Assembly: GCA_012729475.1 (NCBI GenBank)
Contig: JAAYDB010000181.1
Location: forward strand, 1 to 38,833
Length of the DNA stretch: 38,833 bases
DNA from: Bacteroidota bacterium
Lineage (GTDB): Bacteria > Bacteroidota > Bacteroidia > Bacteroidales > VadinHA17
Reading direction: 5' to 3'
Every line of letters begins with the position of its first letter. The stretch's first letter is position 1. Made by a program: the position numbers and the translations under genes. Shown piece after piece: positions 1-38,833 of this stretch. The notes under the pieces were generated by a model. The model did no database searches. It saw only the letters and a program-made list of their open reading frames with translations, and was not told where the DNA came from.

Positions 1-557
1 CAAATATTGCTGCAGGTAATAACATCAGTATCACAGGGTCAGGTACAGCGGAAGATCCTTATGTGATAAGTGAAAAAGCACATTTTGTCGGGGAGTATTA
101 TGGAGGAGGAATTGTATTCTATGTTTACGATAACGGCAGGCATGGTCTCATAGCATCGCTTGCCGATCAGGACCCGGCTATACAGTGGTATAACGGGGTT
201 AAAAGGTACACCAATACTACAGGAGACGGAATAAACGCCGGTGAGATGAACACCATGCTTATCATTGCCCTTCAGACGGATGATGAGCCTCTGGGTAATT
301 TTGCAGCCAAAGTGTGCGCAGATTACTCAGTTAGTGTTGATGGTATAAACTATGGCGACTGGTACTTACCATCAAGATTTGAATTAACCTTACTATTTTT
401 AAGTAAAGAATACATTGGTAACTTTAACAGTGATTATTACTGGAGTTCAACGGAATTCAGCAGCATAAGTGCCTGGTGTCAGGATTTCAACTCAGGTGTT
501 GTCACCAACACTGTCAAGAGTTTCCCTTTTGGAGTGAGAGCAATTAGAGCTTTTTGA
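1..557 (+). CDS. DUF1566-type surface protein, 3' part only
   Basis: The reading frame is open from the window edge (codons from base 3) to the TGA at 555-557, so this is the C-terminal end of a longer protein. The in-frame GTG at 63 is not convincing as a start, because upstream codons read NISITGSGTAEDPYVIS, a linker common before such domains in Bacteroidota lipoproteins and collagen-like surface proteins. The rest matches the DUF1566/Lcl C-terminal fold: GGGIVFYVYDNG near its beginning, DWYLPSRFEL, YYWSSTE, then FGVRAIRAF at the end. The family is usually extracellular and has no firmly known enzymatic role. It converges on the minus-strand beta-helix gene with only 10 bases between the stops. 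It does not appear to belong to the polysaccharide operon. Confidence 0.8.
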   Translation, partial: NIAAGNNISITGSGTAEDPYVISEKAHFVGEYYGGGIVFYVYDNGRHGLIASLADQDPAIQWYNGVKRYTNTTGDGINAGEMNTMLIIALQTDDEPLGNFAAKVCADYSVSVDGINYGDWYLPSRFELTLLFLSKEYIGNFNSDYYWSSTEFSSISAWCQDFNSGVVTNTVKSFPFGVRAIRAF

Positions 558-567
558 TAATCAGTAG

Positions 568-3500
568 TTAACGTGTTATAATAATAGTCTGAGCGGATCT
601 GATGAGTTTGTCCATAAGGACCTGAACAATATACACTCCGGAAGAGAGGTTGACAGGTATTTGTGTATTATAGGCACCCGGGTCGATCGTTGTTTCAAAG
701 CGGATATTTCCTGCCATATCAGCCACTCTCAGGGTTTGGGTCTCAGTTACCGGCTCCAGCACCATAACATTGATATGGTCCCGTGCAGGATTAGGGTATA
801 TTGATATATTTTCCGGATCATCAGGGCTATTACGGCTGTCTCCCGGAGAACCGAAGATTTTTATTTCGGAATAGTTATTCCAGGTATCCAGTTCGTTACC
901 ATGAGCTAGAAGCTTAACATAGGAATATTCTGTGTTCAGCTTGTCGGCAGGCAGATTGAAATTCTGGGGATATCCTGAGAAACCGCATGAGACACCATTC
1001 TGTAAAAGAGGTTCCCAGAAAATATTATCGCTGGAGGCAAAGAGATCGAAATATGATTCATAATGCTGGTCGGGCATGAGAGCCACCTGTATATGGTTGA
1101 TCTTCAGGGGTTCGGCCAGGCTTATGGTGATCCATTGGTTATCTCCTTCTACTGACCACCTTGTGTTCAGGTTATTATCATCAACATTAATGGGATGGTG
1201 GGGCTGAAAAAAATTGCTTGCCTCAATAATTTTTACGTTGCCCATCCGCAGTTCCGGTTTATAGGGTTTGTTGGTCACAGACAGACTTGTGGATGATTCA
1301 ACTTTCCCGTCGTTGACTGACAGTTGAAAAGTAAGAGTTTGCGGTGTTGACACAATGGGAGTGAGGAATCTTATTACAGGACCTGTTATGGATGATACAG
1401 GGATATCCGGCGGGGTCTTCCATGAGAAAGTAAGATCATCATTATCATCATCGATAGTTGCTGAGGCATCTATTTCACAGACAAATCCGGAAAAAACATC
1501 TTCTTCATAACTGACGGAAATATTTGGAGGACTGTTTTTCTCTGATGGGTCAGCGATATTATTTTTCACAGTTTCATCTGTAAGATTTGCAGCAAGCCCC
1601 AAAGAGCTTGTCTGCAGTGGTCTGCCCGGGTTCCGGGTATATGATACGCTTACCATATCCCCGAATAACACCGGGCTTGCGAGTATTAATATGACCTTGT
1701 TACCGGATATCTCTACTGAAATAACATTTCTGGCAATGCCGTTAACCATTACTGTAAAGTCGGAGGGCAGAGGCAGGGAAGAAGGATCAAGATTGACAGT
1801 GTAAGTTAACTCTACTTTTGTGGGAGAGAAGTTATTGATCAGTGAGCTGACGTACACAGGTACAACAGGCACAGGAGGATCAGGGTCGACCATCAGTATG
1901 ATTGAAGAAAAAGGAGCGAGAGTCACACTGTTGACATAGCTTTTACCTTTTACATCAAGCATTGGCTGTACCAAAGTAATACTTCTGTTGGATTCTGTTG
2001 AGTTATAATAAAAATCGATATCTGCTGTATCTTTTAAGGCAACAGGAGATATTTTAGAATTAAGATCCTGCTCATATAGTTTCTGCCACTCTTCAAGTGA
2101 TTTTGACATCACAGTTCCATTAATTCCTAAAATTATCGGTTTTGCATTATCTAAGGGTCTGGCATAGTAATTATTATCAAAATTGCCAAATTGGTCAAAA
2201 TCATTATTAATAGAATAAAGAAGAAGTGGCGTATAAGAGGGGTTTTTAGCAAATATGGTATTACTTGTTGTCAATGCAACATTTCTGGGAGGAGTACCTA
2301 AACCTCCTATTTCCTGCATTCTGATGCCACTTTGACAATCAAATACCGTATTGTTATTGATAACTACATTTTGACTGCCACTGATGAGTATTCCTCCCAT
2401 GTGTTTGACATTTGCAACCGTATTATCAGATATTTCAACACCTCCGGTAGTATAATAATCCAGATATATGCCTGCAACCCAATGGCTACTTTCGATTGGC
2501 TTACCACCAGGTGATCCTAGACCATTTAATACTATATTGTTTAGAAATTTCATATTTGAATATGTAGAGCCACCACCATACTGAATCCCACCACAATCCT
2601 CCTTAATAAAACCAAAAGTGTCAATAATATTATTTCTTATAATAATATTGTTACCTGAAAAATGTATTCCGCTGAAACCAGAATTTTTGACTCTGTTATA
2701 CTCTACAAATGAATTATTATTTCCTCTGAGATATATTGCTTTAGCGCTTTCCCAGAGCCCCTGACCCATACCGGGGAATAGACCTATATTTGTTACTTCA
2801 TTATTTCTGATATCTGTACTTTCACAATTGTCTTTCAGGCAAATTGCATTGTCATTGCAATGGTCAATGATGCAGTTATTTATTGTAATTTTATCTGATT
2901 CAAATGTCTTGATCCCATTATAACCACAAAAACTGATATCAGAGTTACTGATTATGCAATTATGATTATACCCTAAACCATTTATTGCCGTATTATTTGC
3001 TCCGGTAATTGTAAGATTCTCAATTTTGATATAAGTTACACCTCTGTCAAGAGATAATAAATAATCAAGAGGTGTCACTTTAACAAAATGAATAGTAGGA
3101 TTTTCAGAGCCGAAATACATATAAAAAGTCGATGTCTTCGTATCGTAGTACCATTCACCAAATTCATCAAGTGTCCTTTTATCATTCTGAATGAAATATC
3201 CCCAGTCTTTTCCCAGAGGGTAAGAAGTGGTTCCTCCTGAAAATGTAAGCGTAGTGCCTGTATGATTAGTAACCGGATATCTGCTTATTCTGTTACGGTT
3301 ACTATTCCTTACCACTACTTCTGCTCCTGTCCAGTTTATACCTGTTGTTGCTAATTCAGCATCTGTAAGAGCTGTAACACCGACATACGAATCAATAGAT
3401 GCCCATGTCTGAGGTTCAGGCCATACTTTGCTGTTAGGCCAACGCCCCATAGCATATTGTATTCCGTCAATTATTAACATTTCCGGACTTGATTCACAGG

Positions 3501-3852
3501 TTAACGAAGCCGAATAAATACCGCCGCCTACATCTGTCCATGAAGAAAGTGTGGTAAAACCTGTTATTATGGGTTTACCTCCACTTCCGTAAGATCCAAT
3601 TATGATAGGTGCTAAAGCTGATCCTGATTTTGTTATTTTAAGAGTCCCGTAAAATATATCACCACTTTTAAACAGGATTTTGTCACCGGGATTCAAAACA
3701 GAAAAAACAGAATTAACTTTGGCTATTGTCTGCCATGCTGTTGATTCTGACAGTCCATCGGCTGAATCGCTTCCTGTTGAGCTGACATAATAGTCAGTTG
3801 CAGAGGCGAATACGCTGATGATTGATAATGTAAATACAAGAATACACCTCAT
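568..3852 (-). CDS. Secreted right-handed beta-helix protein with T9SS sorting domain
   Basis: Protein of 1094 residues. Residues 1-18 look like a signal peptide (ends FASA). Then comes YYVSSTGSDSADG, a typical opening of parallel beta-helix (pectate-lyase-like) proteins, and about 550 residues of short Asn-rich turns (NNTAI, NNEVT, RNNII). Around 665-770 is one Ig-like SwmB/SWM-type repeat (FTVMVNG, GDMVSVSYT), then a cadherin/PKD-like segment. Around 880-1000 is an F5/8 type C carbohydrate-binding-like domain (NTRWS, QWITISL, YFDLFASSDN). The last 80 residues form a T9SS type A sorting domain (YPNPARDHINV, SGVYIVQV). Secretion and surface attachment or release are expected. Family members include polysaccharide lyases and epimerases, but I cannot point to catalytic residues. 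It is a close paralogue of the gene at 33657-37859 and divergent from asnB. Confidence 0.85.
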   Translation of the reverse strand: MRCILVFTLSIISVFASATDYYVSSTGSDSADGLSESTAWQTIAKVNSVFSVLNPGDKILFKSGDIFYGTLKITKSGSALAPIIIGSYGSGGKPIITGFTTLSSWTDVGGGIYSASLTCESSPEMLIIDGIQYAMGRWPNSKVWPEPQTWASIDSYVGVTALTDAELATTGINWTGAEVVVRNSNRNRISRYPVTNHTGTTLTFSGGTTSYPLGKDWGYFIQNDKRTLDEFGEWYYDTKTSTFYMYFGSENPTIHFVKVTPLDYLLSLDRGVTYIKIENLTITGANNTAINGLGYNHNCIISNSDISFCGYNGIKTFESDKITINNCIIDHCNDNAICLKDNCESTDIRNNEVTNIGLFPGMGQGLWESAKAIYLRGNNNSFVEYNRVKNSGFSGIHFSGNNIIIRNNIIDTFGFIKEDCGGIQYGGGSTYSNMKFLNNIVLNGLGSPGGKPIESSHWVAGIYLDYYTTGGVEISDNTVANVKHMGGILISGSQNVVINNNTVFDCQSGIRMQEIGGLGTPPRNVALTTSNTIFAKNPSYTPLLLYSINNDFDQFGNFDNNYYARPLDNAKPIILGINGTVMSKSLEEWQKLYEQDLNSKISPVALKDTADIDFYYNSTESNRSITLVQPMLDVKGKSYVNSVTLAPFSSIILMVDPDPPVPVVPVYVSSLINNFSPTKVELTYTVNLDPSSLPLPSDFTVMVNGIARNVISVEISGNKVILILASPVLFGDMVSVSYTRNPGRPLQTSSLGLAANLTDETVKNNIADPSEKNSPPNISVSYEEDVFSGFVCEIDASATIDDDNDDLTFSWKTPPDIPVSSITGPVIRFLTPIVSTPQTLTFQLSVNDGKVESSTSLSVTNKPYKPELRMGNVKIIEASNFFQPHHPINVDDNNLNTRWSVEGDNQWITISLAEPLKINHIQVALMPDQHYESYFDLFASSDNIFWEPLLQNGVSCGFSGYPQNFNLPADKLNTEYSYVKLLAHGNELDTWNNYSEIKIFGSPGDSRNSPDDPENISIYPNPARDHINVMVLEPVTETQTLRVADMAGNIRFETTIDPGAYNTQIPVNLSSGVYIVQVLMDKLIRSAQTIIITR

Positions 3853-4215
3853 TATAGGTACCCGGGTATTTAATAGTTTTTCTTTGACTTCCAGATGCTG
3901 ATTAAACGGTTTCTATTCAAATATGTTTCAGGATAAAAAAAGGCCTTCTTTATCTTTAATTATAAAATTTTATAATTTTATTATATGAGTATCAGGAATC
4001 ATACACAATATTTCATTGATTTTCTTCATCTACCCCGGCCCCAAGGGGAGCGAAGAAAATCAATTTTCTCCCCTTGGGGTAGGGGTAAATAAATTGATTT
4101 TCAAGCGATTTTGTAAATATTATTAATGATTCCTGATACTCATATTTTATTAAAACACTTTAAATAATATAATCACATTGAATTGTTTCTGTAAAGTAAC
4201 TTATCCTTATATACT
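3853..4215. other. Divergent intergenic region (363 bp)
   Basis: No gene is visible here. It separates the minus-strand beta-helix gene from the plus-strand polysaccharide operon, so it should carry promoters for both. I found no clean match to the Bacteroidota TAnnTTTG element on either strand. Nearly half of it is a palindromic element (3983-4145), annotated separately. The remaining 70 bases before asnB are very AT-rich. Confidence 0.6.
3983..4145. repeat. MITE-like nested palindromic element, 163 bp
   Basis: Perfect 20-bp terminal inverted repeats: ATATGAGTATCAGGAATCAT at 3983-4002 and its exact complement at 4126-4145. Inside is a hairpin with 20-base arms at 4031-4050 and 4068-4087 (18 of 20 pairs), rich in CCCC/GGGG. 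A third set pairs 4015-4027 with 4052-4064 (13 bp perfect), and the same middle bases (4055-4066) also pair perfectly with 4091-4102, giving two mutually exclusive folds. There is no coding capacity. The outer repeats and palindromic core suggest a small non-autonomous mobile element or REP-like sequence. I see no clear target-site duplication: bases just outside the repeats (TT and TT) are uninformative. Confidence 0.7.
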
Positions 4216-6099
4216 ATGTGCGGTTTTGTAGGTCTTGTTAACACCGACGGGAGTCCGGCAGAAAGCCGGCTGCTTGAACGGATGGCATCAGTTATTCATT
4301 ACAGGGGACCTGATGAAGAGGGTCAGTTCTCTGATGGTCCTGTCGGATTCTTCCATAAAAGATTATCCATTATTGATCTCTCAACAGGCAGGCAGCCTAT
4401 GACTTTTGACGGTTGTACAATTGTCCTCAATGGTGAAATATATAATTATATTGAGTTAAGAAATGAGTTGAAGAATAAGGGCCATAAATTCAGGACCAGC
4501 TCAGATACTGAGGTTGTCCTTCATCTGTACAAGGAATACGGAGATAGATTTATAAATGATCTCAATGGAATGTTCGCCTTTATCATTTATGATAAAAAAA
4601 ATCAGAGATTACTGATAGCAAGGGATCATTTTGGTATCAAGCCTTTGTATTGGTACCAGGACAAACATAAGATCATATTTGGAAGTGAGATCAAAGCCAT
4701 ACTCAATCATCCTGAAGTATTGGCAGGATATAATATAAAAGGCCTCTATGAGTATCTGACATTTCAGTTCATTCTCGGAGAAGCTACACTTTTCAACAAT
4801 ATCAAAAAAGTATTACCAGGCCATTATATGACCATAAACCTCTTAAATAATAAAATAAGCTGTGTAGAATACTGGGAGCCTGATTTTAAAATAGACAGAT
4901 ATCACACTGAAGAATATTACATTGTTAAACTGGGAGAGATCCTTGATCAGACCATCTCACAGCAACTTAGGAGTGATGTACCTGTTGGCTCTTATCTCAG
5001 TGGAGGGCTGGATTCTTCATTTGTCACAATAATGTCAGCCTGTAAATACAGCGGGCAGTTTAAATCTTTTACAGGTGCATTTCCTGAGGAGCCCGGATTT
5101 AGTGAACTTGAATATGCCCGCGAAGCGGCACGTGTGGCAAATTCTCAGTTATATGAAGTGTTTCCTACAGAGAAGGAGTTCATAGACCTGCTACCTGGCC
5201 TGATCTGGCATCTTGATGAACCTGTGGCCGGACCGGGAGTTTTTCCACAATATATTGTATCAAAACTGGCTTCAGAACATGTTAAAGTTGTCCTTGGAGG
5301 CCAGGGCGGAGACGAGATTTTTGGTGGTTATGCAAGATATCTTGTTGCTTACCTGGAACAGGCCCTTAAAGGAGCTATCAATGAAAGTAATGAGGAAAAA
5401 GAACATATTGTATCACTGCAGTCAGTTTTGCCCAACCTCCCGATATTAAAAGCTTATACTCCTATGATTAAGGATTTCTGGAAACAGGAGGTTTTTGAAC
5501 CTATGGATAAAAGATATTTCAGACTTATTAACAGGCTGGGCTCAACGGCAGAATTTCTTAATAGTGATTTTCTTAAGGGATATGATGAGCAAGAGATATA
5601 TGAGAATTTTTCGGTGTTATTTAATCATCCAGATACTTCAAGTTATTTTAATAAAATGACCCGCTTTGATATGACAGCAAGTCTTCCTGCTTTGTTACAG
5701 GTTGAAGATCGTGTCAGTATGGCGGTTTCTGTAGAGTCAAGAGTGCCTCTGCTTGACCGGAGAATAGTGGATCTTATTTCCCACATGCCTGCAGGTATGA
5801 AGTTTAAAGGCGGAGAAATGAAGTATCTGTTTAAAAGGACCATTAAAGATGTAATCCCAAGGAAAATATTCAACAGAAAGGAGAAAATGGGTTTCCCGGT
5901 GCCACTGCATCTCTGGGCAAAGAACAATGCAAAGAATTTTATCCTTGATACTCTCCTCTCCAAAAGTGCCCGCGAAAGAAATATTATAAATTCAAAATAC
6001 GTGGAGGATCTAATAGCTTCCGAAAGGCCTTTCGGAAGAGGACTTTGGGGTATCCTGTGCCTTGAATTATGGTTTCAGCAATTCATAGATAATAATTAA
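4216..6099 (+). CDS. asnB: AsnB-type glutamine-dependent amidotransferase
   Basis: 627 residues, starting MCGFVG, so Cys2 is the N-terminal nucleophile of the class II glutaminase domain once Met is removed. The second half has the ATP-pyrophosphatase loop SGGLDSS at about 261-267 and later conserved stretches (GGQGGDE, RVPLLD, KMGFP). Canonical activity is asparagine synthesis from aspartate, glutamine and ATP. Copies inside O-antigen loci are, however, often sugar amidotransferases (WbpS-type) that turn a uronic acid into a uronamide. Being first in the operon and upstream of a nucleotide-sugar dehydrogenase fits the second reading, but the sequence alone cannot decide. The start is fixed by the required Cys2. 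A 159-base gap with no recognisable gene follows. Confidence 0.9.
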   Translation: MCGFVGLVNTDGSPAESRLLERMASVIHYRGPDEEGQFSDGPVGFFHKRLSIIDLSTGRQPMTFDGCTIVLNGEIYNYIELRNELKNKGHKFRTSSDTEVVLHLYKEYGDRFINDLNGMFAFIIYDKKNQRLLIARDHFGIKPLYWYQDKHKIIFGSEIKAILNHPEVLAGYNIKGLYEYLTFQFILGEATLFNNIKKVLPGHYMTINLLNNKISCVEYWEPDFKIDRYHTEEYYIVKLGEILDQTISQQLRSDVPVGSYLSGGLDSSFVTIMSACKYSGQFKSFTGAFPEEPGFSELEYAREAARVANSQLYEVFPTEKEFIDLLPGLIWHLDEPVAGPGVFPQYIVSKLASEHVKVVLGGQGGDEIFGGYARYLVAYLEQALKGAINESNEEKEHIVSLQSVLPNLPILKAYTPMIKDFWKQEVFEPMDKRYFRLINRLGSTAEFLNSDFLKGYDEQEIYENFSVLFNHPDTSSYFNKMTRFDMTASLPALLQVEDRVSMAVSVESRVPLLDRRIVDLISHMPAGMKFKGGEMKYLFKRTIKDVIPRKIFNRKEKMGFPVPLHLWAKNNAKNFILDTLLSKSARERNIINSKYVEDLIASERPFGRGLWGILCLELWFQQFIDNN

Positions 6100-6258
6100 G
6101 TCCAGATCACTCAAAAGCGGTTCCCTGATAGTAGTGCCTGAAGGACTATTGGCCGGGGTAGGGCCGGAATAAAAGATTTTGAAATTCTCCTTCCAGAGTA
6201 TAAACCACTGAAATTTATAGCTACCAGATACATGTACAGTTTTATTAATATTTAAATT

Positions 6259-7968
6259 ATGGGAAGTATACCATCACCTCTTAAATTGATTGATTGGAAA
6301 GTTGAAAAGATAGGCCTTATTGGACCCGGTATCGTTGGAATGCCAATGGCAGCCATGCTGGCACATGCACGGATCAGGATTGGTACAGAAAAACCTGCCA
6401 GGGTTGTTGTGGTTCAACGCGATTCAGTTAATTCCGGCTGGAAGGTTGAAGCTATTAACAATGGTAAATCAGTGATCGGAGGTATCGAACCCGGTCTTGA
6501 CATGATAACAAGGGATGCAGTGAGTAATGGATTACTGTACGCGACTCACGATTTCAACCAACTGTCAGATGCAGATGTTATCCTTGTTTCTGTCCAGACC
6601 GACAAGAAGGGTTTTGAACCCGATTATGGTCCCATGTTCGGAGCACTGGATAATCTTGCTAAGGCTCTGCAGAAAAAACCAAAGAATAAGATACCTCTTG
6701 TTATCATTGAATCAACACTTGCCCCCACCTCAATGGATACTCTTATCAGGGAACATTTCAATAAATATGGTCTTGTGGAGGGAAAGGATATTCTTCTGGG
6801 GAATAGCCCAAACAGAGTTATGCCCGGCAGACTGGTGGAGAGAGTACAGGCCTCTGATAAGCTTGCCGGTGGCTTGAACCCGGAAACGCCAAAGCTAATA
6901 GAACATCTTTATAAGAATATTGTAACGAAGGGAACTGTCTTTTGTACAAACAGTCTTACCGCTGAAATAGTGAAGACACTCGAAAATGCATACAGGGATG
7001 TGAGAGTTGCCTTTTCAACTGAAATAGTACGTTACTGCGACAGTAATAATATAGATTTCTATGAAGTGAGAGATAAAGTCAACGCATTGCTTTCTCAACC
7101 GGATAATGCAACAACAGACCCCAATGCTGTTCCAAGCGGTGGGATCCTTATCCCCATGCTGGGTGTAGGGGGACATTGCCTGCCCAAAGACGGTATCCTG
7201 CTATGGTGGAGAAAAATTGAGACAGGACTCGATACTTCCAATAGTCTTATTCTAAATTCCAGATTGATAAATGATGGTTCTCCCGTTCATACTTTCCGAC
7301 AGGCCGAAAAGGCTTTTGGAGATATGAAAGACAGTAAGATAGCATTACTGGGAGTGGCATACAGATTCAACTCGGAGGATACCCGTAACTCTCCCACACT
7401 GGCACTGGCTAATTATTTGAGAGAGGCTGGTATCAGTTATATGATGCACGATCCTTATGTGAAAAAAGATGACCAGAATTTATTGAAGTTTAAACAGGAT
7501 CCTTTTTTTACCAGGGACCTGAATGAAGCATTGAAAGATGCTGAATATGTATTTATGTGTTCTGCTCACAAAGAATACATTGAACGGTTTGATGAGATAA
7601 TTTCTTCCGGCAGTGTCAAAGGCTTGATGGATGGATGTAATATTTATTCTGCCAGTCAGTTTGATGGCCAAAAGATAGGATATGCCGGTATCGGAAGAGG
7701 ATCAGAAAAGCCTGATGATGAGTTTATTCAATTTGTCTTTGAAAGTTTCAGGGCAATGGAAAAAGGACTGGCCAACGAATTGATGGATCTCATTGATTTC
7801 TATAATACCAACTATGCTTTTGACGAATATAACAAGGTAAAATTTTCAGATGTACAGCGTCTGGCAAAAACCTGTTCCACAGGATGTGAGATAGCGAATA
7901 CGGGCAGGATTCAAATGGTTCCTGAATATAATAGATTTAAATCACGTCTGGTAGAATGTGCGACCTGA
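6259..7968 (+). CDS. UDP-glucose/UDP-ManNAc dehydrogenase family protein, long form
   Basis: 569 residues against about 420-450 in the family. The N-terminal Rossmann motif is GPGIVGMP at 22-29, an unusual form of the common GLGYVGLP. Middle signatures are SPNRVMPGR and ENAYRDVRVAF; the catalytic Cys is Cys307 in GGHCLPKD. The C-terminal UDP-binding domain holds LGVAYRFNSEDTRNSP. These features resemble WecC (UDP-ManNAc to UDP-ManNAcA, NAD-dependent) more than UDP-glucose dehydrogenase. With wecB and a WecG-family transferase in the same locus, UDP-ManNAcA is the best-guess product. About 90 extra C-terminal residues (roughly 478-569), with Cys539, Cys543 and Cys567, lie outside the usual fold and are unexplained. 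The stop codon overlaps the first unit of a heptamer array. Confidence 0.82.
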   Translation: MGSIPSPLKLIDWKVEKIGLIGPGIVGMPMAAMLAHARIRIGTEKPARVVVVQRDSVNSGWKVEAINNGKSVIGGIEPGLDMITRDAVSNGLLYATHDFNQLSDADVILVSVQTDKKGFEPDYGPMFGALDNLAKALQKKPKNKIPLVIIESTLAPTSMDTLIREHFNKYGLVEGKDILLGNSPNRVMPGRLVERVQASDKLAGGLNPETPKLIEHLYKNIVTKGTVFCTNSLTAEIVKTLENAYRDVRVAFSTEIVRYCDSNNIDFYEVRDKVNALLSQPDNATTDPNAVPSGGILIPMLGVGGHCLPKDGILLWWRKIETGLDTSNSLILNSRLINDGSPVHTFRQAEKAFGDMKDSKIALLGVAYRFNSEDTRNSPTLALANYLREAGISYMMHDPYVKKDDQNLLKFKQDPFFTRDLNEALKDAEYVFMCSAHKEYIERFDEIISSGSVKGLMDGCNIYSASQFDGQKIGYAGIGRGSEKPDDEFIQFVFESFRAMEKGLANELMDLIDFYNTNYAFDEYNKVKFSDVQRLAKTCSTGCEIANTGRIQMVPEYNRFKSRLVECAT

Positions 7969-8036
7969 GCCCTGAGCTCTGAGCCCTGAGCCCTGAGCCC
8001 TACGCTTTACGCTCTCCGCTCTACGCTTTACGCTAT
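7967..8036. repeat. Array of ten 7-bp tandem units
   Basis: Ten consecutive heptamers without slippage. Five are GAGCCCT type (one is GAGCTCT), then five are ACGCTTT type (variants ACGCTCT, CCGCTCT, ACGCTAT). The array starts within the TGA stop of the dehydrogenase gene and ends 34 bases before the ATG of the FAD oxidoreductase gene. It has no coding role. A change in unit number would alter the spacing between two operon genes but not their frames. Confidence 0.85.
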
Positions 8037-8070
8037 AAATAGTATAACAAAGCTTAATAATTTCCTACAC

Positions 8071-9381
8071 ATGTCAGACAAAAAAAACTCCTGGGGCATA
8101 ATCGGTGGCGGTATTATGGGGATGACTTTAGCCCTTCGTCTTTCACAAAAAGGCTATAAGGTAACGGTTTTCGAATCTTCCCCGAAGCCCGGAGGACTTG
8201 CCGGTTCTGTTGAAATGAACGGAGTGACATGGGACAGGTTCTATCATGTAATACTTATGTCGGACCTGGAAACAAGAAAGATACTAAGTGAAATAGGACT
8301 GGATGACGAATTGAACTGGGTTGAGACAAAGACAGGCTTTTTTTCGGGCGGCAGACTTTATTCAATGTCAAACATCTTTGAATATCTGAAATTTCCTCCC
8401 ATAAATATTTTTGGCAAGTTCCGTCTGGGCCTTACTATCATAGCTGCATCACTGATCAGAGACCGGAGGAGGATGGAAAAGATCCCTGTAGAAAAATGGC
8501 TTAAGAGATGGTCAGGAAAAAGTGTTTTCGATAAGATATGGCTACCCTTACTTAAAGCCAAACTGGGAGATCATTATAAAGATACTTCAGCTTCATTTAT
8601 ATGGTCAACGATCCAGAGGATGTATGCAGCAAGACGGACCGGACTGAAAAAAGAGATGTTCGGATATGTAAGCGGAGGATATGAAAGAATTAACAGGTCT
8701 TTTGAGGAAAAGCTGAAAAATCTGGGTGTGGAGGTTTTGGTTAATAAACATGTAAGCCTGGTTGAACAGGGTATCAATGATAGAATAACAGTTAAGACAG
8801 AATCATCAGATACTTATGATTTTGATCATGTAATTTCAACACTTCACTCAGGTGATTCAGTGAAGATAGCTCCTTCGCTGAATGCAGAAGAAGCCGAACG
8901 GCACAGATCAATAAAATATCTCGGAGTAGTTTGTCCCCTGGTTTTACTAAGAAAACCGGTATCAAATTATTACGTAACGAACATAACTGATACCTGGCCC
9001 CCTTTTACGGGAATTATCGAAATGACTGCACTGGTGGACCCGAAAGAATTGAATGATCTGAATCTTGTTTATCTGCCAAAGTATGTGGAACCAGACCATG
9101 AAATCTTTGGAAAATCCAAAACAGAATTACGTGAATACTTCCTGAAATCCTTATTTAAAATGTACCCTGCATTGTCAGAAGATGATATTGTTCACTTCAG
9201 CATAGCTTCTGAAAAAAGGGTTTTTGCTCTTCCGTCATTGCATTATTCTGAAATGCTTCCTTCTGTAAGCACATCATTAAAAGGGTATTATATTATAAAC
9301 TCGGCACAGATAGTAAATTCAACTCTGAATGTAAACGAGACTATCCGGATAGCTGAGAAGAAACTTGAAGAGATACTCTGA
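8071..9381 (+). CDS. FAD-dependent oxidoreductase (amine oxidase / protoporphyrinogen oxidase-like)
   Basis: 436 residues. The N-terminal dinucleotide-binding motif is GGGIMG at 12-17, followed by the acidic strand end VFESSPKPGGLAG, typical of the flavin amine oxidase/phytoene desaturase/UDP-galactopyranose mutase superfamily. A C-terminal FAD-contacting segment is NAQIVNSTLNVNETIR. No membrane segment is evident. Members like this are common in polysaccharide loci, but their substrate is usually unknown. A sugar or lipid-linked sugar oxidation or isomerisation is possible. It follows the dehydrogenase with only the heptamer array between them, and a non-coding stretch of about 400 bases follows. 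Confidence 0.8.
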   Translation: MSDKKNSWGIIGGGIMGMTLALRLSQKGYKVTVFESSPKPGGLAGSVEMNGVTWDRFYHVILMSDLETRKILSEIGLDDELNWVETKTGFFSGGRLYSMSNIFEYLKFPPINIFGKFRLGLTIIAASLIRDRRRMEKIPVEKWLKRWSGKSVFDKIWLPLLKAKLGDHYKDTSASFIWSTIQRMYAARRTGLKKEMFGYVSGGYERINRSFEEKLKNLGVEVLVNKHVSLVEQGINDRITVKTESSDTYDFDHVISTLHSGDSVKIAPSLNAEEAERHRSIKYLGVVCPLVLLRKPVSNYYVTNITDTWPPFTGIIEMTALVDPKELNDLNLVYLPKYVEPDHEIFGKSKTELREYFLKSLFKMYPALSEDDIVHFSIASEKRVFALPSLHYSEMLPSVSTSLKGYYIINSAQIVNSTLNVNETIRIAEKKLEEIL

Positions 9382-9789
9382 GTCATAATCCGGGATAAAA
9401 AACAATTTATTCGTCAAAATAGAAGCCATTTTGATGAATGAGGGTTTTGTTATGACCTATCAGTGACGGATGATGATCTTCGGCAGACTTATAAGGATAT
9501 ACGGATATAACTTGTTCAAATCTCCATCAAATGGTTAATATATCTGTTTGAATCTAAGCTTTCCTCCGGTTAACTTTAACAGCAATATTATTGCACTTAG
9601 TTGGTCCCTGGTTCATTGTACTCTTAGGATTTTTCTGAAATTTACAAAATAAGGTAATGGTCATATTACCATATAGATACAGTAAAATAACATGGGACTG
9701 ACGGGGCGGAAGCATGTCCGCGCCGGAGGCACGGAAAGATAAAAGACAAAAGACAAAAGACAAAAGGAGAAAGATAAAAGTAAAGAAGG
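9382..9789. other. Non-coding gap (408 bp) with hairpin and heptamer array
   Basis: No credible gene; open frames on the minus strand here lack family features. It holds a small hairpin at 9706-9721 (GCGGA, loop AGCATG, TCCGC) in a locally GC-rich patch (about 9699-9733), followed at once by the purine heptamer array. It interrupts an otherwise close-packed operon, which suggests that the four-helix-bundle cassette was inserted here. Confidence 0.55.
9734..9782. repeat. Purine-rich heptamer array upstream of four-helix-bundle gene
   Basis: Seven in-phase 7-bp units: GAAAGAT, three copies of AAAAGAC, AAAAGGA, GAAAGAT, AAAAGTA. The purine-rich tract runs on through the ATG at 9790 into the first codons (MEEKKND). 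It is the inverted counterpart of the pyrimidine array after the gene: GGAGAAAGATAAAAG at 9766-9780 matches GGAAAAAGATAAAAG on the complement of the downstream array at 14 of 15 positions. Confidence 0.8.
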
Positions 9790-10143
9790 ATGGAAGAAAA
9801 GAAGAATGATCTGTGTGAGAGGCTTTTTGAATTTGCTGTCAGGGTTATTAAGTTTCTCAGGACTTTGCCGTTTACACCTGAAAATAAAACTATAAGGGTA
9901 CAATTATCAAAGGCTGCATGTTCTTCCGGAGCGAATTATGAAGAATCTCAGGCCGGATCATCAAAACCTGATTTTAATAATAAGGTCCGGATCTCATTAA
10001 GGGAAATGAGAGAATCAAATTATTGGTTACGGATAATCAAAAGAACTGTTGAAGAGATTAACCAATCAGAATTAGATTATTTGATAAAAGAATCCTCAGA
10101 ACTTAAGAACATCCTTGGTTCTATAGTCCAAAAATCCAGATAA
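9790..10143 (+). CDS. S23-type four-helix-bundle protein
   Basis: 117 residues, all predicted helical. It carries the family pattern of 23S rRNA intervening-sequence (S23/TIGR02436) proteins: DLCERLFEFAVRVIKF, then LSKAACSSGANYEESQAG, then KVRISLREMRESNYWLR. The fold is shared with Avd, the accessory protein of diversity-generating retroelements, but no reverse transcriptase or template/variable repeat is visible in the window. The biochemical function of free-standing members is not established. It is out of place among sugar genes and is bounded by inverted heptamer arrays, so it is probably an inserted cassette rather than part of the pathway. The purine-rich bases before the ATG could act as a ribosome-binding site but are part of the array. 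Confidence 0.9.
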   Translation: MEEKKNDLCERLFEFAVRVIKFLRTLPFTPENKTIRVQLSKAACSSGANYEESQAGSSKPDFNNKVRISLREMRESNYWLRIIKRTVEEINQSELDYLIKESSELKNILGSIVQKSR

Positions 10144-10180
10144 TTAAATAATAAAATATAAAATTCTCAAGTCAATATTC

Positions 10181-10257
10181 CTTTTATCTTTTTCCTTTTA
10201 TCCTTTATCTTCCTCTTCATACATTTATCTTTTTCCTTTTATCTTTTATCTTTAATT
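10181..10257. repeat. Pyrimidine-rich heptamer array downstream of four-helix-bundle gene
   Basis: About eleven 7-bp units on the plus strand, mainly CTTTTAT, CTTTTTC and TTTTATC, with one single-base phase slip near 10222. On the complement these read as GATAAAA and GGAAAAA units, the same type and sense as the array before the gene, so the two arrays form long imperfect inverted repeats around it. The array ends 8 bases before the ATG of the next gene. Confidence 0.8.
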
Positions 10258-10265
10258 TCCATTTT

Positions 10266-11222
10266 ATGTCAACTCCCAAACCCCTTGCCGCTATCTCTCT
10301 CGACCTTGACAACCAGTGGTCTTATATGAAGATCCATGGCGATGAGGGATGGGAAGAGTATCAGTCATATTTCGATATTTTTATTCCTCATGTATTGGAT
10401 CTGCTTGATGAGCTGGAGTTGAAGATCACTTTTTTTATTGTTGGAAAAGACGCTGAATCAGAAGATAACAGGAAATACCTTAGAATGATAACAGAAAGAG
10501 GGCATGAAGTTGGTAATCACTCATATAGCCATGAATCCTGGTTACAGCGTTATTCTTACGATGAAATTGAGAAAGAAATAGTAGCTGCTGAGGATGCTAT
10601 TGAGAAAGCGACCGGGCAGAGACCGAAAGGATTTCGTGGACCTGGATTCAGCTGGAGTTACGATCTTCTGAAAATACTTGAGAAAAGAGGATATTTGTAT
10701 GATGCTTCAACATTACCAACTTACATAGGGCCTTTAGCCAGAAAATATTATTTCATGAAATCTGATCTCTCGAAAAAAGAGAAGAAAGCAAGAAAAGAAC
10801 TTTTTGGTAAATTCAGTGAGGGTTTCAGGAAGCTTAAACCATATTTTCACGATCTGGGTGCGGGAAAGAAAATTGCTGAAATACCTGTAACTACAATGCC
10901 TCTGTTTAAAACCCCATTTCATTTGAGTTACCTGATCTACTTAAATAATATTTCACCGGTTTTAATGAAATTATATTTGGGCTTAGCTCTTTTTCTGTGC
11001 AGAATCACCAGAACTCCGGTAAGCTTTTTACTGCATCCTCTCGATATAATCGGAGGTGACCAGATCACTCAGCTTGCATTTTTCCCGGGGATGACTGTGA
11101 GCAGCGATGAAAAAGTAAAGGTTTTCAAGTATGTGATCAGCCGTCTGATGCGATATTTTAAGATCATTTCCCTGAAAAACCTTTCAGAATTATATTATCA
11201 TGATAATCCTGTTTCCCGCTAA
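10266..11222 (+). CDS. NodB-fold polysaccharide (or lipid-linked sugar) deacetylase
   Basis: 318 residues. The NodB fold is shown by SLDLDNQ (catalytic Asp13 and metal Asp15) and by the metal His pair in HSYSH (His85 and His89), followed by RPKGFRGPGFSW. No signal peptide is seen, so action is at the cytoplasmic face or in the cytosol. Metal-dependent de-N-acetylation or deformylation of a sugar is expected. The next two genes are a polyprenyl-phosphate-sugar synthase-like GT2 and a GT39-like membrane transferase. This order recalls ArnD-ArnC-ArnT and Francisella NaxD-FlmF2-FlmK, where the deacetylase acts on an undecaprenyl-phosphate sugar. That substrate is inferred from context only. Confidence 0.83.
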   Translation: MSTPKPLAAISLDLDNQWSYMKIHGDEGWEEYQSYFDIFIPHVLDLLDELELKITFFIVGKDAESEDNRKYLRMITERGHEVGNHSYSHESWLQRYSYDEIEKEIVAAEDAIEKATGQRPKGFRGPGFSWSYDLLKILEKRGYLYDASTLPTYIGPLARKYYFMKSDLSKKEKKARKELFGKFSEGFRKLKPYFHDLGAGKKIAEIPVTTMPLFKTPFHLSYLIYLNNISPVLMKLYLGLALFLCRITRTPVSFLLHPLDIIGGDQITQLAFFPGMTVSSDEKVKVFKYVISRLMRYFKIISLKNLSELYYHDNPVSR

Positions 11223-11311
11223 GAGTTATCTGTAAAAGACAGGCAATGTTCATTATTTCAAATGGAATTACAGGTTCAGAAACATTATGAGCTTCAAAAT
11301 ATTTGAGTATC

Positions 11312-12382
11312 ATGAAAGAAATTAATAAACCATTGATAAGTCTTATTATCCCGGGATTTAATGAAGAAGCAATTGTTTCCGGAAATCTGGGGATCATCTG
11401 TGAATATATGAAACAGCTTGAAGACAGGTTTAAATGGGAACTTATCTTTGTAAATGATGGCAGTAGAGATAATACCGGTGCCCTGGCAGAAAGTTTTGCA
11501 GAGAAGCATCCGAATGTTCAGGTTATACATCATGTTGTTAATCTCAATCTGGGGAATGCTCTGAAGACCGGAATTTCTAAGGCAAAAGGAAAATACACAA
11601 TTACTCTCGACCTTGATCTGAGTTATGCTCCTTATCATATCGGAGATTTACTGCAAACATTAGTCACCACAGGGGCTGATGTTGTTGTGGCCTCACCTTA
11701 TATGAAAGGAGGAAAGGTAACTGCTGTCCCGTTTTTAAGGAGGATCATGAGCAAGTGGGTAAATCGTTTTATGAGAATAACAGCACAGGAAAAGTTATAT
11801 ACCTATACCTGTATGGTCAGGGGATACAGAACTGAATTTCTGAAAAGGCTTAACCTGAAGACAAAGGATTATGAGATCAATCCGGAGATCCTTTATAAAT
11901 CAATGATTTTGCGGGGAAGGATCATTGAGATCCCAGCGCATCTTGACTGGACAGAACAGAATAAACTGGGTGTAAAAAGACAATCCGGCATGAGACTTTT
12001 GAAGACATTTTTTTCAGGTCTGATGGCAGGTTTCATTTTCAGGCCTTATATCTTCTTTATAGGTTTTGGCCTTCTGTTATTTCTGATTGCTATGTATATA
12101 ATAATCTGGATTTTTATTAACGCATTGCAAATAATGCCTCAGATTGTTATTGATACTCAGTTCATAGATGACAGATTCTCCTATGCAATTGGAGAGATCT
12201 ATAAGTCCCGGCCTCATGCTTTTATAGTCGGAGGTATAACTTTGATGCTGTCAGTTCAAATACTGAGCCTTGGTTTCCTGAGTCTGCAGAGCAAGAGATA
12301 TTTTGAAGAGTTATTCCATATAAACTCATCCATCTTAAAACAGGTAAATAAGATTAATGGTAATGAGGTTAATCAGGAATAA
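11312..12382 (+). CDS. GT2 glycosyltransferase, polyprenyl-phosphate-sugar synthase-like
   Basis: 356 residues from the ATG at 11312; an in-frame TTG at 11303 is less likely. The GT-A domain opens SLIIPGFNEE, has NDGSRDNT at about 48-55 and a DLDLS metal-binding region near residue 100. Two hydrophobic helices near the C-terminus (around FFIGFGLLLFLIAMYIIIW and GGITLMLSVQILSLGFLSL) match DPM1/ArnC/GtrB-like enzymes that make polyprenyl-phosphate sugars at the inner membrane. The end overlaps the start of the GT39-like gene by 26 bases, so the two are probably translated together as donor synthase and user. Confidence 0.85.
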   Translation: MKEINKPLISLIIPGFNEEAIVSGNLGIICEYMKQLEDRFKWELIFVNDGSRDNTGALAESFAEKHPNVQVIHHVVNLNLGNALKTGISKAKGKYTITLDLDLSYAPYHIGDLLQTLVTTGADVVVASPYMKGGKVTAVPFLRRIMSKWVNRFMRITAQEKLYTYTCMVRGYRTEFLKRLNLKTKDYEINPEILYKSMILRGRIIEIPAHLDWTEQNKLGVKRQSGMRLLKTFFSGLMAGFIFRPYIFFIGFGLLLFLIAMYIIIWIFINALQIMPQIVIDTQFIDDRFSYAIGEIYKSRPHAFIVGGITLMLSVQILSLGFLSLQSKRYFEELFHINSSILKQVNKINGNEVNQE

Positions 12383-13913
12383 TAAATTCTCTTTCATTTT
12401 AAGGAAAAATCTGCCTTTGATCATAGTCTCAACGGCCTGGTATGCTATTGTTGCTATACTTGCCGGATATCTTAATATATGGGAAGATGAAGTTTATTCT
12501 CTCAATACAAGTTCCGGCTCTTTGTCATACGCTTTTCATCAATCAGGAGATTTTGAATATCAGCCTCCGGTTTATTTCATGGCACTGACCTTGTGGCGGA
12601 ATGTTTCTGATTCTGTCTTATGGGCCAGACTTTTTTCAGTGATCCTGGTTTTTATATCGCAGGTACTGTTTTATAATTTCGCAAAGAAGATATCCAACAG
12701 AAAACTGGCTGCTTTTTTTTCAATACTCTTTATTTTAAATCCATGGGTTGTTTATGCATCTCTGGAGATCCGGACATTTGCAATGGTACTCTTTCTGAGC
12801 TTATTGATCCTTATAAATTTTTATAATACATATTATAATGATCAGATTACAAAAGCTAACAGAGCAATATTCATTCTTTTAGCAATTCTTGGAATATTTA
12901 CTCAGTTCTATATAGGTTTTTTATTGTTTGCCAATGCAGTCGTTTTGCTGTTATTAAAAAAATGGAAATCATTGAGATTTTATATTCTGGATATGATAAT
13001 CCCACTGTGTCTGATCTTAATATATATTCCGAATGTATTATTAAACATTAATCTTCAGTCAACTTCTTTACCCGACAGTACTTTAAGTGAAAATGGCCTT
13101 CTCACGGCTATAAGGGGGGTGGTGCGTCAGGTAACATTTGGTTATTTTTTGCCGGTCGATTTTATCGGATCCAGGTCCCTCTCCAGGATTTTAAAAGGAA
13201 TAATTATTTTAGCTTTTCTTTTTTCCCTGAATTATAGTGAGATTAAAAAGTCACTCCGCGAACTCTCACAATTTATTATAATTTCACTCGTAATTATATT
13301 ATTCTTTTTTGCAGTCCTTTATTTTATAAGCCAATATGCTGTGGAATCTAAATACACCCTTGTATTGTTTTTCCCTTTGCTTATTACAATTTTGTTTGCA
13401 TTCAAAGCCATAAACCCTGGTATCCTGAATTTGTGGTTTGTGTTTTTTGCTGGATTATTTATTACAATAAATGTCGTTAAATACAAAGATCTTTATAAAG
13501 TGAAGGATTTCAGGGCTCTCGGAGATTATATAGAAATGAATGAAAAAGCAGGAGAACCGATCTTTGTTCACAGGAATATTAGTGCTGACAATCTTGGATA
13601 TTATTATAACGGGATCAATAAGATAGTACCCGTGCCTGGAGAAGTCAACTATTCAGGCTATTTTGGTCCGGAACAATGGGAGATAGATGAAGCTGACATT
13701 AAGCACCTTAATGAAAAGTTCAGAAAAGTATCTTGTTTTTATGTTGTGATAGATAATTCACCACTCAGGGGAGTAAGTGAAGCTAATACAAAGTTGCTGA
13801 AATTTCTGGAGAAAAATTTTAATTTGCAGGAAGAGAAACCTTTTAAAGGCAGACTCGATTTGTATAAATTTTCTGATAAAAATGTGTCAGAGAATGTCTT
13901 ATCTGGCTTATAA
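12357..13913 (+). CDS. GT39/ArnT-like integral membrane glycosyltransferase
   Basis: 518 residues, with about ten or more hydrophobic segments through residue 370 and a soluble C-terminal part. The first periplasmic loop carries WEDE at 42-45, the acidic motif typical of GT-C enzymes that use polyprenyl-phosphate sugars. QPPVYF and SLEIRTFAMVLFLSLL follow, as in the PMT/ArnT-like family. The likely role is transfer, outside the membrane, of the sugar activated by the upstream GT2. The acceptor could be lipid A, the polysaccharide itself or a protein. The start at 12357 lies inside the preceding gene; an ATG at 12363 is also possible. Confidence 0.82.
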   Translation: MVMRLIRNNKFSFILRKNLPLIIVSTAWYAIVAILAGYLNIWEDEVYSLNTSSGSLSYAFHQSGDFEYQPPVYFMALTLWRNVSDSVLWARLFSVILVFISQVLFYNFAKKISNRKLAAFFSILFILNPWVVYASLEIRTFAMVLFLSLLILINFYNTYYNDQITKANRAIFILLAILGIFTQFYIGFLLFANAVVLLLLKKWKSLRFYILDMIIPLCLILIYIPNVLLNINLQSTSLPDSTLSENGLLTAIRGVVRQVTFGYFLPVDFIGSRSLSRILKGIIILAFLFSLNYSEIKKSLRELSQFIIISLVIILFFFAVLYFISQYAVESKYTLVLFFPLLITILFAFKAINPGILNLWFVFFAGLFITINVVKYKDLYKVKDFRALGDYIEMNEKAGEPIFVHRNISADNLGYYYNGINKIVPVPGEVNYSGYFGPEQWEIDEADIKHLNEKFRKVSCFYVVIDNSPLRGVSEANTKLLKFLEKNFNLQEEKPFKGRLDLYKFSDKNVSENVLSGL

Positions 13914-13956
13914 ATATATTTATTGCTTATTAAAGAAGGATAATTACAGGTTCTAA

Positions 13957-14934
13957 ATGCATCTTATTATGAATAGGAAAAGTAAATTCAAAACTGTATT
14001 AATAGGTTCAAGTGGTACTGCAAATGCCTTCTCTTCAGTTCTCGCTTTAAGGAGGAACTGGAACGGCGATGTTAAGATTGTTGCCGTTGATTCCAACCCG
14101 GGAAATCTTGTTACATCTTCATTGATATGTGATAATTTTTATCAGGTTCCGGAGACCTGCAAGCCTGAATTCAAAGATGCAATTATTCAGATCATTAAAA
14201 AAGAAAATATCGATACCTATATCCCTTTTATCGATGAAGAAATATTTGTTCTGGCCCTCCTTTGTAAACAGAATGCGTTAAACAGAGATCTTTACCTTCA
14301 GGTTAAAGATCCTGATATTGCTGATCTGTGCAATGATAAGCTCAGGACTTTTGAGTGGCTTTCAGAGATGAATATTCTGACTCCGCAAAGTTTTAAGATA
14401 GACAGAGCTTTTGTAAATGACGGACGACATGTTATAAAGCGGCGAAAAGGTTATGGATCGAAGATCATCAGATTCCCAGAAATTAAAGGGGACCTGACAC
14501 AGTATAGTCCGGATGACTACATAATTCAATACGAATGTGAAAAGCCTGAAATAACAATTGATGTATGCTTTGACCCGAAGCATAGTTTCTTTCATTATGT
14601 ATGCAGGGAGAGGATAGAAACAAAAGGCGGGGTCTGTACCAAAGCGCGGTTATTTTTTGACAGGTCCCTTGAGAAAATAGCATATACATTGGCTGAAAAA
14701 CTAAGTTTGAATTCTTTTTGTTTCCAGGTGATGAATTATAAAAAGGACTGGGCAGTCACGGATATCAATGCCCGGCCGGGTGCAGGCACTGGAATGAGTG
14801 TAGCGGCAGGAATGGATTTTTTCAGCGCTATGTTCGCAATTCTCTGGGAAGAGGATCCTGCTCAGTATTTCAGACCCTTACAGAAAGAAACCTTCGTTAC
14901 CAGACAGTATAGTGATTTTATAATGAACATTTAG
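13957..14934 (+). CDS. ATP-grasp ligase, CarB-like
   Basis: 325 residues; ATG codons at 13957 and 13969 are both possible. The N-terminal pre-ATP-grasp Rossmann-like domain starts TVLIGSSGTANAFSSV and includes AVDSNPGNLV. Central KRRKGYGSK fits the ATP-binding loop, and TDINARPGAGTG near 268 supplies Mg/ATP ligands. Such enzymes join a carboxylate to an amine or thiol through an acyl phosphate. In glycan loci they may attach amino acids to uronic acids or amino sugars, but the substrate here is unknown. The gene abuts the HAD gene directly (TAG then ATG, no gap), suggesting a two-step pair. Confidence 0.78.
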   Translation: MHLIMNRKSKFKTVLIGSSGTANAFSSVLALRRNWNGDVKIVAVDSNPGNLVTSSLICDNFYQVPETCKPEFKDAIIQIIKKENIDTYIPFIDEEIFVLALLCKQNALNRDLYLQVKDPDIADLCNDKLRTFEWLSEMNILTPQSFKIDRAFVNDGRHVIKRRKGYGSKIIRFPEIKGDLTQYSPDDYIIQYECEKPEITIDVCFDPKHSFFHYVCRERIETKGGVCTKARLFFDRSLEKIAYTLAEKLSLNSFCFQVMNYKKDWAVTDINARPGAGTGMSVAAGMDFFSAMFAILWEEDPAQYFRPLQKETFVTRQYSDFIMNI

Positions 14935-15564
14935 ATGAATCCCACAATTGTATTTGACCTGGATGGGACTCTGATCACTTGTGAAAGCAAACAAAAATAT
15001 GTTCTGCTCTCACTTCTGAATGCAATGGACGACAATACAGCTGAAAATCTGGAGGCCTGGTGGGAGCTGAAAAGAGAAGGCATGAATACCGAAAAGGCAT
15101 TGACCGAACTTGGATATTCAGATGCAAAATCAATTGCTGATCAATGGAAAAGAGAGATTGAGAAATATGTATGGGGAGCTCTGGACAAACCTTTTGAGGA
15201 TTCCCTGCCAACCCTCAGCTATCTGAAGGGATCGGATAAAATCGGTATAATAATACTGACAGGAAGAAAATGCAAGTACCAGGTCCGGCAGATAGTTAAC
15301 AGTTATGGCTTTAATGAATACATTGATGATCTGATAGTAGTAGATCCATATCGTGCAGTTGAAAAGAAAAGTGAATACCTTCGAAAAATCAAACCTTTTG
15401 TTTATGTAGGAGATACTGAAATTGATTATTTGTCTGCGACCAGTTCCGGAGTAAGGTTTGTTGCACTTACAAGGGGCCAAAGATCAAGGAACTTTCTAAG
15501 GAAAGTCGGGAATATGCAAACCGAGGATGATCTGAAATTTCTGAACAATATCAATCATCTTTAA
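14935..15564 (+). CDS. HAD-family phosphatase
   Basis: 209 residues. HAD motif I is FDLDGTL (nucleophile Asp8, acid/base Asp10), motif II is ILTGRK near 106, and motif IV is VGDTEID near 160. An alpha-helical cap of about 70 residues lies between motifs I and II. It probably hydrolyses a small phosphorylated metabolite. Its start is the base after the stop of the ATP-grasp gene, which argues for co-translation and linked function. No membrane segment or signal peptide is present. Confidence 0.82.
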   Translation: MNPTIVFDLDGTLITCESKQKYVLLSLLNAMDDNTAENLEAWWELKREGMNTEKALTELGYSDAKSIADQWKREIEKYVWGALDKPFEDSLPTLSYLKGSDKIGIIILTGRKCKYQVRQIVNSYGFNEYIDDLIVVDPYRAVEKKSEYLRKIKPFVYVGDTEIDYLSATSSGVRFVALTRGQRSRNFLRKVGNMQTEDDLKFLNNINHL

Positions 15565-15608
15565 TTGTAAATAAAAAATAGATAAATGCAAATTTAAAAT
15601 CAATTAGA

Positions 15609-16001
15609 ATGATCCGGATTATAGATCTTCCAAAAATCCTCGACGAACGAGGTAATCTCTCAATTATAGAGGAGGGGAATCAAATTCCTTTTAAGATAAA
15701 ACGTGTTTATTGGGTATATGATGTTCCCGGAGGAGAATTACGGGGTAGTCATGCCTTAAAAAGCACGGAGGAGTTTATTGTGGCATTGTCAGGAAGTTTC
15801 GATGTTATTCTTAATGATGGAAACAGGAATAGGAAGTATTCTTTGAACCGCTCATATTATGGTATATATATTCCAAGTATGACCTGGCGTACCCTGAAGA
15901 ATTTTTCTACTAATTCTCTTGCAGTTGTCCTGGCTTCAAAAGAGTATGATGAGAAAGAATATATTAGAGATTTTGATTACTTTTTAAAATTAAAGAAATG
16001 A
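15609..16001 (+). CDS. FdtA/WxcM-like cupin, first tandem copy (active-site variant)
   Basis: 130 residues, the usual size for sugar 3,4-ketoisomerases of the FdtA/QdtA/WxcM group, which convert dTDP-4-keto-6-deoxyglucose to the 3-keto isomer. The cupin body is clear: YWVYDVPGGELRG, SGSFDVILNDG, YGIYIPSMTWR. The normally conserved HxH motif reads HAL here (His48, Leu50), so one of two important histidines is gone, and the following residues differ (KSTEEF). It may be inactive, a partner of the second copy, or have changed specificity. Its stop overlaps the start of the next copy by 4 bases (ATGA). Confidence 0.83.
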   Translation: MIRIIDLPKILDERGNLSIIEEGNQIPFKIKRVYWVYDVPGGELRGSHALKSTEEFIVALSGSFDVILNDGNRNRKYSLNRSYYGIYIPSMTWRTLKNFSTNSLAVVLASKEYDEKEYIRDFDYFLKLKK

Positions 16002-16438
16002 ATAAGAGATCAACAATATATGATTGTTCTGTTGTACACCTGCCTAAAGTAAATAATAGAGCCGGGAATATAACATTTGTTGAAAATAACATACATGTCT
16101 CTTTTAGTATTTCAAGGATTTATTATTTGTACGACATTCCTGCAGGAGCGGAACGTGGGGGACATGCCCATAAAGAATTGCATCATTTTATGGTTGCTGC
16201 CAGCGGTTCTTTCAATGTAATTCTTGATGATGGGATTAACAAAAAGGTTGTCGAGCTAAACAGACCTGACTATGGACTTTATATCCCTCCGGGGATCTGG
16301 GCTGAACTGTTTAATTTCTCTTCAGGCGCCATAAGCCTTAATCTTGTATCTGAAAAATATGATGAAAATGACTACTTAAGGAAATATGATGAATTTTTAT
16401 TATTCAAGGGGAAAAAGTTAAAAAAGAGATTAAGTTGA
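15998..16438 (+). CDS. fdtA: FdtA-like dTDP-4-keto-6-deoxyglucose 3,4-ketoisomerase, second tandem copy
   Basis: 146 residues. It keeps the full motif RGGHAHKELHHF (His56, His58), then AASGSFNVILDDG and LYIPPGIW, matching canonical FdtA/QdtA. The probable reaction is isomerisation of dTDP-4-keto-6-deoxy-D-glucose to the 3-keto compound that FdtB aminates; whether the product has galacto (FdtA) or gluco (QdtA) configuration cannot be told from sequence by eye. It is translationally coupled to the variant copy upstream. A 110-base gap without recognisable features separates it from the acetyltransferase. Confidence 0.86.
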   Translation: MNKRSTIYDCSVVHLPKVNNRAGNITFVENNIHVSFSISRIYYLYDIPAGAERGGHAHKELHHFMVAASGSFNVILDDGINKKVVELNRPDYGLYIPPGIWAELFNFSSGAISLNLVSEKYDENDYLRKYDEFLLFKGKKLKKRLS

Positions 16439-16548
16439 AATAGATACGGCTTGTTCTGCAAATCTTATTTGTTTTCAAGTCAGGATGCAAACATTTAACT
16501 GCTTACAGCATAACAGTAATTTGAGGGCTATAAGAAAAATAATTATTC

Positions 16549-17481
16549 ATGATCAGTGTTATAAATCTTCTCAACCAAAAAGAAAGTCAACTAGCAGCTT
16601 ATTCACAATATGATTTCTTAAATGAAATTGATCAACTGAAATTAACAAAAGAGACTGTTGTTGATCCTCTTATAAATGAGTTAAACAGCAAGATGATTGA
16701 AATAGATGAAATCAACATTGCTAATGAAACTCATTTCTTTTTATATAAGAAACTTGATTGGGATACAGAATATTTTGGATTTCCGGTTTATTCAATCAAA
16801 ATGGTCTTATATAACCATAATGATCTTCAGGTACTGAATAAAGCTATTAATGAGTTCATTAAGCACAAAATAAAACCAGGTGAATATTGGTTCACCAATG
16901 TGCCTTCCGATGAAATACTAATTGTACAGGCCTTATGCAACACCTTATTCAAACTTGTAGAGACCAGACTTGGATTTTATCTTGGATCCATTTCGGATTT
17001 TGAATCGGAACATTATCCGGTAAGGATGGCAATTATTGAGGATGCAGATGATCTCAGAAAGGTTTCGATGAAAATGAGGAATAGATATGACAGGGTACAT
17101 GCTGATCCGGCATTTTCAACCGAACAGGCAGATAAATACCTTGGTAAATTTGTCGAAGAATCACTGAAAGGATTTGCTGATTTCGTACTTGTACCAGATA
17201 TTGGAGATATCAGGCCTTTTGGTTTTCTGGCATGGAAAAAACCTGTCGAAGTCCTGGGGAAAAGAATTTCAAAAATTGTTCTTACTGCTGTTGACAATTC
17301 GATTCAAAGAGGCTGGCTTTTTAAACTATTAACAGAGATGAAGCACCTTGCTAAAGGCCTGGGAACTGATTATATAACAACTATAACACAGGCTCCAAAT
17401 AAGCCGGCAATTCATATATATCAGAAAGCCGGATTTGTACTTAAATCTGTCACACATATCTTTTCAATTAAACTATCATGA
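16549..17481 (+). CDS. WecD-like GNAT acetyltransferase for an amino-deoxy sugar nucleotide
   Basis: 310 residues. An N-terminal region includes [14 protein letters not shown], the hallmark of WecD-type dTDP-amino-sugar acetyltransferases. The C-terminal GNAT fold contains [23 protein letters not shown] and [13 protein letters not shown], where the last part is the usual acetyl-CoA-side Asn/Tyr region. It should acetylate the amino group put on by the next gene's product. In the FdtA-FdtB-FdtC pathway that job is done by a hexapeptide enzyme (FdtC), so a WecD-like enzyme here is a replacement. The stop overlaps the FdtB start by 4 bases (ATGA). Confidence 0.82.
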
Positions 17482-18590
17482 TAAAATTTCTGGATCTGAA
17501 AAAGATAAACGATAGCTATGAACCAAATATCTCAGATGCTATAACGAAAGTGCTTGATTCCGGATGGTATCTGCTTGGCAATGAAGTTAACGCTTTTGAA
17601 TCCGAATATGGTAGTTTCATCGGATCGAAGTATTGCATAGGTGTTGCTAATGGGTTGGATGCGCTAAGGCTCATTCTAAAAGCTTATATTGAGATGGGAA
17701 TTATGAAGGAAGGTGATGAAATTCTTGTTCCGGCAAATACTTACATAGCATCAATTCTAGCTATTACTGACAACCGACTTGTACCTGTTCTTGTTGAACC
17801 TGATTATTCTACGTATAATATTGATCCCTTTAAAATTAAGGAAAAAATAAACTCCCGTACAAGGGGAATAATGATAGTCCATCTCTATGGACAAAATGCC
17901 ATGCACCCTGAAATTAGGAGAATTGTAAAGGAAAATAATCTTAGACTCATTGAAGATAATGCTCAGGCACAAGGATGTATTTACGGAGATAAACGTACAG
18001 GATCAATCGGTGATGCTGCCGGACACAGTTTCTATCCAGGTAAGAACCTTGGTGCATTGGGGGATGCCGGAGCTGTAACAACAGATGATGATGAACTTGC
18101 AGAAGTGGTGCGTACTATGGCAAATTATGGATCAAGAATTAAATACCAGAATGTTTATAAAGGCCTTAATTCCCGTCTTGATGAGATCCAGGCAGCTATC
18201 CTCCGTGTCAAACTTCCCCGACTCGATGCTGATAACCGGCGCCGCTGGAAAATAGCTGAATATTACAACAAGAATATTAATAATCCTGAGATAATTTTAC
18301 CCTGCAACCTGCAACATGCACCCTGCACCATGGACCATGTCTGGCACCTATTTGTCATCCGAACCTCCAATCGTGAAAAACTTCAGCAATATCTTCATAG
18401 TAACAACATTCAGACTTTGATTCACTATCCTGTACCTCCTCATAAACAGGATGCCTATAAAGAGCTGAATCATTTAAGCTTTCCCATTACGGAAAAAATA
18501 CATAACGATGTTTTGAGTCTGCCTATCAGTCCTGTAATGACTGATGAAGAAGTCAGTATGGTTGTTGAGTGTATCAATAATTACAAATGA
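17478..18590 (+). CDS. fdtB: FdtB-like DegT/DnrJ/EryC1 sugar aminotransferase
   Basis: 370 residues, PLP-dependent fold type I. The lysine that holds PLP is Lys189 in [16 protein letters not shown], and EDNAQAQGC precedes it. The HYPVPPHKQ and [12 protein letters not shown] stretches match enzymes that convert dTDP-3-keto-6-deoxyhexose to the 3-amino sugar. It is coupled by 4-base overlaps to both the acetyltransferase before it and the flippase after it. Oddly, residues around 275-287 ([13 protein letters not shown]) are encoded by a run of degenerate 7-bp repeats. They lie just before the conserved HVWHLF strand, in a spot that varies among homologues. Confidence 0.87.
18301..18342. repeat. 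Heptamer repeats inside the fdtB-like coding sequence
   Basis: Five clear 7-bp units in phase (CCTGCAA, CCTGCAA, CATGCAC, CCTGCAC, CATGGAC) and a sixth partial one (CATGTCT). They lie wholly within coding sequence and keep the frame open; six units equal 14 codons. The translated stretch is Cys/His-rich and unlike the rest of the protein. Confidence 0.75.
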
Positions 18591-20071
18591 AAGAACAGCA
18601 ATCCTCTTATCGTCAGATAATGAAAGCCACCTCCATTTTTGGGGGTGTTCAGATTTTTCATGTGATCATCTCCATTATCCGGTCCAAGTTTATAGCTGTT
18701 CTCCTTGGTCCTGCCGGTATGGGAATAGCCGGACTACTTACTTCTACAACTAATCTGGTAGGAAGTCTGACAAATATGGGGCTGAAGTCGAGTGCTGTGA
18801 GAAATATAGCTGCAGCCACAACATCGGGAAATAATTCAAAAGTAGGAATGGTTGTATCAGTGTTCAGACGTCTGGTCTGGATGACCGGAATCCTTGGCAC
18901 TCTGATAACCCTTATCCTTGCACCATGGCTCAGTGAGCTTACATTCGGGAACAGGGATTATACTCTGGCTTTTATCTGGATTTCAATAACACTGCTTCTT
19001 ACACAGATAAAAGACGGTCAGCTTGCGTTATTGCAGGGAATGCGAAAACTGCAATACCTTGCTAAAGCTAATCTTGCGGGTACAACTTCTGCACTGGTAA
19101 TTTCAATACCGGTTTATTATTTCTTACGCCTGGAGGGGATCGTTCCGGCAATAATAATTACATCTCTGGCAGTTCTTTTTTTTAGCTGGATCTTTGCATC
19201 TAAAATAAAAACTGAAAAACCCAAAGTCACCAGAACTGATTTTGTTACTGAAGGAAGCGATATGCTCAGAATGGGTATTATGCTCAGCCTAAGTTCAATA
19301 ACTGCTTTGGCAACTTCCTACCTTGCAAGGATTTATATAAGTCACAGGGGCGGAGTAGAGCAGGTAGGATTATTTAATGCCGGGTTTGCCATAGTTAATT
19401 CGTATGTAGGAATGGTTTTTACTGCAATGGGTACTGATTATTTTCCCAGACTTTCCTCGTATATTCATGACAGGATAAAAGCAATGAATACGGTTAATAA
19501 TCAGGCAGAGATAGCAATTCTGATATTAGCGCCGATAATTACCATATTCCTTGTATTCATTAAATGGGTTGTGATTCTTTTCTATTCAACAAAGTTTATA
19601 GGAATACACAATATGATCCATTTTGCAGTTTTGGGAATGTTCTTTAAAGCAATTAGCTGGCCGATATCGTATATATTTATAGCAAAAGGGCATACAAAAT
19701 TATTCTTTTACAGCGAATTGATTGCAAATATCTACTTTCTTGGATTTAAAATAATTGGCTACCGTCTTGGAGGTCTCGATGGAATAGGAATTGCTTTTCT
19801 TATTAACTTCTTTTTATATTTTGTTCAGGTTTATATTATTGCTAAAAAGAAATATGATTTTTCTTTCACTCATGAGTTTTCTGTGATTTTCAGAAATCAG
19901 TTAATCATAGGAATATTATGTTTCCTTTGTGTTAAACTGTTAGAAGCGCCATATTTATATATTATAGGAACAATACTTATAATGCTTTCTGTATGGTACT
20001 CTCTGAAAGAATTAAACAAACGGATGAATCTTATCCTTCTCATAAAGGAGAAGTATTTAAAAGGTAAATAG
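18587..20071 (+). CDS. wzx: Wzx-type O-antigen flippase
   Basis: 494 residues, mostly hydrophobic, with about 12-14 likely transmembrane helices. The opening [20 protein letters not shown] and [11 protein letters not shown] are typical of the O-antigen translocase/WzxE branch of the MOP superfamily. It should flip the undecaprenyl-pyrophosphate-linked repeat unit across the inner membrane. The start overlaps the aminotransferase stop by 4 bases. The gene after it begins 2 bases past the TAG. Confidence 0.88.
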
Positions 20072-20072
20072 T

Positions 20073-21956
20073 ATGAAAATTTTACTCTTCAATCTGGGCT
20101 CTGTTGCGAATAGAATTAATTCATGGGGAATTGAAGGTTTTGAATCGATATTCGATCAGGATGTAGTTTTATGGGGTCCAATACCAGATGAAGCATTCTA
20201 TGCTAATAATAAAAAAATTCCCATAATCAGCATTTTCGAAGAGACTTCAATCAAAAATGTTTTTGAAAGGTTGCCTGAAAATTGGTTTCCGGACATTGTA
20301 ACCTGTGATACTTCTGTATTGAATTTTATTCCCGATATATATTTATGTCCTGCTAAAACAATTCTGTTTACACGTGATGCATGGGCTGATACTATTTTTA
20401 ACAGAGGTCTGGTTGAGTTTTTTGACTTTATTGATTATGGGATTATTGATCGCAGTTTATATTGCAACTTTAATGTTAACATATTGCCATTATCTAACTG
20501 TGCTGTTTCGGTACCCGGCAACAATGATCATATTCCTGAATTTGAGAAAAGGCATATCGATGTAATTTCAATAGCAAATTACAATGATGGTTTTTATCAT
20601 GACAGGTATAAGACTCTGTACAAAATATCAGATTCAAATAATACCGGAATTAGGATCAAATATATCGTTGGGATAAAGCGCAAAGAAATAAGCCAATATT
20701 ATCAGCAAAGTAAAATTGTATTGGACTGGGCTCATACTTTATCAAACCGTTCTTTTGAGGCTGCACTTAACGGCTGTCTGCTTTTCAGCAACGAGGATAA
20801 TCCTGTAATTAGGGAATTTTGGGTTCCATGGGAGGAGTATATTCCTTATAATGAAGATAATGTAACGGAGTTGATCTCATTTTACCTTGCTAATCCTGAA
20901 GTATCTCAGGGAATAATCAGTAAGGCCAGGAGGAAGATTGAAAATATCCCGACCAGTATGGGACAATCTTACTGGGAACAAATACGCATAGCTTACAATA
21001 CTGAAATTGATGTAAACGAGAGGGTCGAAAGAAACAGGCGATTGCCGAAATCAGTTTTACATTACCGTCTGGCAACTCCATTAGTTTATAATTACAACTA
21101 TAATACAAATTTTCCAGGGAACTGGCGGGATCTTTATTTTCAGAGGATTGAAACCTCAATACTATGTGCTTCTGATGAAACATATAAAATTCTTTCATTG
21201 ATCGAAGCAGTACGAATGGCTTTTTTATTTGATAAAGTAGCATTATGTGAAAAATATCTGGCTGAATTGGAGAAGATACTTCCTAAATATGCATGGATAT
21301 GGTATTTACGTGCAAGGGAAAGTTACATTAAGAACAATATGGATCAAGCATTGATTTATGTGAATAAAGCGATTGATTGCGGAAAAAATGCTCCTGATCT
21401 TATTCAGAAATATGTCATGCCCGTGATGGAAAAGAATAACAGCTGTGATGGTAGACGAATTACGGATTATTTATGGCAATCAGTCTACAATCATAATAAT
21501 GAGTTTCAGGTTAAATCATTATTCCATCTTTGCTTTGAGTTGGCTGGAGATATTTTTATTGTAAAAAAAGAACCTGATAATGCCGTAATCGCATATTCAG
21601 AGGCAGTATCACATACGGCTATTCCAAGATGTTTATACAAATTGAGCCGGGTACTTATTGAATCTGGTAATTATGAAACAATGTCTGCAATTGTTGAAAA
21701 AGCAAGAGAAGACAATCCTTATGACAGCATCCTGGTTTTCTACAATGTATATGCTTTATGTAAGCTTGATAAGAAGCAAAAAGCCTTGATGTTGCTTAAG
21801 GAACATAAAAAAGCGTTAAACAGCTTCTTTGGGAAGAAGAGGTTTAATTTTTTAAGAAACTGCATAAACATGATGATCCTTATAAAAATATTTGGAAGAA
21901 AGTTATTTACTAAAACTCTAGTTTTTATTATTAATTTTCTCGACAGACAGAAATAG
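20073..21956 (+). CDS. Glycosyltransferase-like protein with C-terminal TPR-like region
   Basis: 627 residues, about 250 longer than a simple GT-B enzyme. Residues 1-310 look like a spore-protein/GT4-like transferase: an N-terminal MKILLFNLGS strand and a C-terminal donor-site segment, LSNRSFEAALNGCLLFSN, resembling the Glyco_trans_1_2 family. From about 385 to 600, helix pairs such as YAWIWYLRARESYIKNN and DNAVIAYSEAVSHT look like TPR repeats. The acceptor is unknown; the TPR part may hold partner proteins. No membrane segments are evident. Certainty for the transferase role is moderate, since the N-terminal half is divergent. Confidence 0.68.
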   Translation: MKILLFNLGSVANRINSWGIEGFESIFDQDVVLWGPIPDEAFYANNKKIPIISIFEETSIKNVFERLPENWFPDIVTCDTSVLNFIPDIYLCPAKTILFTRDAWADTIFNRGLVEFFDFIDYGIIDRSLYCNFNVNILPLSNCAVSVPGNNDHIPEFEKRHIDVISIANYNDGFYHDRYKTLYKISDSNNTGIRIKYIVGIKRKEISQYYQQSKIVLDWAHTLSNRSFEAALNGCLLFSNEDNPVIREFWVPWEEYIPYNEDNVTELISFYLANPEVSQGIISKARRKIENIPTSMGQSYWEQIRIAYNTEIDVNERVERNRRLPKSVLHYRLATPLVYNYNYNTNFPGNWRDLYFQRIETSILCASDETYKILSLIEAVRMAFLFDKVALCEKYLAELEKILPKYAWIWYLRARESYIKNNMDQALIYVNKAIDCGKNAPDLIQKYVMPVMEKNNSCDGRRITDYLWQSVYNHNNEFQVKSLFHLCFELAGDIFIVKKEPDNAVIAYSEAVSHTAIPRCLYKLSRVLIESGNYETMSAIVEKAREDNPYDSILVFYNVYALCKLDKKQKALMLLKEHKKALNSFFGKKRFNFLRNCINMMILIKIFGRKLFTKTLVFIINFLDRQK

Positions 21957-21963
21957 CAGATCT

Positions 21964-23166
21964 ATGAAGAGAGAAGTTTTTATTATAACATCAAGCCATG
22001 TTGTAAATGGTAAGACAGCAGGTTCTCAACGTATTATGAATATAGCTAAAACACTGGCTATGGGGAAAGTGAATGTATTTTTATGTTCACTGCCCGATAT
22101 AAACAATAATTCTATTGAGTGTATCGAGAGATATCCAAATATTTATCAGGTACTAAGCACACAAGATAAAAAAAACAATTTTCCCCATCTTTTTAATTTT
22201 ATTTTTTCAGTCAATAATTTCATTAAAGAAAGAAAATCTATTTCAGCTATATATTTATATCCTTTTGGCAGAGTAATAATTGAGTGGATTTTTCTGATCT
22301 ATTTTAAGTTTATAAAAAGACACAAACTCTTTTGTGATATTAATGAACTTAGAGTAACTACTTTGTATAATAAAACTCCACCAGCAAGATTATTCTCTAA
22401 AATCATTTATTACTGCAAATATCCATTTCAATATTTAAGATTCAAATCATCTGAATTTCAGGCTTGTTTCTTTGATGGCCTGATTGTAATTTCGGTTAAT
22501 CTTGAAAAATATTTCAGTAAATATTCATCGAGAATAATAAGGATCCCTATCTTATGTGACTTATCAAAAGCTTCAGGCAATTTTGAATCGAAATTCTTTA
22601 ATAATGGTGCATTTAAAGTTTGTTATGCAGGTACATTATCTAATAAAAGAGAGGGACTAGGGTTATTGCTAAAAGTAATAAGCATATTAAACCAAAGGAA
22701 AAATGTAGAATTGCATTTATATGGATCTATACCGGAAAACGAAGAGTTTATTCTGCCAGAATTGTCAGAATTATACAAAATAACTGATAAAGTGTATAAT
22801 CATGGGTTTTTAGAACCTGCTCGGGTATTTCTGGAATTCGCACAATATCATCTGTTAATTATCCCTCGCCCTTTAAATAAGCAGACCAGATATGGATTTT
22901 CTACAAAGCTTTCGGAATATCTTGTATCAGGAGTACCGACACTATTAACTGATGTAAGTGATAATGGATTATATATTAAAGATGGGTATAATGGATTTAT
23001 AATTTCCCCTGGATCATCATCGAAAATGGTTGCAAAGATTAATCAGATAATTGAAAATTACAACGACTGGGCTAATGAAATTGTCCGCAATTCATATAAA
23101 ACAGCTATCGAAAATTTTGATTACAGGCTTTATACAGATGTTTTGATAAAATTTATTTTCGATTGA
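21964..23166 (+). CDS. GT4-family glycosyltransferase
   Basis: 400 residues of GT-B type. The N-terminal domain reads FIITSSHVVNGKTAGSQRI. The C-terminal domain has VCYAGTLSNKREGLGLLLKV and a donor-site region GFSTKLSEYLVSGVPTLLTD that fits the GT4 EX7E-like area. It should add one sugar to the lipid-linked repeat unit on the cytoplasmic side; the sugar is unknown. The coding sequence is notably AT-rich compared with asnB and the dehydrogenase, like its neighbours up to about 28.7 kb. Confidence 0.8.
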   Translation: MKREVFIITSSHVVNGKTAGSQRIMNIAKTLAMGKVNVFLCSLPDINNNSIECIERYPNIYQVLSTQDKKNNFPHLFNFIFSVNNFIKERKSISAIYLYPFGRVIIEWIFLIYFKFIKRHKLFCDINELRVTTLYNKTPPARLFSKIIYYCKYPFQYLRFKSSEFQACFFDGLIVISVNLEKYFSKYSSRIIRIPILCDLSKASGNFESKFFNNGAFKVCYAGTLSNKREGLGLLLKVISILNQRKNVELHLYGSIPENEEFILPELSELYKITDKVYNHGFLEPARVFLEFAQYHLLIIPRPLNKQTRYGFSTKLSEYLVSGVPTLLTDVSDNGLYIKDGYNGFIISPGSSSKMVAKINQIIENYNDWANEIVRNSYKTAIENFDYRLYTDVLIKFIFD

Positions 23167-23317
23167 TTTCAAGATCACAACTTTTAAATCAGAGGTGGAC
23201 TTTCACGAATTAATTCAAAGAATACTGTGAACTTTAATGATATTGATTACAGATTATTAAAGGAAAAATTTTTATTATGTGCATTATTTTAGTGCTTAAT
23301 TAATTCTCTGAAAAAGA

Positions 23318-24697
23318 ATGAATAATGATCTGTCGGTGGTTAACAAAATGAATTACAGATCTCATGTTATATCCTTTTTCGATTATCTGTTTGTATTTGT
23401 TCTAATAATATATGGCGGGATGGCGAGTACTTTTGTCCGCTCATTTTCTTTTGATGAGCCTCTGCCGATTCTTTTGCCTGTATTATTAAGTATAATTCTG
23501 ATAATGAGAGCTAAAGTTGTATTTAACAAGCAGATCTATTTACTTTTATTATTCTATGTGATTTATAACCTGGCTCTGATCATCAAATACAAGACAATTC
23601 ATCCCGTGTTCTTTGGATATTTGCTTGTGAATTTTATGGTCACGTATGTGGCAGTTAAAACTTTGAAATTTAAACTATTCATTATCTATGAAAATATTAT
23701 TTATTATCTGGCAATAGTCGGTTTAGGTATCTGGGGAATTCAATTATTAATGGGTGGTGACAATTTATTTTATCTTCTAAGCAACATTCCTTCAATTGAT
23801 ACTTTTTCTACAGTAAGCGGTGGGGGTATTAATATTGTAATCTATTCAATTCAGCCTTATATCAGCAAGCTTATAACAAATTCAATTTTACCCCGAAATT
23901 GTGGATTTGCATGGGAGCCTGGTGCTTTTGCTGTTTTTCTATGTCTGGCAATTTTTATTAATCTGTTTATTATCAAATCAAAAGAAAAGCTTAATAAGCA
24001 TTTCTGGACTTTTGTCTTAGCATTGCTTTCCTCTCAATCAACTACAGGCTATGTAATATTCATTGTTATTATAGTATTTTATATTTTTCAGAAAAATATA
24101 AAAGTTGTATTACTCATATTCCCTTTTTTATTATTAATTATAATCTTGCTGTTTTCTTTACCATTTATGACAGAAAAAATCTCGAAAATATTTGAAGAAG
24201 CTACAAGAGTAGATGTTATTGTAGAAGAATCAATTGGTAGAGAAAATGCCAGGAATCCTCAACGTTTTGCCTCATTTATTATCACATTTAGGGATTTTAA
24301 AAACAATCCTTTATTAGGCTATGGAGGTCACGTAGAAGATCGCTGGTATAGTCAGATTTATTCAAATATTGCACCAATTTCGGGAATAGGTAATCTATTA
24401 GCGCAATACGGGCTGGTTGGCTTTTTGTTTTTTATAACTCTATCTATCAATAGTTCCCGATTTTACTCTCAATCTCTTAATTATAAAGGGAAATACCTTT
24501 TTTTTATAATTATGTTTTTTATCACTATAAGTTATAGTCTTTTTTTCAGGACAATAATTATGTCATTCTGGATGTTCTCATTCTTCGAAAGCACCAAATC
24601 AGAAGAAAACGAGGCTGAATATAATCTGACACCAGAAATAGAAAGGAATGTTTATAAATTAAAACCGGGAACCAGTAATGATGGGAAAAATAACTGA
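23318..24697 (+). CDS. wzy: Wzy-type O-antigen polymerase
   Basis: 459 residues with about 10-12 transmembrane helices. The signature region RNCGFAWEPGAFAVFLCL matches Bacteroidota O-antigen polymerase/ligase proteins, where an Arg and Glu-Pro lie in a periplasmic loop, and the later NPLLGYGGH fits the second loop. It should polymerise repeat units at the periplasmic face. A ligase (WaaL) cannot be wholly excluded, but the place between Wzx and transferases favours Wzy. ATG codons at 23318 and 23348 are both possible. The 151 bases before it show no other feature. Confidence 0.83.
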   Translation: MNNDLSVVNKMNYRSHVISFFDYLFVFVLIIYGGMASTFVRSFSFDEPLPILLPVLLSIILIMRAKVVFNKQIYLLLLFYVIYNLALIIKYKTIHPVFFGYLLVNFMVTYVAVKTLKFKLFIIYENIIYYLAIVGLGIWGIQLLMGGDNLFYLLSNIPSIDTFSTVSGGGINIVIYSIQPYISKLITNSILPRNCGFAWEPGAFAVFLCLAIFINLFIIKSKEKLNKHFWTFVLALLSSQSTTGYVIFIVIIVFYIFQKNIKVVLLIFPFLLLIIILLFSLPFMTEKISKIFEEATRVDVIVEESIGRENARNPQRFASFIITFRDFKNNPLLGYGGHVEDRWYSQIYSNIAPISGIGNLLAQYGLVGFLFFITLSINSSRFYSQSLNYKGKYLFFIIMFFITISYSLFFRTIIMSFWMFSFFESTKSEENEAEYNLTPEIERNVYKLKPGTSNDGKNN

Positions 24698-24706
24698 ATA
24701 AATAGT

Positions 24707-25795
24707 ATGAGAATCCTCTTTTTCATTAATACATTGGGTGCTGGAGGTAAAGAGCGAAGGTTAACAGAATTGATGAAGGCTCTTGTTCTGAGACAGGATA
24801 TTGAGATTGACCTGGTCATAATGAGTGATGAAATTCATTATAAAGAAATTCTTGACCTTGGGATTAATATTCATACTCTATTAAGAAAAAGCAGATTTGA
24901 CATTTTTGTCTTCTACAGATTTTATCAATTATGCCGGAGATATCGTCCTGATATCGTACATTGTTGGGATAGCATGACGGCAGTTTACAGTGTGCCTGTA
25001 TGTAAAGCTTTAAGGATTAAGCTTATAAATGGCATGGTGACAAATTCAATTACACAACAAAGTATTCTTAATAAACATTGGCTGCGGGCAAAATTAACAT
25101 TCTTATTCTCAGATTATATTGTAGGTAACTCGCATGCCGGGTTAAAAGCCTATCAGGTTCCGGAAAGAAAAGGCATAGTAATTTATAATGGGTTTAATTT
25201 TGACAGGATAAATAATTTGGTAACAGGGAATTTAATACGAGATGAATTAAAAATCAACACGAAATATATTGTCGGAATGGTTGCTACTTTTTCGAAATAT
25301 AAAGATTACGAAACTTATTTTAAGAGTGCCCATCTGTTGCTACAGAGGAGAAAAGATGTAACATTTTTAGCTATTGGAAATGGTACTGATTCGGACTATT
25401 CTAAGAGAAGTATTAATAAACAATACTCTGAATACTTCAGACTGCTTGGAAAAAAAAACGACATAGAATCTTACATTGATGCGATTGATATTTGTGTGCT
25501 GGCAACTTTTACAGAAGGTATATCCAATTCAATAATGGAGTATATGGCTCTTGGTAAACCAGTTATTGCGACAGATGGAGGTGGCACAAATGAACTGGTA
25601 TTAGATAACATAACGGGGTTTCTGGTTAAACCATCTGATCCTGAAGAACTCTCAGAGAAAATAGATATGCTTATAAAGGATAATAACTTGCGGATAACGA
25701 TGGGTATGGCCGGTAGGCAGAGAATAACAGATAAATTTTCCATTAATCATATGGTTGGGAAATACATATTTATGTATAAGGCTGCTTTAAAATAG
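24707..25795 (+). CDS. GT4-family glycosyltransferase
   Basis: 362 residues. The N-terminal glycine-rich loop is NTLGAGGKERRL, with RPDIVHCWDS after it. The C-terminal GT-B domain has IVGMVATFSKYKDYETYF and TFTEGISNSIMEYMALGKPVIATD, the last holding the EX7E-type donor-binding motif (Glu in TEG and Glu in MEY). It should act in the cytoplasm on the repeat unit. It starts 9 bases after the Wzy stop. Confidence 0.88.
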   Translation: MRILFFINTLGAGGKERRLTELMKALVLRQDIEIDLVIMSDEIHYKEILDLGINIHTLLRKSRFDIFVFYRFYQLCRRYRPDIVHCWDSMTAVYSVPVCKALRIKLINGMVTNSITQQSILNKHWLRAKLTFLFSDYIVGNSHAGLKAYQVPERKGIVIYNGFNFDRINNLVTGNLIRDELKINTKYIVGMVATFSKYKDYETYFKSAHLLLQRRKDVTFLAIGNGTDSDYSKRSINKQYSEYFRLLGKKNDIESYIDAIDICVLATFTEGISNSIMEYMALGKPVIATDGGGTNELVLDNITGFLVKPSDPEELSEKIDMLIKDNNLRITMGMAGRQRITDKFSINHMVGKYIFMYKAALK

Positions 25796-25899
25796 AATTT
25801 CTTTTATTTGTCTGATTTATTATGGAGACGGCTGTACAGGTTTTATATTTATCAGGATTTGTTATAATCTGACTGGTTCAAAGTAAATAATCCATTTTG

Positions 25900-26979
25900 A
25901 TGAAAATTCTAATTAACACTCCACCTTTAAATAGCCCGGCAGGGGTATCAAATCATTATATGGGTTTGAAACCTTATTTCTCAAGGAAAGTTGTTTACAA
26001 TAAATTCCTCACCACTAATTATATAAGGAAAAGAATAAAATTTCAGTTTCTGCATAAGCCATTAAGATTAATAATGATGGGTTATGATGCAATCAAGTTT
26101 ATTATCTTGCTAATTGTGTATCAGCGACCGGTAGTATTACTAAATCCATCCTTCAATGAGACGGCAATTAAACGCGATTTATTCTTTCTGAGTATAGCCA
26201 AATTTTTTTCCTGTAAAGCAGCTGTTTTTATACATGGCTGGGATAAAGAATATTTGGGAAAGATCTTCAATGGAGTAATCAGATTCCATCCTGCATGGAA
26301 AAAAGCTGATGCATTCTTTGTCCTGGCCCAAGAGTTTAAAGGATATCTTGAAAAACTGGGAATAAAGGCACCTGTTTACCTGACCACAACAAAAGTAAAC
26401 GATAAGCTAATTGAAGGTATTAATGGAAATACAAAAAGGAAAGAAATACAGAACATATTATTTTTGGCACGAGTGGAAAAGTCAAAGGGTATTTTCACAA
26501 CTATCGATGCTTTCAAAATATTGAAAAAAAAATGGCCGGATTTAAAATTGCGGGTGGTTGGCCCGGGAAAAATGCTGAACCAGGCTAAAGCTTATGCTGA
26601 AGATGAAGGGATAAATAATATCATTTTTACTGGTCCTCTTTATGGTGAGGATTTAAAGAACGAATTCATAATCGCTGATCTGTATATTTTGCCAACACAT
26701 TCAGAAGGTATGCCGACATCGGTCTTGGAAGCCATGGCTTTTGGATTGCCAGTTATAACACGACCAGTTGGTGGTTTAATAGACTTTTTTGAAAATGGTA
26801 AAATGGGATACATGATTGAAAGTTTAGATCCGGTCGATTATGCTGCAAAAATTGAAGAGCTTATTAAAAACAGTAAAAAGTATAGTGAAATATGTGAAAA
26901 TAACATGCGCTATGCAAAAGAGCATTTTATGGCCTCAGATATTGCCCTGAATCTTGAAAGAATACTATCCGGACTTTAG
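25900..26979 (+). CDS. GT4-family glycosyltransferase
   Basis: 359 residues from the ATG at 25900; an in-frame TTG at 25897 is less likely. The N-terminal domain includes NTPPLNSPAGVSNHY and VFIHGWDKEY. The C-terminal domain has NILFLARVEKSKGI, VVGPGKM and THSEGMPTSVLEAMAFGLPVITR, a full EX7E motif. It is likely to add a sugar to the lipid-linked intermediate. Eleven bases separate it from the ATP-grasp gene that opens the next closely packed group. Confidence 0.88.
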   Translation: MKILINTPPLNSPAGVSNHYMGLKPYFSRKVVYNKFLTTNYIRKRIKFQFLHKPLRLIMMGYDAIKFIILLIVYQRPVVLLNPSFNETAIKRDLFFLSIAKFFSCKAAVFIHGWDKEYLGKIFNGVIRFHPAWKKADAFFVLAQEFKGYLEKLGIKAPVYLTTTKVNDKLIEGINGNTKRKEIQNILFLARVEKSKGIFTTIDAFKILKKKWPDLKLRVVGPGKMLNQAKAYAEDEGINNIIFTGPLYGEDLKNEFIIADLYILPTHSEGMPTSVLEAMAFGLPVITRPVGGLIDFFENGKMGYMIESLDPVDYAAKIEELIKNSKKYSEICENNMRYAKEHFMASDIALNLERILSGL

Positions 26980-26990
26980 TTCTTTAAATT

Positions 26991-28061
26991 ATGAGTACTT
27001 ACATAATAATCGGTCTGACGCCTCAGGGCTTATCAATGCTGAGAATACTTTCAAAAGCAGGACATCATGTAATTGCATTTACGAATTCAAAAAAAACTGT
27101 AGGCTATTATAGCAAATATGGTAATAAAAGGATATTTAAAGATATCGAGGACCTGAAAGGACAAATTCTGTTTATCACAAAATCTAGTCATGAGAAGATT
27201 AACTGCATAATTACTTCTGGAGAATTACTGGCCAGAATTCTTACTGATTATCAGGAATTATATGAAATTTGCAATGTTCAGTCAGGTCCTTTGTCTCTGT
27301 TACAAATTCTTGCTCATAAAGACCAGATGTATCATTTTGCTAAATCTCGAGGGCTTCATTGCGCCAAATACTCTTTACTGTCTGAATATAAAACAGGGAC
27401 ACTAAATTTTCCGGTTATACTGAAACGTAACTATGAAATTCCGCTCTTTTTCAAAATAAAGAAAATTGACTCGGAACCAGATTTATTTACTTTTATAGAA
27501 AAAATTAAAAAAGAAGATTACAATCATATACTGATTCAGGAATATATTTTCGATGATACTGCCATTAATATTTCCTATCAGGATTATTTCATTAACGACA
27601 TTGGCAGATGTCCATTTATATGCAATCAGGAACGGAGATTAATCTCCGGCATAACCTCTTATTTGAAAGAAATAAAAGATGCAACTGTTAATAAAATGAT
27701 TATTAATGAAGCTGCTCTGTTTTTTAAAGGTTCCGGCTATGAAGGATTTGCTGAATTGGAGTTTTTGTATTCCCAAAAAAATAAAACAATTTACTTTATT
27801 GAAATTAACACACGCACTTGCGGGTTACATAGCGTTTTGAATCATAAATTTGCTAATCTTTCAGCTTTGTACAATAATATAAATAACCCTCCGGAAATTA
27901 TAGAGAATCCCCAATTAATAACATGGATTAACATAGCACGTGATATTAAAGCCCGCTTACAGACGAAGGATTTTAATAACCTGTTTCAGTTTTTCACAGC
28001 AAAATATGACATTTTAGATTGGCATGATTTAAAACCTTTCATTTATCAATTATTTAAATAA
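26991..28061 (+). CDS. ATP-grasp carboxylate-amine ligase-like protein
   Basis: 356 residues. The N-terminal domain starts YIIIGLTPQGLSMLRILSKA, a nucleotide-binding-like pre-ATP-grasp domain. The central part has FPVILKRNYE (ATP-binding Lys) and ILIQEYI. Metal-ligand acids are in FAELEFLY and FIEINTR. It differs from the ATP-grasp at 13957-14934 and is not a simple duplicate. An amide or peptide-like bond on a sugar precursor is the family-based guess; the substrate is unknown. Two bases lie between its stop and the next start. Confidence 0.78.
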   Translation: MSTYIIIGLTPQGLSMLRILSKAGHHVIAFTNSKKTVGYYSKYGNKRIFKDIEDLKGQILFITKSSHEKINCIITSGELLARILTDYQELYEICNVQSGPLSLLQILAHKDQMYHFAKSRGLHCAKYSLLSEYKTGTLNFPVILKRNYEIPLFFKIKKIDSEPDLFTFIEKIKKEDYNHILIQEYIFDDTAINISYQDYFINDIGRCPFICNQERRLISGITSYLKEIKDATVNKMIINEAALFFKGSGYEGFAELEFLYSQKNKTIYFIEINTRTCGLHSVLNHKFANLSALYNNINNPPEIIENPQLITWINIARDIKARLQTKDFNNLFQFFTAKYDILDWHDLKPFIYQLFK

Positions 28062-28063
28062 AA

Positions 28064-28705
28064 ATGTTTAAAAAGATACTAACTTATTTCAAAAGTGGTG
28101 GCTTAAAAGAAGTTGTCACATATGGCTGGACATATGTCAGAAAAATTGTATATTATAAATCAGAAACAATTTTTTTTTATCTTGAGAAAAAAGACTTCAA
28201 TAAGCAACCTTACAAAAACTCGGAAATTAAATTTAAAATTGTACAAAAGCTGGAAGATATAGAAGAAATTAATTTTAATCGGTTAAAGACAGTTGATTAT
28301 AAGAAATGGATATCCAGAGACAGTTATGCTATTGTTGGGTATTTAGATTCTAAACCTGTTTCTTTTACATGGACTCATCTCAGATTTATCCCGACTTTCG
28401 GTATGTGTCCGATTAAACATGCTAAAGGTATGAGCTGGACTGGTCCTTCATTTGTTGATAAATCTGTAAGAAACCAGGGTATTAATATTGCTCAGAAATC
28501 TTTTCAAATTGAGCATTCTCCTACAGATATTAATTATTTTATTACATCTGCAAGGAAGGCTAATATTCCTTCGATCAGGGCGCTCAACAGAGTAGGATAT
28601 AAAGTAGGATTAATAATGATTAAATATTATGGTTTATTTTCAAACCGCAAAACAGTTTTAAAGTATGAAAATGAAGGTAAATTATTATTTCAATTTATAT
28701 CATGA
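28064..28705 (+). CDS. GNAT-like N-acyltransferase
   Basis: 213 residues. The first 60 residues are basic and helical (GWTYVRKIVYYKSETI); the GNAT core follows. FVDKSVRNQGIN occupies the place of the acetyl-CoA pyrophosphate loop, and ARKANIPSIRALNRVGYKVG is the usual C-terminal half. Acylation of an amino sugar, perhaps using the product of a neighbouring ligase or deacetylase, is plausible. Its stop overlaps the deacetylase start by 4 bases (ATGA). Family assignment is fair; the substrate is unknown. Confidence 0.7.
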   Translation: MFKKILTYFKSGGLKEVVTYGWTYVRKIVYYKSETIFFYLEKKDFNKQPYKNSEIKFKIVQKLEDIEEINFNRLKTVDYKKWISRDSYAIVGYLDSKPVSFTWTHLRFIPTFGMCPIKHAKGMSWTGPSFVDKSVRNQGINIAQKSFQIEHSPTDINYFITSARKANIPSIRALNRVGYKVGLIMIKYYGLFSNRKTVLKYENEGKLLFQFIS

Positions 28706-29763
28706 ATTTAATCCTCACCTTTGATTATGAACTTTTTGGTGATGGTTCCGGAGATGTATTCACCCATGTAATTGAACCTACCAATCGGATACTCAGTATT
28801 TGTGATGAGTACAGGATAAAATGTACCTTTTTCTTTGAGGTAATGGAATATATAAAACTAAAAGAAGAATGGGACCGAGGTAATAAAATGGGTTATTCCA
28901 CCAGTCCCGTAGAAGCTATTAAAAATCAGCTAGAAAATATTGCACTGATGGGTAATGATATTCAACTTCATGTGCATCCTCAATGGTTTAATGCCAGATA
29001 TATAAACAGTAAATGGGATCTCGATTTTAATAACTGGCGTCTGGGAGATTTTTATTCCGGTTGCAGTTACAGTATAAATAATTTATTATGTGATGTCAAA
29101 GGAGAACTTGAAAAACTAGTTACACAAGTATTACCTGAATACCGTTGTAAAGCGTTAAGAGCCGGCGGTTATAACATTTTTCCCTCAGAAAACGTATATA
29201 CTGCCATGAAAGAGTTGGGTATGAAGATAGACAGTTCAGTTTACCCAGGCGGTTTTGAAGAAGGCCCCTTATCAAGGTTTGATTACAGGAATGTCCCTGT
29301 CGATTTGGATTATTGGTGGGGAGATGAGACAGATATCAGGAAAGCATCAAAAATAAATAAGGAGATTCTGGAGGTCCCCGTTTTTGCACTTCCTGTTGTC
29401 CGTTGGAGAAAGTACTTTAACATTTCAAGAATAAAATCTTTCTTAAACAACAGGAACACAAAGATGAGTTACGTTGTAAAGGAAAAAATAAGTAAGACGA
29501 CTCTTACTGAGAAAATAAAATTCCTTTTACAAAAAGAAGCCTTTCCCTGGGATGTTTGTATGTTTTCAAAATCATTACATAGTCATTATTTCAACTACAT
29601 AGAGAAAAATCTATTAGGTTCACGAAATAGTTTTGTTCTTATTGGCCATCCAAAAAGTCTGCAGAATGAAAAATATTTTAAGAATTTTATAGAGATGGCT
29701 ATTAGCAGGGAGAGACTTTTTAAATTTATTACACTTAATGAATTGCATGCAGAAATCACTTAA
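28702..29763 (+). CDS. Second NodB-fold polysaccharide deacetylase
   Basis: 353 residues. The opening LTFDYELFGDG supplies Asp8 and Glu10 in the place of the usual Asp-Asp pair, and HVHPQW (His90, His92) replaces the typical HxxxH; together with RAGGYNIFPS this marks a divergent subgroup common in glycan loci. No signal peptide is seen, so the substrate is probably a cytoplasmic or membrane-bound sugar precursor. The altered metal-site spacing makes activity less certain than for the copy at 10266. The end overlaps the toroid-protein gene by 26 bases. Confidence 0.75.
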   Translation: MNLILTFDYELFGDGSGDVFTHVIEPTNRILSICDEYRIKCTFFFEVMEYIKLKEEWDRGNKMGYSTSPVEAIKNQLENIALMGNDIQLHVHPQWFNARYINSKWDLDFNNWRLGDFYSGCSYSINNLLCDVKGELEKLVTQVLPEYRCKALRAGGYNIFPSENVYTAMKELGMKIDSSVYPGGFEEGPLSRFDYRNVPVDLDYWWGDETDIRKASKINKEILEVPVFALPVVRWRKYFNISRIKSFLNNRNTKMSYVVKEKISKTTLTEKIKFLLQKEAFPWDVCMFSKSLHSHYFNYIEKNLLGSRNSFVLIGHPKSLQNEKYFKNFIEMAISRERLFKFITLNELHAEIT

Positions 29764-30934
29764 AGAGTCGCTTCAATCACTCAAAACCTATTGCGAATCT
29801 GAAAATTTTATTGGATGGGATCCCTATGATGGCCTTAACTCAAAAGTATTTCAGGCTACTCCCTTGAAAATATCGCGTTTAGCAAGATTGATATGGATTC
29901 AGGCGTTTAAAAAAAGCCCTGTCAATTTTCGCAGTCTGATGTTAGTCCCAAAAGAACTTAATCCCAAGGCAGCAGGATTATTCCTTAATGGGTATTGCAA
30001 CATTTACAGGTATCAGCAGGTAGCAGGCAGTGAAGAGATAGGAATACAAAAGGAAATTCTGGATAGAATTCATTATCTTGTCAATATGCTCAGATCATCA
30101 AAAACCGCTGGATTTAATGGCTACTGCTGGGGCTATAATTTCGACTGGCAGGCAAGGGCCTTTTTTATGCCAAAAAATACTCCTACAATCGTCGCAACTG
30201 CTTTTATAAGCTCCGCATTGCTAGATGCTTACGAAATTACAGGAGAGAAAGATCTTCTTGAGATAGTAAATAGCTCTTGTGAATTTATTATCAGAGATTT
30301 GAACAGGACATATGATGATAATGGGAATTTTGCCTTTTCCTATTCTCCTATCGATGCATCAGTTGTATATAATGCTTCATTCCTTGGCAGCCGCCTTCTG
30401 GCAAGGGTCTACAGCATAACCCGTAATAATGAATTACTAGATGCTGCAGAAAGATCTGTTATATTCTGCTGTGATCACCAGAATTCTGACGGCTCATGGA
30501 GCTATGGTTCAAACGGTTTTCATAGTTGGATTGATAATTTCCATACAGGATACAACCTTGAGTCTCTTTCAGACTATATGAAATATTCGGGTGATTACAG
30601 GTTTAATGAAAACCTTCGAAAAGGTTTTGACTATTATATAACTACATTTTTTACTGAAAGCGGAGTTTCAAAATATTTCAATAATTCACTTTATCCGGTT
30701 GATATACACAATCCGGCACAGCTGATAATTACTCTATCAAGGCTTGATAGATTTGAAGAATATAAAGATTTGGCGGACAAAGTTTTGAAATGGACTATCG
30801 AAAATATGCAATCAGAAATTGGGTATTTTTATTTTCAGAAAGGGAAGTTTTTCACTTTAAGAACTCCATATATTCGATGGGCTCAGGCATGGATGTTTTA
30901 TGCGCTGAGCGAATATTTATTAAAAATGATATAA
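29738..30934 (+). CDS. Alpha/alpha-toroid protein of unknown function
   Basis: 398 residues; starts at 29738 and 29747 both lie within the preceding gene. The protein is built of helix pairs, as in (alpha/alpha)6 barrels of prenyl cyclases, epimerases and glycan lyases or hydrolases. Notable stretches are GYCWGYNFDWQARAF, the QW-like motif HQNSDGSWSYG, and YIRWAQAWMFYALSEYL near the end. No signal peptide is present. I do not recognise a specific enzyme. Its 26-base overlap with the deacetylase gene and place before wecB suggest a role in making or checking a modified sugar. Confidence 0.65.
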   Translation: MNCMQKSLKESLQSLKTYCESENFIGWDPYDGLNSKVFQATPLKISRLARLIWIQAFKKSPVNFRSLMLVPKELNPKAAGLFLNGYCNIYRYQQVAGSEEIGIQKEILDRIHYLVNMLRSSKTAGFNGYCWGYNFDWQARAFFMPKNTPTIVATAFISSALLDAYEITGEKDLLEIVNSSCEFIIRDLNRTYDDNGNFAFSYSPIDASVVYNASFLGSRLLARVYSITRNNELLDAAERSVIFCCDHQNSDGSWSYGSNGFHSWIDNFHTGYNLESLSDYMKYSGDYRFNENLRKGFDYYITTFFTESGVSKYFNNSLYPVDIHNPAQLIITLSRLDRFEEYKDLADKVLKWTIENMQSEIGYFYFQKGKFFTLRTPYIRWAQAWMFYALSEYLLKMI

Positions 30935-30941
30935 TTCATTG

Positions 30942-32099
30942 ATGAAAATCTTAACAGTAGTAGGTGCAAGACCGAATTTTATGAAAATTGCCCCATTTAT
31001 AAGGGCTATTGATAGATATAATGTTGAAGGTCAGAATAAAATCACCCACGTACTTGTCCATACCGGACAGCACTATGATGTAAGGATGTCTGAAGCGTTT
31101 TTCAGGGCTCTTGATATTCCTGATCCTGATATCAATCTTGAAATTGGTTCAGGAAGCCATGCTGAGCAGATCGGATATACAATGGTTGCTTTTGAAAAAG
31201 TTCTTCTTGGACAAAATCCCGACTGGGTAATTGTTGTTGGTGATGTCAATGCAACTCTCGCTTGCTCGGTGGTCGCAAAAAAACTGAATATAAAACTTTG
31301 TCATATTGAAGCCGGTCTTCGATCTGGCGATATGACAATGCCGGAAGAGATTAATCGCCTGGTAACAGACAGATTATCAGATCTTCTATTCACACCCGAC
31401 CGGATTTCCTCTGATAATCTTAGAAAAGAAGGAACACCGGAAGAAAAGATAGCCTTTGTTGGGAATATAATGATAGATACACTTGAAGCAAACAGAGAGA
31501 GGTCGGAAAAGTTGGATATAAATTCAATCATTGAATCAAATCTTATCGATGGTGTAAGGCAACCAAAGAAAATCCATGCCGGATCCGGATATGCTTTAAT
31601 GACTCTTCATAGGCCGTCAAATGTTGATTCAAAGGAAACTTTTGTGCCTCTGATAAGATTCCTGCTTGATGAAGTAACAAAGGATCAGCCTCTTATATGG
31701 GTAATTCATCCAAGGGCAAGAAAACAATTAGATACATTCGGATTATGGAACGATGTAGTTAACCGACCTTCGCTTATACTACTTGAACCTGTTGTGTATC
31801 ACGAGATGGTTCGTCTGAATATGGGAGCAAAAGTGATGCTTACCGATTCGGGTGGCCTTCAGGAGGAATGTTGTGTGCTGGGAACACCTTGTCTTACGCT
31901 GAGATGGAATACCGAGCGACCTGTAACATTGAGAGAGAATGGTGGTGCAAGTGTGCTTGTTGGAAATAATATAGAAAGGATCAGAAATGAATATTTCAAT
32001 GTCCTGTCGCTAAATCGGATACCCTCCAGACCTGAGCTATGGGACGGTCATACTGCCGAACGAATTATAACCATTCTAACATCGTTGGTTAAAATGTAA
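30942..32099 (+). CDS. wecB: UDP-N-acetylglucosamine 2-epimerase (non-hydrolysing)
   Basis: 385 residues from the ATG at 30942; an in-frame TTG one codon before is less likely. Signatures are VGARPNFMKIAPF at the N-terminus, HTGQHYD, IEAGLRSGDMTMPEEINR and TDSGGLQEECCVLG. It converts UDP-GlcNAc to UDP-ManNAc in the cytosol. With the dehydrogenase at 6259 and the GT26 enzyme two genes on, it would supply ManNAcA. Length and motifs are normal for the family. Confidence 0.93.
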   Translation: MKILTVVGARPNFMKIAPFIRAIDRYNVEGQNKITHVLVHTGQHYDVRMSEAFFRALDIPDPDINLEIGSGSHAEQIGYTMVAFEKVLLGQNPDWVIVVGDVNATLACSVVAKKLNIKLCHIEAGLRSGDMTMPEEINRLVTDRLSDLLFTPDRISSDNLRKEGTPEEKIAFVGNIMIDTLEANRERSEKLDINSIIESNLIDGVRQPKKIHAGSGYALMTLHRPSNVDSKETFVPLIRFLLDEVTKDQPLIWVIHPRARKQLDTFGLWNDVVNRPSLILLEPVVYHEMVRLNMGAKVMLTDSGGLQEECCVLGTPCLTLRWNTERPVTLRENGGASVLVGNNIERIRNEYFNVLSLNRIPSRPELWDGHTAERIITILTSLVKM

Positions 32100-32111
32100 A
32101 CAATAAGCAAA

Positions 32112-32795
32112 ATGAATATCTTAGGTCGTATATTTGGAAAATACCACGATAAATGGGCATGGCAAAGGTTTAATTTCTTTATTGAAAATATTAAGCTGAA
32201 TCATGGCGACACTATTCTTGATCTGGGAGGTGGTACTGGTAGTTACATGGACAGGTTTGGATCACAATTAAATAATTACAACATAATAATATCGGATATA
32301 GACCAGAATGCATTAAGGGTAGCCGAAAGTAAGGGATATAAAATAATGAGAATTGACGGATCAAATCAAAAGTTACCCTTTGCTGATAAAGAAATTGATT
32401 GCATATTTTGTAACTCTGTTATTGAACATGTCACTATCCCTAAAGATAAATTATGGTCAGAACATAGTATCTCAGAGGAATTTTTCAATATAAGTTTTGA
32501 ATATCAAAAACATTTTGCATCAGAGATTAAAAGATGTTCAAAAAAATACTATGTGCAAACACCGCATAAATATTATCCGGTTGAAGCTCATACATGGTTC
32601 CCTTTCGTAAGTTATTTTAATAGGCGTACACAGGTAAAGATGGTTAATCTTTTGAACAAATTCTGGGTGAAGAAAACTAATCCGGATTGGAATCTGCTTA
32701 CTGAAAAAGAGATGAAACTATTATTTCCGGATGCCGAGATAATAGTAAACAAAAAGTTAGGTTTTAAAAAGGAAATAATAGCGATTTATAAGTAG
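32112..32795 (+). CDS. Class I SAM-dependent methyltransferase
   Basis: 227 residues. The SAM-binding glycine motif is ILDLGGGTGSY (about 35-45). It is followed by an acidic strand end (ISDIDQNALRVAE) and CNSVIEHV, as in methyltransferase-11-type domains. It may methylate a sugar of the repeat unit or act as a chain-end modifier; nothing in the sequence fixes the substrate. The stop is 2 bases before the start of the next gene. Confidence 0.82.
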   Translation: MNILGRIFGKYHDKWAWQRFNFFIENIKLNHGDTILDLGGGTGSYMDRFGSQLNNYNIIISDIDQNALRVAESKGYKIMRIDGSNQKLPFADKEIDCIFCNSVIEHVTIPKDKLWSEHSISEEFFNISFEYQKHFASEIKRCSKKYYVQTPHKYYPVEAHTWFPFVSYFNRRTQVKMVNLLNKFWVKKTNPDWNLLTEKEMKLLFPDAEIIVNKKLGFKKEIIAIYK

Positions 32796-32797
32796 GA

Positions 32798-33550
32798 ATG
32801 AGTCGAATTAATTTTCTTAATATTCCTGTAGATGCTTTGACCATGCAGGAAACTGTTGACAGGATTGACCTGGCAATAAAAAATGATCATCACATAAATC
32901 ATGTGGTCATAAATGCCGCTAAGGTCGTAATGATGCAAAAAGACCGGGAACTATTTAACAAAGTCGTTTCCTGTGATATAATTAATGCAGATGGTCAAAG
33001 TATTGTCTGGGCCTCAAGATTTCTTGGGGAAAGAATTCCTGAAAGAGTTGCAGGTGCTGACCTGATGCAGGAACTTGTTAAGCTGGCCTATAAAAACAAA
33101 TACAAGTGTTTCTTTTTTGGAGCCAGGGAGGAAGTGGTAAAAAAAATAGTTGACTTTTATACAGAGGAATATGGACCGGAAATTATTGCAGGGTACAGAA
33201 ATGGATATTATTCAGAAGAAGAAGAACATTCTATAGCTGAAGATATCGCAGGCAGAAGTACCCAGATTTTATTTGTAGCTATAACCTCTCCACGAAAAGA
33301 AATTTTTTTGTATGAACACAGAGAGATTCTGAATAAAGTAAATTTCACAATGGGTGTGGGAGGCACCTTCGACGTCATTGCAGGATTTAAACAAAGAGCA
33401 CCCAGGTGGATCCAGAAACTTGGGATGGAATGGTTTTATCGTTTCCTTCAGGAACCTGGAAGGATGTGGAAGAGATATTTATATGGAAATATGAGATTTA
33501 TCTGGCTTGTAATTAAGGAAAAATTAAAAAGGAATATCATTTCTGAATAA
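32798..33550 (+). CDS. wecG: WecG/TagA/CpsF family (GT26) glycosyltransferase
   Basis: 250 residues. The catalytic Asp is Asp65 in INADGQSIV, followed by RVAGADLMQEL. Further signatures are TSPRKEIF, GVGGTFDVIAG and APRWIQKLGMEWFYRFLQEP with a basic C-terminal tail (GRMWKRYLYGN) expected to contact the membrane. Family members add ManNAc (TagA) or ManNAcA (WecG) to undecaprenyl-PP-GlcNAc. With WecB and the dehydrogenase present, ManNAcA is the likelier donor. It is the last gene of the plus-strand series and is followed at once by a strong hairpin. Confidence 0.9.
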   Translation: MSRINFLNIPVDALTMQETVDRIDLAIKNDHHINHVVINAAKVVMMQKDRELFNKVVSCDIINADGQSIVWASRFLGERIPERVAGADLMQELVKLAYKNKYKCFFFGAREEVVKKIVDFYTEEYGPEIIAGYRNGYYSEEEEHSIAEDIAGRSTQILFVAITSPRKEIFLYEHREILNKVNFTMGVGGTFDVIAGFKQRAPRWIQKLGMEWFYRFLQEPGRMWKRYLYGNMRFIWLVIKEKLKRNIISE

Positions 33551-33586
33551 TTAGTTGATCCTTATTAATTGTTAAGGATCAACTAA
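33551..33586 (+). terminator. Perfect 14-bp hairpin after the operon
   Basis: TTAGTTGATCCTTA at 33551-33564 pairs perfectly with 33573-33586, with an 8-base loop. It starts on the base after the wecG stop codon and lies between that gene and the convergent beta-helix gene. No long T-run follows on either strand, so it is either a terminator with a weak tract, possibly working both ways, or a 3'-end stabiliser. Confidence 0.65.
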
Positions 33587-33656
33587 TCAGTATGAGTGTA
33601 ATTGATTGAATAACTGTAATAAGGAAATATCGAAAACGTTCCAAATATTGATCCCC

Positions 33657-36600
33657 TTAATTAATAACAACCAGTTTTTGGCTGAACAATATAAGCTTTC
33701 CTGATACTACCCTTACATAATATACGCCCGAATCAAAACTTATCGGAATCTGAATGTTACTTATTCCACTATCCAACCGGCATGTAAAACAAATTTTCCC
33801 TGCAGAATCATAGATATTTAAAATTTGAGATCCTGTAATTTCTTTCTTAAAAGTAATATTTATAAATTCCCTGGCAGGATTAGGATAGACTGATACAACA
33901 GATGTGCCGGTAGCGTTCTTGTTGATAGATCCGAACACATTTATTTCAGAAATATAGTTCCAGTTGTCCAGCGCGTTACCATTACAAACCAACTTTAAAA
34001 AGGAATATTCGTTATCAGACCTGTTTGCCGGGAAATCAAAAACCTGATTAGCTCCTGAGAAATTACAGGAAGAAGCCTTCATGAGAACAGGTTCCCACAT
34101 CAAATTGTCATTTGAAGCATAGATATCAAAATATGATTCATATTTCTGATCTGTCAAAAATGCAATATTCAGATGGCTTATTTTCATCGGATCAGCAAGC
34201 TTAAGCCAAAGCCATTGATCGGTACCTGCTGCGGACCATTTGGTTGCAATACTGTTATCAGTAACATTATCGGGATAATCAGACAAATTATAATTGCTGG
34301 CTAGTACTTCTAGTATCCTTCCCTTTTCAATTTCAGGTTTATAAGGCATAATGCTTATAGGGATGTTTTTAATATGCTTTGTAAAACCATCACTGATACT
34401 TAAGGTGAATTCAATAATCTCCTGTCCTGTAACAACCGGTGAAAGATATCTGATCTTCGGACCGCTTGTTGAAGAAATATTTACACCAGGTGGAGCAATC
34501 CAGTCAAAGGATAGTAAACCGTCACCTTTATCACTGATCACAGAAGCATCTATTTCATAAACAAATCCTGATAAAGCAACAGGGTCAAAGTAAGCATCCG
34601 CAATAGTACCGGTGTTCCCTGATTTTGAATCGGATATATTATTAGTTACAGGCTGATTGCTTATTGAAACAGCCAGTCCACCTGAAAGAGACTGTAGGGG
34701 ATTTATGACAGGTTTTGAATAGGAAACGGTTACAAAATCTCCTGGAGCTACTCCTTCAATAAGATATAACCTTACAGTGTTCCCCTTGATCATTACAGTT
34801 TTTACATGTTTCTGGACCGAATTAGCCATCACAGTGAAAGCCGAAGCAGGGGGGACAATATCAGCCAGAGTATCGTCATAATTCATTACCATTATTGTAG
34901 GATATGTAGGTATTGTTGAACTAATATAAACAGGAGGGCTACCTGTTATTTTATTAGTTACCATTTGATTGATTATTGATTCAGCCAGCCCGCCTTCAGC
35001 AGATTGGAGTGGATTTGTACCTGGTATTGTATATGAAACAGTTACAATATCCCCGGGATTGACTCCTTCTTCAAGATATAGCCTGACAGTTTTTCCGGAA
35101 ATCATCACTGTCTTGACTGGTTTCTGCACAGAATTGGCCATTACGGTAAATGCCGAAGCAGGAGGTACAATATCAGCCAGAGTAATGTTATAATTCATTA
35201 CCATTAAGTTAGGATAAGTTGGAATTGAGGAACTAATATATTCAGGAGGCGAACCGGTAATACAATTGACGACAGGCTTATTGCTTATAGATGCTGCAGT
35301 AATTCCCAGAGCAGACTGCAATGGATTAGTTTCTGGTTTTGTATAAGAAATAGTAACAATATCTCCATATTTTACCCCGGTTTCAAGATATAACCTTACC
35401 ATTGCTCCGTCAATAATCACTGATTTAATTGTTCTCGGTACTGAATTAACTAGTACCGTAAAAGCTGAAAGAGCCGGGACTATGTTTGCAAGGTTTTCGC
35501 TGTATTTCATAACCATAAGTGAAGGATAGGTCGGAATTGAGGAACTAATGTATTCCGGACCTGAACCTGTAATATAATTGTCAACAGGCTTATTGCTTAT
35601 AGATGCCGCGGGAATTCCCATTTCAGACTGTAAGGGATTAGTTGCTGGTTTTGAATAAGAAACAGTTACAATATCCCCGGGAGCTATACCTTCTTCAAGA
35701 TATAACCTTACAGTATTTCCGGAAATCATTACTGTCTTGACTATTTTTGGAACTGAATTGGCAATAACAGAAAAAGCCGAAGCAGGCGGTACTATATTAG
35801 CCAGAGTTTCGCTATATTTCATCACCATAAGCGTAGGATATGTTGGAAATGATGAACTGATATATTCGGGAGCACTAATCGGATCAGGATCAGCCATCAG
35901 AACAACTGATGTGAAGGGTGCCAGAGTGATTGAGCTTAGATATTTCGTTCCTTTTATATCTATCATCGGCTTTGAGAGAGTAAAAAGCTTGTTAGAACTT
36001 GTTGCATTATAGTAAAAATCAATATCTGCTGTGTCTGTTAAAGCAATAGGTGATATTCTGGAATTGAGGTCCATTCCGGAAAGTGTCTGCCAATCAGTGA
36101 GGGATAATGAAGTTACAACACCGCCGATTCCTGTTCTGATTGGTTTCGCATTGTTTAATGGTCTTGCGTAGTAATTATTATCGAAAGAACCGAATTGATC
36201 CAGATCGTTTTTAGTGGAATAAAGTGATAATGGTATATTAGTTACGGTTTTAGCAAAAATTATATTACCGGTCATCGTAATATTTCTGGGAGGAGTGGGA
36301 GTAGCTGTGCCTCCTAATTCCTGCATTCTGACTCCGCTTGTGCACTCAAACACAGTATTGTTCATCACAACAACATTTTGACTGCCGCTAATTAGAATGC
36401 CTGCTGTGTGCTTGATATTAGCCACTGTATTATTGGAGATTTCAAATCCTCCCGTTGTGTAATAATCAAGTTCTATTCCAACCACCCAGTGAGTGGTCCC
36501 GTTTGGCATGCCACCGGGCGATCCAAGTCCATTTAAGACTATATTATTCATAACTTGCATATTCGAAAAAGCGGATCCACTGGAATATTGTATTCCTCCA

Positions 36601-37859
36601 CAGTCCTCTTTAATGAAACTGAAGGTGTCTATAAAATTATTCCTTACAATTACATTATTGCCCGAAAAATGTATCGCGCTATAACCTGAATTCCTGATTT
36701 TATTGTATTCAATAATGGCGTCATCAGTTCCCCTGAGGTAAATTGCTTTAGCGCTTTCCCAGAGTCCCTTTCCAATACCGGGGAATAGGCCGGTATTTTT
36801 TATTTCATTATTTCCGATATAAGTATTTTCACAATTGTCTTTCAGGGAAATTGCATTGTCATTGCAATTGTCGATAGTGCAGCCATTTATTTTTAAATCT
36901 TTTGATTCAAAAGTATAAATTCCATTATGTCCGCATAAACTAATATTACAGTTTTCGATTTTACTGTTGTGATTATATCCTAAACCATAAACTGCAGTAT
37001 TATTTGATCCCTTAAGTGATAAATTCTCAATCTGAATATTAGTAATACCTCTCTCAAGTCTGATTAAAGCATTAATTGTTGTTACTTCAACAGAATAACT
37101 GGCAGGATTTTCAGAGCCGAAATACATATAAAAAGTCGATGTCTTTGTATCATAATACCATTCACCAAATTCATCAAGTGTCCTTTTATCATTCTGAACG
37201 AAATACCCCCAGTCTTTTGCCAGAGGGTAAGAGGTGCTTCCTCCTGAAAATGCAAGTGTATTACCTGTGTGATTAGTAACAGGATATCTGCTTATTCTGT
37301 TACGGTTACTATTCCTTACCACTAGTTCTGCTCCTGCCCAGTTTATACCTGTTTCAGCTAATTCAGCATCTGTAAGAGAAGTAACTCCGACATACGAATC
37401 AATAGATGCCCATGTCTGAGGTTCAGGCCATACTTTGCTGTTTGGCCACCTCCCCATTGCATATTGTATGCCGTCAATTGTTACCATTTCCGGACTTGAT
37501 TCGCAGGTTAATGAAGCCGAATAAATACCGCTGCCAACATTAGTCCAGGAGGAAATTGTAGTAAAGCCGGTAATTATAGGTTTATCTCCTGTGCCATAGG
37601 CGCCAAAATAAATAGGGGACGCTGATGTTCCTGATTTCGTGATTTTTATTGTCCCATGAAATGTGTCTCCCCTTTTAAAGAGTATTCTGTCACCGGGTTT
37701 AATAATGTAAAATGAAGAATTCAGTTTTGAAATCGTTTTCCAGGGTGTTGATTCCGAAAGGCCATTTGCTGAGTCGTTACCTGAAGAGCTGATGTAATAG
37801 GTGGTAGCTGAAGCATTCAGGTACAACGCAATAAATAACAGCGTAAGAGTCTTTTTCAT
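33657..37859 (-). CDS. Secreted right-handed beta-helix protein with four SWM repeats and T9SS sorting domain
   Basis: 1400 residues from the ATG at 37857-37859; an in-frame TTG one codon upstream is less likely. Order: signal peptide (LNASA, about 1-20), beta-helix opening YYISSSGNDSANG, Asn-rich beta-helix to about 655, four Ig-like SwmB/SWM-type repeats (about 662-1078), a cadherin/PKD-like segment, an F5/8C-type domain (about 1190-1310; ATKWSAAGTDQW, YFDIYASNDN) and a T9SS type A domain (YPNPAREFINITF, SGVYYVRVV). It closely resembles the protein at 568-3852; 56 bases at 37387-37442 are identical to 3380-3435. The size difference is almost fully explained by three extra repeats. Glycan binding or cleavage is possible; no catalytic residues are assigned. 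Confidence 0.86.
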   Translation of the reverse strand: MKKTLTLLFIALYLNASATTYYISSSGNDSANGLSESTPWKTISKLNSSFYIIKPGDRILFKRGDTFHGTIKITKSGTSASPIYFGAYGTGDKPIITGFTTISSWTNVGSGIYSASLTCESSPEMVTIDGIQYAMGRWPNSKVWPEPQTWASIDSYVGVTSLTDAELAETGINWAGAELVVRNSNRNRISRYPVTNHTGNTLAFSGGSTSYPLAKDWGYFVQNDKRTLDEFGEWYYDTKTSTFYMYFGSENPASYSVEVTTINALIRLERGITNIQIENLSLKGSNNTAVYGLGYNHNSKIENCNISLCGHNGIYTFESKDLKINGCTIDNCNDNAISLKDNCENTYIGNNEIKNTGLFPGIGKGLWESAKAIYLRGTDDAIIEYNKIRNSGYSAIHFSGNNVIVRNNFIDTFSFIKEDCGGIQYSSGSAFSNMQVMNNIVLNGLGSPGGMPNGTTHWVVGIELDYYTTGGFEISNNTVANIKHTAGILISGSQNVVVMNNTVFECTSGVRMQELGGTATPTPPRNITMTGNIIFAKTVTNIPLSLYSTKNDLDQFGSFDNNYYARPLNNAKPIRTGIGGVVTSLSLTDWQTLSGMDLNSRISPIALTDTADIDFYYNATSSNKLFTLSKPMIDIKGTKYLSSITLAPFTSVVLMADPDPISAPEYISSSFPTYPTLMVMKYSETLANIVPPASAFSVIANSVPKIVKTVMISGNTVRLYLEEGIAPGDIVTVSYSKPATNPLQSEMGIPAASISNKPVDNYITGSGPEYISSSIPTYPSLMVMKYSENLANIVPALSAFTVLVNSVPRTIKSVIIDGAMVRLYLETGVKYGDIVTISYTKPETNPLQSALGITAASISNKPVVNCITGSPPEYISSSIPTYPNLMVMNYNITLADIVPPASAFTVMANSVQKPVKTVMISGKTVRLYLEEGVNPGDIVTVSYTIPGTNPLQSAEGGLAESIINQMVTNKITGSPPVYISSTIPTYPTIMVMNYDDTLADIVPPASAFTVMANSVQKHVKTVMIKGNTVRLYLIEGVAPGDFVTVSYSKPVINPLQSLSGGLAVSISNQPVTNNISDSKSGNTGTIADAYFDPVALSGFVYEIDASVISDKGDGLLSFDWIAPPGVNISSTSGPKIRYLSPVVTGQEIIEFTLSISDGFTKHIKNIPISIMPYKPEIEKGRILEVLASNYNLSDYPDNVTDNSIATKWSAAGTDQWLWLKLADPMKISHLNIAFLTDQKYESYFDIYASNDNLMWEPVLMKASSCNFSGANQVFDFPANRSDNEYSFLKLVCNGNALDNWNYISEINVFGSINKNATGTSVVSVYPNPAREFINITFKKEITGSQILNIYDSAGKICFTCRLDSGISNIQIPISFDSGVYYVRVVSGKLILFSQKLVVIN
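34626..35873. repeat. Four tandem 312-bp repeats coding for SWM-type domains
   Basis: The equivalent Tyr codons of the P-x-Y-I-S-S motif lie at 35862, 35550, 35238 and 34926, exactly 312 bases apart. Each unit codes for 104 residues with FxVxxNSV, VRLYLxxGV, GDxVTVSY and NPLQS. The units have diverged but are clearly homologous; the paralogue at 568-3852 carries only one such domain. Confidence 0.9.
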
Positions 37860-37907
37860 CAATACAATACAATAATATTACTATACAGAAACCTTAGTCT
37901 TTATTCA

Positions 37908-37915
37908 CAAACATA
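37908..37915 (-). promoter_or_regulatory. Possible Bacteroidota -7 promoter element
   Basis: On the minus strand this reads TATGTTTG, an exact fit to the Bacteroidota sigma consensus TAnnTTTG. It lies about 50 bases upstream of the beta-helix ATG at 37859. A -33 box is weak: TTTTCG is the nearest candidate, about 12-17 bases further upstream, so spacing is not ideal. Confidence 0.35.
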
Positions 37916-38080
37916 ATATTCTTACGACGAAAATTCCATATTATTACGTCCACTATAATTCTTTTTAAAAAAAGTAATTTAATTCCCCTCTGAAATTGAG
38001 GATGTAAAGTTACAAGCTTTTTATTAACAATCTATTAATTTAACAAAATTTTAAAACTTTTCAGCCTTTTTCCCTTGTCA

Positions 38081-38108
38081 TTATTACCTGCTATTTATTA
38101 CCTGCTAT
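38081..38108. repeat. Two exact tandem copies of a 14-bp unit
   Basis: TTATTACCTGCTAT occurs at 38081-38094 and again at 38095-38108. The second copy is coding (last codons of the hexapeptide protein) and the first includes its stop codon. The unit length, 14, is twice the 7-bp period seen elsewhere in the window. Confidence 0.7.
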
Positions 38109-38833
38109 CCACTGCTCAAATCCTGTCTTTTCCCATGGCATACCTCTTGAAAACCTGTTCATCCATGGATAGAGATGTCCTTTTCCCAATACAACATATT
38201 TCCTGACATCCATTTTGAGTTCAGCAGGTTCTCCCATTACAAGGGAGTAATCGGGAACATTTTTCGATACAACACTCAGGGCACCTATAAGACAATTCTG
38301 ACCAATTTTCACCCCTGCCAATATTGTACTGTGAGCTGCCACCTGGGTATAATCACCTATAACTGCTCCTTTAAGATCATCTGATGGCGGATAAGGGTCA
38401 TTGGTCATCATAACGTATGGATAGAGAGCTACGAAATTACCCAGAACCGACAGGGCAGATATATGTACGTTGCTGTATAATCTGCAGTAATGACCAATTG
38501 TAAGGTTGCCCTGAAGATCAGAGAGTGTGCCTATAACTGTATGATGCCCTATTGTATTGTTCTCACGAAGAGTAACTCTGTGCCCGGTTGAGACATATTC
38601 TCCAAGTCTGTTGCCGGCATATATTATAGCATGACTACGGATAAGAGAGCCTTTTCCTATTGTTGTGGAAGGATTATTATATTCCGGATCTGAATAATAA
38701 CTGTTAAGCGGTTCTCCAATAATACAATTATTGGCAATGGTTACATCATCTTCTATGACCACATTGTCATATATTACAGTGTTATCACCAATACGTACAT
38801 TTTTGCCAATACTGGCTTTTGGACTTATTCTTA
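38091..38833 (-). CDS. Left-handed beta-helix (hexapeptide) acyltransferase, 5' end cut
   Basis: The frame is open to the window edge, where codons upstream of the GTG at 38762 read ISPKASIGKNVRIGDNTVIYDNV, clearly more hexapeptide repeats. The real start therefore lies just outside, and about 247 residues are visible. Repeats of the [LIV]-G-x4 type run through most of the protein, e.g. IGHHTVIG, IGHYCRLY, IGDYTQVA, IGQNCLIG. The C-terminal part ends VPDYSLVMGEPA then an Arg/Lys-rich tail. LpxA/LpxD-like or sugar-nucleotide N-acetyltransferases share this fold; the exact substrate is unclear. It is transcribed away from the edge, same strand as the beta-helix gene. Confidence 0.85.
   Translation of the reverse strand, partial: RISPKASIGKNVRIGDNTVIYDNVVIEDDVTIANNCIIGEPLNSYYSDPEYNNPSTTIGKGSLIRSHAIIYAGNRLGEYVSTGHRVTLRENNTIGHHTVIGTLSDLQGNLTIGHYCRLYSNVHISALSVLGNFVALYPYVMMTNDPYPPSDDLKGAVIGDYTQVAAHSTILAGVKIGQNCLIGALSVVSKNVPDYSLVMGEPAELKMDVRKYVVLGKGHLYPWMNRFSRGMPWEKTGFEQWIAGNK

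Follow-up and report, generated by a model that had tools for sequence, protein, structure and literature searches.

Introduction

In the RAYT-REP system, which is the nearest analogue in logic to the locus described here, the gene lies between inverted repeats, and orthologous RAYT genes of related strains are accompanied by different REP classes, the abundance of the repeats appearing to depend on the cognate gene (PMC3686654). The S23 protein family is found in a likewise enclosed position within 23S rRNA genes, as its members are encoded in intervening sequences between terminal inverted repeats (PMC4990558). A homologous family, Avd, belongs to diversity-generating retroelements and is essential to retrohoming (PMC10053308). 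For the free-standing form of S23 we found no settled role.

The foldback elements Galileo and Tetris of Drosophila, which are eukaryotic DNA transposons, end in long inverted stretches built from tandem repeats and may or may not enclose a gene; we know of no protein common to these elements and to S23 cassettes. Heptamer direct repeats are also present in cyanobacteria (STRR) and are comparable to TAACTGA arrays. The latter consist of 7-bp intergenic units in some Beggiatoaceae, Cyanobacteria and Bacteroidetes and differ from the arrays treated below in having a single fixed unit that is almost always in direct orientation; the term S23 is absent from the available text of that report (PMC4679880). 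In a passage of PMC10910872, the S23 family appears only as a domain label. Among the matches listed in our search of an incomplete literature collection, we recognised no paper on arrays at free-standing S23 genes. The parts of the arrangement are already known, namely the S23 protein, heptamer arrays and, in 23S genes, inverted repeats that enclose S23 ORFs.

Here, we analyse a stretch of 38,833 nucleotides from a Bacteroidota bacterium (the window), in which an S23 gene lies between two inverted arrays. In our judgement, the window probably holds one copy of a widespread cassette that is composed of an S23 gene and two inverted arrays of 7-9-bp repeats and sits between operon genes, and the array unit probably goes with the S23 lineage as a part of this reading as a whole.

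Results

The S23 gene and its inverted arrays in the window

The features of the locus are as follows:

7964-8034, + strand: gene-less arrays, CCTGAGC then CTACGCT, at the next junction upstream (TRF)
8071-9381, + strand: FAD amine oxidase, upstream neighbour (Pfam profile match)
9735-9786, + strand: left (gene-5') array, unit AAAGACA/AAAAGAT, coding strand rich in G and poor in C (TRF, inverted partner)
9790-10143, + strand: S23 / 23S-rRNA-IVP-type four-helix-bundle gene, 117 aa (PF05635, TIGR02436, PDB 2rld)
10178-10267, + strand: right (gene-3') array, unit CTTTTATC/TTTTATC, inverted copy type of the left array (TRF rows 10178-10254, alignment)
10266-11222, + strand: polysaccharide deacetylase, downstream neighbour (Pfam profile match)

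The sequence-only reading had identified a 117-residue S23-type gene at 9790-10143, and two protein families confirm this: PF05635 (E 9.4e-15, 55.2 bits, curated cut-off 33.8), which is the sole Pfam match at E<=0.001, and TIGR02436 'four helix bundle protein' (E 9e-22, 77.4 bits, cut-off 24). In addition, PDB 2rld is related over residues 4-115 (E 4.3e-14). The gene lies between two protein genes and not in a 23S rRNA gene, as no rRNA family was matched at E<=1 within 9380-10300. By family, the element appears to lack a transposase of its own: the S23 protein matches no transposase family, and the one other ORF of at least 80 aa that reaches in part between the arms is antisense (9661-9903, 80 aa). 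A role in anti-phage defence found no support, with 0 PADLOC families at E<=0.01 for three S23 proteins including that of the window.

On the left side, TRF reports AAAGACA x4.6 at 9735-9766 with 96% matches and longer-period rows up to 9784. Three TRF rows describe the right array, one of period 14 (10178-10247), one of period 7 (10178-10206) and a weak one of period 6 that runs to 10254; the array extends to the start of the polysaccharide deacetylase gene (10266). The best local alignment of the two arrays is inverted and pairs 9739-9786 with 10214-10267 at a score of 50, compared with 16 in the direct comparison; dinucleotide shuffles reached at most 37, and 0/2000 attained 50. The complementarity amounts to 76% over 51 nt, or 88% over 34 nt. 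The earlier proposal that the arrays are inverted copies of one type therefore holds.

Elsewhere in the window, another 7-bp array, ACCCTGC, is located at 18299-18339 inside ORF 17478-18590, 312-bp tandem repeats at 34635-35872 lie inside the large ORF 33657-37862 (- strand), and ORF 568-3852 carries a Por secretion tail, which, like the look of the relatives, points to Bacteroidota.

A hairpin upstream of the left array

The sequence-only reading had also drawn attention to a small GC hairpin just upstream. This hairpin does exist at 9706-9721 (GCGGA/TCCGC), but seems unrelated to the cassette: the same sequence is found 5' of the deacetylase gene in G056, at the same junction and without S23, and it recurs elsewhere in the genus, so we set it aside as a cassette part. 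With up to 2 mismatches, the motif TGGGACTGACGGGGCGGAAGCATG (window 9693-9716) is present in 18/60 genomes, which are 18/36 of the same genus and 0/24 of other genera (genus assignments being inferred), and has no Rfam match at E<=1. It is possibly a genus-specific repeat or RNA.

Inverted arrays are a general feature of S23 genes

PF05635 is present in 157/198 sampled genomes of the window's phylum and also in records of other phyla. In a sample of 20 fetched stretches plus the window, an array of period 6-10 was found within 300 bp at 19/21 scorable S23 genes compared with 27/202 controls, for which non-S23 genes at a distance of over 1.5 kb from every S23 were taken. A larger pool held 134 distinct S23 genes, 128 of them with usable flanks; it includes orthologues, so that not all loci are independent. 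Here, the flanks were inverted copies of each other in 91/128 loci and direct copies in 20/128 at an arm score of at least 24, with 7.3% inverted matches for between-locus pairs, and inverted in 80/128 and direct in 16/128 at a score of at least 28, with 1.4% for shuffles. Control genes had inverted flanks in 66/661 cases at the lower and 17/661 at the higher threshold.

The pattern extends to named genomes of several phyla. From 80 loci kept in this set, 4 were dropped for short flanks, and the 76 usable ones gave 44 inverted and 12 direct pairs at a score of at least 28. With phyla read from record titles, inverted arms at a score of at least 24 were seen in 34/45 loci labelled Bacteroidota and in 21/31 labelled non-Bacteroidota or unplaced, this second group including Candidate Phyla, Clostridia, Planctomycetes, Chloroflexi, Proteobacteria, two Ignavibacteria and three unplaced bacteria. 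Clear inverted arms at a score of at least 28 are absent from 48/128 pool loci and 32/76 named loci. In two published genomes of Flavobacterium columnare, a four helix bundle gene is located between guanylate kinase and nicotinate nucleotide adenylyltransferase according to a table of phage elements (PMC5524665), a position that fits the operon-junction pattern.

Arms and gene also share a common anatomy. The best period, determined for 116 loci with clear arms, was 7 in 63, 8 in 43 and 9 in 6, and shuffled arms had no period preference. On the gene-ward strand, the left arm contained more G than C in 114/120 loci (ties left out), which is a polarity of 114:6 compared with 9:6 in the few controls with inverted flanks. 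The S23 gene itself is under purifying selection, with a median dN/dS of 0.15 (48 pairs) and 0.04 (12 pairs).

The window junction in relatives

A search for the amine oxidase at E<=1e-60 in 98 genomes, including the window's own, returned matches in 7. The deacetylase lies 3' of the amine oxidase in 6/6 relatives, UDP-glucose dehydrogenase lies 5' of it in 5/6 fetched stretches, and asnB is present in the two long ones. In G019, G063 and G005, the amine oxidase/deacetylase junction is empty, the aligned ends being 16-31 nt apart as compared by eye between relatives too divergent for base-exact junctions. The other relatives have different contents at this junction: G043 carries an S23 gene whose arms are (GTGAGTA)n and (ACTCATT)n, G023 an inverted array pair without a gene, and G056 ~525 nt of sequence that includes short pieces of array but lacks S23. 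No BLASTP match at 1e-3 was obtained between the window's S23 protein and that of G043, which places two distant S23 lineages in the same junction. Variation of this kind is also seen at the next junction upstream, which is short in G019 and G056, has arrays without a gene in the window and G043, and holds an S23 cassette in G023; the gene-less arrays of the window (7964-8034) do not look mutually inverted.

Arms follow the S23 lineage

Two series of sites were assembled via a neighbour gene: an NdpA-like gene (our label) in one genus, found in 60/61 genomes, and a thiolase in one family, found in 49/77. From the 30 best loci fetched per series, 14 NdpA-like and 11 thiolase loci with an intact S23 gene were used. 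In a FastTree tree, S23 at the NdpA-like site is monophyletic (18/18), and the largest pure clade at the thiolase site comprises 12 of 25 tagged genes, the tag including S23 genes elsewhere in the fetched loci.

At both sites, the arms of one locus match each other better than arms across loci (permutation p=0.0001), and for pairs with S23 less than 75% identical the within-locus match was the better one in 51/54 and 34/34 cases. Because relatives share arms, only 3/14 and 4/11 loci have their own pair as the top match of the row; the claim that arms follow S23 therefore rests on the divergent pairs and on partial correlations. With neighbour divergence held constant, arm similarity correlates with S23 identity at a partial r of 0.74 (p=0.0002, 14 loci) and 0.80 (p=0.0004, 11 loci), compared with 0.13 and -0.16 for the neighbour gene. 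Thus, the arms track the S23 lineage rather than the neighbour gene.

Individual loci illustrate this behaviour. At the NdpA-like site, L203 has a neighbour gene closely related to those of L201, L202, L205 and L206 (pS 0.29-0.35), yet its S23 is only 60-61% identical to theirs, and S23 and arms belong together to another cluster. The same applies to L221 at the thiolase site (neighbour pS 0.26-0.36, S23 56-57% identical), again with S23 and arms of another cluster. Conversely, S23 proteins of a single lineage, with 68-83% identity, are found at four sites, L039 (G001), L030 (G016), L043 (G043) and L051 (G023). Their genes lie next to those of a DegT aminotransferase and a DUF4249 protein, next to that of a WbqC-like protein, and in the two window-region junctions (G043, G023). 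Arms of the (N)ATGAGN type are present on both sides in three of these copies; L051 matches on the right only, its left arm being a different unit. Among pairs filtered as different sites, by a rough filter that may retain some same-site pairs, an arm match of at least 24 was found in 2-4% below 50% S23 identity, 9% at 50-60%, 20/60 (33%) at 60-70% and 4/8 above 70%.

Within four relatives, 8/110, 6/72, 0/30 and 1/20 cross-locus arm comparisons matched, so units mostly differ between places. In the window's own genome, 4/6 comparisons among three S23 copies matched, and units there are therefore not clearly locus-specific. G162 has arms at only 1/6 S23 copies. Movement looks rare, since the S23 copies of one genome that were compared have mostly diverged; recent burst transposition was rejected, given these divergent copies and the age of the sites.

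Gene-less arrays

Arrays also occur without a gene, and 47 of them match the S23-linked arrays of their own genome above chance (p=0.0005), the strongest matches coming from few genomes, mainly G097, G081 and G096. One S23 cassette of G081 has the unit AACCTTA, which recurs in that genome at ~13 places, mostly single-armed, and is absent from 18/21 other genomes searched. Stretches of S23-less genomes contained 9 arrays in 617 kb compared with 29 in 460 kb for stretches of S23-bearing genomes, in samples that are small and unevenly spread over lineages and that contain no S23 gene. G200 is an exception, having 13 S23 genes, yet 3 arrays in 100 kb, of which one has period 7.

Junctions of the two site series that lack S23 reached a self-inverted score of at least 21 in 5/16 cases at the thiolase site and in 10/13 at the NdpA-like site. 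A comparison of these junctions with the S23 arms of the same site was set aside, as it is confounded by shared coding sequence. At the NdpA-like site, L195, L196, L199, L204, L210, L214 and L219, all without S23, have a hairpin with a ~7-nt periodic stem (AAGANNN), which may be a terminator or a relic.

Discussion

The sequence-only reading had suggested that gene and arrays are one mobile unit, and our data support this idea: arms track the S23 lineage, and lineage and arms together recur at different sites. Arrays are enriched at S23 genes (19/21 vs 27/202) and so are inverted arms (80/128 vs 17/661), and G019, G063 and G005 have empty sites at this junction. Neither of the two outcomes named beforehand as refuting the idea, a lack of array enrichment near S23 homologues and a gene kept in place in all relatives of the operon with unrelated flanks, was obtained. 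A factor coded elsewhere, as that reading also proposed, may move the unit; the window's own genome has two Y1_Tnp hits. Taken together, lineage-linked arms, recurrence at several sites and a variable junction indicate that gene and arrays behave as one exchangeable cassette. Comparison of loci shows gene and both arms present or absent, swapped, and placed at new sites as one unit, and a cassette would seem to be long-lived at a site, at times exchanged whole and at times appearing at new gene junctions.

Regarding the described systems, the S23 class shares with RAYT-REP the inverted copies of its own repeat class at the gene and related dispersed copies. It differs in that the S23 protein, a four-helix bundle, has no Y1 domain match and is not an HUH enzyme by family, and in that its arms are 7-9-bp tandem arrays whereas REPs are tagged palindromes. 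Unlike the 23S rRNA intervening sequences, S23 cassettes stand between protein genes, have tandem-array arms and show no G.U signature. The retroelements of Avd have a reverse transcriptase, whereas the window's own genome (G000, 97% completeness) has no RVT_1 hit at E<=0.001; NF033474 is matched by L006 (E 3.3e-12, 46.6 bits, below the cut-off of 80) and L043 (2e-8), and not by the window S23 protein at E<=0.01. A reverse transcriptase acting in trans was rejected as a general requirement, since none was detected in G000 and 43/98 genomes have an RVT_1 hit.

Since S23 ORFs are known from transcribed 23S genes, the arms may be thought to act in RNA: they would pair in the operon transcript, RNase III would excise the S23 part, and selection would preserve the complementarity. 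In Coxiella, the 23S intervening sequence is indeed an S23 ORF between terminal inverted repeats that form a 28-bp stem, and it is cleaved by RNase III in vitro (PMC4990558). The gene 5' of S23 is also co-directional more often (115/125) than adjacent ORF pairs in general (538/744), whereas the gene 3' of it (85/107) shows no significant difference from these pairs. However, RNA pairing tolerates G.U, so that G.U-type should exceed A.C-type mismatches if it preserved the arms, and both types are about equally frequent (95 vs 101; named set 34 vs 43). This mismatch spectrum gives no support to RNA-stem covariation, and the arm likeness rather looks like shared repeat units in DNA. As the 7-8-bp tandem units, the 114:6 polarity and the dispersed single-armed arrays also stay unexplained, we regard an RNA-stem element as unlikely. 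We judge it similarly improbable that a Y1/RAYT-type transposase coded elsewhere cuts array hairpins and that S23 is a mere accessory or passenger. REPs around RAYT genes share the inverted layout (PMC3686654), and Y1_Tnp is found in 73/80 S23-bearing compared with 7/18 S23-less genomes (98 genomes; Fisher p=5e-6). Nevertheless, 7 S23-bearing genomes are without a Y1_Tnp match, and the correlation may stem from general mobile-element load or shared ancestry. From 30 fetched Y1_Tnp loci, 10 were skipped as too short; inverted flanks at a score of at least 40 occur in 3 of the 20 scorable ones, though without arrays, and 0/20 have arrays within 300 bp, for which reason we rejected Y1_Tnp as the gene to which the arrays belong.

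Ordinary intergenic short tandem repeats, generated by replication slippage and template switching with S23 as a chance passenger, would be a simple explanation, as heptamer arrays (TAACTGA) are described from other bacteria with S23 unmentioned in the text available (PMC4679880) and gene-less arrays are also present in the genomes studied here. This seems very improbable to us in view of the excess of arrays at S23 genes over controls, the array-poor stretches of S23-less genomes, and arms that follow the S23 lineage and recur with it at different sites.

Returning to the exchangeable cassette, the mechanism that we infer is that an S23 oligomer would recognise its own repeat unit and keep the two arms in contact, as hairpin or duplex DNA, so that a host polymerase, nuclease or recombinase could copy or exchange the cassette and extend the arrays. 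By analogy, a putative DNA-binding S23 protein without known enzymatic activity would then take the place of the transposase in a RAYT-REP-like logic. A wider and more tentative reading, which we consider possible, is that S23 proteins are lineage-specific array-recognition proteins of phylum-crossing mobile cassettes without a known transposase, each recognising its own polarised array of 7-9-bp units and directing how it is made or exchanged, and that 23S intervening sequences and Avd are specialised offshoots.

Our data suggest a so far unrecognised kind of mobile DNA cassette without a known moving enzyme; for every element family that we tested, the cassette lacks a defining property. Provided that gene and arrays form a single unit, the S23 family gains a testable substrate, namely its own flanking array, and some of the short tandem arrays found in these genomes would be explained. 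Such a unit would also offer an origin for S23-bearing 23S intervening sequences and for Avd, and it would point to a mobile element without a recognised transposase.
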